From Nitriliruptoraceae bacterium (GTDB lineage Bacteria > Actinomycetota > Nitriliruptoria > Nitriliruptorales > Nitriliruptoraceae), in NCBI GenBank assembly GCA_018401275.1, contig JAGYKW010000001.1, positions 1 through 64,000 on the forward strand: 64,000 nt of DNA, in the 5' to 3' direction. Made by a program: the position numbers and the translations under genes. A model generated the notes under the pieces. It saw nothing but the letters and a program-made list of their open reading frames with translations. It had not been told where the DNA came from and ran no database searches. Below, piece by piece: positions 1 through 64,000 of this stretch; the stretch's first letter is position 1; each line of letters begins with the position of its first letter.

Positions 1-344
1 TCCTGCACGCTGACCCAGGGTTCCCGACGACGCTCGGTGATCGGGTCTCACTCGGACACGGCGCGATCGTGCACGGAGCGACGGTCGAGGAGGATGTGCT
101 CATCGGGATGCGGGCGACGGTGCTCAACGGGGCACGGATCGGCGAAGGATCGCTCGTCGCCGCAGGTGCGCTGGTCCGTCCCGGAATGATGGTGCCGCCG
201 AGGTCGCTCGTGGCCGGGGTCCCTGCGGTCGTACGCCGCCCGGTAAACGCCGAGGACATCGCCATGATCGAGCGCACCCCGGCGGCCTACCTCCGGCATG
301 CGGAGGCGCACTCAGCGGCGCTCGCGGAGCACCGCCGCACCTGA
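1..344 (+). CDS. gamma-class carbonic anhydrase / hexapeptide-repeat protein (5' truncated)
   Basis: This is the C-terminal part of a left-handed beta-helix protein; the gene begins before the window and is read in frame from base 3. The hexapeptide pattern is clear: LGDRVSLGHGAIVHGATVEE, then VLIGMRATVLNGARIG and GSLVAAGALVRPGMMVP. The HGAIVHG stretch matches the histidine region that binds the metal in gamma carbonic anhydrases (YrdA/PaaY/CaiE type). The tail SLVAGVPAVVRRPV followed by a short helix is usual for this family. Catalytic activity cannot be confirmed, since many relatives are inactive or act on other substrates. The partner genes lie outside the window. Confidence 0.85.
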   Translation, partial: LHADPGFPTTLGDRVSLGHGAIVHGATVEEDVLIGMRATVLNGARIGEGSLVAAGALVRPGMMVPPRSLVAGVPAVVRRPVNAEDIAMIERTPAAYLRHAEAHSAALAEHRRT

Positions 345-582
345 CGTTCTGTCGGTGGCCGGGGTCAGAGCGCTGCCCACGATCGTGACATGACCGACGA
401 GTCCGCTGACTTCTCCGCCTGCACGCGTCGTGTCGAACGTCCCGGCCATCCAACGACGCTGGAAAGTGTCGACTGTCAGCGCTTTCGCCGGATCGGTCGG
501 AGGTGGGTCAGGATCACGTCACCCGGAATTTCCTTCTCGAGACGCAGCGCGATCTCGGGCTCGACGTGCGTGGAATGCGGGC
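345..582. other. intergenic region with a possible gene remnant
   Basis: No complete gene is visible between the carbonic anhydrase and the convergent Nudix gene. On the minus strand, about bases 476-580 in a frame different from the Nudix gene, the translation reads HSTHVEPEIALRLEKEIPGD and then VILTHLRP before a TGA. That is more protein-like than a chance frame and may be the tail of a lost gene. Base composition is slightly less G+C-rich than in the neighbouring genes. Confidence 0.35.
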
Positions 583-1299
583 TCAGCGGTCGCGGAGCAT
601 CGCCGGATGCAGCCGCGTCGCCCCGCCGCTGTGGTAGCGCCGCGCCGGACGCCCACCGGTCGGTCCTGATGGCGCGGTGCCCGCAGCTGCCCGCACGAAC
701 CCGGGGGTCGAGACGACCTTGCGTCGGAAGTTCGCCGGGTCGAGCTCGACGTCCCACACGGCCTCGTAGACGGTGCGCAGCTCCCCGAGCGTGAACGGCT
801 GCTCGAGCAATGCGGTCGCGAGCGACGTGTACTCGAGCTTCGCGCGCAGCCGCTCGAGCGCGTCGGGCACGATCGCCGCATGGTCGTAGGCGAAGCGATC
901 GGTAGACCAGGCCGCCGCCTCGCTGGCGGCGACGACGGTCGTACGGCGGGAGGCGGACGGCACGAGCGGACGTGCGGCCAGCGCGAGGTAGGCGATGGAG
1001 ACGACACGGGCTCGCGGGTCGCGGGCAGGCTCACCGTAGGTGCGCAGCTGCTCGAGCAGGACGGCCGGTTCCTCCGTGCCGATCAGCTCGGAGAGCGCGC
1101 GCAGTGCGGTGGCGTCAAGCGACTCATCGTCGCGCACGCGCCGTCCTGGGAGCGACCAGCGGCCGGCCTGGCTCGCGTCGTCCGGTTCCGTCAGCAGGAG
1201 GGTGAGGCGTCCGTCCTGAATGGCCATCGCGGCGACGTCGACCGCGACAGCGCAGCTTGAGATCCCCGCGACGCCCCCATCGTCCAGCGACTTGGTCAT
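583..1299 (-). CDS. nrtR: Nudix-domain transcriptional regulator, NrtR-like
   Basis: A 238-residue protein with an N-terminal Nudix domain (about residues 15-140) and a C-terminal winged-helix region (about 150-238). The Nudix box is degenerate: after GRRVRDDE the usual REL-EE helix reads LRALSEL, so one key glutamate is missing and hydrolase activity is doubtful. The C-terminal FTLGELRTVYEAVWD, FRRKV and GGRPARRY are typical of NrtR, a repressor of NAD synthesis and salvage genes that responds to ADP-ribose-type ligands. It starts in an ATGA overlap with pncA and lies downstream of pncB, so it probably controls its own operon. A perfect palindrome near the operon promoter (3301-3313) is a likely binding site. 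The assignment as regulator rather than active Nudix enzyme is inference. Confidence 0.8.
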   Translation of the reverse strand: MTKSLDDGGVAGISSCAVAVDVAAMAIQDGRLTLLLTEPDDASQAGRWSLPGRRVRDDESLDATALRALSELIGTEEPAVLLEQLRTYGEPARDPRARVVSIAYLALAARPLVPSASRRTTVVAASEAAAWSTDRFAYDHAAIVPDALERLRAKLEYTSLATALLEQPFTLGELRTVYEAVWDVELDPANFRRKVVSTPGFVRAAAGTAPSGPTGGRPARRYHSGGATRLHPAMLRDR

Positions 1300-1898
1300 G
1301 CGGCCTCGATGACCTCGACACCGGCGTCGCGCAGGCGCTCGATCGCACGTGCGCCGTCGCCCGGCGCGAGCTCCACCATGCGGGTCGCCGCGAGCGGGAC
1401 GATGGTGGTCAGTCCGAGCGCAGCGGAATCCTCGGCGGTCGCAGCGACGCACACGTCGCCGGCGAGGCCGACGACGACCACGCGGCTCACTGCGTGCTGC
1501 TCGAGCAGGCCGCCGAGCTCGGTCCGGGTCACGTCACCGCTGACCGGATCGCGAACGCTGAACCCCGAGTAGCCGTCGCCCCCGTCGACGCCCTTGCGCA
1601 CGACCGGACCGTCGACGTCGAGGTCGGGATGCAGCGCCGCGCCCCACGTGTCGCGCACGCAGTGCACCGGCCAGGGACCGCCGTCGGTGACGAAGTGCGG
1701 CGTGCGCTCCGGATGCCAGTCCTGCGTGTAGACGACGAGACCACCAGCGGCGCGGCAGGCTGCGACACGGGCGTTGACCTCCGGCAGGATGGCCTCGGCG
1801 TCGGCGACCGACAGTCCGCCCGCGGGATCGGTGAAGTCGTTCTGCACGTCGACGACGACGAGCGCCGTCGACACGTCGTAGGGCTCCAGCTTGACCAT
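1296..1898 (-). CDS. pncA: nicotinamidase
   Basis: A 200-residue isochorismatase-fold enzyme that deamidates nicotinamide to nicotinate in cytosolic NAD salvage. By alignment with the known family, the catalytic triad is Asp17 (VVVDVQNDF), Lys102 (RKGVDGGDGYSGF) and Cys150 (GLAGDVC). The metal ligands are Asp60, His62, His68 and His79 (TQDWHPERTPHF, PVHC). The chosen ATG has a GAGGGAG ribosome site 6-7 bases upstream. The product feeds the phosphoribosyltransferase encoded just upstream, and the stop overlaps the start of the NrtR-like regulator. Length and motifs are standard. Confidence 0.95.
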   Translation of the reverse strand: MVKLEPYDVSTALVVVDVQNDFTDPAGGLSVADAEAILPEVNARVAACRAAGGLVVYTQDWHPERTPHFVTDGGPWPVHCVRDTWGAALHPDLDVDGPVVRKGVDGGDGYSGFSVRDPVSGDVTRTELGGLLEQHAVSRVVVVGLAGDVCVAATAEDSAALGLTTIVPLAATRMVELAPGDGARAIERLRDAGVEVIEAA

Positions 1899-1953
1899 CG
1901 TGCGCTCCCTCACGCTCATATTCGCGGCGGACAAGTTCGCAGCGGGCATGTTC

Positions 1954-3273
1954 TCAGTGATCGAGGTGCACCGTCGGGATGCATGGCTCTCCGGGGGAGA
2001 GGTCGTGCGCGTCGCTCGGGAGCTCCGCCATCGCGGTGCGGTGGTGGGCGCGAGCGGTGTCGAGGTCGTCCGTGTGGACGATGTGGCCCTGCTCGACGAT
2101 GGGGACCTGCAGCGCACGGCTGGACACGGGCCGAGGGGTGCCGGCAGGCCGGAGCAGCTCGCGCCGCGCGATGCCGTCGGCGAGCTCGCGTGACGCGACC
2201 TTCCAGCGGCCGACGGTGGACTTCTCCCCACCGGCCTTCGCGACCGGCTCGAGCTCGCCGCCCGGTTGCCGGGCGCGTGCGACCAGCTTGTAGACGAACC
2301 CTGCTGTCGGCGCACCCGATCCCGTGACCAGCGAGGTGCCGACGCCGTACGCGTCGATCGGTGCCCCGGCGAGCGCCGCGATGGCGTGCTCGTCGAGATC
2401 GCCCGACACGACGATGCGCGCATCGGTGGCACCAGCATCGTCGAGGAGCGTCCGTGCCGTGCGCGCCATCGTCGGGAGGTCGCCGGAGTCGATGCGGATC
2501 GCGCCGAGCGTGGTCCCGGTGACGTCGAGCGCAGTGGCGATGCCACGCGCCGTGTCGAAGGTGTCGACGAGCAGCGTCGTCGCAGAGCCGGCGGTGGCGA
2601 CCTGCGAGACGAACGCGGCATGTTCGTCGTCGTGGACGAGGACGAACGCATGACCGGTCGTGCCTGCTGTCGGGATCCCGTAGCGGCGTCCGGCCTCGAG
2701 GTTCGAGGTCGCATCGAAGCCGACGAGCGCGGCGGCTCGCGCTGCGGCGACCGCAGCGCCCTCGTGCGTGCGGCGCGAGCCGAACTCGAGCATGCGGCGG
2801 CCCTGCGCGACCCCGACCATCCGTGCACCGGCGGCCGCGACGGCCGAGTCGTGGTTGAGGATGGAGAGGAGGACGGTCTCGATCAGCAGCGCCTCTCCGA
2901 ACGCAGCGACGACGGTCATGACGGGTGACCCGTCGACGTGGACCTCGCCCTCGCGGTAGGCGTGGATGTCCCCGCTGAAGCGGAAGTCGGCGAGCCAGCG
3001 GAGCGTCGAGGCGCTCACGACGCGCTCAGCCTCCAGCCAGCGCAGCACGTCGTCATCGAAGCGGAACGCCGCCAGGGCGTCGACGACGCGTGCGATGCCG
3101 GCGACGACCCCATAGCGGCGCCCAGCGGGCAGCCGACGGGCGAACACCTCGAACACGCTGGGACGCAGGGCGGTCCCGTCGTGCAGCGCCGCATCGAGCA
3201 TCGTGAGCTCATAGCGGTCGGTGAGCAGCGCCGTCGAGGGCAGCGGCGTCGAGGGCAGGGAGGAGGTGGTCAC
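1954..3273 (-). CDS. pncB: nicotinate phosphoribosyltransferase
   Basis: A 439-residue enzyme that converts nicotinate plus PRPP to nicotinate mononucleotide, the committed step of the Preiss-Handler pathway. The N-terminal LLTDRYELTML, the internal EFGSRRTHEG with the following ATSN, the IRIDSGDL segment and GVGTSLVTG all match the family. The GTG at 3273 was chosen because GGAG lies 7 bases upstream; the frame stays open to a GTG at 3324, but that would put the start inside the predicted promoter. It is the first gene of the salvage operon, with pncA 55 bases downstream. Confidence 0.93.
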   Translation of the reverse strand: MTTSSLPSTPLPSTALLTDRYELTMLDAALHDGTALRPSVFEVFARRLPAGRRYGVVAGIARVVDALAAFRFDDDVLRWLEAERVVSASTLRWLADFRFSGDIHAYREGEVHVDGSPVMTVVAAFGEALLIETVLLSILNHDSAVAAAGARMVGVAQGRRMLEFGSRRTHEGAAVAAARAAALVGFDATSNLEAGRRYGIPTAGTTGHAFVLVHDDEHAAFVSQVATAGSATTLLVDTFDTARGIATALDVTGTTLGAIRIDSGDLPTMARTARTLLDDAGATDARIVVSGDLDEHAIAALAGAPIDAYGVGTSLVTGSGAPTAGFVYKLVARARQPGGELEPVAKAGGEKSTVGRWKVASRELADGIARRELLRPAGTPRPVSSRALQVPIVEQGHIVHTDDLDTARAHHRTAMAELPSDAHDLSPGEPCIPTVHLDH

Positions 3274-3300
3274 GCGTGAGCTCCACGACGCCGGTGTTCT

Positions 3301-3340
3301 GGTCACAGTGACCTTAACCTGCACGAGGAGCGCAGCGCAA
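3301..3340 (-). promoter_or_regulatory. promoter and palindromic operator of the NAD-salvage operon
   Basis: On the minus strand, TTGCGC (3340-3335) is followed after 18 bases by TAAGGT (3316-3311), a plausible -35/-10 pair in a G+C-rich genome. Overlapping the end of the -10 and the likely transcription start is the perfect palindrome GGTCAC-A-GTGACC (3301-3313). A repressor bound there would block transcription; the NrtR-like gene of the same operon is the obvious candidate, by inference. Confidence 0.55.
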
Positions 3341-3361
3341 GTCCGTGCACGACCGCGCGCC

Positions 3362-3377
3362 TATCCTCCCTGAGGAT
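3362..3377. promoter_or_regulatory. -10-like TATCCT with an embedded inverted repeat
   Basis: TATCCT at 3362-3367 could serve as a -10 for the DUF983 gene. It overlaps a perfect inverted repeat ATCCTC-CCT-GAGGAT (3363-3377). No matching -35 is seen, so this is a weak prediction; the repeat could also be a small operator in the divergent region. Confidence 0.35.
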
Positions 3378-3448
3378 GCGATGCCAGCGGTTCCGGAGGG
3401 ATCCGCGGTGCCGCGTGTGAGCGATCCCGATGGGGGATGGGGGGCCTG

Positions 3449-3910
3449 ATGGCGTTCTCCGGTTCCGCGTTGGCACGCGGCATGACCAACCGCTGCGCCC
3501 GCTGTGGCGCGCGCGGGATCTTCCGCTCCTACTACCGGCTCCACCCGACCTGCCGCTCGTGCGGGATGCGCTTCGAACGTGAGTCGGGGGAGTGGACGGG
3601 CGCGCTGATGATCATCATCGCGTTCACCGAGATCCTGTTCGCGCTGTGGTTCGGGATCGGCCTGTGGTCGACCTGGCCGGATGTCCCGTGGACGTTGCTG
3701 CTCATCGGCGGTGTCGTCCTGAACCTCGTCATCCCTGTCCTGTTCTACCCGTGGTCGCAGTCGGTGTGGATCGGGCTTCACTTCTCGTTCGTCCCGCTCG
3801 ACGCCGCGGAGGAGGCGGACGCGATCGCCGCTCTTGCTGCCGAAGCGCCGTCGTCCGAGCAGCTGTCGCCCGGGCAGGCGCCGGACGGTCCGGACGACGG
3901 CCAGCGCTAG
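3449..3910 (+). CDS. DUF983 family membrane protein
   Basis: A 153-residue protein with two cysteine pairs near the N-terminus (NRCARCG and CRSCG), then two hydrophobic helices (about residues 50-72 and 78-100), and an acidic, proline-rich tail. This is the DUF983 layout; the family's function is unknown. The ATG at 3449 was preferred over an in-frame ATG at 3437 because a G-rich ribosome site lies 4-5 bases before it. It stops with TAG, rare here, and the stop forms part of a TAGCCT hexamer that may be the -10 of gatCAB. Confidence 0.75.
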   Translation: MAFSGSALARGMTNRCARCGARGIFRSYYRLHPTCRSCGMRFERESGEWTGALMIIIAFTEILFALWFGIGLWSTWPDVPWTLLLIGGVVLNLVIPVLFYPWSQSVWIGLHFSFVPLDAAEEADAIAALAAEAPSSEQLSPGQAPDGPDDGQR

Positions 3911-3913
3911 CCT
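3908..3913 (+). promoter_or_regulatory. putative -10 (TAGCCT) for gatCAB
   Basis: TAGCCT begins with the TAG stop codon of the DUF983 gene and lies about 80 bases upstream of gatC. The same hexamer class (TAGCCT or TAGGCT) precedes several other genes in the window. No convincing -35 is seen. Confidence 0.3.
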
Positions 3914-3992
3914 GCTTCCGGACAGGGTCCGTGGGCGTATCCGCACGCGGGCACGTCCGCACCGGATGATGCCGGACGGGTCAGGAGACGCG

Positions 3993-4298
3993 ATGTCGAG
4001 CGGGGCGCTGAGCGAGGACGAGGTCCGTCACGTCGCGACGCTCGCACGGCTCGCGCTCGACGACGCGGAGATCACCGCGCTGACCCCGCAGCTCGCCGCC
4101 ATCCTCAGCTACGCCGAGCAGGTCGGCGAGGTCGCCGCGGACGACGTGGAGCCGATGACGCACCCGCTCGGTCTCATCGACGTCTACCGCGACGATGTCC
4201 GCACGCCCGGCCTGTCCGCCGACGACGTCCTCGCCGCCGCACCCGATCCGCAGGTCGGACGCTTCGGCGTCCCGCGGATCGTCGAGGAGGGTGCGTGA
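3993..4298 (+). CDS. gatC: Asp/Glu-tRNA amidotransferase subunit C
   Basis: A 101-residue GatC, the small subunit that stabilises the GatA-GatB complex. The N-terminal [19 protein letters not shown] and the EPMTHPLGL linker are diagnostic. The ATG at 3993 has AGGAG five bases upstream. The stop overlaps the GTG of gatA (GTGA), so the three subunits are translationally coupled in the order C-A-B. Confidence 0.95.
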
Positions 4299-5881
4299 GC
4301 GACCGCGCGCTCACCCGGATGGGGGCAGCCGCGCTGGCCGACGCGATGCGCGCCGGCGACGTCAGTGCGCGCGAGGTCACCGATGCGCACCTCGACGTCA
4401 TCGCCGCCCACGACGGCATCGCTGCCGAGGGCGACGTGTGGCACGCGCTGCCCACCGAGCAGCTCGGGCCGGATGATGTCCACGCGTTCCTCGTCGTCAC
4501 CGCCGCACGCGCGCGGGCGCAGGCCGACGACGTCGACCGGCGACGAGTCGCCGGCGAGAAGCTCGGGCCGCTCGCCGGCGTGCCGCTCGCCCTCAAGGAC
4601 GTGCTCACGATGCGCGGCGTCCCGACGACCTGTGGCTCGCGCATGCTTGAGGGCTGGATCCCGCCCTACGACGCGACCGTGACGCGGCGCCTGCTCGAGG
4701 CGGACGTCGTCGTGCTCGGCAAGACGAACATGGACGAGTTCGCGATGGGCTCGTCGACGGAGAACTCCGCCTACGGGCCGACCCGCAACCCGTGGGACCT
4801 CGACCGCGTCCCCGGCGGCTCCTCGGGCGGTTCGGCAGCGGCGGTCGCCGCCGGCATGGCGCCGCTCGCGATCGGCACCGACACCGGCGGATCGATCCGC
4901 CAGCCGGCGGCGTTCACCGGCATCGTCGGTGCGAAGCCGACCTACGGCACCGTCTCGCGCTACGGCCTCGTCGCCTTCGCCTCGTCGCTCGACCAGGCCG
5001 GACCGTTCGCGCGCGACGTGACCGACACGGCGCTGCTGCAGGCGCTCATCCAGGGCCACGACCCGCACGATGCGACGTCTGACGCGCTGGAGCGCGACGA
5101 CCTCCTCGCGTCGCTGCGCGCAGGAGTCGACGGCATGCGTATCGGTGTGGTCGAGGAGCTCGAGTCCGCCGGCTGCGAGCCGGGCGTACGAACGGTGTTC
5201 CTCGAGGCGGTCGCGACGCTCGAACGGCTGGGTGCGCGCATCGAGCGCGTGTCGCTCCCGCACGTCCCCTTCGGACTGCCCGCCTACTACCTCGTCGCAC
5301 CCGCCGAGGCGTCGTCGAACCTCGCCCGCTTCGACGGCGTGCGCTACGGCATGCGCGTCGATGCGCCGTCCGCCGAGGCGATGAACGCAGCAACGCGCGC
5401 CACGGGCTTCGGCCCCGAGGTGCGCCGTCGCATCATGATCGGCACGCACGCGCTCTCCTCGGGCTACGTCGATGCGTACTACCTCCAGGCGGCGCGGATC
5501 CGCACGCTGATCGCGCGTGACTACGTCGCCGCGTTCGAGCACGTCGACGTGCTCATCAGCCCGACGGCACCGACGGTCCCGTTCCGCCTCGGCGAGCGCA
5601 CCGACGACCCGCTCGCGATGTACCGCAACGACGTCGCGACCGTCCCGGCGTCGCTCGCCGGCATCCCGGCCCTGTCCGTGCCCGCCGGCGTCACACCCGC
5701 CGAGGAGGGCTCCGGTCCGTTGCCCGTCGGCCTGCAGGTGATGGCGCCGCTGCGCGCCGATGCACGCATGTACCGGGTCGCCTACGCGCTCGAGCAGGCG
5801 CTGAGTCTCGATCCCGACCCGGCCACCCACGGTGGCGCGCGAGCCGTGCGCTCGGTGCGTGCTGGGGGAGGTGCGTCATGA
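4295..5881 (+). CDS. gatA: Asp/Glu-tRNA amidotransferase subunit A
   Basis: A 528-residue amidase that releases ammonia from glutamine for transfer to mischarged Glu-tRNA(Gln) or Asp-tRNA(Asn). The amidase triad is visible as Lys101 (LALKDV), Ser176 (PGGSSGGS) and Ser200 (GTDTGGS), with the family's usual 75- and 24-residue spacings. An extra segment of about 20 residues (around 40-60, after LDVIAAHDG and before DVHAFL) is not usual and may be lineage-specific. It starts GTG within the gatC stop and ends in an ATGA overlap with gatB. Confidence 0.96.
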
Positions 5882-7362
5882 CGACGCCGTGGCTCGACGG
5901 CTACGAGCTCGTCGTCGGCCTCGAGGTCCACGTCGAGCTCACGACGCAGACGAAGATGTGGTGCGGCTGCGCGACCACGTTCGGCGACGAGCCGAACACG
6001 AACGTGTGCCCGGTCTGCTCCGGCCAGCCCGGAGCGCTCCCGGTCCCCAACCGTCAGGCAGTCCACGACGCGACGCTGCTCGGGCTCGCGCTCGGTGGGA
6101 GCATCTCCCCGCGCTGCCGCTTCCACCGCAAGAACTACTTCTACCCCGACCTCGCGAAGAACTACCAGATCAGCCAGTACGACGTGCCGCTCGTCCTCGA
6201 CGGGCGCCTCGAGGTCGAGGTCGAGCGCGACGGCGAGCTCGTCACCGAGGTCGTGGGCATCGAGCGCCTCCACATGGAGGAGGACACCGGCAAGTCGCTG
6301 CACCTCGGGGCGACCGGTCGTCTGCATGGGGCCGACCGGTCAGCGATCGACTACAACCGCTCGGGCGTGCCGCTGCTCGAGATCGTGTCGCACCCCGACA
6401 TCCGCGACCCCGAGACCGCACAGGCGTACCTCCGCGAGCTGCAGGCGATCGTGCGCACGCTCGGTGTCTCCGACGCACGCATGGAGGAGGGCTCGATGCG
6501 CTGCGACGCGAACGTGTCGGTGCGCCGCCCCGGTGCGGAGCTCGGCACGCGCTGCGAGATCAAGAACCTCAACTCGGTGCGCTCGCTCGGTCGGGCCATC
6601 CGCTTCGAGGCGCTCCGACAGGTGCAGGTGCTCGAGGACGGCGGTGCGATCGTCATGGAGACCCGTCACTGGGACGAGGAGGCCGGGGTCACCCGGACGC
6701 TGCGTCGCAAGGAGACGGTCACCGACTACCGCTACTTCCCCGACCCGGACCTCGTCGAGATGACCACGACCCCCGAGGCGGTCGAGCGTGTGCGTGCGGA
6801 GCTGCCCGAGCTGCCGGCGGTCACGCGTGCACGCCTCGCGGCCACCGGGGTCCCGCGCGCGCAGGCCGCGACGATCCTCGCCGGCGGGATGCTCACGCTG
6901 CTCGACGACGCGGTCGCTGCGGGTGCTGCGGCCCCGGCGGTCGCGAACTGGCTCGCCGGCGAGGTCACCGGGCACGTCTCCGCGGGTGACGCGACGCTCG
7001 AGGGCACGGGACTCACGGGTGCGCATCTCGCGGAACTCGTCGCCATGGTCGACGAGGGGGCGCTGTCGTCCACGATGGCGAAGCAGGTCCTCGCCGGCGT
7101 GTTCGAGTCGGCCGGGACGAAGGGTCCGCGCGCCGTCGCCGCCGAGGGCGGCCTCGAGCAGATCGGTGACGACGCTGCGCTCGGCGCGGTCATCGACGAG
7201 GTCGTCGCCGCGAACGCGGACACCGTCGCCGCGGTCCGTGGCGGCAACGAGAAGGCCATCGGTGCGCTCGTCGGGCAGGTCATGCGGGCCACGCAGGGTC
7301 GCGCCGACCCCAAGCGCACCAACGAACTGCTGCAGCGCGCGATCGCTGCTGCGGACGGCTGA
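5878..7362 (+). CDS. gatB: Asp/Glu-tRNA amidotransferase subunit B
   Basis: A 494-residue GatB, which phosphorylates the mischarged aminoacyl-tRNA with ATP and then amidates it. Seen are [10 protein letters not shown] at the N-terminus, the zinc-binding Cys cluster (WCGCATTF and CPVCSG), the EEDTGKS motif and SVRRPG. The C-terminal helical YqeY-like region recognises the tRNA. The length is normal. With gltX and tRNA-Gln elsewhere in the window, it fits the indirect Gln-tRNA route; no glnS is present here. Confidence 0.96.
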
Positions 7363-7388
7363 GCCGACGAGGCGGAGGAGGGACCGGC

Positions 7389-8993
7389 ATGGGCAGCGTC
7401 GACTACGTGGTGGTCGGTGCAGGCTCGGCCGGCTGCGCGCTCGCAGCAGGACTCGTCGAACGCACCGACGCGCATGTCCTCCTGCTCGAGGCCGGACCTG
7501 AGGCGCGTGATCCGCGTATCGCCGTCCCCGGCGCGACCGGCGATCTGTGGTTCGGTCGCAACGACTGGGCCTTCGTCACCGAGCCGCAGTCCGGACTCGA
7601 CGGACGGCGTGACACGTGGCCTCGTGGCCGGGTCGTCGGCGGTTCGTCCGCGATCAACGCGATGATGTGGGTGCGAGGGCTCGACGTCGACTTCGACGGC
7701 TGGGAGTCGGGCGGCGCGACGGGCTGGGGCGCCGAGCGCATGAACGCACTGTTCCACGTCATCGAGGACGACGAGCGCGGGCTGTCCTCCAGCCGTGGCG
7801 TCGGCGGACCGATGCGCATCGAACGGCAGCGTGACCCGCGTCCGCTCAGCCTCGCCTTCCTCGACGCCTGCACGGAGCTCGGCATGCGGGTCGTGGACGA
7901 CTACCACGCGCAGCCCGACGGAGCGGCGCTCACGATGGTGACGCAGCGCCGTGGCCGCAGGGTGACCGCCGCCGACGCGTTCCTCGCGCCGCACCGGTCC
8001 AGGCGCGGACGCGCACCGCTGGGTCCGGGCCGGCTGACGGTGCGCACCGGGGTGAGCGTCGACCGGGTGATCGTCGAGGACGGCCGAGCGGTCGGTGTCG
8101 AGGTCCGGGTCGGCGGCGAGGTGCGCACGGTGCGCGCCCGCAAGGAGATCCTGCTCGCCGCCGGCGCCGTGATGAGCCCGGTCCTGCTGATGCGCTCCGG
8201 CATCGGGCCCACCGACGAGCTCGAGCGCCACGGCATCGAGGTGCTCGTCGAGCATGCGGCCGTCGGCGCGGACCTGCAGGACCACATCGCGTCCGGCATG
8301 GTCGTCGCGACCGAAGGGGGGAGCCTGTACGGGGCCGACCGCGACCCGCGGGTCCTCGCCCGCTGGCTCGCACGCCGCATGGGGCCGGCGACGTCGAACC
8401 TCGGGGAGGCGATCGCCTTCCTGCGCACCGACGAGTCGTTGGCGGCGCCCGACATCGAGCTCCTTGCGATCCCCGCACCGATGCTCGACCACGGGCGCAC
8501 CCGGTTCCCTCAGCACGGGCTGACCATCGCCGCGATCGTGCTCACGCCGGAGAGCCGCGGCCGGGTCGGGCTGCGCTCTGCCGACCCCGACGCACCTCCG
8601 GTCGTCGACCCCGGCACGTTCACCGATGCGCGCGGCCGTGACCTCGAGCGCATGGTCAGCGGGCTGCGCACGGTCCAGGCGCTGCTGACCGAGACGCGGG
8701 CGCTCGGGGGGCGCGTCACCGGCCGGCTCGAGCCGCGTCAGCAGCTGCGGGACGCAACGGCGCTGCGTGCGCACGCGCGGGCGACCGCCCAGACGCTCTA
8801 CCACCCGGTCGGGACGTGTCGCATGGGCAGCGATGCGGCGGCGGTCGTCGACCCCGAGCTGCGGGTGCGCGGTGTCGCGGGCCTGCGGGTCGCCGATGCG
8901 TCGGTCATGCCGCGTGTCGTGCGCGGACACACGAACGCGGCGAGCATCGCGATCGGGGTCCGGGCCGCGGAGCTCGTCGCAGCAGGCGACTGA
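7389..8993 (+). CDS. GMC family oxidoreductase (choline dehydrogenase-like)
   Basis: A 534-residue FAD enzyme of the glucose-methanol-choline family. The FAD-binding GAGSAGCALA lies near residue 10, followed by LLLEAG and the GMC signature RGRVVGGSSAINAM. The C-terminal TLYHPVGTCRMG carries the conserved active-site His and RGHTNAAS the second. The substrate cannot be read from sequence; choline, other alcohols and aldehydes are all possible. No betaine aldehyde dehydrogenase or transporter lies alongside. A GGAGG site precedes the ATG, and the gene follows gatB by 26 bases, so it may be co-transcribed. Confidence 0.85.
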   Translation: MGSVDYVVVGAGSAGCALAAGLVERTDAHVLLLEAGPEARDPRIAVPGATGDLWFGRNDWAFVTEPQSGLDGRRDTWPRGRVVGGSSAINAMMWVRGLDVDFDGWESGGATGWGAERMNALFHVIEDDERGLSSSRGVGGPMRIERQRDPRPLSLAFLDACTELGMRVVDDYHAQPDGAALTMVTQRRGRRVTAADAFLAPHRSRRGRAPLGPGRLTVRTGVSVDRVIVEDGRAVGVEVRVGGEVRTVRARKEILLAAGAVMSPVLLMRSGIGPTDELERHGIEVLVEHAAVGADLQDHIASGMVVATEGGSLYGADRDPRVLARWLARRMGPATSNLGEAIAFLRTDESLAAPDIELLAIPAPMLDHGRTRFPQHGLTIAAIVLTPESRGRVGLRSADPDAPPVVDPGTFTDARGRDLERMVSGLRTVQALLTETRALGGRVTGRLEPRQQLRDATALRAHARATAQTLYHPVGTCRMGSDAAAVVDPELRVRGVAGLRVADASVMPRVVRGHTNAASIAIGVRAAELVAAGD

Positions 8994-9143
8994 GCGTCCT
9001 GCACGGCCGGTCCGGTCGCCTACCTTCACGGGGGAACGGGTTTCGGGTACCGGATATCAGGTGCTGGGATCGGGAAGCGGTCACGACCGAGGACGGCCGA
9101 GCCAGCGCGGCTGCCGGCACGGGCCGAGCGAGGAAGGACGGGC

Positions 9144-11072
9144 ATGCACCTCGAGCGCATCAGCTCACCCGCCGACCTCAAGGCGCTGTCCGCCGACGAG
9201 CTCGGTCTGCTCGCCGAGGAGATCCGCGAGGCCATCGTCACCGCGGTCGCCCGCTCCGGAGGACATCTCGGGCCCAACCTCGGGGTCGTCGAGCTCACCA
9301 TCGCGCTCCACCGCGTCCTCGACTCGCCGCGCGACCGCATCGTGTGGGACACGGGCCATCAGGCGTACGTGCACAAGATGCTCACCGGCCGAGCCGCGGA
9401 CTTCTCCTCGCTGCGCACCGCCGGCGGCCTCGCCGGCTACCCGTCGCGTGAGGAGTCCGAGCACGACATCGTGGAGAACTCGCACGCGTCGACCGCGCTG
9501 TCGTGGGCAGCAGGGCTCGCCTGGCCGGAGCGCACCAGGCCGCACAGCGAGCAGCGCCGCACCGTCGCGGTCGTGGGCGACGGCGCACTGACCGGTGGGA
9601 TGGCCTACGAGGCGCTGAACAACATCGGTCACCACGATCTACCCGTCACCATCATCCTCAACGACAACGGTCGCTCGTACGCGGAGACGATCAGTCGCCT
9701 GTCGCGCCGGGTCAGTGAACTGCGCACCGATCCGCGCGTGCACCGGCTGCGCCGTCGCATCGATCGCATCAACGGTCGGCTCCCGTGGGCGCGCCTCGCG
9801 CGCCGCCTCACCGAGGCGAACCTCCGAGCCATCAAGACCGTCGTGTCGGACGCTCCGGCGCTGCAGTCCTTCGTCGAGGCGCTGGGCGTGAGCTACCTCG
9901 GCCCGTTCGACGGTCATGACATCGCCGCGCTCGAGCGCGCGATGCACCAGGCGCATCGCGTCGAGGGTCCGGTGCTGCTGCACGTGCTGACCGAGAAGGG
10001 CAAGGGCTACGGGCCGGCGGAGCGCGACATCGAGAAGCGGCTCCACGACACGTCACAGTTCGACCCTGAGACGGGCCTCGCGCAGCCGTCGGGACGCCGC
10101 AGCTGGACCGCCGCGTTCAGTGACGCGATGGTCGTCCTCGCCGCACGCCGTGAGGACGTCGTGATGCTGACCGCTGCGATGCCGGGCTCGACCGGACTGC
10201 TACCGCTTGCACAGACCGACGCCGCCCGTGTGATCGATGTCGGGATCGCCGAGCAGCACGCGGTGACGTCCGCGGCTGGCCTCGCCTACGCGGGCCTGGT
10301 CCCGGTCATCGCCGTGTACTCGACGTTCCTGTCGCGGGCGTTCGACCAGTTGAACCTCGATGTCGGGCTGCACGGCGAGCACGTGGTGCTCGTGCTCGAC
10401 CGAGCCGGCATCACGGGCGACGACGGCCCGAGCCATCACGGGGTGCTCGACATGGCGCTCGGACTGCGCGTCCCCGGCCTCACGGTGCTCGCTCCGTCGT
10501 GCGAGGAGGACCTCGTCGCGCTGCTCGACGTCGCGGTCGACCTCGACGGCCCGGTGCTCATCCGCTTCCCCAAGGGCGCCGTCGTCGCTCGCTCCGCGCT
10601 CGGTCCGCTCGCGCTGACGCCTGCCGAAGGACTCGCTGGTCGCACGCTGCGCGACGGCGCGGACGTGTGCATCCTCGCGGTCGGTGACCGCGTCGCCCCA
10701 GCGCTCGCTGCGGCCGATCGGCTCTCGGCCGACGGCATCGAGGCGTCGGTCCACGATGTCCGCTGCGTACGTCCGCTCGACCCGGCGCTGCTCGACATCG
10801 CGGCGCAGGCGTCGTTCGTCGTCACCGTCGAGAACGGGATGGTCGAGGGCGGTGCGGGGACGGAGATCGCCGCCCGACTGCGCGAGCGGGTCGGGCCGCG
10901 TGGCATGCCGCCGATCCTGCATCTGGGCGTCCCGACGGCCTTCATCCCGCACGGCGACCCCGGCCGCATCCTGGCGGAGATCGGTCTGGACGCCGCAGGC
11001 ATCGCGGCCGCGGTGGTGCGGGCACTCGGTGGCGCGGGCCGGCCAGCGCCGGACGTGATCCGGACGGTCTGA
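9144..11072 (+). CDS. dxs: 1-deoxy-D-xylulose-5-phosphate synthase
   Basis: A 642-residue thiamine diphosphate enzyme that condenses pyruvate and glyceraldehyde 3-phosphate, the first step of the MEP isoprenoid pathway. Seen are SGGHLGPNLGVVELT, WDTGHQAYVHKMLTG, the ThDP motif GDGALTGGMAYEALN and, in the second domain, DVGIAEQHAV with the catalytic Glu and the C-terminal transketolase domain. AGGAAGG precedes the ATG. The 3' end is duplicated in tandem just past the stop. Confidence 0.96.
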   Translation: MHLERISSPADLKALSADELGLLAEEIREAIVTAVARSGGHLGPNLGVVELTIALHRVLDSPRDRIVWDTGHQAYVHKMLTGRAADFSSLRTAGGLAGYPSREESEHDIVENSHASTALSWAAGLAWPERTRPHSEQRRTVAVVGDGALTGGMAYEALNNIGHHDLPVTIILNDNGRSYAETISRLSRRVSELRTDPRVHRLRRRIDRINGRLPWARLARRLTEANLRAIKTVVSDAPALQSFVEALGVSYLGPFDGHDIAALERAMHQAHRVEGPVLLHVLTEKGKGYGPAERDIEKRLHDTSQFDPETGLAQPSGRRSWTAAFSDAMVVLAARREDVVMLTAAMPGSTGLLPLAQTDAARVIDVGIAEQHAVTSAAGLAYAGLVPVIAVYSTFLSRAFDQLNLDVGLHGEHVVLVLDRAGITGDDGPSHHGVLDMALGLRVPGLTVLAPSCEEDLVALLDVAVDLDGPVLIRFPKGAVVARSALGPLALTPAEGLAGRTLRDGADVCILAVGDRVAPALAAADRLSADGIEASVHDVRCVRPLDPALLDIAAQASFVVTVENGMVEGGAGTEIAARLRERVGPRGMPPILHLGVPTAFIPHGDPGRILAEIGLDAAGIAAAVVRALGGAGRPAPDVIRTV

Positions 11073-11093
11073 CCCGGCCGGTCCGACCCGGCC
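11066..11093 (+). repeat. 14-bp tandem duplication across the dxs stop codon
   Basis: GGTCTGACCCGGCC (11066-11079) is followed directly by GGTCCGACCCGGCC (11080-11093), a two-copy tandem repeat with one mismatch. The first copy contains the dxs TGA; in the second it has become CGA. It belongs to the set of gene-end repeats seen throughout the window. Confidence 0.85.
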
Positions 11094-11138
11094 GGCCCGG
11101 CTCCGAGCAGGGCGCCTGCAGCCCGGCCGATGGTCGTG

Positions 11139-11167
11139 GTGACGCCTCGTCGGTGTCGGGCTATCCT
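11139..11167 (+). promoter_or_regulatory. promoter of the ilvB leader and ilvBN operon
   Basis: GTGACG (11139-11144) and TATCCT (11162-11167) are separated by 17 bases. Transcription would start about 11174, just before the GGAGGG ribosome site of the leader ORF, giving a short 5' end followed by the attenuator. Confidence 0.6.
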
Positions 11168-11191
11168 CGCAGGCGGACCTGGAGGGTCGAC

Positions 11192-11278
11192 GTGCAGCAC
11201 ATCGAGCAGCGTGACGGAGCGGGCATCTCGCGTGCCTCCGTCGCGCGCTTCGCCGGCCTCCTCGTAGTACTCACGTAG
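11192..11278 (+). CDS. ilvB leader peptide (attenuation)
   Basis: A 28-codon ORF starting GTG with a strong GGAGGG ribosome site (11181-11186) five bases upstream. It ends FAGLLVVLT before TAG, giving five consecutive branched-chain codons (Leu-Leu-Val-Val-Leu). A ribosome stalled there when charged Leu- or Val-tRNA is scarce would alter folding of the RNA ahead of ilvB. Position, ribosome site, codon run and downstream hairpins all fit classical ribosome-mediated attenuation. Confidence 0.75.
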   Translation: MQHIEQRDGAGISRASVARFAGLLVVLT

Positions 11279-11326
11279 CGCGCGTCCGTCTCCGGCGCGC
11301 GCGAACCTCCCTTCCCAGGGAGGTTC
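11278..11326 (+). terminator. ilvB attenuator hairpins
   Basis: Directly after the leader stop, GCGCGCG (11278-11284) can pair with CGCGCGC (11296-11302). Next to it is a perfect 9-bp stem, GAACCTCCC (11303-11311) with GGGAGGTTC (11318-11326) around the loop TTCCCA. The second stem ends in TTCTCTC, a weak pyrimidine run rather than a full U-tract, and looks like the attenuator terminator. The remaining bases up to ilvB (11327-11398) show only its ribosome site. Confidence 0.65.
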
Positions 11327-11398
11327 TCTCGTGAAGGGGGCGGGGATGGACCGGACGGTGCGCGGACGCACCCGCCGGCAGGAGAAGGAGAGGACGAC

Positions 11399-13153
11399 AT
11401 GCGGATGACCGGCGCAGAGGCCGTGATGCGGACGCTCGAGGCGCTCGGGGTCGACACCATCTTCGGCTACCCGGGCGGGGCGATCATGCCCGCCTACGAC
11501 ACGCTCATCGAGGCGGGACTCACGCACATCCTCGTCCGCCACGAGCAGGGTGCGATCCACATGGCGGAGGGCTACGCCCACGCGACCGGGAAGGTCGGCG
11601 TGTGCCTGGTCACCTCGGGACCGGCCGCGACCAACCTCGTCACCGGACTCACCGACGCCATGATGGACTCCATCCCGGTGCTCGCCCTGACCGGACAGGT
11701 CCCATCGACCGCGATCGGCACCGACGCCTTCCAGGAGGCCGACGTCACCGGCATCACCATGCCGATCACGAAGCACAACGAGCTCGTCCGATCCGCCGAC
11801 CGCATCGTCGACGCGATCAAGGAGGGCTACCACATCGCGCGCACCGGTCGTCCTGGGCCGGTCCTGATCGACCTCCCCAAGGACATCCTCAACGCTGAGG
11901 TCGACTTCGTGTGGGACCCGACCGTCGACCTGCCCGGCTACAAGCCGACGGTCCGCGGTCACGGGCGCATGGTCCGCGAGGCCATCGCGATGATCGCAGA
12001 GGCCGAGCGTCCGGTCATCTATGCCGGCGGCGGCCTCGTGCGCGCCGGCGCTGATGCTGAGCTGCGCGCGTTCGCCGAGCGGCTCCAGCTGCCCGTCGTG
12101 ACGACGCTCATGGCGCGCGGGATCCTGCCCGACAGCCACGAGCTCACCGTCGGCATGCCAGGGATGCACGGGCACGTCGCTGCGGTCCGTGCCTTCCAGG
12201 AGACCGACCTGCTGATCGTGCTCGGCGCCCGCTTCGACGACCGGGTCACTGGCCGACTCGACGCGTTCGCCCCGCTGGCGCGCGTCGTCCACGTCGACGT
12301 CGATCCGGCCGAGATCGGCAAGAACCGCCATGCGGACGTGCCGCTCGTGGGCGACGTGAAGGTCGTCCTCGAGCAGTTCCTCGCCCACATCGCCAGCCTC
12401 GAGGAGAAGGGCCGCATCGCCGAGGCGCTCCCCGACACCACCGCGTGGCGGGCCCACATCCAGGACATGAAGGCCGCGCACCCGTTGCGCTGCGACCAGG
12501 CCGAGACCGGCGTGCTCAAGCCGCAGACCGCGATCCGAGCCATCTACGAGCGCTGGGGCGACGAGGCCGTGTACGTCGCCGGCGTCGGTCAGCACCAGAT
12601 GTGGTCCAGCCAGCTCATCCCGTACTCGCGTGGCCGGCAGTGGATCAACTCGGGGGGACTGGGCACGATGGGCTTCGCCGTCCCGGCAGCGATCGGCGCG
12701 AAGGTCGGGCTCGGACGCGACGTCCCCGTCATCGCGATCGACGGCGACGGCTGCTTCCAGATGACGTTCCAGGAGATCGCGACCGCCGTGCAGCACGACA
12801 TCCCCGTCGTGTTCTGCGTGATCAACAACGGCTACCTCGGCATGGTCCGGCAGTGGCAGGCGCTGTTCTACGACGACCGCCGCTCGCAGGTCGAGCTCCC
12901 GCAGGCGCTGCCCGACCTGGTCCTGCTCGCGCAGGCCTACGGCATCCCCGGCTTCCGCGTGGACCGCGTCGAGGACCTCGAAGCCGTTCTCGAGAAGGCT
13001 GCAGCCATCACCGACCGTCCGGTGCTCGTCGACCTGCGGGTCGATCCGGAGGAGATGGTGTTCCCGATGGTCCCCTCGGGGGCATCGAACGATGACATCC
13101 TCGAGTCGGCCGAGGAGTGGTTCGCGAGGCTCGCAGAGCGGGCGGAGGCATGA
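11399..13153 (+). CDS. ilvB: acetolactate synthase, large (catalytic) subunit
   Basis: A 584-residue ThDP- and FAD-dependent acetohydroxyacid synthase that forms acetolactate (to Val and Leu) and acetohydroxybutyrate (to Ile). The catalytic Glu is in RHEQGAIHMAEGYA (Glu49) and the ThDP motif in IDGDGCFQMTFQE; the C-terminal region has the usual GMVRQWQ. GGAG-rich sequence precedes the ATG, and an alternative ATG lies two codons on. It is coupled to ilvN by ATGA. No ilvC follows, which is unusual for an ilvBN operon. Confidence 0.96.
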   Translation: MRMTGAEAVMRTLEALGVDTIFGYPGGAIMPAYDTLIEAGLTHILVRHEQGAIHMAEGYAHATGKVGVCLVTSGPAATNLVTGLTDAMMDSIPVLALTGQVPSTAIGTDAFQEADVTGITMPITKHNELVRSADRIVDAIKEGYHIARTGRPGPVLIDLPKDILNAEVDFVWDPTVDLPGYKPTVRGHGRMVREAIAMIAEAERPVIYAGGGLVRAGADAELRAFAERLQLPVVTTLMARGILPDSHELTVGMPGMHGHVAAVRAFQETDLLIVLGARFDDRVTGRLDAFAPLARVVHVDVDPAEIGKNRHADVPLVGDVKVVLEQFLAHIASLEEKGRIAEALPDTTAWRAHIQDMKAAHPLRCDQAETGVLKPQTAIRAIYERWGDEAVYVAGVGQHQMWSSQLIPYSRGRQWINSGGLGTMGFAVPAAIGAKVGLGRDVPVIAIDGDGCFQMTFQEIATAVQHDIPVVFCVINNGYLGMVRQWQALFYDDRRSQVELPQALPDLVLLAQAYGIPGFRVDRVEDLEAVLEKAAAITDRPVLVDLRVDPEEMVFPMVPSGASNDDILESAEEWFARLAERAEA

Positions 13154-13683
13154 CCATGCGACGCGATCGGCACATCCTGTCCGTCCTCGTGGAGAACAAG
13201 CCGGGCGTGCTCGCACGCATCGCGCTGATGTTCGCGCGGCGCGGCTACAACATCCACTCGCTGGCCGTCGGCCCGACCGAGGACGAGCTCGTCTCGCGGC
13301 TCACGATCGTCGTGGGGACCGAGGCCGTCCAGCTCGAGCAGATCGTCAAGCAGCTCAACAAGCTGGTCCACGTGCTCAAGATCACCGAGCTCGGCGAGGA
13401 CGCGGTGGAACGCGAGCTGCAGCTCGTCAAGGTCAGCGCGGACTCGGGGACCCGCACGAGCATCATCGAGCTGGCCGACGTGTTCCGCGCCAAGGTCGTC
13501 GACGTCGCCCACGACACGATCACGATCGAGGCCGCCGGGAACCCGCGCAAGCTCGAGGCGATGCTCCAGCTGCTCGAGCCGTTCGGGATCCGCGAGTTCG
13601 TCCGGAGCGGCACGATCTCGCTCTCCCGGGGGGCCACCGCGCTCGGGGACTCCGGGCGTGCAAGGATGCGTCGGGTCATCTGA
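13150..13683 (+). CDS. ilvN: acetolactate synthase, small (regulatory) subunit
   Basis: A 177-residue regulatory subunit with an N-terminal ACT domain (LSVLVENKPGVLARIALMF, RRGYNIHSLAVG) and the C-terminal IlvN domain (about 85-160). It activates IlvB and confers valine feedback inhibition in known systems. The start lies in an ATGA overlap with ilvB and agrees with the start of the ACT homology. About 15 residues after the conserved SLSRG are extra and not obviously conserved. Confidence 0.95.
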   Translation: MTMRRDRHILSVLVENKPGVLARIALMFARRGYNIHSLAVGPTEDELVSRLTIVVGTEAVQLEQIVKQLNKLVHVLKITELGEDAVERELQLVKVSADSGTRTSIIELADVFRAKVVDVAHDTITIEAAGNPRKLEAMLQLLEPFGIREFVRSGTISLSRGATALGDSGRARMRRVI

Positions 13684-13736
13684 ACGGGTCCGCCGCCGAG
13701 CTCGGTGGCGTCCTCAGTCGGACATGAGGTGTGGTC

Positions 13737-14531
13737 GTGGTCAAGCAGCCCGGGGTGCCGCTGCAGTTCGACTGGCGCTGGGAGCTCCTGAAGGCCCTCA
13801 TCATCCCGTGGTTCCGCCTCGCAGGCTGGCGCATCCGCGTCGAAGGCCTCGAGCACGTCCCCCAGCAGGGCGGGGCCGTGATCGCGTTCAACCATCACAG
13901 CTACGCCGACGCCGTGATGCTCGCCTGGGGTGTGGTGCACAAGGGCAAGCGGCCGCTGCGGTACCTGGCGAAGCGTGAGGCGTGCGAGGGGCGCTGGATC
14001 GGCTGGGTGACCCGATGGATCTCGGTCATCCCCGTCGACCGTGGATCGCCCGGTGCGCGCGCGCAGGCGCTCGTCGGCGCCGAGGTGGCGGTCACCGACG
14101 GGGACCTCGTCGCGATCGCGCCGGAGCAGACCATCTCCGACTCGCTCGACCTGCTGCCGTTCCGTCATGGTCCGGCGCGCGTCGCGCTCGCCACCGGGGC
14201 ATCGATCGTGCCGTGCATCGGGTGGGGCTCGCAGCGCTTCATCGGTCCCGACCGGCGGCTCGCCCGGGTGCTGCGGCTGCCCGTCACCGTCCGCTTCTGT
14301 GAGCCGATCGTGCCCCTGCCCGGCGAGGACGCACCGACGCTGACCGCGCGCCTGCGCGCCCGGATGGAGGAGCAGCTCGCCGCCGTGCAGCAGGACTACC
14401 CCGACGGGCTGCCGGCCGGTGCGCCGTGGGTGCCGGCGCGGCTGGGCGGCAGTGCGCCTGCGCACGCGGACGTGCTGCGCCAGCACGAGGCGCGCCTGCG
14501 CGACTGGAACGGACCGGGGGCGACGGCGTGA
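13737..14531 (+). CDS. 1-acyl-sn-glycerol-3-phosphate acyltransferase-like (PlsC) protein 1
   Basis: A PlsC-family acyltransferase of about 264 residues. The catalytic HX4D motif is NHHSYAD (His53 to Asp58), with an APEQTIS segment where the family usually has an EGTRS-like block. The GTG at 13737 was preferred because GAGG lies 7 bases upstream; a GTG at 13731 is too close to it. It is paired with a paralogue by a GTGA overlap, and both end in the same DGLPAGAxWVPAR block, indicating local duplication. It probably acts on phospholipid precursors at the membrane; acceptor specificity is unknown. Confidence 0.82.
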   Translation: MVKQPGVPLQFDWRWELLKALIIPWFRLAGWRIRVEGLEHVPQQGGAVIAFNHHSYADAVMLAWGVVHKGKRPLRYLAKREACEGRWIGWVTRWISVIPVDRGSPGARAQALVGAEVAVTDGDLVAIAPEQTISDSLDLLPFRHGPARVALATGASIVPCIGWGSQRFIGPDRRLARVLRLPVTVRFCEPIVPLPGEDAPTLTARLRARMEEQLAAVQQDYPDGLPAGAPWVPARLGGSAPAHADVLRQHEARLRDWNGPGATA

Positions 14532-15319
14532 GCGGGTCAGCAGCCGTTCCCCGCGCGGACGCGACCTATCACGTCCTCGCGCGCCTCGCGATGACGCCGA
14601 TCTGGCTCCAGCGCTGGCGGCTCGAGGTCGAGGGGCTCGAGCATGTGCCTCGCTCCGGTGGTGCGGTCATGGTGCTGAACCACACGAGCTTCGTCGACTT
14701 CTTCACGGCTGCACGTCTGCCGTTCCTCCAGCTCGGACGACCGGTCCGGATGCTCGCCAAGGCCTCGCTGTTCCGCTCGCGGCTCATGGGTCCCGTCATG
14801 CGGGCCGCCGGTCATATCCCGGTCGAGCGCGGTGCGGGCCGTGACGCGCTGGTGGCCGCCGTGTCGGCGCTGCGTCGGGGCGAGTTCATCGGGGTCCTGC
14901 CCGAGCAGACGATCTCCCCGTCGCTCGAGCTGCTGCCGTTCAAGTCCGGTGCGGTCCGGATGGCTCAGGAGGCCGGTGTCCCGGTCGTCCCGGCCGTCTC
15001 GTGGGGTTCGCACCGCTTCTGGACGGCCGGTGACGGCCCTCACCTGTCCTGGCGGCTGCCCGTGCACATCCGCTTCGCGGAGCCCATCACCCCCGACGGT
15101 GACAGCGACGCCGACTCCGTCACCGCTCGGATCCGCACGGTCATGGCCGGGATGCTCGAGGACGTGCAGCAGCGCTACCGCGACGGGCTCCCGGCCGGTG
15201 CACGCTGGGTCCCGGCCCGGTTCGGTGGCACGGCGCCGACCGTCGAGCAGGGTGAGGAGATGCTGAGTCGCCGGCACTCGAGCTGGCGGCGCTCGACGCG
15301 TCCGGAGGGGGAGGCATGA
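14528..15319 (+). CDS. 1-acyl-sn-glycerol-3-phosphate acyltransferase-like (PlsC) protein 2
   Basis: A 263-residue paralogue of the preceding gene. NHTSFVD supplies HX4D (His52 to Asp57), with VLPEQTIS and LLPFKSGAVRMA downstream. Shared segments with the neighbour (EGLEHVP, PEQTIS, DGLPAGA-WVPAR) show the pair arose by tandem duplication. Translational coupling on both sides (GTGA before, ATGA after) places it in one operon with the GNAT and haemoglobin genes. Confidence 0.82.
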   Translation: MSGSAAVPRADATYHVLARLAMTPIWLQRWRLEVEGLEHVPRSGGAVMVLNHTSFVDFFTAARLPFLQLGRPVRMLAKASLFRSRLMGPVMRAAGHIPVERGAGRDALVAAVSALRRGEFIGVLPEQTISPSLELLPFKSGAVRMAQEAGVPVVPAVSWGSHRFWTAGDGPHLSWRLPVHIRFAEPITPDGDSDADSVTARIRTVMAGMLEDVQQRYRDGLPAGARWVPARFGGTAPTVEQGEEMLSRRHSSWRRSTRPEGEA

Positions 15320-15816
15320 GCGTGACCGTGCGGGATGCGACCGCGGACGATGTGCCGGCGGTCGCCGCGATCTACACCCACTACACCCTGCGCACGACGA
15401 CGACGTTCAACATCGAGGTCCGCACGCCGCGCGAGTGGCGCGATCGCTTCGAGCAGAACATCGTCGCCGGTCCGTACCAGCTGCTCGTCGCCATCGAGGG
15501 CGGTGCGGTCGTGGGCTACGTGGAGACCCAGCAGTTCCGGCCCAAGCCCGCCTATCGGCGCTCGTTGGAGATCTCGGTGTACGTCGCGCCGGACCTGCAG
15601 GCGCGGGGCGTGGGGAGCGCGCTCTTCACGGCGCTGTTCGCGCGGCTGACCGACGACGAGCGATTCCACCGGGCCTACTCGATCATCGCGCTGCCCAACG
15701 ACGCGTCGATCGCGCTGCACGAACGGCACGGCTTCGTGCACCGTGGGACGCTGACCGAGGCCGGCTTCAAGTTCGACCAGTACCTCGACGTCGCCTACTA
15801 CGAACGCGCTCTGTGA
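15316..15816 (+). CDS. GNAT N-acetyltransferase, phosphinothricin acetyltransferase-like
   Basis: A 166-residue GNAT enzyme resembling the PAT/MddA group. VRDATADDVPAVAAIYTHY and TTTFN at the N-terminus, EISVYVAPDLQARGVGSALF (acetyl-CoA binding loop) and the C-terminal HERHGFVHRGTLTEAGFKF are typical. Relatives acetylate phosphinothricin, methionine sulfoximine or other amino acids; the substrate here is not determinable. It begins in ATGA and ends in GTGA overlaps. Confidence 0.85.
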   Translation: MSVTVRDATADDVPAVAAIYTHYTLRTTTTFNIEVRTPREWRDRFEQNIVAGPYQLLVAIEGGAVVGYVETQQFRPKPAYRRSLEISVYVAPDLQARGVGSALFTALFARLTDDERFHRAYSIIALPNDASIALHERHGFVHRGTLTEAGFKFDQYLDVAYYERAL

Positions 15817-16232
15817 ACCCCTCCATCACCGAGCTCGCCGGCGGACCGGACGCATTCGTCCGGCTGGTCGACGCGTTCTACGACCGGGTCGAGCAGGACA
15901 CGGCGCTGCGGCCGATGTACCCCGAGGATCTCGCGCCCGGCAAGCAGCACCTGGCGCTGTTCCTCGCGCAGTACTTCGGCGCGACCGACCTCTACTCGTC
16001 GCAGCGGGGCCATCCGCGGCTACGGATGCGTCATGCCCCGTTCCCCATCGGCCCGGATGCGGCGGCTCGCTGGGCGACCCACATGCTCGATGCCCTCGCC
16101 GACCAAGGTTTCGCCAGCGAGGTCCGCGCCGCCATCGAGGAGTACGTCATCCGTGCGACCCCCACGCTCGTCAACCAGTTCTCCGATGCGGTCGGGGAGG
16201 GCGATGCCGAGCGCCTGCCGGGCGCGACCTAG
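15813..16232 (+). CDS. glbO: group II truncated haemoglobin
   Basis: A 139-residue 2-on-2 globin. Seen are AFYDRVEQDTALRPMYPED (helices A-B), LFLAQYFG, the proximal histidine in RMRHAPFPIG and the conserved Trp of AARWATHML (G8), which marks group II (HbO). Members bind O2 and are implicated in respiration or peroxide and NO handling. It starts GTG inside the stop of the acetyltransferase gene. The TAG stop forms the first half of TAGGCT, a possible -10 for serA. Confidence 0.9.
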   Translation: MNPSITELAGGPDAFVRLVDAFYDRVEQDTALRPMYPEDLAPGKQHLALFLAQYFGATDLYSSQRGHPRLRMRHAPFPIGPDAAARWATHMLDALADQGFASEVRAAIEEYVIRATPTLVNQFSDAVGEGDAERLPGAT

Positions 16233-16235
16233 GCT
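16230..16235 (+). promoter_or_regulatory. putative -10 (TAGGCT) for serA
   Basis: TAGGCT overlaps the TAG stop of the globin gene and lies about 100 bases upstream of serA. The remaining 100 bases show no leader ORF or strong hairpin. The call rests only on the recurrence of this hexamer upstream of other genes. Confidence 0.3.
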
Positions 16236-16337
16236 GACCCCACGGATCCGCACCAGGTCGAGATCGACCTGCCCTCCCTCATCTGCCGTCCAGACCCGTC
16301 CGACGCACCCGTCTGACCCGCCCCTCCGGAGCCACCA

Positions 16338-17921
16338 GTGAAGGTCCTCGTCACCGACCCGCTCGCACCTGCCGGTGTGGAGACCCTCGCCATCGACCAC
16401 GACGTCGACGTCATGACCGAACTCAGCAAGGCCGAACTGCTGGAGGTCATCGGCGGCTACGACGCGCTCGTCGTGCGCTCACAGACCCAGGTCGACGCGG
16501 ACGTCATCGCAGCGGGCACACGCCTGAAGGTCATCGCGCGCGCGGGTGTCGGCGTCGACAACGTGGACCTCGACGCGGCCACGCGCTCTGGCATCGTGGT
16601 CTGCAACGCGCCGCAGTCGAACATCATCTCCGCGGCCGAGCACACCGTCGCGATGCTGCTCGCGGTCGCGCGCAACATCCCACAGGCGCATGGTGCCCTG
16701 ACCCTCGGGCGCTGGGAGCGCAACAAGTGGACGGGGACCGAGGTGTACGGCAAGACGCTCGGCGTGCTCGGGCTCGGTCGGATCGGCAGCCTCGTCGCCC
16801 AGCGCTGCCAGGCGTTCGGCATGGACGTCATCGCCTACGACCCGTTCCTCGCGCCCGAGCGCGCTGCCCGCATGGACGTCGAGCTCCTGTCCTCCGTCGA
16901 GGAGGTGCTCGGACGCTCGGACTTCGTGACCGTCCACCTGCCGCGCACCGCGGAGACGGCGAACCTGCTCGACGCCGACCGTCTCGCGCTGATGCGGCCG
17001 ACCGCGCGGCTCATCAACGTCGCGCGTGGTGGGATCATCGACGAGGCAGCGCTCGCGACCGCGTTGAAGGAGGGCCGCATCGCCGGGGCCGCCTTCGACG
17101 TGTTCTCCGCGGAGCCGCTCGTCGACTCGCCGCTGTTCGGTCTGCCCAACGCCGTGCTGACCCCCCACCTCGGGGCGTCGACCAGCGAGGCGCAGGACAA
17201 GGCCGGCACGCAGGTCGCGGAGTTCGTCAACCTCGCACTGGCCGGCGAGTTCCTGCCGTCCGCGCTGAACCTGCAGGGCGGACCGCTCGACGACGCGCTG
17301 CGCCCGTTCCTGCCGCTCGCGGAACGCCTCGGGCGGCTGCTCGCCTCGATCGCTGACGATGGCATCACGGGGGAGATCACCGTCGAGTTCCTCGGAGCGA
17401 TCGCCGGATCCGACTGCCGGGTGCTCGGTCTCAGCGTGCTTCGGGGCGTGCTCTCGGCCGCCTCGACGGAGCCGGTCACGCTCGTCAACGCGCCGCTCAT
17501 GGCGGATCACCGTGGCATCCATCTGCGTGAGGTGAACGACCCGCAGAGCGGTGACTACGTGTCGGTCCTGCGCGTCCGCTGCATGCGGCGTGATGGCCGC
17601 GTGGTGCGGGTCGCGGGGACGGTGCTGCAGCCCGGCGACCGCGAGCGCATCATCGAGGTCTGGGACACGCCCATCGACGTCGAGCCGGCGCCGTACATGG
17701 CCGTCTTCCGCTACGACGACCGTCCCGGAGTCATCGGGACGATCGGCACGGCGTGCGGGGAGGCCGGGGTGAACATCGCGGCCGCGCAGGTCGGACGCAA
17801 GTCCGGCGGGGGCGAGGCGATCATGGCGCTCGCGCTCGACGCGCCGCTCACCCATGACGTGCTCGTCGCGATCACGAGCAGCATCGGTGCGCATGAGGGC
17901 AGGGCGATCAGCCTGCCGTGA
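16338..17921 (+). CDS. serA: D-3-phosphoglycerate dehydrogenase
   Basis: A 527-residue long-form PGDH, the first step of serine synthesis. It has a catalytic domain with LGLGRIGSLVA (NAD binding), NVARGGIIDE and PHLGAST (catalytic His), then the ASB domain (about 310-440) and a C-terminal ACT domain (AVFRYDDRPGVIGTIG) that binds serine in the mycobacterial enzyme. GGAG lies 7 bases before the GTG start. It ends 14 bases inside the convergent membrane-protein gene. SerB is encoded at 59.6 kb. Confidence 0.96.
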   Translation: MKVLVTDPLAPAGVETLAIDHDVDVMTELSKAELLEVIGGYDALVVRSQTQVDADVIAAGTRLKVIARAGVGVDNVDLDAATRSGIVVCNAPQSNIISAAEHTVAMLLAVARNIPQAHGALTLGRWERNKWTGTEVYGKTLGVLGLGRIGSLVAQRCQAFGMDVIAYDPFLAPERAARMDVELLSSVEEVLGRSDFVTVHLPRTAETANLLDADRLALMRPTARLINVARGGIIDEAALATALKEGRIAGAAFDVFSAEPLVDSPLFGLPNAVLTPHLGASTSEAQDKAGTQVAEFVNLALAGEFLPSALNLQGGPLDDALRPFLPLAERLGRLLASIADDGITGEITVEFLGAIAGSDCRVLGLSVLRGVLSAASTEPVTLVNAPLMADHRGIHLREVNDPQSGDYVSVLRVRCMRRDGRVVRVAGTVLQPGDRERIIEVWDTPIDVEPAPYMAVFRYDDRPGVIGTIGTACGEAGVNIAAAQVGRKSGGGEAIMALALDAPLTHDVLVAITSSIGAHEGRAISLP

Positions 17922-18351
17922 TGAGCACCGCGACGGCGAGCACCGCGTGCGCCGTCCACGCGAGCGTCCGGATCCAGTTGGTGCCGACCAGACGCGCGTG
18001 GACGTGGGCGTCGAAGCCGGCGGCGAGTCGCGTGTGCGCGGGAATGCTCGCGAGCACGGTGACGACGACGGGCACGAGGGCAGCGACCGCTGTGGCGAGG
18101 ATCAGCGTCGCGCGAACGCCCGCAGGTGGTGCGACGAGCAACCACGTGGTCGTCAGGCCCTGGACCGTCCACGGCAGCAGCACGACCGCGGCCATGCGCG
18201 GCGCGTGGGCCGCCTCGTAGGCGGCGAAGCGTTCCGGTCCGACGAGCGCCATGAGCGGGTAGTGGACGATCTGCACCGTCCAGATCATGCCGACCATCAG
18301 GAGCGAGCTCACGAGGTGTGCGATCACAACGAGGTCCGTGCTGTCCATCAT
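17908..18351 (-). CDS. four-helix membrane protein of unknown function
   Basis: A 147-residue protein with four predicted membrane helices: about residues 6-34, 54-74, 82-104 and 128-146. Conserved-looking features are HYPLMALVG after helix 1, IPAHTRLAAGFD after helix 3 and RLVGTNWIRTLAWTAHAV leading into helix 4. The arrangement resembles small DUF1772-like integral membrane proteins, but I cannot assign a function. The ATG at 18351 has GAGGAG 7 bases upstream. It diverges from the fatty acid cluster and converges on serA. Confidence 0.7.
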   Translation of the reverse strand: MMDSTDLVVIAHLVSSLLMVGMIWTVQIVHYPLMALVGPERFAAYEAAHAPRMAAVVLLPWTVQGLTTTWLLVAPPAGVRATLILATAVAALVPVVVTVLASIPAHTRLAAGFDAHVHARLVGTNWIRTLAWTAHAVLAVAVLITAG

Positions 18352-18424
18352 CTCCGTGCTCCTCGCCCCGGATCGTCGTCCCTGGGCCTCAGGACGGTAC
18401 GGGAACGCCATCGTGCGTCCTGAC

Positions 18425-18440
18425 TGGAGCGTCCGCTCCA
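18425..18440. promoter_or_regulatory. palindromic operator candidate upstream of the fatty acid cluster
   Basis: TGGAGC-GTCC-GCTCCA is a perfect 6+4+6 inverted repeat in the 197-base region between the divergent membrane-protein gene and fabD. Its size suits a TetR- or GntR-type dimer, and fatty acid clusters are often controlled by such proteins. No regulator gene is adjacent, so the link is inference. Confidence 0.45.
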
Positions 18441-18548
18441 ACTTGGAACGTGCGTTGGGTGTGCACCGGAACCGGGATCGCGGGCGGGACTCGGGCATGC
18501 TGCGAGCTGCGTCCGAACGGGGCCGCACCGCCACCGAGGAGCCCGCCC

Positions 18549-19478
18549 ATGAAGGTCGCTGCCATCTTCCCCGGGCAGGGCTCGTTCCTGACCGGCTGCA
18601 CCCGCGCCTGGCTCGCGGACGATGCGGACGGGGTCCTGTCGACCGTCTCGGACGCAGCCGGATTCGACGTCGTCGCTGCCGGTGACGAGGCGGACGCGGG
18701 ACGACGCACCGAGCGTGGTCAGCCCGTGATCTTCGCCGCATCGCTCGCCGCCTGGCGTTCGCTGCGCCGGGCAGGTTTCGCCCCGTCATTCGTCGCCGGG
18801 CACAGCCTCGGTGAGTACAGCGCCGCCACCGCCGCAGAGGTCCTCCCGCTCGATGCAGCGGCACGGGTCGTCGCAGCGCGCGGGTCCGCGACGGCGGCGG
18901 CCTGCCGTCAGCGCCCCGGTGGGATGGCCGCAGTCATCAAGCTCGCGGCTGCGGAGGTCGAGGAGCTCGTCGAGGACATCGAGGGCCTGTTCATCGCGAA
19001 CGACAACGCGCCCGGGCAGATCGTCATCGCTGGAGACGTGGCCGCGATGGAGTCGGCCCGGGCCCGCGTCGACGCGCTCGGAGGCCGGCTCGTGATGCTC
19101 GATGTCGAGGGCGCGTTCCACTCACCGGCGATGGCCCCCGCGGTCGAGCTCGTCCGGCGCGCGGTCGCCAACGAGGCGTCCCGTGACCCGTCCGTCCCCT
19201 TCGTGAGCGCATCGCGCGCACGTGTGCTGCAGACCGCCTCGGAGGCCGTCGCGTCGCTCGTCGACGGGATCCTCGGTGCGGTCCGGTGGCGTGACGTCCA
19301 GCTGCTCCTCGAGCGCAAGGGCGTCACCGACCTCGTCGAGGTCGGTCCGGGCCGTGTCCTCGCAGGCATCGCCAAGCGCACCGTTCCCTCGCTGCGCGTC
19401 CACTCGGTCGCTGCGCCTGAGGCCGTCCGTGAGGTGATGGAGCGGCTGGCCGGGCTGGCCGCTGCCGAGCCCGCCTGA
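18549..19478 (+). CDS. fabD: malonyl-CoA:ACP transacylase
   Basis: A 309-residue FabD that loads malonyl groups onto ACP. The N-terminal FPGQGSF, the nucleophile motif GHSLGEY (Ser86) and the catalytic His in GAFHSPAM are present, as is VEVGPGRVL near the end. AGGAG lies 7 bases before the ATG. It is the first gene of a type II fatty acid cluster that runs to fabI. The 81-base spacer after it consists of imperfect repeats of GCCTGACGACC. Confidence 0.94.
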   Translation: MKVAAIFPGQGSFLTGCTRAWLADDADGVLSTVSDAAGFDVVAAGDEADAGRRTERGQPVIFAASLAAWRSLRRAGFAPSFVAGHSLGEYSAATAAEVLPLDAAARVVAARGSATAAACRQRPGGMAAVIKLAAAEVEELVEDIEGLFIANDNAPGQIVIAGDVAAMESARARVDALGGRLVMLDVEGAFHSPAMAPAVELVRRAVANEASRDPSVPFVSASRARVLQTASEAVASLVDGILGAVRWRDVQLLLERKGVTDLVEVGPGRVLAGIAKRTVPSLRVHSVAAPEAVREVMERLAGLAAAEPA

Positions 19479-19548
19479 CGACCTTGCACACGACCTGTCG
19501 CACGACCGACCGCCACGACCTGCCTGACGACCGCACCGCCTGACCGCC
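19473..19548 (+). repeat. imperfect repeats after fabD
   Basis: GCCTGACGACC occurs at 19473-19483, where it contains the fabD stop, and again at 19522-19532; GCCTGACCGCC follows at 19538-19548. CACGACC-like units fill the space between. This is a looser version of the stop-codon duplications seen at other gene ends. Confidence 0.6.
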
Positions 19549-19559
19549 GAGGAGGCCCC

Positions 19560-19790
19560 ATGATCCCGCTGCCACCGTTCCGTCTCGTCACCGCTCCGTC
19601 CGATGCGCGCGTCAGCTCGGTCGCGCTCGCCGGCGCGATCGTCGCGCCCGGTGACGTCGTGGCCGTGCTCGATGCGCCGCGTGGGGTCATGCCGGTCCTC
19701 GCGACCGTCCACGGTCGTGTCGGCGGCTCGTTGACCGCTGCCCAGCAGAGCGTCTCCGTCGGTGACGGCATCGTCTGGATCGAGCGGTGA
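19560..19790 (+). CDS. small biotinyl/lipoyl-like domain protein lacking any lysine
   Basis: A 76-residue ORF with a strong GAGGAGG ribosome site, coupled to fabH by GTGA. The segment VAPGDVVAVLDAPRGVMPVL followed by TVHGRVGG and SVSVGDGIVWI has the spacing of a biotinyl/lipoyl barrel-sandwich hybrid domain. The turn that normally holds the modified lysine (EAMKM) reads DAPRG instead, and the protein contains no lysine at all, so it cannot be biotinylated. Position between fabD and fabH suggests a structural or regulatory role in fatty acid synthesis or in the carboxylase complex, but that is inference. Confidence 0.6.
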   Translation: MIPLPPFRLVTAPSDARVSSVALAGAIVAPGDVVAVLDAPRGVMPVLATVHGRVGGSLTAAQQSVSVGDGIVWIER

Positions 19791-20788
19791 GCACCTTCCC
19801 CGTCGCGATCACCGGGCTCGGCAGCTACCTGCCCGAGCAGGTGGTCACCAACGAGGATTTCGCGCAACGTCTCGACACGTCCGACGAGTGGATCCGCACG
19901 CGCACCGGGATCCGCGAGCGTCATTACGCCGCGCCGGACGAGGCGACGTCGGACCTCGCGACCGCAGCGGGCCGATCTGCGCTGAAGGATGCGGGGCTGA
20001 CCGCCGACGATGTCGACGTCATCATCGTCGCGACGACCACACCGGACCATCCCGTCCCTGCGACCGCACCGATCGTCGCGGCCAGGCTCGGTCGCACCTG
20101 CACCGCGTTCGACCTCAACGCCGCCTGCAGCGGGTTCGTCTACGGCCTGCAGGTCGGTGCGGGCATGGCTGCCGGTGGGTCGACCGTGCTGCTCATCGGT
20201 GCGGAGACGCTCACGCGCTACGTCGACCCTGATGACCGGTCGATCGCGGTCCTGTTCGGTGATGGGGCGGGTGCGGTGGTCCTGCAGCGCGACGATGCCG
20301 CCACCATCGGGCCCTTCGACCTCGGCTCCGACGGCAGCGAGCTCGAGATCCTGTGGATGCGTGCCGGTGGCTCGCGTGAGCCCTTCGACCCGATCGCGCA
20401 CGCAGAGGCGTCGTCCCGCATGAGCATGCGGGGCGGGGACGTCTACCGCCACGCCGTGACACGCATGACGTCGTCGTCGCAGATCGTGCTCGAGGCGGCG
20501 GGCATCACGATCGACGACATCGATCTGATGGTCGGCCACCAGGCGAACCTGCGCATCCTCGAGGCCGTCGGTCAGCGACTCGGTCTCCCTGAGGATCGTT
20601 GCCACGTCACCGTCGATCGCCATGGCAACACGTCGGCCGCGTCGATACCGCTCGCGCTCGACGACGCCCGTCAGCAGGGCCTGCTCGATCCCGGCGCGCG
20701 CCTGCTGCTGACCGCCTTCGGTGGTGGTCTGACGTGGGGCTCGTGCGTCCTGACCTGGTCGGGCACCGTCGGCGGAGGCCAGGCATGA
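19787..20788 (+). CDS. fabH: 3-oxoacyl-ACP synthase III
   Basis: A 333-residue KAS III that starts fatty acid chains by condensing an acyl-CoA primer with malonyl-ACP. The catalytic triad is Cys114 (NAACSGFVYG), His in VGHQANLR and Asn in HGNTSAAS. TSDEWIRTRTGIRER is diagnostic for FabH. It overlaps both neighbours (GTGA at the start, ATGA at the end). Primer choice (acetyl or branched) cannot be read from the sequence. Confidence 0.95.
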   Translation: MSTFPVAITGLGSYLPEQVVTNEDFAQRLDTSDEWIRTRTGIRERHYAAPDEATSDLATAAGRSALKDAGLTADDVDVIIVATTTPDHPVPATAPIVAARLGRTCTAFDLNAACSGFVYGLQVGAGMAAGGSTVLLIGAETLTRYVDPDDRSIAVLFGDGAGAVVLQRDDAATIGPFDLGSDGSELEILWMRAGGSREPFDPIAHAEASSRMSMRGGDVYRHAVTRMTSSSQIVLEAAGITIDDIDLMVGHQANLRILEAVGQRLGLPEDRCHVTVDRHGNTSAASIPLALDDARQQGLLDPGARLLLTAFGGGLTWGSCVLTWSGTVGGGQA

Positions 20789-21522
20789 GCGAGGAGACCG
20801 CCCGGCCGGTCGCGATCGTGTCGGGCGCGACCGGAGCGATCGGTTCGGCGACCTGCCGTGCGCTCGTCGCGTCCGGCCACCACGTCGTCGTCGGCTACCG
20901 GTCGGGAGCGGACGCCGCAGCAGCGCTCGTCTCGGAGCTCGCGCCGCACGCGACCGCTGTCGCGCTCGACGTGACCGATGCCGAGCAGGTCGAGGCCTGC
21001 GTCGCTGCCGCCGGCGAGCTCGGGACCGTCGCCGTGCTCGTCAACAACGCCGGCATGACCGGCGATGATCTGCTGCTGCGGCTCGAGCCGGACCGTTTCG
21101 ATCTCACGATCGAGACGAACCTGCGTGGTGCGTATCTGCTGACGCGCGCCGCGCTGCGTCCCATGCTGCGCGCCCGCTTCGGCCGCATCGTGAACGTCTC
21201 GTCCATCGTCGCGCTGCGCGGGAACGCCGGCCAGGTCGCCTACGGGGCCGCGAAGGCCGGCCTCATCGGGATGACCCGTTCGCTCGCTCGCGAGGTCGCC
21301 CGCAAGGGCATCACCGTGAACGCCGTCGCGCCCGGGTTCGTCGAGAGCGCGATGACCTCCGAGCTGCCCGACCAGGCGCGTGGCGCGCTCGTCGAGTCCG
21401 CACCGATCGGGCGTGCCGTGCTCGCCGAAGAGGTGGCTCACGCGATCGCGTACCTCGCCTCTCCGGGAGCGGCCGCGACGACCGGTGTCGTCCTGCCCGT
21501 CGACGGCGGGGCAGCCATCTGA
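20785..21522 (+). CDS. fabG: 3-oxoacyl-ACP reductase
   Basis: A 245-residue short-chain dehydrogenase that reduces 3-ketoacyl-ACP with NADPH. SGATGAIGSA (nucleotide binding), NNAGMTGD, the catalytic Ser of VNVSSIVALRG and the YGAAKAG Tyr/Lys pair are all present, with the C-terminal VLPVDGG. It is coupled to fabH. The stop codon is followed by three tandem 13-base repeats that reproduce it in every frame. Confidence 0.93.
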   Translation: MSEETARPVAIVSGATGAIGSATCRALVASGHHVVVGYRSGADAAAALVSELAPHATAVALDVTDAEQVEACVAAAGELGTVAVLVNNAGMTGDDLLLRLEPDRFDLTIETNLRGAYLLTRAALRPMLRARFGRIVNVSSIVALRGNAGQVAYGAAKAGLIGMTRSLAREVARKGITVNAVAPGFVESAMTSELPDQARGALVESAPIGRAVLAEEVAHAIAYLASPGAAATTGVVLPVDGGAAI

Positions 21523-21527
21523 TGTCC

Positions 21528-21570
21528 GACCGCACCATCTGACCGCACCATCTGACCGCACCATCTGACC
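21528..21570 (+). repeat. 13-bp tandem repeats (three copies) after fabG
   Basis: GACCGCACCATCT is repeated three times exactly (21528-21540, 21541-21553, 21554-21566) and then begins a fourth copy. Each junction creates CCATCTGA, a copy of the fabG end GCCATCTGA. TGA codons therefore fall at 21520, 21540, 21553 and 21566 and cover all three forward frames. Confidence 0.95.
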
Positions 21571-21590
21571 TGACACAGGAGGACCGCCGC

Positions 21591-21827
21591 ATGAGCGACG
21601 ATCTGATGACCACCTTCACGGAACTGCTGATGTCCGACTTCGGTGTCCCGGCCGACGAGATCAGCGCCGATGCGACGTTCGAGGCGCTGGGGCTCGACTC
21701 GCTCGACATCGTCGAGCTCACCCTCGCCCTCGAGGACCGCACCGGCGTCAAGCTCGGCGATGAGGACCTGGAGCACGTCCGCACCGTCCAGGACGCGATC
21801 GACAAGGTCAAGGAGCGCCAGGCGTGA
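21591..21827 (+). CDS. acpP: acyl carrier protein
   Basis: A 78-residue ACP. The phosphopantetheine attachment site is Ser37 in GLDSLDIVEL, and the protein is acidic with the usual four-helix pattern. It carries the growing acyl chain between the Fab enzymes and is activated by the AcpS encoded four genes on. AGGAGG precedes the ATG; the stop overlaps the GTG of fabF. Confidence 0.96.
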   Translation: MSDDLMTTFTELLMSDFGVPADEISADATFEALGLDSLDIVELTLALEDRTGVKLGDEDLEHVRTVQDAIDKVKERQA

Positions 21828-23107
21828 GCACGAGCCGTCACCTCGAGGACCGCCAGGGTCACGACGTCGTCGTCACCGGCATGGGCGCCATCACCCCTGC
21901 AGGGCGTGGGGTGGAGGCGACGTGGCGTGGTGCGCTCGCGGGGATCGCGACCGCGACCCACGACGAGCGACTGGCTGCAGCCGGTGCGACGATGGCGATC
22001 AGCTGCCGAGCACCGGACGTCGACATCGACGCCGAGCTCGGCCGCGGCTCGGTGCGACGGCTCGACCGCTTCACCCACCTCGCCGTCATCGCCGCACGGG
22101 AAGCGATCGCACAGGCCGGGCTCGTCGATGATGCCGACCCGGACGTGATCGTCGCGGTCGATGCCGACCGCACCGGTGTCGTCATCGGCACGGGCATCGG
22201 CGGCGGTGAGTCATGGGAGTCGGAGTACGCCCGACTCACGGCGGAGGGTCCGACACGCGTGAGCCCGCTGTTCGTGCCCCGCATGCTCTCGAACACCGCT
22301 GCGGGGACGATCGCGATCCGGACGCATGCCCGTGGCCCGAACCTCACGGTCAACACGGCCTGTGCGGCCGGTGCGTCGGCGATCCATGTCGGACGCGACA
22401 TGATCCGCAGCGGCACGGCCGACGTCGTGATCGCCGGTGGCGTCGAGGCGGGCATCACCACGATCGCGATCAGCGCGTTCGCCCAGATGGGCGCACTGTC
22501 GTCGAACCCGGACCCGCTCGCTGCGAGCCGGCCGTTCGACGTCGCCCGCGATGGGTTCGTCATGGGCGAGGGGGCAGGCATCGTCATCCTCGAGTCGCGC
22601 GCGCACGCCGAGGCGCGTGGGGCCACCCCGCTGTTCACCGTCGCTGGCTGCGGTGCGTCCGCTGACGCCTTCCACGCGACGGCCCCGCCGGAGGACGGCG
22701 GCGGTGCGGCGCTCGCGATGCTGCGTGCGATCGCTGACTCAGGCATCGATCCGACGCGGATCGGCCACCACAACGCGCACGGGACCTCCACCCCGCTCAA
22801 CGACATCGCCGAGACCCGCGCGCTGCGCACCGTCTTCGGCACGCACCTGCGCGACGTCGCGGTGACGTCCACGAAGGGAGTCACGGGACATCTGCTCGGC
22901 GCGGCCGGCGCGGTCGAGGCGATCCTCGCGGCCTGCGCGCTGCGCGAGGGGCTCATCCCACCGACCGCGAACCTGACCGAGCAGGACCCTGCGATCGAGC
23001 TCGACGTGGTGCACGGTGCGCCGCGACCGGTGGCGCTCGAGGCGGTCATCTCGGCGTCCATGGGGTTCGGTGGGCAGAACGCGGCCCTCGTGCTCACCCC
23101 GGCGTGA
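21824..23107 (+). CDS. fabF: 3-oxoacyl-ACP synthase II
   Basis: A 427-residue KAS II elongation enzyme. Cys180 (NTACAAGAS), His in HNAHGTSTPLND, Lys in TSTKGVTGHLLGAAG with its His, and the C-terminal SMGFGGQNA form the KAS active site. It starts GTG in the acpP stop and overlaps the following carboxyltransferase gene, so the whole block is one transcript. Confidence 0.95.
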   Translation: MSTSRHLEDRQGHDVVVTGMGAITPAGRGVEATWRGALAGIATATHDERLAAAGATMAISCRAPDVDIDAELGRGSVRRLDRFTHLAVIAAREAIAQAGLVDDADPDVIVAVDADRTGVVIGTGIGGGESWESEYARLTAEGPTRVSPLFVPRMLSNTAAGTIAIRTHARGPNLTVNTACAAGASAIHVGRDMIRSGTADVVIAGGVEAGITTIAISAFAQMGALSSNPDPLAASRPFDVARDGFVMGEGAGIVILESRAHAEARGATPLFTVAGCGASADAFHATAPPEDGGGAALAMLRAIADSGIDPTRIGHHNAHGTSTPLNDIAETRALRTVFGTHLRDVAVTSTKGVTGHLLGAAGAVEAILAACALREGLIPPTANLTEQDPAIELDVVHGAPRPVALEAVISASMGFGGQNAALVLTPA

Positions 23108-24597
23108 CCGTGGGGGATGACACCGTGCTGGGTAGCGAAGCGCCCTCCGTCGAGGGTCTCCCGCTGCGTCCGGCCGACTCGGCGCGCAGCCGTGTCGAGG
23201 TCCTCGCCGACGACGGCACGTTCCTCGAGCTCGGGTCGCAGCGGCTGCACCGCGCGACCGGCTTCGGGCTCGAGGACAAGCGTTTCCCCGGGGACGGCGT
23301 CGTCGCCGGGACGGCGGCGATCGATGGTCGTCCGGTCCACGTGTTCGCGCAGGACCGTTACGTGCTCAGTGGCTCGCTCGGCGAGGCGCATGCGGACCGC
23401 ATCGCGGACACGATCGCAAAGGCGACGCGCGGCGGGACGCCCGTCATCGGCATCAACGACTCCGGTGGGGCGCGCATCCAGGAGGGCGTCGCGTCGCTCG
23501 ACGGGTACGGCCGCGTGTTCAGCGCGAACGTCGCGGCGTCGGGACGCGTGCCCCAGATCTCGGTCATCCTCGGTGCGTGCGCCGGTGGTGCCGTGTACTC
23601 GCCGGCGCTCATGGACCTCACCATCATGAGCGACGCCGGCACGATGTTCCTCACCGGACCACGCATCGTGCGCGCCGTGACCGGCGAGGACGTCGACGCC
23701 CGCTCACTCGGTGGCCCTGAGGTGCACGGCACGCGCACCGGCAGCACCCACCTCGTCGCTCCGGACGATGCGTCAGCGCTCGCGCTCGCGCGTCGCGTGC
23801 TGTCGTACCTGCCGTCCGCGGCCTGGCTGCCGACCCCGCAGGTCGCCCCTCGTTCTCCAGCCCATGACGATCCCGGTGGCGCCGTGCCGCGCGAGGCGCG
23901 CGACCCTTACGATGTGCGGGACGTCATCGCCGGCATCGTCGACGAGGACAGCCTCCTCGAGCTGCAGCAGGGTTGGGCACGCAACCTCGTCATCGGATTC
24001 GCCCGTATCGAGGGCGCGTCCGTCGGGGTGATCGCGAACCAGCCGGCATGGCTCGCGGGTGTGCTCGACGCGACCGCCAGCGAGAAGGGCGCTCGCTTCG
24101 TGCGCTTCTGCGATGCGTTCGGTATCCCGCTCGTGGTGCTCGTCGACGTGCCCGGGTTCCTTCCGGGCACCGCGCAGGAACATGGGGGAGTGATCCGGCG
24201 CGGCGCGAAGCTGCTGCATGCGTTCACCAGCGCCACCGTCCCGCGCATCAGCCTTGTGCTGCGCAAGGCCTACGGTGGTGCGTACATCGTGATGAACTCC
24301 CGCAGCATCGGTGCCGATGCGGTGCTCGCATGGCCCGGTGCGGAGCTCGCGGTGCTCGGCGCTGAGGGTGCGGCGGATCTGATCTTCCGCCGCGAGATCG
24401 AGGCGCATCCCGAGCGACGCGAGCCACTGATGGATGGCTACCGCCGTGAGGCGATGGCCGTCGACGTCGCAGCAGGGCGTGGAAGCGTCAGCGAGATCAT
24501 CGACCCGAAGGACAGCCGGGCGGCCATCGCCGCGCTGCTCCGCTCCCTGCAGGGCGGCGCTCCACGCGGCTTCGTCCACGACAACCTGCCGCAGTGA
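23104..24597 (+). CDS. acyl-CoA carboxylase carboxyltransferase (beta) subunit
   Basis: A 497-residue carboxyltransferase of the AccD/PccB family. INDSGGARIQEGV and GACAGGAVYSPALMD (oxyanion region of the N-domain), then FVRFCDAFGIPLVVLVDVPGF and GAKLLHAF with the C-domain crotonase fold, are typical. In actinobacteria such subunits pair with a biotinylated AccA to carboxylate acetyl- or propionyl-CoA; location in the fatty acid cluster favours malonyl-CoA supply. No biotin carboxylase or canonical biotin carrier is present in the window. Confidence 0.9.
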   Translation: MTVGDDTVLGSEAPSVEGLPLRPADSARSRVEVLADDGTFLELGSQRLHRATGFGLEDKRFPGDGVVAGTAAIDGRPVHVFAQDRYVLSGSLGEAHADRIADTIAKATRGGTPVIGINDSGGARIQEGVASLDGYGRVFSANVAASGRVPQISVILGACAGGAVYSPALMDLTIMSDAGTMFLTGPRIVRAVTGEDVDARSLGGPEVHGTRTGSTHLVAPDDASALALARRVLSYLPSAAWLPTPQVAPRSPAHDDPGGAVPREARDPYDVRDVIAGIVDEDSLLELQQGWARNLVIGFARIEGASVGVIANQPAWLAGVLDATASEKGARFVRFCDAFGIPLVVLVDVPGFLPGTAQEHGGVIRRGAKLLHAFTSATVPRISLVLRKAYGGAYIVMNSRSIGADAVLAWPGAELAVLGAEGAADLIFRREIEAHPERREPLMDGYRREAMAVDVAAGRGSVSEIIDPKDSRAAIAALLRSLQGGAPRGFVHDNLPQ

Positions 24598-24607
24598 GTG
24601 TTGCGCC

Positions 24608-25303
24608 ATGAGCGAGGCCACGCCTCCTGAGCAGGTCGACACGCTGATCCCTGAGGTCCAGGAGCGGGTCGCCGGGGCGCTGCGTCCGGTGCTGCGTCGC
24701 TGGCTCGACCTGCGCATCGAGGGTCGCGAGCACGTCCCGACCGCCGGTGCAGTGCTGCTAGCGGGCACGCACCAGTCGCACGCGGACTCGCTCGCGATCG
24801 GCACGGCCGTCCCGCGGCCGACCCACTTCCTCGGTGACCGACGTCTGATGGGCTGGCCGATCGTCGGGCCGTGGCTGCCGCGTATGGGCATGGTTCCGCT
24901 GAACCGCGGGGAGGGCGACGAGGACGCGATGGAGGTGCTCGCGCGCCTGCTGGCCGGTGCTGCCTGCATCGTCATCTACCCCGAGGGATCGCGCAGCCGG
25001 GACGGCCGGGTCCACCGGCTGCGCAGCGGACTGTCGCGCCTGGCCGCGGCGACGCAGGTCCCGGTTGTGCCGGTCGCGGTGGCCGGGATCCATGAGGTCT
25101 GGCCGATCGGCTCACGACCGCGCCTGCGCGGGGGGCGCGTGACCGTGCGCTTCGCGCCGCAGCTCCCGCCGCCGCCCCCCACGCCTGCCGGTCGTCGGAC
25201 GTTCAACCTCGAGCTGCAGGCGCGGCTCGCGGAGCTCGCGGGAACCACGACGGCGTCAGACTTCTCGCCGATCCGCGGTGGGGCGACGGCGGCCGGCGCA
25301 TGA
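24608..25303 (+). CDS. plsC: 1-acyl-sn-glycerol-3-phosphate acyltransferase-like protein 3
   Basis: A 231-residue PlsC-type acyltransferase with GTHQSHAD as the HX4D motif (His55 to Asp60), MGMVPLNRG and the substrate-binding IYPEGSRSRDG. It lies between the carboxyltransferase and acpS, so it probably moves newly made acyl chains into phospholipid. It is more like classical PlsC than the tandem pair at 13.7-15.3 kb. The ATG at 24608 agrees with the start of homology. Confidence 0.83.
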   Translation: MSEATPPEQVDTLIPEVQERVAGALRPVLRRWLDLRIEGREHVPTAGAVLLAGTHQSHADSLAIGTAVPRPTHFLGDRRLMGWPIVGPWLPRMGMVPLNRGEGDEDAMEVLARLLAGAACIVIYPEGSRSRDGRVHRLRSGLSRLAAATQVPVVPVAVAGIHEVWPIGSRPRLRGGRVTVRFAPQLPPPPPTPAGRRTFNLELQARLAELAGTTTASDFSPIRGGATAAGA

Positions 25304-25671
25304 GCGGCGACGCGAAGGTCCCGGTGGTCGGCTGCGACGTCGTCGACGTGTCACGCATGCGTCGACTGCTCGCCGAGCGGCCGGGTGCGGCCGATCGGCT
25401 CTTCACTGGGATCGAGTTGACGGACGCGCGGCGAGGCGGGGTCGACCCCGATGGTGACGTCGCCGTCGAGCGGCTCGCCGCACGCTTCGCTGCCAAGGAG
25501 GCGACCCGCAAGGCGCTCGGTGGTCGCGGTCCCGCGCTGACGTCGATCGAGGTCCGAACCGACGACACCGGTGCGCCGTCGGTGTGGATCGACGGGCGGC
25601 CGAGCGCTCTCGCCTGCTCGCTGTCGCACGACGCCGGCGTCGCCATCGCGGTCGTCGTCGGGTTCACCTGA
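25300..25671 (+). CDS. acpS: holo-ACP synthase
   Basis: A 123-residue AcpS-type phosphopantetheinyl transferase. GCDVVDVSRM (metal-binding Asp), LAARFAAKEATRKAL (metal-binding Glu and following Lys) and CSLSHDAGVAIAVVV are the three family motifs. It converts apo-ACP to holo-ACP using CoA. It starts in ATGA with the acyltransferase gene. Confidence 0.94.
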   Translation: MSGDAKVPVVGCDVVDVSRMRRLLAERPGAADRLFTGIELTDARRGGVDPDGDVAVERLAARFAAKEATRKALGGRGPALTSIEVRTDDTGAPSVWIDGRPSALACSLSHDAGVAIAVVVGFT

Positions 25672-25705
25672 CCGGCTCACACCCAGCTACGCATCTCCGC
25701 ACGAA

Positions 25706-25732
25706 CACACGCAGGTCCGACACACGCAGGTC
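25706..25732 (+). repeat. 12-bp direct repeat between acpS and fabI
   Basis: CACACGCAGGTC occurs at 25706-25717 and 25721-25732 in the 79-base spacer. Unlike the repeats at other gene ends it does not include the stop codon. It may be slippage debris. Confidence 0.6.
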
Positions 25733-25750
25733 ACACCGAGGGAGGACGAC

Positions 25751-26569
25751 ATGCTGCTCGAGGGACGCAGGCTGCTCATCACCGGGGTACTGGACACGCG
25801 GTCCATCGCGTTCCACGTCGCCCAGCAGGCGCAGGAGCAGGGCGCGGACATCGTCCTGACCAGCTTCGGCCGGGGCAAGCGGCTCACGGAGCGCGCTGCG
25901 ACGCGCCTGCCCGGGCCGGTGGACGTGCTCGAGCTCGACGTCACCGACGACGCGCACATCACGGCCGTCGCTGCCGAGCTGCGTGGCCGATGGGGCGCGC
26001 TCGACGGTCTGCTCCATGCCGTCGCGTTCGCACCGGACACGGCGCTGGGCGGCAACTTCCTGACCGCACCGTGGTCCGACGTCGCGACCGCCGTGCACGT
26101 CTCGACCTACTCGCTGGTGGCGCTGGGTCGCGGCTTCGCCGACCTGCTCGCGGCAGGGGACGAGCCGTCGATCGTCGGGCTCGACTTCGATGCGACCGTC
26201 GCGTGGCCGGGCTACGACTGGATGGGTGTCGCGAAGGCGGGTCTGGAGTCCGCGAGCCGCTACCTCGCCCGCGACCTCGGACCGCGCGGCGTGCGGGTCA
26301 ACCTCGTCGCGGCGGGACCGCTGCACACGATCGCCGCGCACGGCATCGCCGGCTTCGAGACGTTCGAGCCGGTGTGGGAGGAACGTGCGCCGCTCGGCTG
26401 GGATGCGCGTGACGCGACGCCGGTGGCGCGGACGGTGTGTGCGCTGCTCAGCACCTGGATGCCTGGGGTGACCGGCGAGCTCGTGCACTGCGACGGTGGC
26501 GTGCACGCCGTCGGTGCGGGTATGCCCCGCACGCCCGGCGCCGATGGGATCGGTCCGTCGTCGACGTGA
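25751..26569 (+). CDS. fabI: enoyl-ACP reductase, InhA type
   Basis: A 272-residue enoyl reductase that completes each elongation cycle. LLITGVLDTRSIAFHVA is the InhA-like nucleotide-binding start, and the active-site Tyr155 and Lys162 are in GYDWMGVAKAG, with FDATVAWPGYDW close to mycobacterial InhA. GAGGGAGGA precedes the ATG at 25751. It closes the cluster. The stop overlaps a GTG that opens a 24-codon frame, VTVLMLRPVSMARLGILCEI then LLGA, ending at 26640 on the lgt stop; this is probably not a gene. Confidence 0.93.
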   Translation: MLLEGRRLLITGVLDTRSIAFHVAQQAQEQGADIVLTSFGRGKRLTERAATRLPGPVDVLELDVTDDAHITAVAAELRGRWGALDGLLHAVAFAPDTALGGNFLTAPWSDVATAVHVSTYSLVALGRGFADLLAAGDEPSIVGLDFDATVAWPGYDWMGVAKAGLESASRYLARDLGPRGVRVNLVAAGPLHTIAAHGIAGFETFEPVWEERAPLGWDARDATPVARTVCALLSTWMPGVTGELVHCDGGVHAVGAGMPRTPGADGIGPSST

Positions 26570-26636
26570 CGGTGCTCATGCTGCGCCCGGTCTCGATGGC
26601 CCGCCTGGGGATCCTCTGCGAGATTCTTCTGGGGGC

Positions 26637-27476
26637 CTAGTGCTCGGTGCGCTCCTCGGTGACCTCCGGTGCCGCGCCACGCATGCGCAGCAGCCCGGCG
26701 ATGCCGATGATGACCAGCAGCAGCGCGAGCCAGTTGTTGCGCGACAGGCCGACGTAGCGCTCGACCGTGTCGATGCGCAGCAGCTCGACGAGGAAGCGTC
26801 CGATCCCGTAGCCGACCGCGTAGACGAGGATCAGGGCCCCGCGCGGCAGGACGCGACGGCGGTCGAGGCGGACCAGGACGAGCACGAGGATCGCGTTCCA
26901 CAGTGACTCGTAGAGGAACGTCGGATGGAACGTCGCGGAGTCGACGACCTCCGCCGGACGGCGGAAGGCAGGCTCGACCTCCAGCGCCCACGGCAGGTCG
27001 GTGGGGCGGCCGTACAGCTCCTGGTTGAAGTAGTTGCCCCAGCGCCCGATCGCCTGCGCGAGGGGGAGCCCCGGGGCGACGGCGTCGGCCATGCGGGCGA
27101 CGTCCCCGCCGCTGAGCCGGGTCACGAGGATCACCGCGAGCGTCCCGGCCGTCAGCCCACCGAACAGCGCGAGCCCGCCCTGCCAGATGGCGAGGATCTC
27201 CAGCGGCCGGTCCACGAAGCGGTCGATGCGCGGGATGACGTAGCCGATGCGTGCACCGAGGAACCCGAACAGGATCGCGGCGAGCGCTGCACGCTCCGCG
27301 ACGGCCGCATCGCCGCCCATGGCCTCGTAGCGGCGCACCGTCCACTGCAGCGCGAGGTAGGCCCCGAACGCGATCAGGACGCCGTAGAAGCGCAGGTCGA
27401 GCGGTCCGAGCTCGATGCCACCGATCGGCGGCGCAGGGATCGCGGCGAGCGGGCCGATGAGGACGGTGAGGGTCAC
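26637..27476 (-). CDS. lgt: prolipoprotein diacylglyceryl transferase
   Basis: A 279-residue integral membrane enzyme that transfers diacylglycerol to the lipobox cysteine of prolipoproteins. The signature GRWGNYFNQELYGRPT contains the conserved Gly-Asn and acidic residues; GARIGYV, a HPTFLYES box and several membrane helices are present. The GTG at 27476 has GGAG 6 bases upstream. It is convergent with the fatty acid cluster and divergent from the leu leader. TAG stop. Confidence 0.95.
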   Translation of the reverse strand: MTLTVLIGPLAAIPAPPIGGIELGPLDLRFYGVLIAFGAYLALQWTVRRYEAMGGDAAVAERAALAAILFGFLGARIGYVIPRIDRFVDRPLEILAIWQGGLALFGGLTAGTLAVILVTRLSGGDVARMADAVAPGLPLAQAIGRWGNYFNQELYGRPTDLPWALEVEPAFRRPAEVVDSATFHPTFLYESLWNAILVLVLVRLDRRRVLPRGALILVYAVGYGIGRFLVELLRIDTVERYVGLSRNNWLALLLVIIGIAGLLRMRGAAPEVTEERTEH

Positions 27477-27680
27477 GCGGGCTCCGAGGGGGAGAGGGAG
27501 GTTCCGACGGTACCGCCGGGCCCTGTCCGGCCCATCCGGACCACCGCGAGCCAGGCGCGCGCAGAGCGCACGCTCAGGCCGGTGCGGTCGCGTCCGCCCC
27601 TCCGCTGCGGCCACACTGCGTCCATGCATCGTGAGCCCGCCGTCCCGACCGCCCTCCCCGCCGCCGGCGGGGACGTCGTT

Positions 27681-27734
27681 GTGGTCGCGGTGACGGCCGT
27701 GCTGCTCGCGCTGTCGCTCCTGCTCCTCCTTTGA
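27681..27734 (+). CDS. leuA leader peptide (leucine-rich, attenuation)
   Basis: A 17-residue ORF starting GTG with GGCGGGGA 7 bases upstream and ending [11 protein letters not shown] then TGA. Eight of its last ten codons are leucine. The frame is open further upstream to an ATG at 27624, but that start has no ribosome site. It lies 143 bases before leuA on the same strand and is followed 3 bases later by a strong hairpin, as expected for a leucine-sensing attenuator. No promoter could be recognised in the 200 bases between lgt and this ORF. Confidence 0.65.
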
Positions 27735-27736
27735 CG

Positions 27737-27842
27737 CCGCGGCGCCGTCCAGACCCACCCCAGACGGCGACCGCGGAGGCACCACCGGAGAGGGCACCGG
27801 CCGCCGGACCCCTGCAGCCGGACTTCCGCGCCGCCACGGCGC
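27737..27842 (+). promoter_or_regulatory. leuA attenuator hairpins
   Basis: CCGCGG-C-GCCGTC (27737-27749) pairs with GACGGC-GA-CCGCGG (27763-27776), a 12-bp stem with a small internal asymmetry that begins 3 bases after the leader stop. A second stem, GCGCCG-CCA-CGGCGC (27828-27842), lies closer to leuA. Neither has a U-tract, so termination may need Rho, or control may act on translation. Confidence 0.5.
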
Positions 27843-27876
27843 ACTGACGACCGCATCTCGCGGACAGGAGCACGAC

Positions 27877-29543
27877 ATGGCACGCCCCGTCGACCACACC
27901 GTCGCTGACGTCACCCCTCGTGATGTCGTCATCTTCGACACCACGTTGCGTGACGGTGAGCAGTCGCCCGGCATCTCGCTCGACGCGCATGAGAAGGTCG
28001 AGATCGCCGAGCAGCTCGCACGCCTGCGCGTCGACGTCATCGAGGCCGGCTTCCCGATCGCGTCGGCGGGCGACCTCGCCGCCGTCCGAGCGGTCGCCGA
28101 GCAGGTCGGGAACGCCCCGCGCGCTGCTGCTGGGCCGGGCGGCAGCGAGGGCGAGACCGACGACCGCGAGCCCCCGTCATCGCAGCGCTCGCACGCGCGC
28201 TCGAGGGCGACATCGAAGCCGCATGGAAGGGCATCGAGCCGGCGCGTCGTCGCCGCATCCACACGTTCCTCTCGACGTCGGACATCCACCGGAAGTACAT
28301 GCTGCAGGCGAGCGAGGACGAGATCCTCCAGCAGACCATCCGTGCGGTCGAGATGGCCAAGGCCTACACCGACGACGTCGAGTTCTCCCCGCAGGACGCG
28401 ACCCGCACCGACTTCGCGTTCCTCGTCGACATCGTCGCCGCGGCCGTCGAGGCCGGTGCGACGACCGTCAACATCCCTGACACCGTCGGCTACGCCATCC
28501 CGTACGACTTCGGGAACTGGATCGCCGAGATCCAGCGCCGCATCCCCGCGATCGCGGAGCGCGGCGTCGTACTGAGCGTGCACTGCCACAACGACCTCGG
28601 ACTCGCCGTCGCGAACTCGCTCGAGGCGGTGCGCAACGGTGCGCGCCAGATCGAGGTGGCCGTCAACGGCATCGGTGAGCGCGCCGGGAACTGCTCGCTC
28701 GAGGAGGTCGTGATGGCGATCCGCACACGAGCGGACCTGCTGGGCCGCGACCACGGTCTCGACACGCGTGAGCTCACGCGCACGTCGCGGCTCGTCTCGA
28801 GCCTCACCGGCTACTCGGTGCAGAAGAACAAGGCGGTCGTCGGCGAGAACGCGTTCGCGCACGAGTCCGGCATCCACCAGCACGGCGTGCTCGCCGACCG
28901 GCTCACCTACGAGATCATGCGCAGCGAGGACGTCGGTGCAGCGGGCTCGCAGATCGTGCTCGGGAAGCACTCGGGGCGCCACGCGTTCTTCAAGGCCGTC
29001 GAGGAGCTCGGTCACACGCTCACCGACGAGGAGGGCGCGATCGCGTTCCAGCGCTTCAAGGAGCTGGCGGACCGCAAGGGCCTCGTCAGCTCGGAGGACC
29101 TCGAGGTCATCCTCGTCCCCACCGGACCGTCGGACACGTCGCGCGAGGACCGGCTCGTCAGCATCCGCGTGTCCTCGGGGACGGGCGAGACCCCGCAGGC
29201 GGAGGTCGAGCTGGAGCTGCACGGGGATGCGGAGGCTGGCACCCAGCCGCGTCGCGTGCGGGTCGCGTCGGAGGGCGACGGCATGGTCGACGCCGTCTGC
29301 AAGGCCATCCGTGGCGCGCTCGAGCGTCCCGACGTGCGACTGGGCACCTACCAGGTCGGTGCGGTGACCGGCGGGCTCGACGCGCTCGCCGAGGTCATGG
29401 TGACCGTCGCCGACGAGCAGGGCGCGACGTTCACCGGCCGTGGCGTGTCCACCGACGTGGTCGAGGCCTCGGGCATCGCCTACCTCGATGCACTCAACCG
29501 GTCGCGTCGGCTGACCGCGCGAGGCGCGGAGTTCCGCGCCTGA
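27877..29543 (+). CDS. leuA: 2-isopropylmalate synthase, with an apparent frameshift near 28171-28176
   Basis: The reading frame starts at 27877 (AGGAG six bases upstream) with [14 protein letters not shown] and IEAGFPIAS, then loses homology after EGETDDREP. Homology resumes one frame over with [19 protein letters not shown] and [17 protein letters not shown] and continues to the regulatory C-terminal domain ending at 29543. The switch falls at a run of five C (28171-28175); one more C would join the two halves as [12 protein letters not shown]. All catalytic parts are present, including the [11 protein letters not shown] metal-binding His pair. A segment of about 20 residues before the break ([18 protein letters not shown]) is unusual for LeuA. 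Sequencing error, recent mutation or recoding are all possible. Confidence 0.85.
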
Positions 29544-29601
29544 GCGACCGTCCTATGCTGCCGGCCGCAGCCGTACCTGACGACGTCCCGAGGGAGCCGT
29601 G

Positions 29602-31023
29602 ATGAGTGGACCGCGCACCATCGTCGAGAAGATCTGGGAGCAGCACCTCGTCCGCAGTGCTGAGGGCGAGCCGGACCTGCTGTACGTCGACCTTCACCTC
29701 GTGCATGAGGTCACCTCCCCGCAGGCGTTCGAGGGACTGCGTGTCGCAGGCCGCACGGTCCGTCGCCCCGACCTGACGCTCGCCACGATGGACCACAACG
29801 TTCCGACGACGACCGACCAGGTCCGCGGGCTCCTCCCGATCGAGGACCAGCTGTCGGCTGCGCAGATGGAGGCGATGCGCCGCAACGCCGAGGAGTTCGG
29901 CATCACGCTGTTCCAGATGGGTGATCGGAACCAGGGCATCGTGCACGTCATCGGTCCCGAGCTCGGACTCACTCAGCCCGGTGCCGTGATCGTCTGCGGC
30001 GACTCGCACACCGCGACGCACGGCGCGTTCGGTTCGCTCGCGTTCGGCATCGGGACCTCCGAGGTCGAGCACGTGCTCGCCACCCAGACGCTGCCGCAGC
30101 GCATGCCGAAGACGCTCGCCGTCGAGGTCGAGGGTCCGCTGCCGACGGGCACCGTCGCGAAGGACCTCATCCTCCACATCCTCAGCGTCATCGGGGTCGA
30201 CGGCGGGAACGGTCACGTCATCGAGTACCGCGGCGAGGCGGTCCGCGGGCTCTCGATGGAGGGCCGCATGACGATCTGCAACATGTCGATCGAGGGCGGT
30301 GCACGGGCCGGGCTGGTCTCGCCCGACGAGACGACCATCGCCTACCTCAAGGACAAGCCGCTCGCGCCCAAGGGTGCGGCGTGGGACGAGGCCGTCGAGG
30401 CGTGGCGCGCGCTCGCGACCGACGAGGGCGCGCAGTTCGACCGCGTCGTCACCATCGACGCGGCCGACATCAGCCCGACCGTCACGTGGGGCACGACGCC
30501 CGCCATGAGCATCAAGATCGGCGAGCGCGTCCCACGTCTCGAGGACGCGCCCGACGGTGCGACCCGGCGCCAGTGGGAGCGTTCGCTCGACTACATGGGT
30601 CTCCAGGGCGGCGAGCGCCTCCAGGACCTCAAGCTCGACAAGGTGTTCATCGGTTCGTGCACGAACTCGCGCATCGAGGACCTGCGTGCGGTCGCCAGCA
30701 TCGTCGAGGGCCACCGCGTCGCCGACGGCCTCGAGGTCATGGTCGTCCCAGGATCGGGTCTCGTGAAGGCCGCCGCGGAGGCGGAGGGGCTCGCCGACAT
30801 CTTCATCGCCGCCGGCATGGAGTGGCGTGAACCGGGCTGCTCGATGTGCCTGGGCATGAACCCCGACCAGCTGAAGGCGGAGGAGCGCTGTGCCTCGACG
30901 TCGAACCGGAACTTCGAGGGCCGTCAGGGCTACAAGGGTCGCACCCACCTCGTGTCGCCGGCGATGGCCGCAGCCGCGGCGATCACCGGCCACCTCACCG
31001 ACGTCAGGGAGCTCGTCCGATGA
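29602..31023 (+). CDS. leuC: 3-isopropylmalate dehydratase, large subunit
   Basis: A 473-residue aconitase-family subunit that isomerises 2- to 3-isopropylmalate. The 4Fe-4S ligands are in GSCTNSR and GCSMCLGMN, with [15 protein letters not shown] upstream. GAGGGA lies 6 bases before the ATG at 29602; a GTG directly before it is less well placed. The stop overlaps the leuD start (ATGA). Confidence 0.96.
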
Positions 31024-31698
31024 GACCGTTCACGACCGTGCGCTCGAACGCCTGCCCGATCCCCAGCGACGACATCGACACGGACCAGATCATCCCGAAG
31101 CAGTACCTCAAGCGCATCGAGCGCACCGGCTTCGGTCCGTTCGCGTTCGCCGAGTGGCGCTACGAGTCCGACGGGGTCACGCCCCGTCCCGACTTCGCGA
31201 TGAATCGGCCCGAGCATGACGGTGCGCAGGTGCTGCTCACCGGACGCAACTTCGGCTGCGGGTCGTCGCGTGAGCACGCGCCGTGGGCGCTCGAGGACGC
31301 GGGCTTCCGAGCGATCATCGCCTCGAGCTTCGCCGACATCTTCCGCTCGAACTGCGGCAAGGTCGGCATCCTGTGCGTCGAGCTCCACGAGAAGGACGTG
31401 CAGCGCATCGCGGAGCTGGTCGCGGCGGACCCGTCGGTGGAGATCACCGTCGACCTCCAGGCGCAGCGCGTGAGCGTGCCGGCCGTCGGGGTGCTCGGAC
31501 GGCATCGAGCTGGACTTCGACGTCGACCCGCACACGCGGCACTGCCTCATCGAGGGGCTCGACGACATCGGCCTGACGCTCGCGCACGAGGCCGACATCA
31601 CCGCCTACGAGCGGACCCGTCCCGACTACCGCCCGCTTGGTCCCCACGCCCTGAGTCAGTACCCGGCCTCGACGTCGACGAGGCCGATCAGCGGTTGA
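31020..31698 (+). CDS. leuD: 3-isopropylmalate dehydratase, small subunit, with an apparent frameshift near 31490-31500
   Basis: The frame starts at 31020 and shows [15 protein letters not shown] and [17 protein letters not shown], the swivelling-domain active-site motif. After [15 protein letters not shown] homology moves to the next frame, [20 protein letters not shown] and [14 protein letters not shown], ending at TGA 31696-31698. Removing one G from CTCGGAC (31494-31500) joins the halves as VLDGIELDF. It overlaps the convergent hydroxyacid dehydrogenase gene by 43 bases. The lesion lies in the same operon as the leuA frameshift. Confidence 0.82.
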
Positions 31699-32597
31699 CC
31701 GGCGGCGAAGCGGGCGACGTTCTCGCGCACGCGCGCCTCGAGCAGCGGGATGCCCATCTCCAACGTGTTGCCGACGTGCGGGGTGATCAGGCACCGGGGC
31801 TCGGTCCACAGCGCATGCCCGTCGGGCAGCGGTTCGGGATCGGTCACGTCGAGCGCCGCCCCGCCGATACTGCCCGCGGCCAGTGCCGCGACCAGCGCAT
31901 CGGTGTCGACGTGCCCGCCGCGTCCCACGTTGACCAGCAGTGCATGCGCGCACATCGCCTCCAGCGCAGCCGCGTCGATGACGTGACGGGTCTGGGGTGT
32001 GAGCGCGAGCGCGACGACGACGGCATCCGCGTCCGCGAGCGACGTGTGCAGGTCGGCGAGCGTCCCGGTCCGCTGGGCACCCTCGAACGGTTCGGCCAGG
32101 CGCCGCAGCACGGTGACCTGGCAGCGGAACGGGGCGAGGAGTGGGATCAGTGCGCGGGTGATCTCCCCGCCACCGAGCACGGTGATGCGTGCGCCGAGCA
32201 GGTTGCGACCGACATGTCCCGACCAGGTCGTCTCGCGCGCGTAGCCGGTGAGGTTGCGCATCCCGGCGAGCAGCATCGCGAGCACCATCTCTGCGACCGG
32301 CTCGGCGTACACGCCCTTGCCTGACGTCCAGACGTGGTCCGACGTGAGGTGGCCATGGAACGGCTCGATGCCTGCGAAGGGCAGCTGGACCCACCGGATG
32401 TCCGGCCCGGACGCCAGCGTGGTCGCGATGCGCGACGGGTCGCGCGGTGCGATCCAGATCAGCCCCTCCGCTTCGGCCGGGTCGTCCACGACGGTCCCAC
32501 CGCCCGCCCTGACCGCTGCGAGCATGGTCGGGCGCGCGCCACCGGGCGCGATGAGGATGCGTGGCGGACCGTCGTGGCTGCGGGGAACGGTGATCAT
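31656..32597 (-). CDS. D-isomer-specific 2-hydroxyacid dehydrogenase family protein
   Basis: A 313-residue NAD(P)-dependent dehydrogenase. ITVLGGGEITRALI is the nucleotide-binding turn, NVGRGGHVDTDAL carries the conserved Arg, and TPHVGNT the catalytic His. The central GKGVYAEPVAEMVLAMLLA is typical of the glyoxylate/hydroxypyruvate reductase group. The substrate is unknown. It is the last gene of the M20-murL-murD2 operon and overlaps murD2 by ATGA. Confidence 0.83.
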   Translation of the reverse strand: MITVPRSHDGPPRILIAPGGARPTMLAAVRAGGGTVVDDPAEAEGLIWIAPRDPSRIATTLASGPDIRWVQLPFAGIEPFHGHLTSDHVWTSGKGVYAEPVAEMVLAMLLAGMRNLTGYARETTWSGHVGRNLLGARITVLGGGEITRALIPLLAPFRCQVTVLRRLAEPFEGAQRTGTLADLHTSLADADAVVVALALTPQTRHVIDAAALEAMCAHALLVNVGRGGHVDTDALVAALAAGSIGGAALDVTDPEPLPDGHALWTEPRCLITPHVGNTLEMGIPLLEARVRENVARFAAGQPLIGLVDVEAGY

Positions 32598-33940
32598 CGG
32601 TTCCCGGGAGGTGCGGGACGAGACTCGTTGTCAGACACCGAATGAGGCGCGTCATTGAGCACGGCCGAGAGGGCGCCGACGAGCGCGGCGAACGTCTCGC
32701 CGCGGTGGACGAAGTCGCGGAAGGCTCCGAAGCTCGGTGCCGCGGGGGACAGGAGCACGGCGCCACCATCGGGCGTGACGCGGTCGGCCCAGCCGACGGC
32801 TGCGGTCAGGTCGGGGAGCTCGACGATGCGTGTGGCGTGATCGGGTGCGCCTGCCTCGCGCACGGCGGACGCGATGCGTGTGCCCAGCGGTGGGAGCAGC
32901 GCGGCGCGCACGTGAGGATCGGCGAGCGCGACGACGAGCTCTGCGAGGTCCTGGCCGCGGTCGTCACCACCCAGGAGCAGCGTGACTGGACCGCGCGGCC
33001 GCCAGGTCGCGAGCGCGGCGAGGGTGGACTCGGGCACGGTCGAGATCGAGTCGTCGACGAACGTCCGACCGCGCACGGTGCCGACCGGACGCAGCCGGTG
33101 AGGCAGCGGTGTGAAGTCGGCCAGCGCAGCGACGAGGTCGCGCGCGTCATCGCCGAGCCGACGAGCGACGAGCGCGAGGGCGAGCATCGCCGACTGCCCC
33201 TCATGCAGTCCGTGGAGCCCTGCCTTCGCGAGCGCTGCGACCACCTCCGGCGTCGGATCGCCTGCGACCGCGTCGTAACGTCCGGCGGCGACCGCGAGGC
33301 TCGCGACCTGCGGTCCGACGACACGCCAGTCGCCCATGCCGAGCAGCCGCACCTTGTCCGCGTGGTAGCGGGCGAGGCTGCCGTGCCACGGCACGTGGTC
33401 GGCGAACAGGGTGGTGACGCCGACGGCGACAGCCGGGCGAGGGAGCGTGAGGTCGGCGAGCTGGTAGCTGGAGAGCTCGACGACGAGGTCGTCGCGTGGC
33501 GCAGCCGCATCGACGGTGGTCAGGGCGACCCCGATGTTGCCGGCGAGCACGACGTCGCGTCCGGCCGCACGCAGCAGGTGTGCGGTCAGCGCGGTGACGC
33601 TCGACTTCCCCTTCGTCCCGGTGATCGCGATGAGGTCGCCGGGCATCGCATCGGCCAGCCACAGCCCGGTCGGGGTCGCACACGGAGCGAGGCCGACGAG
33701 CCACGCCGGGCCCGGCCGGTACGGGCTGACGCCGGGCGAACGCACGACCTGCTCGACCCGGCGGTCCCCGACCGCGGCGCGCACCGCGACGACGTCGTCG
33801 AGGTCCACCTGGACGAGCGGACGCCCGACATCCTGCGCCGGTGCGGCCTCGTCGAGCACGAGGACCTCACGCGTGTCCGCGGGGTCGCGACGCTCGAGCC
33901 AGGCCCGCGTCTCACGGCCGTATCCGAGCACGACGATCAC
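32594..33940 (-). CDS. murD2: UDP-N-acetylmuramoyl-L-alanine--L-glutamate ligase (MurD2-type Mur ligase)
   Basis: A 448-residue Mur ligase. GTKGKSS (residues 108-114) is the ATP-binding loop and AGNIGVAL, ELSSYQL and RPVGTVRGRTFVDDSI are MurD-like. In Xanthomonas, MurD2 adds L-Glu rather than D-Glu to UDP-MurNAc-L-Ala and the partner MurL then epimerises it; the adjacent murL gene makes that role likely here. The GTG start lies in the murL stop. No other dcw cell-wall genes are nearby, which also argues against this being the ordinary MurD. Confidence 0.82.
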   Translation of the reverse strand: MIVVLGYGRETRAWLERRDPADTREVLVLDEAAPAQDVGRPLVQVDLDDVVAVRAAVGDRRVEQVVRSPGVSPYRPGPAWLVGLAPCATPTGLWLADAMPGDLIAITGTKGKSSVTALTAHLLRAAGRDVVLAGNIGVALTTVDAAAPRDDLVVELSSYQLADLTLPRPAVAVGVTTLFADHVPWHGSLARYHADKVRLLGMGDWRVVGPQVASLAVAAGRYDAVAGDPTPEVVAALAKAGLHGLHEGQSAMLALALVARRLGDDARDLVAALADFTPLPHRLRPVGTVRGRTFVDDSISTVPESTLAALATWRPRGPVTLLLGGDDRGQDLAELVVALADPHVRAALLPPLGTRIASAVREAGAPDHATRIVELPDLTAAVGWADRVTPDGGAVLLSPAAPSFGAFRDFVHRGETFAALVGALSAVLNDAPHSVSDNESRPAPPGNR

Positions 33941-35385
33941 GCCGCACCCCCCGCTGCGCCGCGCCCGGTCGACCTGGTCGACCCGGTCGGCTCGACCAGC
34001 CCGTCGAGCCAGCGGTCGAAGGGCGCGGGCAGGGTGATGGTCGCGTCGGGACGCAGCGCTGCGGCGAGCCGTCCCTCGCGGTCCAGCGCGCCCGCGTCGC
34101 CCAGCGCACGCACGGCCGCCGCATCGTGCCAGCCGTCCTGCACGGCGAGCAGATCGAGAGCGAGCTGCACCTCCTCGACCGTCCCGACGCACTCGAACGG
34201 CTTGGTCGCCGCATCGAGCATCGTCGCGAACGCTGCGACCTGCTCGGGGTCAGCGAGCGCATCGAAGCCGAGGTCCGCGACCAGCTGTTCGCGGGGCATG
34301 AACGGTGCGAGCGCGAGCTGGACGAAGCGGCACTTGTCGCAGCGTCCGCACCAGCCGTCGCCGGGACCATCGAGCGCGAACGCCGCGTTGCAGCTGGTGA
34401 CCTCTGCGACCAGCCCTGGCTCCTGCGCGACGCCGCGCGCGATGGCCAGTTCGGTGAGTGGCCGCAGCAGCGACACGACCCGGGTCGTTACGCCGGCCTC
34501 GGCGAGCGCCGCAGAGAGCAGCCGCTCGAACGCGGACGTCTTGCTGTACTGGTGGTTGACGCTCCAGCCGTCCACGTCGCGGGTGGCCGCGTCCGCGGAG
34601 TGTTCGTTGGACACGAGCACCGTGCCGCGACCCAGCACGGCGGCGGCGACGACCGCTGCGGACGTCACGATGGCCGTGATCGGGACGTGGCCGTTGATCG
34701 CGCCGCGAGCGTTCAGCTCGAGCAGCGTGCGGTCGATGCGCCGCTCGATGCGCACGAGTCCGAGCCCTGCCCACGCGGCGGTGCGCTCCATCGGCGCCCT
34801 CGGATTGATCGCGACGGCCAGCGCCGTCGGGTCGTGCCGGGCGGCCAACGCCAGCGTCAGCGCCGAGTCCTTCCCGCCCCCGACGGTCACGAGCACCCCG
34901 CCCGGTGTGGGCTTGGGTGCGAGAGCTGCCGGTACCGCCGACGCAGCATCGGAGCCGCGCAGCGTGAACGCGTCATCCAGCGGTCCGAGCCCGGCACGCA
35001 GGGCGAGCTCGGCGAGTCCGTCGGTCAGCAGCGCACGAAGCATCGCGACGCCGGCGGGTCCGGCCGGCCGGCCGGCGAGCTCGATGACCCCGGGCAGCGT
35101 GGCCTTGAGGTAGGAGACGGACGCGGCGAGCGCGAGCACGTCGAGCGCACCGGCGACGGCCGGGTCGGTCACGTCCGGCTCGAGCACGTCGCCGTCGGGG
35201 GAGAGGATGCGCAGCGTCTCCGTGAACGTTGCGACCCCGGCCAGCTCGGTGTGCAGACGGATGTCGGGGCCGTCGACGTCCCAGCCGAGCACGCGCCCTG
35301 CATGCGACCCGGCCTGCACGGCAGCGTCGGCACCGAGGTCGACGAGCACCTGGGCGCGCCGTGCGGCCAGCTCCGGCGTGCTCAC
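33937..35385 (-). CDS. murL: UDP-N-acetyl-alpha-D-muramoyl-L-alanyl-L-glutamate epimerase
   Basis: A 482-residue protein with a pyrophosphatase-like loop TVGGGKDSALTLALA (about residues 165-180), SNEHSADAA, HQYSKTSAFE and a cysteine cluster in GWCGRCDKCRFVQLAL. These match MurL, which epimerises the terminal L-Glu of UDP-MurNAc-L-Ala-L-Glu to D-Glu using ATP. It overlaps murD2 by GTGA, the pairing expected for the racemase-independent route to D-Glu in peptidoglycan. The overlap at its other end joins it to the M20 gene. The name rests on motif recall and context. Confidence 0.8.
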   Translation of the reverse strand: MSTPELAARRAQVLVDLGADAAVQAGSHAGRVLGWDVDGPDIRLHTELAGVATFTETLRILSPDGDVLEPDVTDPAVAGALDVLALAASVSYLKATLPGVIELAGRPAGPAGVAMLRALLTDGLAELALRAGLGPLDDAFTLRGSDAASAVPAALAPKPTPGGVLVTVGGGKDSALTLALAARHDPTALAVAINPRAPMERTAAWAGLGLVRIERRIDRTLLELNARGAINGHVPITAIVTSAAVVAAAVLGRGTVLVSNEHSADAATRDVDGWSVNHQYSKTSAFERLLSAALAEAGVTTRVVSLLRPLTELAIARGVAQEPGLVAEVTSCNAAFALDGPGDGWCGRCDKCRFVQLALAPFMPREQLVADLGFDALADPEQVAAFATMLDAATKPFECVGTVEEVQLALDLLAVQDGWHDAAAVRALGDAGALDREGRLAAALRPDATITLPAPFDRWLDGLVEPTGSTRSTGRGAAGGAA

Positions 35386-36599
35386 CCCGCGGCGTTCGTT
35401 GTGGCGTTCGCGAGCAGGCGCGCCCGGGCGTCAGGATCGAGCGCGACGGCGATCGCGGTACGCGCCATCGCGACGGACCCGTCGAGCACGGCACGGTCGG
35501 CGGACGCGTTCACCGCGGCGGCGGTGAAGCCGGGCTGGTGGTTGACCGCACCGTCGGCCTCGATGCCGAGCATCGGGTGGATGGTGGGCAGCGCGAGTGA
35601 CACGTTCGCCATGTCCGTCGACCCCGACAGCTGGCCCGACTGCGTGCCCAGCAGCTGTCCGGTCGCGTCGCGCTCGCCGAAGACCCGGCCGACGGCGATC
35701 GCCTCGCGCTCGTAGGCGGCGAGCAGCAGCGCGTCGGGCAGGAACTCGCTGTAGCGGGGGCTCGCGAGCATGATCTCGACCTCGCAGCCGGTCGCGAGCG
35801 CGCCCGCCTCGAAGCAGGCGTGCACGCGCGGGGAGAGCTCCTCCAGCTCGGCGAGTGTCGACGCTCTCACGTACCACGAGCCGCGCGTGTTCCCGGGCAC
35901 GATGTTGGGCGCGTCGCCACCGTGGGTGACGATGCCGTGCACGCGGTGGGTCGGCTCGAGGTGCTGGCGCAGCAGCCCGATGCCGACCTGCGCGACGGTG
36001 AGCGCGTCCGCAGCGTTGATGCCGAGCTCGGGGTAGCCCGACGCGTGCGCCTCGCGACCGCGGTAGCTGACGCTGAGATGCTCGACCGCCAGGCACGGCA
36101 GGGTCAGCGACTCGTCGGGCGCAGGGTGCACCATCATCGCGGCGTGCACGCCGTCGAACACGCCGGCGTCGAGCATCAGGATCTTGCCGCCGCCACCCTC
36201 CTCTGCCGGTGTCCCGATGACCTTCACGGTCAGTCCGAGCTCGTCGGCGAGCGGGGCGAGGGCGAGGCCGGCGCCGACGGCGGCGGCGGCGATGACGTTG
36301 TGCCCGCAGGCGTGACCGATGCCGGGCAGCGCGTCGTACTCGGCGCAGATCGCGACGGTCAGCGGTCCGCTGCCCGCGGTCGCGACGAAGGCGGTGTCGA
36401 GGCCGGCCACGCCCGCCTCGACCGTCAGGCCGGCCGCATCGAGCACCTCGATCAGCCGGGCGCTCGAGCGGTGCTCCTCGAACGCGAGCTCGGCGTCGCC
36501 GTGGACGGCGTGCGACAGCGCGATGAGCCGCTCGGCCTCGCGCGTCACGGTCGTGGCGGCGGCGGATCGCGGGTCGGATGCTGCGGGTCCTGCGGCCAT
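35382..36599 (-). CDS. M20 family amidohydrolase/peptidase
   Basis: A 405-residue M20D-type metallohydrolase. The metal-binding region shows CAEYDALPGIGHACGHNVI and GTPAEEGGGGK, followed by MMVHPAP and REAHASGYPELGINAADAL from the dimerisation domain. Relatives include AbgB-like p-aminobenzoyl-glutamate hydrolases and N-acyl amino acid hydrolases. GGAGG lies 7 bases before the ATG. First gene of the murL operon, it may trim an amide or dipeptide related to wall turnover, but that is inference. Confidence 0.82.
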   Translation of the reverse strand: MAAGPAASDPRSAAATTVTREAERLIALSHAVHGDAELAFEEHRSSARLIEVLDAAGLTVEAGVAGLDTAFVATAGSGPLTVAICAEYDALPGIGHACGHNVIAAAAVGAGLALAPLADELGLTVKVIGTPAEEGGGGKILMLDAGVFDGVHAAMMVHPAPDESLTLPCLAVEHLSVSYRGREAHASGYPELGINAADALTVAQVGIGLLRQHLEPTHRVHGIVTHGGDAPNIVPGNTRGSWYVRASTLAELEELSPRVHACFEAGALATGCEVEIMLASPRYSEFLPDALLLAAYEREAIAVGRVFGERDATGQLLGTQSGQLSGSTDMANVSLALPTIHPMLGIEADGAVNHQPGFTAAAVNASADRAVLDGSVAMARTAIAVALDPDARARLLANATTNAAG

Positions 36600-36682
36600 C
36601 GCACCACCTCCGTGCCGAGGGGGGCGCGCGGGACCGCTAGCGTCGCCCTGAGCACCAACCTAGACGAGCCCAGGGGGTCGAC

Positions 36683-37744
36683 GTGGCTGGCTACCGCATC
36701 GCAGTGATCGGCGGCGACGGGATCGGTCCCGAGGTCGTCGGCGAGGCGCTGAAGGTCCTCGACGCCATCGAGGGGCTCGAGGGCTTCACGACCGAGCGGA
36801 CCGAGTTCGATCTCGGTGGGCGCCGCTACCTCACCACCGGTGAGGTCCTGTCGGATGCGACGCTCGAGGAGCTGCGCACGTTCGATGCGATCCTGCTCGG
36901 CGCGGTCGGCACCCCCGACGTGCCACCGGGCGTTCTGGAGCGTGGGCTGCTGCTCAAGCTGCGCTTCGCCTTCGACCAGTACGTGAACCTGCGGCCCGTG
37001 AAGCTCTATCCGGGCGTGACCAGCCCCATCGCCGGCCTGACACCCGAGCGCTGCGACATGCTGATGGTGCGCGAGAACACCGAGTCCGTGTACGCGGGCG
37101 CCGGTGGTGGCCTCTACGTCGGTACGCCCCATGAGGTGGCGACGCAGGAGAGCGTCAACACCCGCCACGGGGTGGAGCGGGTCCTGCGCTACGCGTTCGA
37201 GGCCGCACGCCGCCGTCGCGGCCACCTGACGATGGTGCACAAGACGAACGTGCTCATCCACGCTGGTGGCCTGTGGCAGCGCACCTTCGACGAGGTGGGT
37301 GATGCTGACTTCCCTGACGTGAAGCGCGACTACGTGCACGTCGACGCCGCCTGCCTCTACCTCGTCACCCAGCCGGAGCGCTTCGACGTGGTCGTCACCG
37401 AGAACCTCTTCGGCGACATCATCACCGATCTCGCCGCTGCCGTGCAGGGCGGGATGGGGCTCGCAGCGAGCGGCAACCTCGATCCGACCGGTGCGGCACC
37501 TTCGATGTTCGAGCCGGTCCATGGCTCTGCGCCCGACATCACCGGAACGGGTCGTGCGGACCCGGTCGCTGCGATCATCAGCCTCGGGCATCTGCTCGAC
37601 GCGCTGGGTGAGGCGGGCGCGGCGGCACGGGTCGACCGAGCGGTGTCCGCGCTGCTCGGCGAGCGTGATGGGAAGGTGCCCGACGGCACCACGATGACCA
37701 CGGCGGACGTGGGCGACCGGGTGGTCGCCCTGCTCGGCGCATGA
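36683..37744 (+). CDS. leuB: 3-isopropylmalate dehydrogenase
   Basis: A 353-residue NAD-dependent beta-decarboxylating dehydrogenase of leucine synthesis. [47 protein letters not shown] and [11 protein letters not shown] are the family blocks. GGGGG precedes the GTG start. It is separated from leuACD by the minus-strand murL operon. It overlaps a possible early dodecin start. Confidence 0.94.
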
Positions 37745-37773
37745 GCGGCTCGGTCGAAGGATCGGAGGCAGAG

Positions 37774-37980
37774 ATGTCGAACGTCTACAAGAAGCTCGAG
37801 CTGGTCGGATCGAGCCGTGAGGGTGTCGACGACGCCATCCGGCGGGCGGTCGCGAAGGCCAGCGAGACGCTGCGCAACCTCGACTGGTTCGAGGTCAAGG
37901 AGATCCGCGGCTGGATCGACGAGGGGGCCGTCCAGCACTTCCAGGTGACCATCCTGGTCGGTTTCCGCCTCGAGGACTGA
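37774..37980 (+). CDS. dodecin, flavin-binding storage protein
   Basis: A 68-residue dodecin, a dodecameric protein that stacks flavins between tryptophans. MSNVYKKLELVGSSREGVDD, ETLRNLDWFEVKEIRGWI and the terminal VGFRLED match the family; the Trp of LDWFE stacks on the isoalloxazine ring. The ATG at 37774 has GGAGG six bases upstream and starts at the family's usual N-terminus. A longer frame from 37741 overlaps leuB but adds a non-conserved tail. Confidence 0.93.
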   Translation: MSNVYKKLELVGSSREGVDDAIRRAVAKASETLRNLDWFEVKEIRGWIDEGAVQHFQVTILVGFRLED

Positions 37981-37985
37981 CGCGC

Positions 37986-38008
37986 TACTGTCGCCACCTC
38001 CACAGGAG
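37986..38008 (+). promoter_or_regulatory. promoter and ribosome site of the cimA leader
   Basis: TACTGT (37986-37991) fits the TAnnnT -10 pattern and begins 6 bases after the dodecin stop. AGGAG (38004-38008) is the ribosome site of the leader ORF. No good -35 is seen (TTCCGC at the right distance). Confidence 0.45.
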
Positions 38009-38013
38009 CTTCC

Positions 38014-38118
38014 GTGATCCTCGCACCGCAGCGTCGCCGCACCGACCGGAACGATCTCCGGCCGTCGGCCTCGGCTGCGCGCGTGCGCGCGATCATCATC
38101 ATTCGGACGCTCCCGTAG
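38014..38118 (+). CDS. cimA leader peptide with four consecutive isoleucine codons
   Basis: A 34-residue ORF, GTG start, AGGAG six bases upstream. It ends RVRAIIIIRTLP then TAG: ATC ATC ATC ATT, four isoleucine codons in a row, followed by a stable hairpin. The next gene makes the first intermediate of isoleucine synthesis from pyruvate. Codon run, ribosome site, spacing and context make this a strong candidate for an isoleucine-responsive attenuator. The rest of the peptide is Arg-rich and unremarkable. Confidence 0.75.
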   Translation: MILAPQRRRTDRNDLRPSASAARVRAIIIIRTLP

Positions 38119-38218
38119 CCGGCGCGTGCCGGGCTGCGGGAGCGGCTCGGCGGATCCCGGCCTCTCCTGCACCCGGCACCTCCGGTCCGCACGTGTGCCC
38201 GGGATGTCCGGGGGAGGG
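38108..38218 (+). promoter_or_regulatory. cimA attenuator region
   Basis: CGCTCCCG (38108-38115), right after the isoleucine codons, pairs with CGGGAGCG (38137-38144); an inner GCCGGC/GCCGG stem can extend it. Further on, ATCCCGG and CCGGGAT can pair, and CCTCCGG (38179-38185) can pair with the GGGGGAGGG ribosome site of cimA (38210-38218). Control may therefore work by hiding the ribosome site rather than by termination; no U-tract is present. Confidence 0.5.
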
Positions 38219-38224
38219 ATCGAC

Positions 38225-39871
38225 GTGACGATGACCACCGGTGGGGACGCCCTGCTGCCCGCTCCACGCCCCGGCGTGGACCTGTACGACACGACGCTGC
38301 GCGACGGCACCCAGCGCGAGGGCGTGAGCCTGTCCGTCGAGGACAAGCTGCGCGTCGCACGGACGATGGACCAGCTGGGCGTCGCCTACATCGAGGGCGG
38401 CTGGCCGGGTGCGAACCCGAAGGACACCGTGTTCTTCGCGCGCGCCGCTGACGGCGAGCTCGCGCTCGAGCATGCGACGCTCGTCGCGTTCGGGATGACG
38501 CGCGCTCCGGGACGTGCTGCGGAGGACGACCCGCAGCTCGCGGCGCTGCTCGAGGCGCGCACCGACGTCATCACGCTCGTGGGGAAGTCGTGGGGCTACC
38601 ACGTCGACGAGGCGCTGCGCACCTCACGCGCGGAGAACGTCGCGATGGTCGCCGACTCGATCCGCCACCTGCGCGCCCAGGGCCGTCGCGTCATGTTCGA
38701 CGCGGAGCACTTCTTCGACGGCTGGGCCCGTGACCGTGACTACGCCCGCGAGGTCGTCGTCGCCGCTGCCGAGGCCGGCGCGGAGGCCGTCGTGCTGTGC
38801 GACACGAACGGCGGTGCGATGCCGTGGGACGTCGCCGAGATCGTTGCCGAGATGGTCCGCACGATCGGTCCGGAGGCGCTGGGCGCTGACGTCGGGCTGC
38901 ACTTCCATGACGACGGTGGCTGCGCGGTCGCGAACTCGCTGCTGGGTCTCGAGGTCGGGGCGCGCCAGGTCCAGGGGACGGCGAACGGCATCGGCGAGCG
39001 CTGCGGGAACGCGAACCTGTTCACCGTGCTCGGGGACCTGCAGCTCAAGCGCCGGCTCCCGCTGGTCACTCCGGAGCGGCTCGAACGGCTGACCGAGATC
39101 AGCCACTCGATCGCGGAGCTGTGCAACCAGTCAACACCGTCCGTGTCGCCCTACGTCGGTCACACCGCGTTCAGCCACAAGGCCGGGCTGCACGCCTCCG
39201 CGCTCGCGAAGGCGCCTGACATGTACCAGCACATCGATCCGGACGTGGTCGGCAACCGGCAGCGGCTGGTCGTCAGCGAGCTCGCGGGCCGCGCGAACGT
39301 GCTGATGAAGGCGGCCGAGCTCGGCCTCACGATCACCGACGAGCAGGCACGCACCGTGCTGCAGGAGGTCAAGGAGCGTGAGTCGCTCGGGTGGTCCTAC
39401 GAGGCGGCCGACGCGTCGTTCGGGCTGCTGCTGCGGCGCTGCGCGGGGCTGCTCCCGCCCGACCAGGAGCCGTTCCGCACGCTGCACTTCCGTGTGGCGG
39501 TCAGCGGCGGCTCCGACGAGCAGGGTCCGCTCGCCGAGGCGACCGTGGCCGTCGAGGTCGCGGGCGAGCGGCGGCTGGGTGCGGGCGAGGGCAACGGTCC
39601 CGTCGACGCGCTCGACCAGGCGTTCCGCAACGCGGTGAACGGGACATGGCCGCAGCTGCGCGACGTGCATCTCGTCGACTACAAGGTGCGCATCCTCGAG
39701 GCGACCGCCGGCACCGACGCGACCACGCGCGTGCTGATCACCTCGAGCGACGGCGGGCGCATGCTCGACACGGTCGGCGTGCACCAGAACGTCGTCGAGG
39801 CGTCATGGCTCGCGCTGTCCGACGCGTACGTCCATGCGATCATCGGTGCCACCGGGGAGGTCCGAGCGTGA
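38225..39871 (+). CDS. cimA: (R)-citramalate synthase
   Basis: A 548-residue enzyme that condenses pyruvate and acetyl-CoA to citramalate, the threonine-independent entry to isoleucine. [20 protein letters not shown] and [13 protein letters not shown] distinguish CimA from LeuA and homocitrate synthase. The metal site is [13 protein letters not shown], and a C-terminal LeuA-type allosteric domain (about 415-540) is present. GGGGGAGGG precedes the GTG; an ATG two codons on is an alternative. It is coupled to the FAH-family gene by GTGA. Confidence 0.94.
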
Positions 39872-40647
39872 CCCGCTTCGTCCGCTGCATCGTCGATGGG
39901 GAACCCGTCTACGGCGTCATCGACGGCGAGGAGGTCGCGGTCATCGATCCGCACCCGTTCGCCATCTACCAGCAGACCGGACGGCGCGTGCCGATCGAGG
40001 GCCTGCGACTGCTCGCGCCCGTCATCCCGTCGAAGATCGTCGCAGTCGGGCGCAACTACGCCGACCATGCGGCGGAGCTCGGCAACGAGGTGCCGACCGA
40101 GCCGCTGCTGTTCCTCAAGCCTTCGACGGCCGTGATCGGTCCGGGTGACCCGCTGCGCCTGCCCACGGACCTGTCCGACGAGGTCAGCTACGAGGGCGAG
40201 ATCGCCGTCGTCATCGGTGCGCTCATCTCGCGCGTCACGCCGGAGGTCGCGGAGAAGGCGATCCTCGGGGTGACGTGCGCGAACGACGTGACCCTGCGTG
40301 ACGTGCAACGCCGCGAGAAGCAGTGGGCACGTTCGAAGGGCTTCGATGGCTCGTGCCCACTGGGCCCTGCGATCGCGACCGGGCTCGATCTGTCCGCGAT
40401 CCGAGTGCGCACCTCCGTCGACGGCGAGCTGCGCCAGGACGGCGTCAGCTCGCAGATGGTGTTCGACATCCCGCGCATCGTGTCCGAGATCTCGCAGGCG
40501 ATGACGCTGCTGCCCGGTGACGTGGTGCTGACCGGTTCGCCGGCGGGCGTCGGACTCCTGAATCCCGGCCAGCGCGTCCGTGTCGAGATCGACGGGGTCG
40601 GTGCGCTCGAGAACCCTGTCGTCGACCGCAACGCGCCGGCCACCTGA
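39868..40647 (+). CDS. fumarylacetoacetate hydrolase family protein
   Basis: A 259-residue FAH-fold enzyme. VAVGRNYADHAAELG, PLLFLKPSTAVIGP, the metal-binding EVSYEGEIAVVIG and the C-terminal GDVVLTGSPAGVG are the family blocks. Members hydrolyse or decarboxylate C-C bonds of acylpyruvates and oxaloacetate; the short form here resembles acylpyruvase/oxaloacetate decarboxylase types. Coupling to cimA hints at a role with pyruvate-derived keto acids, but this is inference. The 3' end is tandemly duplicated. Confidence 0.88.
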   Translation: MTRFVRCIVDGEPVYGVIDGEEVAVIDPHPFAIYQQTGRRVPIEGLRLLAPVIPSKIVAVGRNYADHAAELGNEVPTEPLLFLKPSTAVIGPGDPLRLPTDLSDEVSYEGEIAVVIGALISRVTPEVAEKAILGVTCANDVTLRDVQRREKQWARSKGFDGSCPLGPAIATGLDLSAIRVRTSVDGELRQDGVSSQMVFDIPRIVSEISQAMTLLPGDVVLTGSPAGVGLLNPGQRVRVEIDGVGALENPVVDRNAPAT

Positions 40648-40660
40648 CCCGGCCACCTGA
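40636..40660 (+). repeat. 12-bp duplication across the FAH gene stop codon (period 13)
   Basis: CCGGCCACCTGA occurs at 40636-40647, ending with the stop codon, and again exactly at 40649-40660. The second TGA is in a different frame. Confidence 0.9.
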
Positions 40661-40671
40661 AGCCGGCCCGT

Positions 40672-40677
40672 TAGGCT
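40672..40677 (+). promoter_or_regulatory. putative -10 (TAGGCT) for purB
   Basis: TTAGGCT lies 26 bases upstream of the purB start, with the GGAGGAG ribosome site between them. The same hexamer is seen before dapD and dapC. No clear -35. Confidence 0.45.
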
Positions 40678-40702
40678 CTGCCTCCTGACGGAGGAGCGGC
40701 AC

Positions 40703-42139
40703 GTGGAGCACCAGCACGGCACCGGTTCGCCCGTCCCCAACGTCCTCGCCTCGCGCTACGCGAGCGCGGCGATGGTCGACGTGTGGCGTCCCGAGGGCCG
40801 CATCCGCCTCGAACGTGAGCTCTGGATCGCCGTGCTGCGCGCCCAGGTCGAGCTGGGCGTGTCCGTCCCCGATGGCGCGATCGAGGCCTACGAGGCCGTC
40901 ATCGATGACGTCGACCTCGCCTCCATCGCTGCACGTGAGCGGGTGCTGCGCCACGACGTGAAGGCGCGCATCGAGGAGTTCTGCGCGCTCGCCGGCTTCG
41001 AGGTCATCCACCGCGGCATGACGTCGCGCGACGTGACCGAGAACGTCGAGCAGCTCCAGGTGCGCCGCGGGCTCGAGCTCGTGCGCGACCGCATCGTCGC
41101 TGCGCTCGTGCTCATCGCCGAGCGAGCCGTCGAGCACCGTGACACCGTCGTCGTCGGCCGCAGCCACAACATGCCGGCTCAGCCCACGACGTTCGGCAAG
41201 CGTCTCACCAACGTCGGGCAGGAGCTGATGAGCGCCTACGAGCGCATCGAGTCGCTGCTCGAGCGCCAGCCGCTGCGTGGGCTGAAGGGGCCGGTGGGCA
41301 CACAGGCCGACCTCGTCGCGCTGCTGGGTGACGCGGACAAGGTCGAGTCGCTCGAGGTGGCCATCGCCGAGCATCTCGGCTTCGAGCGCCGGCTCGACGC
41401 CGTCGGTCAGGTGTATCCGCGCTCGCTCGACCTCGAGGTCGTCGGCTCGCTCGTGCAGGCCGCCAGCGCGCCCGCGTCGTTCGCGAACACGGTGCGGCTC
41501 ATGGCCGGCGACGAGCTCATCACCGAGGGCTTCGCGGCCGGCCAGGTCGGATCGTCGGCCATGCCGCACAAGATGAACCCGCGCTCCTGCGAGCGCATCG
41601 TCGGCTTCAAGCACATCCTCGACGGCTACTTCACGATGATCTCCGCGATCAGCGGTGGCCAGTGGTTCGAGGGTGACGTGAGCTGCTCGGTCGTGCGCCG
41701 CGTCGCGCTGCCCGACGCGTTCCTCACCATCGACGGCCTGTTCGAGACGTTCCTCACGGTGCTCAGCGAGTTCGCCGTGTTCCCCGCAGCCATCGAGCGC
41801 GAGCTCGAACGCCACCTGCCGTTCCTCGCGACGACCCACGTGCTCACCGCCGCGGTCGCCGCTGGGGTAGGGCGTGAGGTCGCCCATGAGGTCGTGAAGG
41901 AGCACTCGCTGGCCGTCGCGGTCGCGCAGCGCGAGGGACGCGACGACGACCTGTTCGCGCGCCTGGCCGCCGACCCACGCCTGCCGCTCGGGGCGGACGA
42001 GCTGGCCGGCATCCTGAGCTCCGCCCGCCATCTGACGGGCACGTCGGGTGCACAGGTCGACCGCTTCGTCGAGCGGGTCGCGATCGTCGGGGCACGGCAC
42101 CCTGCCGCCTCCGCCTACCGCCCGCAGGCCATCCTGTGA
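40703..42139 (+). CDS. purB: adenylosuccinate lyase
   Basis: A 478-residue fumarase-superfamily lyase acting twice in purine synthesis (SAICAR to AICAR, and adenylosuccinate to AMP). The signature GSSAMPHKMNPRSCERI is complete; HRGMTSRDVTEN and GRSHNMPAQPTTFGKR hold active-site residues. GGAGGAG precedes the GTG start. The stop region is duplicated exactly, separating it from gltX. Confidence 0.95.
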   Translation: MEHQHGTGSPVPNVLASRYASAAMVDVWRPEGRIRLERELWIAVLRAQVELGVSVPDGAIEAYEAVIDDVDLASIAARERVLRHDVKARIEEFCALAGFEVIHRGMTSRDVTENVEQLQVRRGLELVRDRIVAALVLIAERAVEHRDTVVVGRSHNMPAQPTTFGKRLTNVGQELMSAYERIESLLERQPLRGLKGPVGTQADLVALLGDADKVESLEVAIAEHLGFERRLDAVGQVYPRSLDLEVVGSLVQAASAPASFANTVRLMAGDELITEGFAAGQVGSSAMPHKMNPRSCERIVGFKHILDGYFTMISAISGGQWFEGDVSCSVVRRVALPDAFLTIDGLFETFLTVLSEFAVFPAAIERELERHLPFLATTHVLTAAVAAGVGREVAHEVVKEHSLAVAVAQREGRDDDLFARLAADPRLPLGADELAGILSSARHLTGTSGAQVDRFVERVAIVGARHPAASAYRPQAIL

Positions 42140-42154
42140 GGGCCATCCTGTGAG
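42127..42154 (+). repeat. exact 14-bp tandem duplication at the purB-gltX junction
   Basis: GGCCATCCTGTGAG occurs at 42127-42140 and again at 42141-42154. The first copy carries the purB TGA; the second carries the GTG start of gltX (42150). Each copy contains GTGA, so the two genes probably overlapped by GTGA before the duplication. Confidence 0.95.
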
Positions 42155-43763
42155 GGACCTGACGCCGGTGGTCACCGAGCGCGGTGTGGCCGTGACGCCC
42201 GAGGGGCCACTGCGCGTGCGCTTCTGCCCGGCACCGTCCGGCTGGCTGCACGTCGGCAGCGTCCGTGCCGCGCTCTACAACCATCTGGTCGCGCGTCGCA
42301 GCGGTGGCGCCTTCGTGTTCCGCATCGAGGACACCGACGCGGAGCGTGCGACCGACGAGTCGACCCGTTCGATGACCGAGGCGCTCGCGTGGATGGGGCT
42401 CGACTGGGACGAGGGTCCGGAGATCGACGCCGACGGCGCGATCGTCGACCGTGGCGCGCACGGGCCGTACCTGCAGTCGCGCCGCGCCGGGCTGTACGCG
42501 GCCGTGGCGCGCCGGCTCGTCGACGCCGGTGCGCTCTACCCCGACTACCGCACGACGGGCGAGCTCGCCGTGTGGCGTGACGCGCAGCGTGCCGGCGAGG
42601 GCCAGGGGCCACCGGTGGTGAAGCGCAGCGGCTTCGCGCACACGCCCGACGAGATCGAGCGGTACTCCGCCGAGGGCCGACTGCCGTCGTGGCGGCTGCC
42701 CACCCCCGAGCAGGGCGAGTTGACCGTCATCGACCTGGTCCGGGGGCCGGTCACCTTCGACTGGGCGCACGTGTCCGACCCGGTCGTCGTGCGCTCCGAC
42801 GGGTCGGCGACGTACCAGCTCGCGAACACCGTCGATGACGTCGCGATGGGCATCGGACTCGTGTGTCGCGGCGAGGACCTGCTGTCGGTCACACCGCGCC
42901 AGGTGCTGCTCGCCGACCTGCTGGTCGCGGACGGCCTGATCGACGACGCGCTGGCTGAGGCCGGCCTCGCCGCGCGCGCACCGGGCTGGGACGTGCCGCA
43001 CGCGTTCGCTCACCTCCCGATGGTCGTCGGCATGGATCGCAAGAAGCTCTCCAAGCGGCACGGGTCGGTCGCCATCCAGGAGTTCCGCCGCCAGGGCTTC
43101 CTGCCCGAGACGCTGCGCAACCATCTCGCGCTGCTCGGCTGGTCGAACCCGTCGGGCGACGAGCGCTTCGACGATGCGGACATCACCGCCGCGTTCGCCC
43201 TCGAGGACGTCGGCCGCTCCGCCGCCGCCTTCGACGTGGAGAAGCTCACGGCGTTCAACGGCGAACGCATCCGCAGCATGGACGTCGACGAGCTCGCGCA
43301 CCGGCTGCTCCCGCACCTCGACGGCACGGAGGGGGAGGAGACGCTCGTCGACTCGCCACCCACCGACGTGCAGCTCGCCGTCGTGCGCGGTCTCGTCCCG
43401 CTCGTTCAGGAGCGCATGCAGCGGCTCGACGAGGTCGAGGCGTACGCGGCACCGTTCCTGCGGGACGCACTCACCTACGACGATGCGGCCGTCGAGAAGG
43501 TCCTGCGCAGCGAGCTGGGCGCGAAGGTGCTGGCCGCGGCCCCTGCGGTCCTCGCGGACTGCACGTGGGAGGAGGAGCCGATCGAGCAGGCACTGCGCGC
43601 GCTCGCCGAGCAGCTCGAGGTCGGATTCGGCAAGCTCGCCCAGCCGATCCGGGTCGCGGTGACCGGAACGACCGTCAGTCCGCCACTGTTCGGCACGCTG
43701 GTGCTCATCGGTCGCGAGGGGACGCTCGGTCGCCTGGCCACTGCCACCTCCATGGTGGGCTGA
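42150..43763 (+). CDS. gltX: glutamyl-tRNA synthetase
   Basis: A 537-residue class I synthetase. FCPAPSGWLHVGS is the HIGH region and MDRKKLSKRHGS the KMSKS loop; VFRIEDTDAERATDES is typical of GluRS. With GatCAB present and no glnS in view, it probably charges tRNA-Gln with Glu as well (non-discriminating), which is inference. The GTG at 42150 lies within the duplicated junction, and an earlier in-frame start would run through purB. tRNA-Gln and tRNA-Glu follow directly. Confidence 0.93.
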   Translation: MRDLTPVVTERGVAVTPEGPLRVRFCPAPSGWLHVGSVRAALYNHLVARRSGGAFVFRIEDTDAERATDESTRSMTEALAWMGLDWDEGPEIDADGAIVDRGAHGPYLQSRRAGLYAAVARRLVDAGALYPDYRTTGELAVWRDAQRAGEGQGPPVVKRSGFAHTPDEIERYSAEGRLPSWRLPTPEQGELTVIDLVRGPVTFDWAHVSDPVVVRSDGSATYQLANTVDDVAMGIGLVCRGEDLLSVTPRQVLLADLLVADGLIDDALAEAGLAARAPGWDVPHAFAHLPMVVGMDRKKLSKRHGSVAIQEFRRQGFLPETLRNHLALLGWSNPSGDERFDDADITAAFALEDVGRSAAAFDVEKLTAFNGERIRSMDVDELAHRLLPHLDGTEGEETLVDSPPTDVQLAVVRGLVPLVQERMQRLDEVEAYAAPFLRDALTYDDAAVEKVLRSELGAKVLAAAPAVLADCTWEEEPIEQALRALAEQLEVGFGKLAQPIRVAVTGTTVSPPLFGTLVLIGREGTLGRLATATSMVG

Positions 43764-43782
43764 TACCCTCACGGCGCCCTGT

Positions 43783-43854
43783 TCGGGGGTGGTGTAATCG
43801 GTAACACGACTGGTTCTGGTCCAGTTATTGAGGGTTCGAGTCCTTCCCCCCGAG
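43783..43854 (+). tRNA. tRNA-Gln (anticodon CTG)
   Basis: The acceptor stem is TCGGGGG (43783-43789) with CCCCCGA (43847-43853) and a G discriminator. The D-arm is GTGT/ACAC, the anticodon stem ACTGG/CCAGT around loop TTCTGGT giving CTG, and the T-arm contains GGGTTCGAGTC. CCA is not encoded. It lies directly downstream of gltX. Confidence 0.93.
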
Positions 43855-43859
43855 CTCCA

Positions 43860-43878
43860 GGTGGCCGTCCGGGCCACC
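43860..43878 (+). terminator. hairpin after tRNA-Gln
   Basis: GGTGGCC-GTCCG-GGCCACC is a perfect 7-bp stem 5 bases beyond the tRNA. No U-tract follows. It may be a terminator or processing signal. Confidence 0.4.
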
Positions 43879-43891
43879 ACGCCGGATGCGT

Positions 43892-43897
43892 TAGCCT
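43892..43897 (+). promoter_or_regulatory. putative -10 (TAGCCT) for tRNA-Glu
   Basis: TTAGCCT lies 17 bases before the mature 5' end of tRNA-Glu, leaving room for a short 5' leader. Same hexamer class as upstream of glpQ and cofC. Confidence 0.45.
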
Positions 43898-43914
43898 CCA
43901 CTTCTGCACGTCCT

Positions 43915-43990
43915 GCCCCCGTCGTCTAGCGGCCCAGGACGCCGCCCTCTCAAGGCGGTAACGGCGGTTCGAATCCGCTCGGGGGTACCA
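43915..43990 (+). tRNA. tRNA-Glu (anticodon CTC)
   Basis: The acceptor stem is GCCCCCG (43915-43921) with CGGGGGT (43980-43986), with a G-T first pair, then A and an encoded CCA (43988-43990). The anticodon stem is CCGCC/GGCGG around CTCTCAA, giving CTC; the T-arm has GGTTCGAATCC. Unlike the neighbouring tRNA-Gln, its CCA is encoded. Confidence 0.94.
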
Positions 43991-44017
43991 CTGCGCGCGC
44001 TCGCGCGCCAGGGATCG

Positions 44018-44038
44018 AGGAGGCCTTCGGGGCCTCCT
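44018..44038 (+). terminator. terminator after tRNA-Glu
   Basis: AGGAGGCC-TTCGG-GGCCTCCT is a perfect 8-bp stem ending in TTC. It is preceded by a smaller GCGCGC-GCTC-GCGCGC hairpin (43993-44008). Together they form a plausible end for the tRNA transcript. Confidence 0.65.
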
Positions 44039-44290
44039 TCGCCGTTCCGGTGCCCTGTGGAGCGACTCCTCGGTGAGCACGTCGAGCCCGCGGAGGACTT
44101 CCCGGGACGTCTTGTCGAGCCGATGAGTTCGCGACGTGTCGCATGACGATGTGGGCGACGTCCGAGGATCTGATGCCCGTCTACCCTCCGCGCTCCAGCG
44201 AGCGGCAGGGAGGTCCGTCCGTGGATCCGTACCTGCGTGACGCACGCGCCGCTGCCGCGCGCGTCCAGTCTGACGCGCTGGAGGGCTGAG
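44039..44290. other. gene-free spacer between tRNA-Glu and the pcs gene
   Basis: About 250 bases with no ORF that I can support. The minus strand holds an open frame with a protein-like stretch (HRLDKTSREVLRGLDVLTEE), perhaps chance or a decayed gene. Only the GGAGGG ribosome site of the next gene (44280-44285) is clear. Confidence 0.4.
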
Positions 44291-45055
44291 ATGGGTCGCG
44301 AGCAGCCACCCGATCCGCGCCTGCTGACGCTGCGGGCGTACGCGACGCACGCGTTCACCGCGACCGGTGCGGTGTTCGCGATGCTCGCGATGCTCGCCGC
44401 CGTCGACGCTCGCTGGTCCGCGATGTTCCTGTGGCTCGTCGTCGCGTTCATCGTCGACGGCATCGACGGGCCGATGGCGCGCCGCTACGAGGTCACCGAG
44501 CGCGCGCCGATCATCGACGGGGTGCTGCTCGACCTCGTCATCGACTTCCTCACCTACGTGTTCATCCCCGCGTTCGCGCTGCTGCGCTCCGGCGTGCTCG
44601 AGGGACCGTCGGGGATCCTCGCGACGCTCGTCATCATGTTCGGCAGCGCCCTGTACTTCGCCGACACGCGCATGAAGACGCCTGACAAGTCGTTCTCAGG
44701 GTTCCCCGCGTGCTGGAACATGTTCGCGCTCGTCGTGTTCGCCCTGCGCCCCGAGCCGCGCACGGTGCTGGTGCTCGTCGCGCTGCTCACCGTCGCCATG
44801 TTCGTGCCGGTCCGCTTCGTCCATCCGGTGCGTACGCGCCGCTGGCGCGTGGCCTCGCTGCCCGTGGCGATCGTGTGGACGGTGCTCGCCGGCTGGGCAG
44901 CCTGGTCCGACTTCGCCCTGCCCGATTGGGCCAGCATCACGCTGCTGGCCGCGAGCGCGTACCTCGCCGTCGTCGGCGGCGTGCAGCAGACGCTCGAACG
45001 ACGGGCTGCGCTGCTCAGCGTTCCTCGTCGCTCGGCGGGAACACCACGCCGATGA
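44291..45055 (+). CDS. pcs: phosphatidylcholine synthase-like CDP-alcohol phosphatidyltransferase
   Basis: A 254-residue membrane enzyme. The CDP-alcohol motif is present as VDGIDGPMARRY followed by IIDGVLLDLVIDFLTYVF, with acidic residues spaced as in the family. The N-terminal LRAYATHAFTATGAV and central YFADTRMKTPDKSFSGFP resemble Pcs, which makes phosphatidylcholine from CDP-diacylglycerol and choline. About eight membrane helices. GGAGGG precedes the ATG. Pcs is known mainly from proteobacteria, and other head groups remain possible. Confidence 0.8.
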   Translation: MGREQPPDPRLLTLRAYATHAFTATGAVFAMLAMLAAVDARWSAMFLWLVVAFIVDGIDGPMARRYEVTERAPIIDGVLLDLVIDFLTYVFIPAFALLRSGVLEGPSGILATLVIMFGSALYFADTRMKTPDKSFSGFPACWNMFALVVFALRPEPRTVLVLVALLTVAMFVPVRFVHPVRTRRWRVASLPVAIVWTVLAGWAAWSDFALPDWASITLLAASAYLAVVGGVQQTLERRAALLSVPRRSAGTPRR

Positions 45056-47150
45056 CGGTCTGCCGGGCGTGCTCGAAGAGCCACTCGGTGCCGTGACCCA
45101 GGAACGGACGGCCGTCGACCGGACGGACCGTCGCGCCGACCACGATCGTGTCGGCCTCCCACTCTTCTGCGCTGCGCAGCAGCTCGTCGGCCGCCATCGG
45201 CGCACGCCGGGCCTGGAACACGCCTGATGTGCCGAACGCACCGGCGGACTCGCGCACGCGTGCGATCTGCCGCTGCACGGCAGGGGTCAGCCCCGCGTCG
45301 TCGCCGCCTCGGGTGACCACGTGCACGGCGAGCAGCCGCGCGGCGTAGCGGCCGGTGAGGCGGAACGCGACCTCCTCGGCCGCGAGCCCGGGACGGGTGC
45401 CGGTCACGCCGAGTAGGACCCGGCGGAACGGTGCGCCGAGCATGTCGGCCGAGTCGCGCAGATGCTCGCCGCGGCGCACGAGCAGCAGCGGGACCGGGCT
45501 GTCGGCGATGACACGCTGGACGGGCTCGGACAGCTGGTGAGAGCCGATGAAGTCGTCGTTGAGTCCGAGCGTGAGCACTCGGTGGCCGAGCGCCGCCTCC
45601 TCGAGGATGCGGGCGGACGCGTCATCCCCCACGACCGCGCGACGCTCCACCGTACGGCCGCGCAGCGCGGCGAACACGCCGTCGAGCTCAGCGAACGGAT
45701 CGGCGCTCGGTGCGCTGCGCTCGCGCACCGTGAGGACGGTGACCGAGGCGGAGGGCTGCAGCAGCGCATCGAGCACGCCCGCAGCGACCTCGGAGTTCAG
45801 TCCGCCTCGGGTGGGGAGCAGCGCGCTGGTCGCTCCGGCGATCAACGCCTGACCGAGCAGCTCCTCGCGGGCGAGACGCTCGGACTCCTCCGGTGCGGTG
45901 TGCAGGCGACGCAGCACCGGACGCAGCGCCGGCGGGGCCCCCATCGATGTGGCGACGGCGAGCAGCACGATCATCGCGTACGACGCGTCGTTGAGCGCAC
46001 CGAGGCTGAGCCCGATGGTCGCGAGCACGATCTCCATCGCGCCGCGCGCATTGAGGCCGATGCCGGCCGCGAGGCTCTCCATGTTCGTCAGGCCCGACAG
46101 GCGACCACCCGCGAACGAGCCGACGAGCTTCGCGACCGTCGCGACCGCGAGCACGACCAGCGCCCACAGCGCGCCTTCGGCGGTGAACAGCACGGCGAAG
46201 TCGACGTACAGCCCCGCCGTCGCGAAGAAGATCGGTGCGAAGATGGAGCTCGAGAGCACCTCGACGCTGCGGCGCACGTCATGCCGCTGGTAGCGGGAGC
46301 GACCGAGCACGACGCCGGCGACGAGCGCACCGAGCACCGCCTCGACGCCCATCGCCTGCGTGATCGCGCCGAGGACGAGCATGACGGCGATCGTCGCGGT
46401 CAGTGCGGACGCGAAGCCGTCAGCGCTGCGGGCACGGCGCAGGACCTGGTCGACGATGCGCTGGCCCACGGTCAGCCCGAGCGCCAGGAACACGACGACC
46501 GAGCCGAGGGTGATCAGCAGCCCACGGACCTCGACGGTGCCGGCGGAGAACAGGCCGACGACGACCCCGAGCAGCATCCAGCCGACGAGGTCGTTGATCA
46601 TCCCGGCGGCGATGGTGAGCTGACCGACGTTGCGGCGCATCAGCCCCATCTCGGTCATGATCTTCGCGATGACGGGCAGCGCGGAGATCGACAGCGCGAC
46701 GGCGATGAAGGCGGCGAACGACAGACGGTCGGCGCCCGGACCCCACAGCGACGCCGGCATGATCCAGCCGAGCCCGAACCCCATCGCGAGCGGGATGACG
46801 AGGCTGCCGAGCGACAGGCCGACGACGGGCCGGCCCAGGCGGCGCAGCAGGTCGAGATCGGTCTCGAAGCCGGTGACGAGCAGCAGGAGCAGGATGCCGA
46901 GCCAGGCGACCGACAGCAGCAGTGCCGACTGGACGGCGTCACCGGGGAACAGCCAGCCGACGAGGTCTGGGAACAGTCGGCCGGCGATCGACGGGCCGAC
47001 GATCACACCGGCGGCGAGCTCACCGACGACGCGCGGCTGGCGGAAGCGCTGCGCGAGCAGACCGAGGGAGCGTGCGGTGACCAGCAGCACGACGAGCTGG
47101 ATCCACAGCAGCAGGAGCTCGTGCTCGCCGACCGGTGTCAGCATCGTCAT
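45015..47150 (-). CDS. CPA2 family cation:proton antiporter with C-terminal universal stress domains
   Basis: A 711-residue protein. Residues 1 to about 405 form a Na+/H+ (or K+/H+) exchanger with 11-13 membrane helices; seen are RFRQPRVVGELAAGVIVGPS, ALSISALPVIAKIMTEMGLM and MINDLVGWMLLG with the ion-binding Asn-Asp. From about 440 on there are two universal-stress-like domains (LLLVRRGEH and DTIVVGATVRP with a nucleotide-loop-like GHGTEWLFEHA). It overlaps the convergent pcs gene by 41 bases. The start at 47150 overlaps the stop of a small upstream ORF. Confidence 0.87.
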   Translation of the reverse strand: MTMLTPVGEHELLLLWIQLVVLLVTARSLGLLAQRFRQPRVVGELAAGVIVGPSIAGRLFPDLVGWLFPGDAVQSALLLSVAWLGILLLLLVTGFETDLDLLRRLGRPVVGLSLGSLVIPLAMGFGLGWIMPASLWGPGADRLSFAAFIAVALSISALPVIAKIMTEMGLMRRNVGQLTIAAGMINDLVGWMLLGVVVGLFSAGTVEVRGLLITLGSVVVFLALGLTVGQRIVDQVLRRARSADGFASALTATIAVMLVLGAITQAMGVEAVLGALVAGVVLGRSRYQRHDVRRSVEVLSSSIFAPIFFATAGLYVDFAVLFTAEGALWALVVLAVATVAKLVGSFAGGRLSGLTNMESLAAGIGLNARGAMEIVLATIGLSLGALNDASYAMIVLLAVATSMGAPPALRPVLRRLHTAPEESERLAREELLGQALIAGATSALLPTRGGLNSEVAAGVLDALLQPSASVTVLTVRERSAPSADPFAELDGVFAALRGRTVERRAVVGDDASARILEEAALGHRVLTLGLNDDFIGSHQLSEPVQRVIADSPVPLLLVRRGEHLRDSADMLGAPFRRVLLGVTGTRPGLAAEEVAFRLTGRYAARLLAVHVVTRGGDDAGLTPAVQRQIARVRESAGAFGTSGVFQARRAPMAADELLRSAEEWEADTIVVGATVRPVDGRPFLGHGTEWLFEHARQTVIGVVFPPSDEER

Positions 47151-47275
47151 GCCAGCAGCTCCCGGCAGGCCTTGAGGGCACGTGCGGCGCGCTCGAGCTC
47201 GGGGAGCGCGCGTTCGGCGCCGTCCTGGTCGCGCAGGCGGGACGGCGGGGCGACGTCACCGACCTCGAGCGGCAT
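47147..47275 (-). CDS. 42-residue ORF resembling a truncated redoxin N-terminus
   Basis: MPLEVGDVAPPSRLRDQDGA followed by ERALPELERAARALKACREL and LA. The opening resembles peroxiredoxin/redoxin proteins (VGDVAPDFxLRDQDG), but the thioredoxin fold is absent: the frame stops after about 20 more helical residues. It ends in an ATGA overlap with the antiporter gene, so it may be a translated coupling ORF or the stump of a deleted peroxiredoxin gene. GGGG precedes its ATG. Confidence 0.45.
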   Translation of the reverse strand: MPLEVGDVAPPSRLRDQDGAERALPELERAARALKACRELLA

Positions 47276-47311
47276 GCGGGCCCCGCGACGTTCGGGCCGC
47301 GGGACGCCGGG

Positions 47312-50032
47312 TCAGCGGCGCCGCAGCACGGCGATGGTGCGGCGGAACAGCAGGACCGCCGCGAGCGACAGGGCGACCCGGCCCGCGGTCGCCGCAGGGG
47401 AGCGGCGATCGGCGAGGAGGATCGGTCCAGAGCTTCCCGAGGCTAGGTCATCGGTGGCGACTGGCGCAGCCGAGACCCTCGGGGTGTCGCCGACGAGCGG
47501 GCGCGTGACCCGCCCAGAGGGCGCCAGGCCACGCTTGCGGTGCCAGCGCTCCCACAGCACGAGCAGGGACGGCAGCACGAGCACCGCACCGATGAGGGAG
47601 AGCAGGATCGCGTAGGCGACGACCTGACCGAGCTGGCGGAACGGGGTCAGCGTGGAGGTGATCAGGATCCCGAAGCCCGCTGCGGTGGTCAGCGCGGACC
47701 CGGCGAGCGCACCGCCGGTGTTCGTCATCGTCGCGCGGATCGCCTCGTTGAGGTCGCTGAACCGGCTGCGGTCCTCCTCGAAGCGGCGCGCCATATGGAT
47801 GGTGTACGGCACCCCGATACCGACGGCGAGGCCGGTGAGCGTCGCCGTGACCGGACCGAACGGGATGCCCGAGAGGTACATCAGGCCGAAGGTCCACAGC
47901 ACGACGAGCGCGACCGGGATCATCGTCACCACGCCGAGGAACGGGCGCCGGTTCTCGATGCCGAACGACAGCATCAGCACGAGCGTCGCGACGACGATGG
48001 TGATGAGCAGCGACGACACCTGCGAGTCGACGAGCGCCTCGGTGATCGTGCCGGAGATCACGTACTGCGAGGTGACGATGGCGGCGAGGCCCGCACCGGT
48101 GACCGGGGCGAGGTCGTCGAGCAGGTCGTCGCGCAGCGGCAGCGCGGTCGACTCACCGGCCTGCGTGCCGATCTCGAGCAGCGCCGCACTCGGGCGCCCG
48201 TCGGTGAGCGCAAGGACCGTCGACAGCGCGGCGCCGCTGCTGGCGCGCGTCGCGTCGAGCACGGCGAGCACGTCCCCGTCCTCGGCGATACGGCCGGTCG
48301 CCGGATCGAATCCTGCGGCGAGCACCGCCTGCGCGGCGGCCGGGTCGGACAGCAGACCGTCAGGACCGGGGACGAACAGGCCCTGGACGATCGAGACAGG
48401 GGAGCGCACCTGCGCGCGCGGCCCTGCCGGCGTGTCGACGACAATCACGTCCGGCGTGTCCGCCATCGCGTCGACGGCAGCAGCCAGTGCGTTGAAGCCC
48501 GCAGTGGTCGCGAGCGCCTCGCCCTCGACGAGCACCTGTGTCGTCTCACCGAAACCGCCGCTGAACTCGTCGCTGATGATCTCGAGCGTCACGGCGAACG
48601 GTGCATCGTCGGGAAGGAAGTCGGTGAACGAGAACTCGGTGGAGATGTTGGCGAGCCCCAGCCAACCGAAGCCACCGAGCACCGCCATCACGAGCAGCGT
48701 GGGGACCGGAGCGCGCTCGGCCAGCACGGACGTGCGGCCGATGAGCTGGGGGAGCAGGCGGCTGGACGTCGCACCCATGCCGTCGGTCGGGAGGCGACCG
48801 CCGACCTCGGCGCGGCGGTCGAGCAGCACGCGCAGCGCCGGCACGAACGTGAGCATCAGGAGGAACGAGGCGAAGATGCCGAGCGAGGCGAGGATGCCGA
48901 AGTCGGCGAGCGCGGGGATCGGGTTCACGACGTTGGTGAGGAATCCGATGGCGGTGGTGACCGTGGCGAGCACGAGCGCGACACCGACCGTGCCGATCGA
49001 GCGCGTCGCGCCGGCATCGACGCTCGCGCCCGCGCCGACCTCGTCGCGGTAGCGCGAAGTGAGGTGGATGCCGTAGTCCACACCCAGACCGATGATCAGG
49101 ATCGGGACGATCTGTGCGACCTCGGTGAGCTCGCCGAGCACGCCCAGGCGCTGGAGCAGCCCACCCGCACCCTGCATCCAGACGATCGCGAGCAGGATGG
49201 TGAGCATCGTGACACCGGTGTCGGCGAGCGCACGCCGAACCGAGCGCAGGCGGGTCGCGTTGCCACCCGGACGCATCCAGAACACGAACAGCAGGACCGC
49301 GACGATGATCGCGAAGGCGGCGCCGAAGAGCCGTCCGAGCTCCTCCTCGAAGTCGAAGCCGTCCTCGAACAGCAGCGTGAACGTGAACGGTCGGACCTCG
49401 ACACCGTCGGTCGCCTGCTCGCGCAGCAGCTGGGCGATGGCGAGCTCGCGTTCGACCTGCAGGTTGAAGTCGCCGGTGGTCTCGAGGAACACGAGCAGCA
49501 GGCCGACCTCGGGGCCGTCGCCGTCCGTCGTGGACGGGACGAGCTGGCGAACGAAGCCGAGCTCCTCACCGGCGGAGGCGAGCGTCCGGTCGTACAGCGC
49601 ACGGAACGCGGCGGCATCGAGCGTCGCCGGGTCGATACCGGCCTGCGCCGCGCCGAGCTCGACGGGCGCGAGGTAGCTGACGATCGGGGGCTGCGTCGCG
49701 TCGCCGACGAGCAGGTCGGCGAACTCGCTCTCGAGCAGCGTGCGCGTCACCTGCTGCGCGACCGCGTAGGCCTCGGGCGTGATGACGTCACCGTCCTCGA
49801 CGCGGATGATGACCTGCATGACGCTCTGGATCGCCTCGTCACCGAACAGTTCGCCGATGCGTTCCGCGGCGACGATCTCATCGCTCTCGGGGGCGAAGCC
49901 GTCCTGTCCGGTCGCCACCTTCACGTCGGTGGCGAGCCATCCGAACATGCCGGTGAGCACGAGGCTGGCCAGAACGACCACGACAGGGAAACGCTCGACC
50001 AGTCGTGCGAGCAGGCGGATGACGGTCTTCAT
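47312..50032 (-). CDS. MMPL/RND family transporter
   Basis: A 906-residue RND-type permease with two repeats, each an N-terminal helix, a large extracytoplasmic loop and five clustered helices. IGLGVDYGIHLTSRYRDE in the first half and AVGIGVPYTIHMARRFEED in the second are the helix-4 motifs of the MMPL/HpnN group. Substrates may be lipids, hopanoids or drugs. GAGG lies five bases before the ATG. It is divergent from a TetR gene with a palindrome between them, so it is probably under TetR control. Confidence 0.87.
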   Translation of the reverse strand: MKTVIRLLARLVERFPVVVVLASLVLTGMFGWLATDVKVATGQDGFAPESDEIVAAERIGELFGDEAIQSVMQVIIRVEDGDVITPEAYAVAQQVTRTLLESEFADLLVGDATQPPIVSYLAPVELGAAQAGIDPATLDAAAFRALYDRTLASAGEELGFVRQLVPSTTDGDGPEVGLLLVFLETTGDFNLQVERELAIAQLLREQATDGVEVRPFTFTLLFEDGFDFEEELGRLFGAAFAIIVAVLLFVFWMRPGGNATRLRSVRRALADTGVTMLTILLAIVWMQGAGGLLQRLGVLGELTEVAQIVPILIIGLGVDYGIHLTSRYRDEVGAGASVDAGATRSIGTVGVALVLATVTTAIGFLTNVVNPIPALADFGILASLGIFASFLLMLTFVPALRVLLDRRAEVGGRLPTDGMGATSSRLLPQLIGRTSVLAERAPVPTLLVMAVLGGFGWLGLANISTEFSFTDFLPDDAPFAVTLEIISDEFSGGFGETTQVLVEGEALATTAGFNALAAAVDAMADTPDVIVVDTPAGPRAQVRSPVSIVQGLFVPGPDGLLSDPAAAQAVLAAGFDPATGRIAEDGDVLAVLDATRASSGAALSTVLALTDGRPSAALLEIGTQAGESTALPLRDDLLDDLAPVTGAGLAAIVTSQYVISGTITEALVDSQVSSLLITIVVATLVLMLSFGIENRRPFLGVVTMIPVALVVLWTFGLMYLSGIPFGPVTATLTGLAVGIGVPYTIHMARRFEEDRSRFSDLNEAIRATMTNTGGALAGSALTTAAGFGILITSTLTPFRQLGQVVAYAILLSLIGAVLVLPSLLVLWERWHRKRGLAPSGRVTRPLVGDTPRVSAAPVATDDLASGSSGPILLADRRSPAATAGRVALSLAAVLLFRRTIAVLRRR

Positions 50033-50120
50033 CGGGACCTCGGGAGCGGGCCGGGAGCGTGCCTCGGCGGTCAGGACTTCTGGGACAGTGGTGTAGCGTA
50101 GCGTGGACAACGCCAGTTGA

Positions 50121-50137
50121 GCACCGTCCGACGGTGC
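50121..50137. promoter_or_regulatory. TetR operator candidate
   Basis: GCACCGTC-C-GACGGTGC is a perfect 17-bp palindrome in the 163-base space between the divergent MMPL and tetR genes, 58 bases before the tetR start. Its size suits a TetR-family dimer. A TAGCGT hexamer just upstream could be the tetR -10. Confidence 0.65.
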
Positions 50138-50195
50138 AGCGGCGCAGCGGCTGGGTGGGTCGCCGGGTGGCTCACGATGCGGCGCGGAGGGCGAC

Positions 50196-50777
50196 ATGGC
50201 CGATGGGTCCGGTGCCTCGGTCGACCCGCGGACGGTGCGGACGCGTGAGCGGGTGCTGGCCGCGACCGTCGAGCTCGTCGGCGAGATCGGCTTCGGTCGC
50301 GTCACGATGGGCGGCGTCGCCGCACGCGCCGAGGTCGCGCGCTCGACCCTCTACCGGCACTGGACCGACCTGCCCGAGCTGCTCGACGACGCGCTGCGCA
50401 CCCACGTGCTGCGCAGCATCGACCCGGACTCCGGCGACCTGCGGCTCGACCTGCTCACGCTGCTGCGTGCAGCGGCCGGCTTCCTCGGTGACCGTGACCT
50501 GCGGGCCACGTTCCTCGCGATGCTCGCTGAGGCGCAGCTCGACCCGGCGCTCGCCGAGATGCATGCGCGCGCCGAGCACGCTCGCCGTGCGCGGGCGGTC
50601 GCCGTCCTTGAGCGTGCGAAGCAGCGTGGCGAGCTCGCTGCCGACGTCGACGTCGAGGTCCTGCTCGACGACCTGGTCGCGCCGGTCTTCCATCGCACGA
50701 TGATGCGCGGGCTCGACCTCGACGAGGCGTTCCTGACCTGGCACGTCGAGCGAACCCTCGCGCGTCACGCCGTCTGA
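50196..50777 (+). CDS. TetR family transcriptional regulator
   Basis: A 193-residue repressor. The N-terminal helix-turn-helix is RERVLAATVELVGEIGFGRV then VAARAEVARSTLYRHW, typical of TetR. The C-terminal half is helical with a TetR_C-like TLARHAV end. It probably represses the divergent MMPL transporter and itself; the ligand is unknown. GGAGGG precedes the ATG. Confidence 0.9.
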   Translation: MADGSGASVDPRTVRTRERVLAATVELVGEIGFGRVTMGGVAARAEVARSTLYRHWTDLPELLDDALRTHVLRSIDPDSGDLRLDLLTLLRAAAGFLGDRDLRATFLAMLAEAQLDPALAEMHARAEHARRARAVAVLERAKQRGELAADVDVEVLLDDLVAPVFHRTMMRGLDLDEAFLTWHVERTLARHAV

Positions 50778-50780
50778 GCG

Positions 50781-50811
50781 TCAGGCCCGCCCATCAGGTG
50801 AGCCCGTCAGG
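50781..50811. repeat. stop-codon repeat (period 13, three copies) at the molybdopterin gene end
   Basis: On the plus strand TCAGG recurs at 50781, 50794 and 50807, exactly 13 bases apart. TCA at 50807-50809 is the stop of the minus-strand molybdopterin gene, so the unit repeats that stop twice more downstream, giving TGA in all three frames. The bases between are only partly conserved. Confidence 0.65.
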
Positions 50812-52189
50812 CGCGGGCGAGCACCGGGACCTGGTGCCAGCCCTCGGCACCGTCGGGCAGCACGTCGCGTGGTCCCTCCGGCTGGACCGCTCCCGCACCG
50901 TCGAGCGCACGCGCCTGCAGCACGTGGTCGCCGGGTTCGAGTTGGACGTCGATGAACCACTGACGCCACACGGCATCACCGAGCGGGTCGGAGCACCTCG
51001 CTCGCTGCCATGGGCCACGGTCCACGCGCAGCTCGACCGCGCTGATGCCGCGCGGTGGCGCCCACGCGACGCCGGCGACGCGCACCGTGCCGGGCGCGAC
51101 GACGCGACCCGGCACGTCGATGCGCGTCATCGTCTTGACCGGGCCGGACTTCGCCCAGCCGCGCCGGATCCAGTACGCGTCGTAGTCGTCCCAGCGTGTC
51201 AGCTCGAGGTCGCTCAGCCACTTCGTCGCCGACACGTAGCCGTACAGGCCGGGGACGACGAGGCGTGCCGGGTAGCCGTGCCGGACCGGCAGCTCGACGC
51301 CGTTCATGCCGATCGCGACCAGCGCGTCCGGTGCGGCGGCCAGCGCCGTGGGGAATCCGCCCGTCCATCCGTCGACCGAACGCCCGATGAGCTGGTCCGC
51401 GTCGGGGAGCGGGCCGGCGAGCGCCAGCACGCGCGCGAGCGGGACGCCCGTCCAGCGCGCGGTCCCGACGAGCCCGCCGGCGACCTCGTTGGAGACGCAG
51501 CTGATCGTCGCGTCATGCTCCTCGAGGCCGAGGTCGATCAGCTCGTCGAGGTCGAGCACGACCTCGCGGTCGACGCGCCCGTGGATGCGCAGCGTCCAGC
51601 TCGACGCGTCGACGCGTGGGAGCGTGATCGCCGTGTCGATGCGGTAGAACTCCTCGACGGGCGTGAGGATCGGCGTCAGGCCGGGGAGCGTGCCCGACAG
51701 GTCCTGTGCGGCGGTGAGCGGCGGCAGGCCACGGCTGGCGCGCATCCGGTCGGCGAGCGTCATGTGCATCGCCCTCGAGCGCGGGCGCAGCAGCAGCGCC
51801 CCACCGACGAGCACCAGTCCGCCCAGGCCGAGTCCTGCGAGCAGCGCGCGTCGACCGAGGACCGGCGGGGCCGGCGTCGGCGGCTGTGGTGTCACGGTCG
51901 ACTCGGGTGCGCGCTCGTTGTCGAGCCGTGCGGGGGTGCGCGACGGAGCGAGCAGCGAGACGAGCGTGGTCAGGGCGATCAGCAGGGCGGCGGAGGCCAC
52001 GATCGTCAACGGCCGGGCAGCACCGCGGAACAGCTGCAGGAACCAGGTCGCGATCGGACCCGGGGTCGAGGTGACGAGCAGTCCAGCCAGCGTGCCCGTG
52101 GGGGAGGGCAGGCGGTCCAGCAGCAGCGCGGCGAGCTCGACCGCCGCCAGGACGGTCGCGACGCGCAGGACCCTCGCTCGCAGTGACAT
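50807..52189 (-). CDS. membrane-anchored molybdopterin-dependent oxidoreductase (sulfite oxidase-like)
   Basis: A 460-residue protein. The N-terminus has two membrane helices (about 10-30 and 58-80), a proline-rich linker and a further helix (RRALLAGLGLGGLVLVGG). The catalytic oxidoreductase_molyb domain follows, with ATISCVSNEVAGG holding the likely Mo-ligand Cys, YPARLVVPGLYGYVSATKWL and a C-terminal dimerisation domain. The active domain probably faces outward. The substrate is unknown. No partner cytochrome is adjacent. Confidence 0.85.
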   Translation of the reverse strand: MSLRARVLRVATVLAAVELAALLLDRLPSPTGTLAGLLVTSTPGPIATWFLQLFRGAARPLTIVASAALLIALTTLVSLLAPSRTPARLDNERAPESTVTPQPPTPAPPVLGRRALLAGLGLGGLVLVGGALLLRPRSRAMHMTLADRMRASRGLPPLTAAQDLSGTLPGLTPILTPVEEFYRIDTAITLPRVDASSWTLRIHGRVDREVVLDLDELIDLGLEEHDATISCVSNEVAGGLVGTARWTGVPLARVLALAGPLPDADQLIGRSVDGWTGGFPTALAAAPDALVAIGMNGVELPVRHGYPARLVVPGLYGYVSATKWLSDLELTRWDDYDAYWIRRGWAKSGPVKTMTRIDVPGRVVAPGTVRVAGVAWAPPRGISAVELRVDRGPWQRARCSDPLGDAVWRQWFIDVQLEPGDHVLQARALDGAGAVQPEGPRDVLPDGAEGWHQVPVLARA

Positions 52190-52237
52190 GCCGGGAGGGT
52201 ACGGACCGCCCGTCCCGCCGCGCCCGGTCGCGTGCGT

Positions 52238-52268
52238 TCAGGCTGCCGAGCTCAGGCCCCCGAGCTCA
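52238..52268. repeat. stop-codon repeat (period 14) at the comB end
   Basis: TCAGGCTGCCGAGC (52238-52251) is followed by TCAGGCCCCCGAGC (52252-52265) and then TCA, the comB stop on the minus strand (52266-52268). The unit repeats with two mismatches. The three TCA triplets give TGA in all three minus-strand frames. Confidence 0.85.
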
Positions 52269-52976
52269 TCCGAACCGGTGCCGCTGGACCTCGACGACGC
52301 CGGGTCCGTCGATGTCGTCGGCCGGTCCGGCGATGAGCGCGAAGTCGAAACGGTCGACCTCGCAGGCGAGTGCGAGGTCCCCGGGTGGGGCCCAGTCCGG
52401 CCCGTCGGGCCCGAACAGCCGTCCGGCGTCCGACGGGGCGACACGCGCGAGGAACGGTGCGGGGTCGGGGTCCTCGCCCATCGCGCGTGCAGCGATCAGC
52501 TCGGCGCAGGCGAGGTCCTCGTCCCCGTCACGGCCGAGCGAGTCACCCGTCACCACGAACGTGACGTCGTCCACACCGCGCTCGCGCAGCAGCCGCGCGG
52601 TCGCACCGGCCGTCACGAACGACGCGGCCAGCACGAGCTGTGCGCCGGCGGTGCGTGCGAGTCCCTGCGTGCCTGCGGACGTGCGGTGCACGATCGTGCG
52701 CCCGGCGAGCGCATGCGCATCCAGTGACAGCGGCGAGTTGCCGAGGTCGAAGCCGTCGAGCGGTCGGCCACCACGCTCACCCGCGGCCAGCGACCCGGGC
52801 AGCAGCGTGCGGGCGACGTGCAGCGCACGTTCGGGCTCGTCGACGGCGAGGATGCGTGCTGCGCCGCGCTCGAACGCCCACGCCTCGAAGGTGAACGCAC
52901 GCAGCACGTCGATGACGACGACCACCCCGTCGGGCCGTGCGCCGTCGAGGTCGACGGCGCGCCACTGCAGGCTCAC
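52266..52976 (-). CDS. comB: 2-phosphosulfolactate phosphatase-like protein
   Basis: A 236-residue ComB family protein. VVVIDVLRAFTFEAWAF, GARILAVDE, AAGERGGRPLDGFDLGNSP and VHRTSAGTQGL are the family blocks. The archaeal enzyme removes phosphate from 2-phosphosulfolactate in coenzyme M synthesis; the bacterial role is poorly understood. It starts GTG in the dapE stop. The 3' end carries 14-base stop-codon repeats. Confidence 0.87.
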   Translation of the reverse strand: MSLQWRAVDLDGARPDGVVVVIDVLRAFTFEAWAFERGAARILAVDEPERALHVARTLLPGSLAAGERGGRPLDGFDLGNSPLSLDAHALAGRTIVHRTSAGTQGLARTAGAQLVLAASFVTAGATARLLRERGVDDVTFVVTGDSLGRDGDEDLACAELIAARAMGEDPDPAPFLARVAPSDAGRLFGPDGPDWAPPGDLALACEVDRFDFALIAGPADDIDGPGVVEVQRHRFG

Positions 52977-54115
52977 GCGGTCCCACCGGCGAGGAACGTG
53001 GCGAGCCGGACGCGCGCGTCGCACAGCGCGTCGATCGCGACCCACTCGCCCCGCTGGTGCGCCTGCGCGGTCGCACCGGGACCGAAGTTCAGCGCTGGGA
53101 CGCCCCGCTCGGTGAAGCGTGCGACGTCGGTCCACGCCTGCTTGCCGCCGATCGCCGCAGCGACGGTGCTCACGAAGGCCGTGACGGCCGCATCCTCGCG
53201 ACGCGGCGGTGCAGGAGGCGCCCGGTCGACGATCTCGATGGCGAGGTCCGCGTCCTCGCCGGCGAGCGCAGCGATCTCGTCGCGCAGCTCCTGCTCGGCG
53301 GTCGCGAGATCGCGGGAGGGGGCGAAGCGCAGGTTCACGTTCACGCTGAAGCGGTCCGGCACGACGTTCATCGGGGCCGCACCACGCTCCTGCGGCCCGA
53401 GCCCACCCGTCCACGCCTGCGTGGCGACCAGCACGTCACGGAAGTCGATGCCGTCGACGACGCGCGTCACCGGCGCACGACGCTCCAGTGCGGTGAGGAA
53501 GCTCCCGGCGCCGCTCAGCGCGTTGCGACCCTGCCAGGGCCGGGCCGAGTGCGCGGCGGCACCGTGGAACGTGACGCGCGCGTGGATGCCACCGAGGCAT
53601 CCGAGCTCGACGCGGCCGTCGGTCGGCTCGAGCACGACGGCGAGCGCTGCATCGGCGAGCCACGGCACCGCGTCGAGCACGGCGCGCAGCTCGTTGCCCG
53701 ACGCCGGACCTTCCTCGCCCGCGTACAGCAGCAGCGCGATCGACCACGGTGAGGCCGTCCGCAGCGCCGCATCCTCCATCAGGTGCATCGCGACGACGTT
53801 GCCGGCCTTCATGTCCGACGTGCCACGTCCGACGACCACCGCCGTGCCGTCGTCGAGCGTCGCCTCGCGGGCGACCTCGTCGGCGTCGGTGGCTGGGACG
53901 GTGTCGAGATGGCCGACGAGCAGCACGGTCGGGCGGTCCGCATCCGGTGCACCGACGACCAGCGAGTCGCCCACGCGAACGACCGACTCACCGAGGTCGC
54001 GGTAGCGGCGCTCCAGCATGTCGGCGAGCGCGGCCTCCGCGCCGGTCACCGACGGCACGGCGCACTGCGCGATCAGCCGGGCGACCAGGTCATCACGCAG
54101 CGCGGCGTCGCTCAT
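52973..54115 (-). CDS. dapE: succinyl-diaminopimelate desuccinylase
   Basis: A 380-residue M20 dimetal hydrolase. VLLVGHLDTVPA, GRGTSDMKAGNVVAMHL, LLYAGEEGPASGNEL and PALNFGPGATAQAHQRGEWV contain the metal and catalytic residues. It removes succinate from N-succinyl-LL-DAP in lysine and wall synthesis. It sits 3 bases after dapD and overlaps comB, so the three are one operon. The actinobacterial DapE type fits best. Confidence 0.92.
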   Translation of the reverse strand: MSDAALRDDLVARLIAQCAVPSVTGAEAALADMLERRYRDLGESVVRVGDSLVVGAPDADRPTVLLVGHLDTVPATDADEVAREATLDDGTAVVVGRGTSDMKAGNVVAMHLMEDAALRTASPWSIALLLYAGEEGPASGNELRAVLDAVPWLADAALAVVLEPTDGRVELGCLGGIHARVTFHGAAAHSARPWQGRNALSGAGSFLTALERRAPVTRVVDGIDFRDVLVATQAWTGGLGPQERGAAPMNVVPDRFSVNVNLRFAPSRDLATAEQELRDEIAALAGEDADLAIEIVDRAPPAPPRREDAAVTAFVSTVAAAIGGKQAWTDVARFTERGVPALNFGPGATAQAHQRGEWVAIDALCDARVRLATFLAGGTA

Positions 54116-54118
54116 CGG

Positions 54119-55144
54119 TCAGTCGTTCGCATGGAGCGTCGCGTTCAGGCCGCCCCAGTCGCCCGCATGTCCGTCACGGGTGAGCGCCACGACCGCACCC
54201 GACTGCGAGTCACGGCGCAGCAGCAGCCCGCTGCGTCCCGACAGCTCGCGCGCTCGCACGACCGTGCCGTCGGGCAGCGCGACCTTCGTCCCCGCGGTGA
54301 CGTACAGCCCGGCCTCGATGACGCAGTCGTCACCGAGCGAGATCCCCACGCCGGCGTTCGCACCGATCAGGCAGCGCTCACCGATGCGGATGACCTCGGT
54401 GCCGCCACCTGACAGCGTCCCCATGATCGACGCGCCACCCCCGAGGTCGCTGCCATCACCCAGGACGACACCGGCGGAGATGCGTCCCTCGACCATCGAC
54501 GCGCCGAGCGTCCCGGCGTTGAAGTTGACGAAGCCCTCGTGCATCACCGTGGTGCCGGCGGCGAGGTGCGCACCCAGCCGCACACGGTCCGCGTCACCGA
54601 TGCGCACGCCGGAGGGCACCACGTAGTCGGTCATGCGCGCGAAGCGATCGACGGAGCGGACGCGCAGCCCGAGCCCGCGGCCCATCAGCTCGAGGCGGAC
54701 GTCGTCGACGGCCTCCACCTCGAGCGGACCGCGATCGGTCCAGGCGACGTTCGGCAGGAGCCCGAACATGCCGTCGAGCGCGAGACCGTGCGGGCGCACG
54801 AGTCGGATGGACAGCAGGTGCAGGCGCAGGGTCGCCTCGAGCGCGTCCTGCGGAGGGGCGCTGAGGTCGTCGATCAGCACGGCGACGGCGACCCGGGTGC
54901 TGCCGAGCTCGTCGACCGAGCCCGACGCGGTCATGATGCGCGCGAGGTCGGCGTCGCCGCCGGGGACGATGTCGAGCTCGACGCTGCGCGTGCCGTGACC
55001 CGGGACCATCGCCTCGAACGCGTCCGCACGTGCGCCGTCGAGACCGAGGACGGGGAACCACGCGTCGAGCAGCCGGCCGGACCGACCGTCACGCGTCGCG
55101 AGGCCGATCCCGAAGGCGGCCGGGGAACGCGTCGGGGCTGCCAT
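54119..55144 (-). CDS. dapD: tetrahydrodipicolinate N-succinyltransferase
   Basis: A 341-residue DapD of the longer actinobacterial form: an N-terminal domain, then a left-handed beta-helix (VRIGDADRVRLGAHLAAGTT, EGFVNFNAGTLGASMVEGRI, GDGSDLGGGASIMGTLSGGG). It uses succinyl-CoA to acylate tetrahydrodipicolinate. GAGG precedes the ATG. A TAGGCT -10 candidate lies upstream. It heads the dapD-dapE-comB operon. Confidence 0.94.
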   Translation of the reverse strand: MAAPTRSPAAFGIGLATRDGRSGRLLDAWFPVLGLDGARADAFEAMVPGHGTRSVELDIVPGGDADLARIMTASGSVDELGSTRVAVAVLIDDLSAPPQDALEATLRLHLLSIRLVRPHGLALDGMFGLLPNVAWTDRGPLEVEAVDDVRLELMGRGLGLRVRSVDRFARMTDYVVPSGVRIGDADRVRLGAHLAAGTTVMHEGFVNFNAGTLGASMVEGRISAGVVLGDGSDLGGGASIMGTLSGGGTEVIRIGERCLIGANAGVGISLGDDCVIEAGLYVTAGTKVALPDGTVVRARELSGRSGLLLRRDSQSGAVVALTRDGHAGDWGGLNATLHAND

Positions 55145-55180
55145 GGGGCACCTCGTGTGAGGTCGGGGACGGACCGAGCG

Positions 55181-55207
55181 AGCCTATCCGCGGGCACCTC
55201 GTAGCCT
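55181..55207. promoter_or_regulatory. divergent -10 candidates for dapD and glpQ
   Basis: On the minus strand TAGGCT (55186-55181) could serve dapD; on the plus strand TAGCCT (55202-55207) could serve glpQ. The two are 15 bases apart, so the promoters would compete or be co-regulated. No clear -35 elements. Confidence 0.4.
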
Positions 55208-55253
55208 CCTGGTCCCCGGACCCGCTGGCGGGGCCCGAGCCGCGGAGCCTGTC

Positions 55254-56027
55254 GTGAGCCACCCGTTCCTCGAGCTCGACCGTCCCGGGACGGTCCGGGC
55301 GATCGCGCACCGCGGCGGCGGTGGCGTGCTCGAGAACACCCTGGCAGCGTTCGCCGGCGCCATCGGGCTCGGCTACCGCCATCTCGAGACGGACCTGCAC
55401 GCGACGCGCGACGGGGTGCTGGTCGTCTCCCATGACGCGACGCTCGAGCGTGTCGCGGGCGATCCGCGCGCGATCGCGCAGCTGAGTGCTGCAGAGCTCG
55501 CCGACGTGCGTGTCGATGGTCGCGAGCCCATGCCGACGTTCGCGGCGCTCGTCGACGCGTTCCCTGACGCGCGCCTGACCGTCGACCTCAAGTCCGACGC
55601 CGCGGTCGGCCCGATGATCCGCACGCTCGAGCAGCGTCCCGAGCTGCTGGACCGCCTGTGCCTCGGCTCGTTCTCCTCCGCCCGTGTCGAGCAGGTCAGG
55701 GCGCGCTTCGGTGAGCGGCTGCTGTCCGCGGCGACGCCGCGCGAGGTCCTGCGGCTGCTCACCGCCGTGCGGCTGCGGCGACGGCCGCCCACGATCGTCG
55801 GCCGCTGCATCGCCGTGCCGGAGCGCTACCCGGAGGCGCGCCGTGGCGTCGCCATCGCCGATGCGCGGCTGCTGGAGCTCGCCGACGCCATCGGGGTCGC
55901 CGTGCACGTCTGGACGGTCAACGACCCTGCCAGGATGCGTGCCCTGGTCGCCGCCGGTGCGGCCGGCATCGTCACCGACGAGCTCGGCGCCCTGCGCGAG
56001 GTGCTCGAGGCCGACGGACGCTGGTGA
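55254..56027 (+). CDS. glpQ: glycerophosphodiester phosphodiesterase
   Basis: A 257-residue GDPD-family TIM barrel. IAHRGGGGVLENTLAAF, HLETDLHATRDGVLVVSHD and LTVDLKSD carry the catalytic histidines and metal-binding acidic residues; VHVWTVND is near the end. It hydrolyses glycerophosphodiesters to glycerol 3-phosphate. There is no signal peptide, so it is cytosolic. GTG start with GGAG nearby. Confidence 0.93.
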   Translation: MSHPFLELDRPGTVRAIAHRGGGGVLENTLAAFAGAIGLGYRHLETDLHATRDGVLVVSHDATLERVAGDPRAIAQLSAAELADVRVDGREPMPTFAALVDAFPDARLTVDLKSDAAVGPMIRTLEQRPELLDRLCLGSFSSARVEQVRARFGERLLSAATPREVLRLLTAVRLRRRPPTIVGRCIAVPERYPEARRGVAIADARLLELADAIGVAVHVWTVNDPARMRALVAAGAAGIVTDELGALREVLEADGRW

Positions 56028-56115
56028 GCGGGCCGGCGTCGCGCAACGTTCACCTTCCCGACGGGCGGGTGACCACAGGGGCGACTATCGTCCGCGACCG
56101 GACAGGGGGTCGGGC

Positions 56116-57462
56116 ATGGCTGAGGCACCGGTGAGGCCCACGCGGCGACGGGACACCCGCCAGCAGCGCGGGTGGTACGTCTACGACTGGGCGAACTCCT
56201 CGTTCCCCACGACCGTCGGGACCGTCTTCTTCGGGCCCTACCTCATCGAGGTCGCTCGAGCGTCCGTCGGTCCGGACGGCACCGTGTCGCTGCTGGGCTT
56301 CGGCGTCGCACCCCAGCAGCTGTTCTTCCTCGCGCTCGGCCTGTCGGCGCTCCTGCAGATCCTCGTCCTGCCGATCGTCGGCGCGTTCGCCGACCGCTCC
56401 GAGCGCAAGCGCGCCTGGCTCGCCGGGACCGCGTACACCGGTGCCGGCCTCACGATGGCGATGTTCCTGGTCGTGCCCGGCCGCTGGCAGCTCGGCTTCC
56501 TCCTCATCCTCCTCGCCAACGTCGCGTTCAGCGCTTCGATCGTCGTCTACGACTCGTTCCTGCCCGAGATCGCCGTCGCTGACGACCGCGACCGCGTCTC
56601 CTCGCGCGGATGGGCCCTGGGCTACATCGGTGGCGGGCTGCTGCTCGCGCTCAACCTCGTCCTCTACCTGACCGAGCCGGGCGGCCTGTCGACCGAGATG
56701 ACGGTCCGGATCAGCCTCGGCTCCGCGGGCGTGTGGTGGGCGCTCTTCACCATCATCCCGTTGCGCGCGCTCGAGGACGGGCCCGCACTGCGTTCCGTCG
56801 AGACCGACGGGAACCCGGTCGTCTCCGCGTTCCGCGAGCTCGGCCGCACGATGCGCGAGCTCCGCAACTATCCGGAGACCCTGAAGTTCCTCGTCGCCTT
56901 CCTGCTCTACAACGGTGGCGTCGGGACGGTCATCTATGCGGCGGGGTCGTACGCGACGGAGGAGCTCGACGTCGAGCTCGCCATGCTGACCGCCGCGATC
57001 CTGATGGTCCAGTTCGTCGCGTTCTTCGGTGCGCTCGTGCTCGGTCGCATCGCCGAACGCGCGGGCGCGAGGACGGTGGTGCTGTGGAGCCTGGGCCTGT
57101 GGTCCGTCGTCGTGGTCTACGGCCGCTTCGTCCCTGCGGGGAACCTGCCCGTGTTCTTCGCGCTCGCCGCCGCCATCGGGTTCGTGCTGGGTGGGACGCA
57201 GGCGCTCAGCCGCTCGTTGTTCAGCCACCTGGTCCCGAAGCAGCGTGAGGCGGAGTTCTTCGGCTTCTACCAGATCTCGGACCGCGGCACGTCGGTCGTC
57301 GGACAGCTCGGGTTCGTCATCGCGTTCGGAGTGTTCGGCTCCTACCGCGAGGCGCTCCTCGTCCTCATCATCTTCTTCATCGCCGGTGGCCTCATGCTCG
57401 TCATGACGGACTTCCGCAAGGGCATCGACGCGGTCGGCAACGAACAGCCCCACGTCCTGTGA
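56116..57462 (+). CDS. MFS transporter, UMF1/Atg22-like
   Basis: A 448-residue, 12-helix transporter. GWYVYDWANSSFPTTVGTVF is the hallmark of the UMF1 group of the major facilitator superfamily, and VGAFADRSERKRAWL the MFS loop motif. Yeast Atg22 exports amino acids from vacuoles; the bacterial substrates are not known. TATCGT near 56085 may be a -10. It is coupled to the DUF368 gene by GTGA. Confidence 0.87.
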   Translation: MAEAPVRPTRRRDTRQQRGWYVYDWANSSFPTTVGTVFFGPYLIEVARASVGPDGTVSLLGFGVAPQQLFFLALGLSALLQILVLPIVGAFADRSERKRAWLAGTAYTGAGLTMAMFLVVPGRWQLGFLLILLANVAFSASIVVYDSFLPEIAVADDRDRVSSRGWALGYIGGGLLLALNLVLYLTEPGGLSTEMTVRISLGSAGVWWALFTIIPLRALEDGPALRSVETDGNPVVSAFRELGRTMRELRNYPETLKFLVAFLLYNGGVGTVIYAAGSYATEELDVELAMLTAAILMVQFVAFFGALVLGRIAERAGARTVVLWSLGLWSVVVVYGRFVPAGNLPVFFALAAAIGFVLGGTQALSRSLFSHLVPKQREAEFFGFYQISDRGTSVVGQLGFVIAFGVFGSYREALLVLIIFFIAGGLMLVMTDFRKGIDAVGNEQPHVL

Positions 57463-58433
57463 CCGGTCGGGGGCCGGCGCTGACGCCCGGCGCTGCGCCT
57501 GACGCAGCGCCGGGTCCGCTGCGCACGCTGCTGACCGGTGTGGCGATGGGCACGGCCGACCTCGTCCCCGGCTTCTCCGGCGGCACCGTCGCGCTGGTCG
57601 CCGGCATCTACCCGCGGCTGATCGCGAACATCCGGGCGTCAGCGCACGTCGTATCACTCGCGCTGCGGCTGCGACTGCGGGCGCTGCCCGGCGCGCTGCG
57701 CGCGCTCGACTGGTCCTTCCTCATCGTGCTGCTCGTCGGGCTCGTCGCGGCCGCGTTCACGCTCGCGGCCACGCTCGACCGGCTGCTCGAGACCGAACCG
57801 GTCGTGATGAGCGCCGTGTTCCTCGGGCTCGTGCTCGGCGCGGCCACGGTCGCGCGTCACCAGCTCGTCGGGCCCGTCACCGTGCGGCTCGCAGCGCTGG
57901 GGCTGACCAGTGCCGTCGTCACCGCCGTGCTCCTCGGCGCCAGGCCCGATGCGCTCGACGATCCGTCGCGGCTGCTGCTCGGTGCGACGGCCGCGATCGC
58001 GGTGTGCGCGATGATCCTGCCGGGCGTGTCCGGCTCGTTCCTCCTGCTCGTGCTCGGCACCTACGAGCCGGTCATCGCCGCGGTCGCCGCTCGCGACGCT
58101 GCGACGCTGCTCGTCGTGATCGTCGGCGCGGTCGCAGGGCTGCTGGTGTTCTCGACGCTGCTGAACTGGCTGCTGAGGCGCGCGCACGACGTGGTGCTCG
58201 TGGTGCTCATCGGTCTCATGGTGGGCTCGGCCCGCGTGCTGTGGCCGTGGCCGTCCGCGTCCGGTGTGGGTGACCCGGCGCTCGGCGCACCCTCGGGGCA
58301 GGTCGGCGCCGCACTGTTCGCGATGGCGGTGGCGTTCGTCGCCGTCGTCGCCGTCGACCTCGTGATCAGGCGGGCAGCAGGCCCTGCTGCTGCGCCGCCG
58401 TCCAGCGCTGCATCGCCTCACGGCAGCCGCTGA
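57459..58433 (+). CDS. DUF368 family membrane protein, probable undecaprenyl-phosphate transporter
   Basis: A 324-residue protein with eight or more membrane helices and the inverted DUF368 repeats GTADLVPGFSGGTVALVAGI and MILPGVSGSFLLLVLG. DUF368 proteins have recently been linked to recycling of the C55-P lipid carrier across the membrane, which would fit the cell-wall genes in this window. It overlaps the convergent dapC gene by 68 bases. Confidence 0.85.
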   Translation: MTGRGPALTPGAAPDAAPGPLRTLLTGVAMGTADLVPGFSGGTVALVAGIYPRLIANIRASAHVVSLALRLRLRALPGALRALDWSFLIVLLVGLVAAAFTLAATLDRLLETEPVVMSAVFLGLVLGAATVARHQLVGPVTVRLAALGLTSAVVTAVLLGARPDALDDPSRLLLGATAAIAVCAMILPGVSGSFLLLVLGTYEPVIAAVAARDAATLLVVIVGAVAGLLVFSTLLNWLLRRAHDVVLVVLIGLMVGSARVLWPWPSASGVGDPALGAPSGQVGAALFAMAVAFVAVVAVDLVIRRAAGPAAAPPSSAASPHGSR

Positions 58434-59541
58434 CGTCGGGCACGAGCGCGAGCCGGATCCAGCCCTCCCCGCCGGCGCCGAACGCACGGCCCGGCGTGAC
58501 CACCACGTCCGCATCCAGCAGCGCCGTGGCGTAGGCGAGGTCGTCCCCGCCGGGCACGCGGACCCACACGTAGAAGGTCGCACGGCTGCCGGACCAGGTC
58601 AGCCCGAGCGCCGCGAGCCCCTCGAGCGCGACCTCACGCTTCGCGGCGAAGATCGCACGCCGCTCGGCCACGTGGACGTCGTCGGCCCAGGCGACCTGCG
58701 CGGCCGCCTGCACGAAGTCGGGTGACGCGGTGCCGGTGTCCTCGCGCAGCGTGCGCAGCGACGCGATCAGCGCCGCGTCGCCCACGATCGCGCCCGAGCG
58801 GTAGCCGGTCATGCCGGAGCGCTTCGACAGCGACAGCACGGCGAGCATGCCCTTCGCACCCTCGCCGGCGACCTCGAGCAGGCTCGGGGCGGGCTCGTCG
58901 AACCACACCTCCTGGTAGCACTCGTCGGAGCACAGCAGGATGTCGTTGGCGCGCGCGACCTCCAGCTGCTCGCGCAGGTAGCCGAGGTCGACCGTCGCGC
59001 CCGTCGGGTTGTGCGGGTAGCCGATCCAGGCGATGCAGGTCCGTGCGAGCAGCTCGGCGTCGAGGCTCGCGAGGTCGAGCCGCCAGCCGTCCGCCTCGGT
59101 GAGCACGACGCCGTGCGCCTCACCGCCGGCGTAGCGCGTCCCCCGCGCGTACGTCGGATAGCCGGGGGAGCCCCACACGACCGTGCGGCGTGGTCCTGCC
59201 GGGTCGAGGAACGCGAAGGGGAGGTGGAAGATCGCCTCCTTCGAGCCGGACGTCGGCAGCACCTGCGTCGTCGCGTCGACCTCGACGCCGTGCCGGCGCT
59301 CCACGAACGCGGCGACCGCACGGCGTGTCGCGAGCTGACCGAGCCCGGTCGGGTAGCTCGACACCGGTCCGACCGCGCCCTGCAACGCCTCGCGCACCGC
59401 CGGTGGTGTCGGCTCGTCGGGATCACCGATGGAGAGGTCGATGAGCGGTCGTCCGGCCGCACGGCGGCGCGCGACCTCCTCCCGCAGCGCGGCGAGAGGG
59501 TTCGGGCCTCCGCGCCCGACGGTGGGGTTCGTCGTGACCAT
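58366..59541 (-). CDS. dapC: N-succinyldiaminopimelate aminotransferase
   Basis: A 391-residue fold-type I PLP aminotransferase. IDLSIGDPDEPTPPAV, SYPTGLGQLATRRAVAAF, GYPHNPTG and the PLP-lysine motif SLSKRSGMTGYRSG are typical of actinobacterial DapC. Together with DapD and DapE four genes away it completes the succinylase branch. The ATG is only six bases from a TAGGCT hexamer, so the mRNA may be leaderless. Confidence 0.88.
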   Translation of the reverse strand: MVTTNPTVGRGGPNPLAALREEVARRRAAGRPLIDLSIGDPDEPTPPAVREALQGAVGPVSSYPTGLGQLATRRAVAAFVERRHGVEVDATTQVLPTSGSKEAIFHLPFAFLDPAGPRRTVVWGSPGYPTYARGTRYAGGEAHGVVLTEADGWRLDLASLDAELLARTCIAWIGYPHNPTGATVDLGYLREQLEVARANDILLCSDECYQEVWFDEPAPSLLEVAGEGAKGMLAVLSLSKRSGMTGYRSGAIVGDAALIASLRTLREDTGTASPDFVQAAAQVAWADDVHVAERRAIFAAKREVALEGLAALGLTWSGSRATFYVWVRVPGGDDLAYATALLDADVVVTPGRAFGAGGEGWIRLALVPDVSGCREAMQRWTAAQQQGLLPA

Positions 59542-59547
59542 CGGCGC

Positions 59548-59561
59548 AGCCTAACTACGAT
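59548..59561. promoter_or_regulatory. -10 elements of leaderless dapC (minus) and of serB (plus)
   Basis: Minus strand: TAGGCT (59553-59548) is six bases from the dapC ATG, so transcription would start at or next to the start codon. Plus strand: TACGAT (59556-59561) could serve serB, 51 bases downstream. No ribosome site precedes the dapC ATG. Confidence 0.55.
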
Positions 59562-59612
59562 TCCTCACGCGGCCCGAGACGGCGGACCGCCCCCGGGGAG
59601 GTCGCAGCGCAC

Positions 59613-60836
59613 GTGGACGCCGCCCCGACCCTGCAGCAGTTGGTCCGCCTCAGTGGGACCGACCGGCCCGGCATCACTGCGGCCGTGCTCGCCGCGCTCG
59701 ACGCGGCCGGCGTGGTGCTGTTCGAGATGGACCAGCTGGTCGTACGCGGCAAGCTGACCCTCGACCTGCTCGTCGAGACGACCGGCGCGACCGACCTCGA
59801 CGTCACCCTCGGAGCGCTCGCGACCGACCTCGGCGTGCGCCTCGACGTCGAGCCCGCACCGGCCGCTGACCCGAGCGCGAACGGCCGGCCGCGCTCCATC
59901 GTGACCGTCATCGCACCGCGCCTGACCGCTGGCGCGCTCGCTGCGATCACCGGCGCGATCGCGACGTCCGGCGCGAACATCGTCCGCATCGTCCGTCTCG
60001 CCCACCGTCCGGTGTGCGCGTTCGAGTTCCGCATCAGCGGCGGTGACCCCACCACCCTGCGCGGCGTGCTGCTCGATGCTGCTGCCGCGCATCTCGTCGA
60101 CGTCGCCGTCCAGCCCGAGCGGCTCGAACGGCGCGCGAAGCGGCTCGTGGTGCTCGACGTCGACTCGACGCTGATCCGTGACGAGGTCATCGAGCTGATC
60201 GCCGACGAGGTCGGACGCGGGGACGAGGTCGCCGCGATCACGGCGCGCGCCATGGCGGGCGAGCTCGACTTCGAGGCCAGCCTGCGCGCGCGGGTCGCGC
60301 TGCTCGCTGGCACGGAGATCGCCGCGCTCGACCGCGCCGCGGCACGCGTGCGGCTCACCCCGGGCGCGCGCACGCTCGTCGGGACGCTCAAGCGCCTCGG
60401 CTACACGGTCGCTGTCGTCTCCGGCGGGTTCGACCACATCGTCGATCCGATCGCTGCCGAGCTCGGCATCGACCATGCGGTCGCCAATCGCCTCGAGATC
60501 GTCGACGGGCGGCTCAGCGGCGCGCTCGTCGGCCCGATCCTCGACCGCGCCGGCAAGGCCCGCGAGCTGCGGCGCATCGCCGAGCTCGAGCGCGTCCCGC
60601 TCGAGCAGACCGTCGCCATCGGGGACGGTGCGAACGACCTCGACATGATCGCGGCTGCCGGGCTCGGTGTCGCGTTCAACGCGAAGCCGGTCGTGCGAGC
60701 CGCCGCCGACACGAGTGTGAACGTGCCACGACTCGACGCGATCCTGTTCCTGCTCGGCATCCCCGCCGACGAGATCGTGCTCGACCCCGACGATGACGAG
60801 CCGGCGCCCGCAGGGCCCGGCTGCGCAGAGGCCTGA
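59613..60836 (+). CDS. serB: phosphoserine phosphatase with two N-terminal ACT-type domains
   Basis: A 407-residue SerB, the last step of serine synthesis. Residues 1-80 and 93-165 are ACT-like (VRLSGTDRPGITAAVLAALD). The HAD domain has VLDVDSTLIRDEV (nucleophile Asp), SGGFDHIVDPIA and AIGDGANDLDMI (Mg-binding). Dual-ACT SerB is the mycobacterial arrangement and is serine-sensitive there. GGGAGG is somewhat far from the GTG. Confidence 0.93.
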   Translation: MDAAPTLQQLVRLSGTDRPGITAAVLAALDAAGVVLFEMDQLVVRGKLTLDLLVETTGATDLDVTLGALATDLGVRLDVEPAPAADPSANGRPRSIVTVIAPRLTAGALAAITGAIATSGANIVRIVRLAHRPVCAFEFRISGGDPTTLRGVLLDAAAAHLVDVAVQPERLERRAKRLVVLDVDSTLIRDEVIELIADEVGRGDEVAAITARAMAGELDFEASLRARVALLAGTEIAALDRAAARVRLTPGARTLVGTLKRLGYTVAVVSGGFDHIVDPIAAELGIDHAVANRLEIVDGRLSGALVGPILDRAGKARELRRIAELERVPLEQTVAIGDGANDLDMIAAAGLGVAFNAKPVVRAAADTSVNVPRLDAILFLLGIPADEIVLDPDDDEPAPAGPGCAEA

Positions 60837-60838
60837 CG

Positions 60839-61648
60839 ATGGATCGCATCACCCTGCATCACCGCACCGCCGCCGCGAACCTGCCGCTCATCGAGCTCGA
60901 CGGGCTGCGCACACGCGTCGACCTCGCCGACCGTCTCGGCCCGGTCGGCCCGTTCGATGAGGCTGCGACCGGACGCTACGCCCGTGGCCGCAGGATCAGC
61001 GGCTGGGTGTCGCGCGCGCAGGCGGACACGCGGCGCGGCGAGCTCGGACCCGGTCTGGTCACGTTCACGGTCGACCCGCGTCGCGTCCTCGCCGGACGCG
61101 CGGCCGAGCGCGAGGCCGACCCGGCCGGTGCATGGGGCAGCATGCGCACGCTCGCCGAGTGGCTCGCGGACGCCGGCGGTGACGTCGCTGCGCTGCCCGA
61201 CGACCTCGAGGTCCACCAGGACCAGCCGGTGCGCGCGAAGCTCGTGCGGTTGCGCGCCATCGATCCCGAACCCGGTGCGCTGGGTCCGTATGCGGCATTG
61301 GTCGCCGCCGTGGCCGACACGGACCGTGTGGCCGCCAAGCTCATGATGCACCTCGGGCTGGCCGCAGCGGACGGCGATGCCGACCACCCTGCCTACCTGG
61401 CCGCGTGCGCGCTGGCGTGGCGCGACGAGGAGGACGCGGCCGACCTCGGTCGTCGGGTCGCGCGCTCCGACGCGGAGGCCGTCCTCGAGGCGGTGCTCGT
61501 CGAGCACGAGGAGACGGCGGCGGATGGGGTCGCGGCGCTGCGCGACGTGCTCGACGGGCTGCGCGCCGAGGCCGCCGCGTCGGACGAGGACGTCACCGGA
61601 CTGATGCTCGAACGGTCCGAGCTGTCGCTCGTGCGCATCACCGCCTGA
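60839..61648 (+). CDS. protein of unknown function with an ADP-ribosyltransferase-like N-terminal motif
   Basis: A 269-residue protein with no recognised full-length family. The N-terminus ITLHHRTAAANLPLIELDGL, then RTRVDLADRLGP, has the H-T/NL-I-GL pattern seen at the start of DarT/DUF4433-like and other ADP-ribosyltransferase-fold proteins. A YARGRRISGWVSRAQAD segment and a Glu-rich helical C-terminal half (about 160-269) follow. It starts 2 bases after the serB stop, so it is in the same operon. The fold call is speculative. Confidence 0.6.
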   Translation: MDRITLHHRTAAANLPLIELDGLRTRVDLADRLGPVGPFDEAATGRYARGRRISGWVSRAQADTRRGELGPGLVTFTVDPRRVLAGRAAEREADPAGAWGSMRTLAEWLADAGGDVAALPDDLEVHQDQPVRAKLVRLRAIDPEPGALGPYAALVAAVADTDRVAAKLMMHLGLAAADGDADHPAYLAACALAWRDEEDAADLGRRVARSDAEAVLEAVLVEHEETAADGVAALRDVLDGLRAEAAASDEDVTGLMLERSELSLVRITA

Positions 61649-61675
61649 GGCGGGTCGGACCGGGCGCGGTGCGGG

Positions 61676-61882
61676 TCAGAGGCTGACGATGTTGAGCGTC
61701 GCCACGGCGTGCTCGGCGTCATCACCGGCCCTGGTGAAGCGCACGCGCTGACCGATACGCAGCTCGCGCAGTCCCGACGCCTGCATCGCGCGTCCGTCGA
61801 AGGTGAGCTCCACGAGCCCGTCGTCGAGCAGCGAACCGGAGCGGGACCCCGGGTCGAAGGAGCGGATCGTGCCCTGCGGCAT
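61676..61882 (-). CDS. small cold-shock-domain-like protein
   Basis: A 68-residue OB-fold candidate. GTIRSFDPGSRSGSLLDDGL and ELTFDGRAMQ, then LRELRIGQRVRFTR, follow the cold-shock-domain strand pattern, but the aromatic RNP1/RNP2 residues (KGFGFI, VFVHF) are replaced, so nucleic-acid binding is uncertain. A TAACCT sequence about 45 bases upstream could be its -10. Its 5' half overlaps the long C-terminal extension of the cofC frame. Confidence 0.65.
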   Translation of the reverse strand: MPQGTIRSFDPGSRSGSLLDDGLVELTFDGRAMQASGLRELRIGQRVRFTRAGDDAEHAVATLNIVSL

Positions 61883-62654
61883 GGTCGGCCTCCGGCCTCA
61901 TCGATGACGTCGTCTGCGACTGCGCTGCAAGGTTAGCCGCGTGCCCCCGCGAGGAACGCGGCGCTCGCTCGGCCCGGTCCTGCCGGCCCCGCCGCCCTGC
62001 GGCGAGCAGCCGGTGCAACGAGACGAGGTCCGCAGCGGCGTCCACGTCGTGGTGCGCGCCGGGCAGCTCGAGCAGCGTCACCGTGCGTCCGGCGCGGCGC
62101 GCGAGCGCGACATGCGCGTCCGCCGAACCCGGCCCGTACCGCGTCCCCTGCTGCGGGCCGAGGTCGACACCTGGCGCGAGCCGCAGCAGCGCCGTCCCGC
62201 CGCCCGAGGTCGGCACGACCACGACGTCGGTGGCGACGTCCAGCACCATCGTCACCTCAGCGGCACTCAGGAGTGGCAGGTCGCCGGCGACCACCAGTCG
62301 GTCCCGGTCGCTCGGTACGGCCGCGAGTCCCGCATCGACGGCACGGCGCAGCAGCACTTCGCCCGCCGCACCGTCGTCAGCCGATGGCGGGTCGGGGACC
62401 GCGGGCAGACCGCGTGCGTGTGCTGCGGCGCGCGCCTCGTCGCCGCCGGCGAGCATCCGGACGTCGACCACGCCCGCCGCGTGGAGCGCGGCGAGCACGT
62501 CATCGAGCATCGCGAGCACGAGTCCAGCACGCGACGGGGCATCGAGCGCATCGCCCAGGCGTGACTTCCCCCCCGTGCGCAGCGGGACCAGCGCGGTGAC
62601 GGTGGTGACGCGTGCATCGGGGGGCGCATCAGGGCGCACAGTGGGAGAGGGCAT
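61722..62654 (-). CDS. cofC: 2-phospho-L-lactate/phosphoenolpyruvate guanylyltransferase, with a long C-terminal extension
   Basis: Residues 1 to about 220 form a CofC/FbiD nucleotidyltransferase that makes the activated precursor of coenzyme F420: VPLRTGGKSRLGDAL is the GTP-binding start, then LVVAGDLPLLSAAEV, GGGTALLRLAPG, RYGPGSADAHVALA and the terminal DVDAAADLVSLHRLL. The frame runs on for about 90 Arg/Ala-rich residues with no visible homology and overlaps the cold-shock-like gene in another frame. The true protein may end earlier if a base was lost. The ATG is six bases from TAGCCT, so this too may be leaderless. Confidence 0.8.
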   Translation of the reverse strand: MPSPTVRPDAPPDARVTTVTALVPLRTGGKSRLGDALDAPSRAGLVLAMLDDVLAALHAAGVVDVRMLAGGDEARAAAHARGLPAVPDPPSADDGAAGEVLLRRAVDAGLAAVPSDRDRLVVAGDLPLLSAAEVTMVLDVATDVVVVPTSGGGTALLRLAPGVDLGPQQGTRYGPGSADAHVALARRAGRTVTLLELPGAHHDVDAAADLVSLHRLLAAGRRGRQDRAERAPRSSRGHAANLAAQSQTTSSMRPEADHAAGHDPLLRPGVPLRFAARRRARGAHLRRTRDAGVGTARAAYRSARALHQGR

Positions 62655-62660
62655 GAAGTG

Positions 62661-62666
62661 AGGCTA
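62661..62666 (-). promoter_or_regulatory. -10 (TAGCCT) of leaderless cofC
   Basis: TAGCCT on the minus strand (62666-62661) is followed by six bases and the ATG of cofC (62654). No ribosome site is present, matching the dapC arrangement. Confidence 0.5.
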
Positions 62667-62714
62667 GGAGACGCTCGCGACGGATCAGCACGGTGTTCGC
62701 CTGGAGGAGGCGGT

Positions 62715-62720
62715 TAGGGT
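62715..62720 (+). promoter_or_regulatory. putative -10 (TAGGGT) for gpsA
   Basis: TTAGGGT lies 66 bases upstream of the gpsA start. Weak evidence; it fits the TAnnnT pattern. Confidence 0.3.
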
Positions 62721-62785
62721 GACGCTCGGCCCGGATGGGACGCCCGGAGTGAGGACGCCCGAAGGGGACGCTCGAGGAGATGCCT

Positions 62786-63814
62786 GTGGGCACCGTCGCA
62801 GTCATGGGTGCTGGTTCGTGGGGCACCGCGTTCTCCGTCCTGTGCCACGCGACGGGCGAGCAGGTCGCCCTGTGGGCGCGCGACGCCGGGCTCGCCGAAC
62901 GCATGGCCACCAGCCGGCGCAACGACGCGTACCTCCCCGAGGCGGTGCTGCCTGACGGGCTGCGTGTCTCCGCCGACCCCGCGGAGGTCCTCGAGGGGGC
63001 CGACCTGGTGGTGCTCGCCGTGCCGTCGGTCGGACTCGCTGCGCAGCTGGGGGTCTGGGGCGATCTGATCCCCCACGGTGCGACGCTCGCGAGCCTCACG
63101 AAGGGACTCGATGCCGAAGGTGGCCGTTTCGCCAGCCGCGTCGTCATCGACGCGCTCGACTGCGATCCGGACCGGGTCGTCGCCGTCAGCGGTCCGAACC
63201 TCGCCGGCGAGATCGCGCAGGGCCGGCCGTCCGCGACGGTCGCCGCATGTCCCGACCTCGGCCGGGCGCAGCGCGTGCAGGCCGCCGTCATGTCGCCCGT
63301 GTTCCGCGTCTACACCAACCCCGACCGCGTCGGCGTCGAGGTCGGTGGCGTCGTGAAGAACGTCCTCGCCATCGTCGCCGGTGCCGCGCACGGCCTCGGC
63401 CACGGGGACAACACCGCCGCGTTCCTGATCACGCGGGGGTTGGCCGAGATGACGCGTCTCGGGTCGGCGCTCGGCGCGGACCGGCTCACCTTCCAAGGGC
63501 TCGCAGGGGTGGGCGACCTCGTCGCGACCTGCATGTCCCGTTCCTCGCGCAACCGCACCGTCGGCGAGCGCCTCGGCCGCGGTGAGCCGCTCGCGGAGAT
63601 CGTCGCGTCGATGGACATGGTCGCCGAGGGTGTGCGTGCCGCACCGCTGCTCGCCGACATCGCGCAGGAGCACGACGTCGACATGCCGATGGTGCGCGCG
63701 GTCGTCGCCGTCACGCGCGACGGTGCGGACGTCGGCACCGTCAGCAGCGAGCTGCTCGCTCGTCCGCCGCGGTCGGAACGCTGGGGCATGCCGAGCGAGG
63801 GGAGCGGACGGTGA
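62786..63814 (+). CDS. gpsA: glycerol-3-phosphate dehydrogenase [NAD(P)+]
   Basis: A 342-residue GpsA supplying glycerol 3-phosphate for phospholipids. VMGAGSWGTAFSV is the nucleotide-binding start; SGPNLAGEIAQG, VGGVVKNVLAI (catalytic Lys) and GLAGVGDLVATCMS follow. The GTG at 62786 has GAGGAG six bases upstream; the ATG at 62780 abuts that site and is less likely. The stop overlaps the next gene (GTGA). Confidence 0.95.
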   Translation: MGTVAVMGAGSWGTAFSVLCHATGEQVALWARDAGLAERMATSRRNDAYLPEAVLPDGLRVSADPAEVLEGADLVVLAVPSVGLAAQLGVWGDLIPHGATLASLTKGLDAEGGRFASRVVIDALDCDPDRVVAVSGPNLAGEIAQGRPSATVAACPDLGRAQRVQAAVMSPVFRVYTNPDRVGVEVGGVVKNVLAIVAGAAHGLGHGDNTAAFLITRGLAEMTRLGSALGADRLTFQGLAGVGDLVATCMSRSSRNRTVGERLGRGEPLAEIVASMDMVAEGVRAAPLLADIAQEHDVDMPMVRAVVAVTRDGADVGTVSSELLARPPRSERWGMPSEGSGR

Positions 63815-64000
63815 GCATCGGGCTCGTGCTCGTGCTCGACGGTCCGTCATCGGTGGGGAAGTCGACCACGCTCGCCGCGCTGCAGCGCCGCTGGCCGCTG
63901 GAGCAGTCCGGACCGCTCATCGACGCTGGACTCGACGCTGCACGGGCCTCGCTCGGCCCGGCGTCGAGCGGACAGGCGTCGCTCGGCCGGGCCGGCGGCG
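63811..64000 (+). CDS. P-loop kinase, chloramphenicol phosphotransferase-like (3' truncated by window end)
   Basis: The first 63 codons of a gene starting GTG in the gpsA stop. LVLVLDGPSSVGKSTTLAAL is a Walker A motif in the context typical of chloramphenicol phosphotransferase-like nucleoside kinases. The LIDAGLD region follows. The rest of the gene is beyond the window, so substrate and length are unknown. Confidence 0.7.
   Translation, partial: MSIGLVLVLDGPSSVGKSTTLAALQRRWPLEQSGPLIDAGLDAARASLGPASSGQASLGRAGG

Follow-up and report, generated by a model that had tools for sequence, protein, structure and literature searches.

The window analysed here is a stretch of 64,000 nucleotides from a Nitriliruptoraceae bacterium (positions 1 to 64,000 of contig JAGYKW010000001.1, G000:C1 in our genome set), the genome of which totals 1.73 Mb in 39 contigs. 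Between positions 36683 and 39871 of its plus strand lie, in this order, leuB, a dodecin gene, a spacer that contains the leader described below, and cimA. The product of the last gene matched TIGR00977 with 623.3 bits (E 2.6e-187; cut-off 450), which bears out the gene call of the initial annotation, and its start codon is a GTG at 38225. CimA commits pyruvate to isoleucine, and threonine is not needed for this route. Matches over the cut-off of the ilvA model TIGR01127 were found in 52 of the 66 genomes of the class, taken to be Nitriliruptoria, and in none of the window's genus (G000-G003), where G002 and G003 gave weak matches only. Thus, this genus may make its 2-oxobutyrate mainly via cimA.

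To our knowledge, the genetic control of cimA has been little described. Searches of open-licence literature gave no report of control of cimA by a leader peptide, attenuation, a T-box or a riboswitch; the earlier statement was that no described isoleucine attenuator of a citramalate synthase gene was known to its author. The reannotation of S. lividans yielded eight leader peptides, none of which was described at cimA (PMC8079986). The features found at the locus are:

37986..37991, plus strand: -10-like hexamer TACTGT, putative leader promoter
38004..38008, plus strand: Shine-Dalgarno (SD) sequence AGGAG of the leader ORF
38014..38118, plus strand: leader peptide ORF of 34 codons plus TAG, ending ...RAIIIIRTLP* (asterisk, stop codon); the end IIIxxLP* is conserved class-wide
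38092..38103, plus strand: regulatory isoleucine codons ATC ATC ATC ATT
38108..38144, plus strand: helix P1 (5' arm 38108-38119, 3' arm 38133-38144), proposed starvation (ON) structure
38129..38150, plus strand: hairpin P2 (38129-38137 / 38142-38150) with a GGGA loop, proposed replete (OFF) structure
38130..38175, plus strand: hairpin P3, a longer alternative suggested by single-sequence folds
38210..38218, plus strand: ribosome-binding site GGGGGAGGG of cimA, seen in the sequence
38225..39871, plus strand: cimA, citramalate synthase, with HMGL-like and LeuA_dimer domains

Leader ORF and isoleucine codons

The 34-codon ORF with AGGAG and a GTG start that the initial annotation had reported is present (translation MILAPQRRRTDRNDLRPSASAARVRAIIIIRTLP*, final codons CTC CCG TAG), as is the run of four isoleucine codons near its end, and the first coordinate given there, 37986, is base 1 of TACTGT. 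Among 29 leader starts that were scored for expression signals (28 from members of the family plus that of L028 from a neighbouring family), 21 had a TAnnGT hexamer at most 48 nt from the presumed start, for which shuffles expect 1.3, and 21 had GGGAG, AGGAG or GAGGG directly 5' of the start. A shorter leader of 11 codons from the GTG at 38083 is disfavoured, as it has no SD while the long start and its SD are conserved in relatives. In the families f4 and f5, the leader start codon was seen by eye to follow shortly after a CACACT- or CACAAT-like hexamer, which looks like leaderless transcription. In this respect these leaders resemble ilvL of C. glutamicum, whose start codon and transcription start are reported to be one nucleotide apart (PMC11857589).

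The cimA upstream regions compared were drawn from the genus, the family and the class. An ORF with at least two isoleucine codons among its last 10 was found in 46 of the 51 class regions, compared to 1.1 in dinucleotide shuffles of the same regions, and one with at least three in 38 of the 51 (shuffle mean 0.1). Counted from the stop codon, isoleucine occupied codon -5 in 44 of 45 loci, codon -6 in 41 and codon -7 in 35. Of the 44 isoleucine codons at -5, 25 ended in T and 19 in C; that the third base varies while isoleucine stays argues for selection on the amino acid itself. The background codon usage, taken from window genes and from the cimA genes of relatives, was 438 ATC and no ATT in cimA from 33 loci and 140 ATC and no ATT in seven window genes. 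The ATT share of the leaders is thus far above background, and this excess suggests that decoding speed may be selected as well. Translated spacers of the family end in RAIIIIRTLP*, ASIIIIATLP*, RAIAIIIGPLP* or GASIIIPPLP*, and those of other families in AIAIIIIRSLP*, TGIIIRPLP*, ATIIIGPLL* or VIIIRRSR*. The comparison of relatives that the initial annotation had proposed found the ORF end, the isoleucine codons and the stem discussed below kept through genus, family and class.

Competing RNA structures and their distribution

The 8-bp stem noted earlier behind the isoleucine run is present, with CGCTCCCG at 38108-38115 facing CGGGAGCG at 38137-38144, and is the core of the longer helix P1, whose 5' arm is made of the leader codons Leu-Pro-stop. 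In 27 aligned sequences, 87.7% of the P1 cells were paired versus 82.8% in shuffles (0 of 500 as high), five pairs had double changes, and the covariation score exceeded that of every shuffle. Compensatory changes include CTCCCG/CGGGAG to CTTCCG/CGGAAG in L019 and to CTCCTG/CAGGAG in L133, as well as CCCGA/TCGGG in L119 versus CCCGT/ACGGG in L120. The folding z-score of the P1 region averaged -3.7 and was below -1.6 in 95%.

The second structure, P2, reads CCGGGCTGC-GGGA-GCGGCCCGG in most members of the family. Its cells were paired at 77.5% with four double-change pairs, values that 2-5 of 500 shuffles equalled, so that it is more weakly supported than P1, in part because the register of its outer pairs differs from family to family; longer outer stems were found by eye, such as GGTGCC/GGCACC in L129 and CTGGTGC/GCACCAG in L119. 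P1 and P2 are mutually exclusive, as both use bases 38133-38144. Of the attenuator in the initial annotation, the stem thus stood, while its partner proved to be the competing hairpin P2, which had been missed. In the window, L005, L006, L030 and some other loci, single-sequence folds also predict P3, in which the 3' arm of P1 would pair with a downstream C-rich segment. The folds of the window's genus favour P3; with mean duplex z-scores of -0.67 in the family and -1.59 elsewhere, the modelling evidence for it is weaker than that for P1 and P2. At gathering score, Rfam matched two tRNAs only in the window and tRNAs only in 13 other loci, and a known RNA family was therefore rejected for the cimA leader. 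GC-rich spacers fold readily and often contain short ORFs, but a chance combination of ORF and hairpin is refuted by conservation over several families at levels far above shuffles, and its probability is negligible.

A covariance model of the leader element matched 50 of the 66 class genomes, as a rule with one strong site per genome; weak reverse-strand matches at the same place were ignored because the hairpin is palindromic. The strong sites whose downstream genes were checked adjoin cimA, except in G055 and G042; beside the sites so checked, G062, G063 and G065 also have sites. In G055 and G042, which belong to one genus of the class, cimA lacks the leader, and the element stands instead before a gene for a protein of about 200 residues (L168:473-1063, and L169) without a Pfam match even at E 10. 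The relocated elements end in LIIRSVT* and RIIRSAT* and keep the isoleucine codons, most of P1 and P2 with its GNRA loop, here GCGA. By eye the downstream protein resembled an ACT-like regulatory domain, an assignment that the Pfam search did not support. A weak match to the element also occurs in G036, beside G055 and G042. In the class, cimA without the leader was found in four members of one genus and in G004, and G045 and G057 had neither a cimA match nor the element. In the phylum sample, the model gave a single weak match outside the class (G144, E 3.3e-4). Hence the core claim of the initial annotation, an isoleucine-codon leader with an attenuator before cimA, is sustained by the conserved ORF end, isoleucine codons and stem, by the hexamer and SD that precede the ORF, and by the occurrence of the element almost only before cimA.

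Outside the class, an independent architecture was found before cimA of Klenkia, Modestobacter, Nakamurella, Pseudonocardiales, a Micromonosporaceae MAG and Sciscionella: short ORFs with isoleucine codons close to their stop and, behind these, a stem and then a U-tract terminator. It, too, speaks for isoleucine attenuation of cimA. Eight such U-tract cimA loci served to build a model that matched 47 of 397 phylum genomes, and cimA adjoined the site in 14 of the 30 loci fetched, 11 of them from one genus that we take to be Streptomyces. The five presumed Streptomyces leaders that were read all contained MIIGS or TIIGS. Other sites of this model lie before ilvB and have Val/Leu/Ile leaders. Some of them are in the window's own family, which thus combines an ilvB element that has a U-tract with a cimA element that has none: the seven Nitriliruptoraceae leaders of the ilvB type (L190, L192, L194, L197, L200, L201 and L202) end in GILVVT*, VVVLVIVG*, VVVLVVVG* and similar, followed by a stem mostly with a T-rich terminator tail.

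A structured RNA that responds to another input, a protein or a ligand, and in which the isoleucine codons are incidental would account for the strong RNA conservation, for the covariation of P1 and P2 and for the final codons CTC CCG, which are kept mainly as RNA. Given, however, that codons -5 to -7 still encode isoleucine despite third-base changes, that ATT is enriched, that the SD and start codon are conserved, and that the different cimA architectures of other Actinomycetota also have isoleucine codons near the stop, we consider this explanation very improbable.

Further upstream sequences were noted on the way. Frankia-type cimA genes (L045, L046, L049, L050, L062 and L073) are preceded by another conserved stretch, ...GEPVSVARSGR*PMGPGAW..., which has no isoleucine codons and no Rfam match. 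In the window, an ORF with a terminal leucine run lies at 27624-27734 on the plus strand before leuA (at about 27877), with CACACT shortly 5' of its ATG, and it looks like a LEU-element leader (PMC1262725). The leuA gene itself is apparently frameshifted at 28100-28300, its N-terminal part being at 27916-28182 and the rest in another frame, which may be a genuine lesion or an error of sequencing or assembly.

From the leader to cimA expression

The initial annotation had noted that CCTCCGG, found at 38179-38185 between the leader and the SD of cimA, can pair with that SD. Translational attenuation on this basis, in which CCTCCGG/GGGGGAGGG would leave the SD open in one leader state and hide it in the other, would fit the C-rich intergenic stretches that some members have opposite GGAGG (for instance, CCTCTCCTC/GAGGAGAGG of L014) and the masking of SDs by T-boxes and riboswitches in Actinobacteria (PMC1262725). 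Between the intergenic stretch and the SD of cimA, however, pairing was about at shuffle level (mean z -0.34). When the region was folded with P1 free, forced or blocked, predicted SD accessibility hardly depended on P1 and P2: the unpaired probability was 0.40 with P1 formed and 0.41 with P1 blocked, and the difference in opening energy was small and of the wrong sign for a switch that turns on at isoleucine starvation. SD masking is not supported on these grounds, and translational attenuation through it appears unlikely.

No TTTT was found between P2 and cimA in any of the 44 loci, so that an intrinsic terminator of the usual kind was rejected as well. Because canonical U-tract terminators are enriched nowhere in the window, the missing U-tract does not exclude termination. 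The stretch 3' of P2 contains 46% C and 29% G, compared to 34% and 37% in the upstream control region, which is partly coding; this C-rich stretch might suit Rho. In a Rho-dependent variant, the released ribosome would bare this stretch and Rho would load there, P1 and P2 tuning exposure only. The base composition and the lack of enriched U-tract terminators across the window favour this variant; C-richness is, however, a weak sign with a partly coding control region, and the role of Rho is itself putative, so that we regard it as somewhat unlikely. It has the same sensor and direction as the ribosome-mediated attenuator proposed below and differs in the last step alone.

The proposed attenuator and known systems

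We propose that the cimA leader is probably an isoleucine-responsive, ribosome-mediated attenuator of a variant without a U-tract, and very probably a switch that raises the pathway when isoleucine is short. Transcription would begin shortly 5' of the leader ORF, the translation of which would need charged tRNA-Ile at codons 5 to 8 before the stop. When isoleucine is short, the ribosome would stall on these codons and leave the Leu-Pro-stop stretch free, so that P1 could form and cimA would be expressed. When isoleucine is plentiful, a ribosome at the stop codon would cover the 5' arm of P1; the 3' arm thus freed would form P2 (or P3, which is longer), and expression of cimA would be cut. Judging from usual ribosome footprints, a ribosome stalled at the first isoleucine codon would have its leading edge near the last one and leave P1 free.

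The ORF, its isoleucine codons with their ATT bias, P1, P2, the mutual exclusion of the two and the link to cimA come from the sequences and their comparison; from them we infer stalling and the direction of the response in the cimA leader, and an action of P2 mainly on transcription, as a U-less or Rho-assisted terminator, rather than on the ribosome site of cimA. As in other attenuators, a translatable ORF with codons for the product is combined with exclusive structures, of which P1 overlaps the ORF end. Several points run counter to this proposal. P2 is without a U-tract, whereas the attenuator-like elements at ilvB in the same family have one; the outer pairs of P2 are out of register across families; P1 begins only 4 nt past the last isoleucine codon, and a ribosome stalled at that codon would already cover part of its 5' arm; and the cimA genes of four members of one genus and of G004 have no such leader. 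It should also be noted that changing the leader codons of S. coelicolor ilvB left regulation unaffected, so that a leader peptide alone is no proof of classical attenuation (PMC1262725).

New here are the target, cimA, and, within a familiar type of regulation, the variant that lacks a U-tract. It is reasonably likely that a class-wide isoleucine-sensing module (IIIxxLP* with P1 and P2 on one arm), movable between genes, attenuates cimA without an intrinsic terminator and makes up, together with the U-tract version elsewhere in Actinomycetota, a widespread undescribed circuit. If so, sensing of isoleucine only would explain how one route is tuned where citramalate and threonine routes coexist, and how the probable main isoleucine route is controlled in the window's genus, which has no ilvA over the cut-off. 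The leader would then also offer a natural isoleucine sensor and a test of attenuation in lineages with few U-tract terminators, and ATT, absent from the cimA genes but common in the leader, a direct means of studying how decoding speed acts in attenuation.

Leaders before trp, cys, ilvB, leuA, leuS and trpS have been described in Actinobacteria (Seliverstov et al., 2005; PMC1262725). The cimA leader shares with the ilvB attenuators of this phylum (ilvL of C. glutamicum, MTIIRLVVVTARRLP; the ilvB-II motif) a short ORF with branched-chain codons near the stop (PMC10272879; PMC11857589; PMC1262725) and RNA hairpins that overlap the ORF end; the C. glutamicum leader, too, ends in -LP. It differs from them in its target, in codons that are mostly isoleucine alone, in having no Rfam match, in its two hairpins on one arm and in lacking an intrinsic terminator with a U-tract. 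The Mycobacterium cys leader ORFs are alike in their run of product codons near the stop and in the absence of a conserved intrinsic terminator; they concern another amino acid and target and lack conserved terminator hairpins, whereas P1 and P2 of the cimA leader are conserved (PMC1262725). The LEU element before leuA similarly has a leader with product codons, a target of the same enzyme family and no obvious terminator, but it is a pseudoknot in which the codon run pairs with the SD (PMC1262725). The codons of the cimA leader are for isoleucine, and inspection of this leader by eye revealed no pairing of the codon run with the cimA SD.

In the classical trp, his and ilv attenuators of enterobacteria, the regulatory codons directly precede an arm of mutually exclusive hairpins. 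The cimA leader resembles these systems in the placement of its codons just 5' of such an arm, and differs from them in having no U-tract after the proposed OFF hairpin and no established upstream 1:2 protector hairpin.
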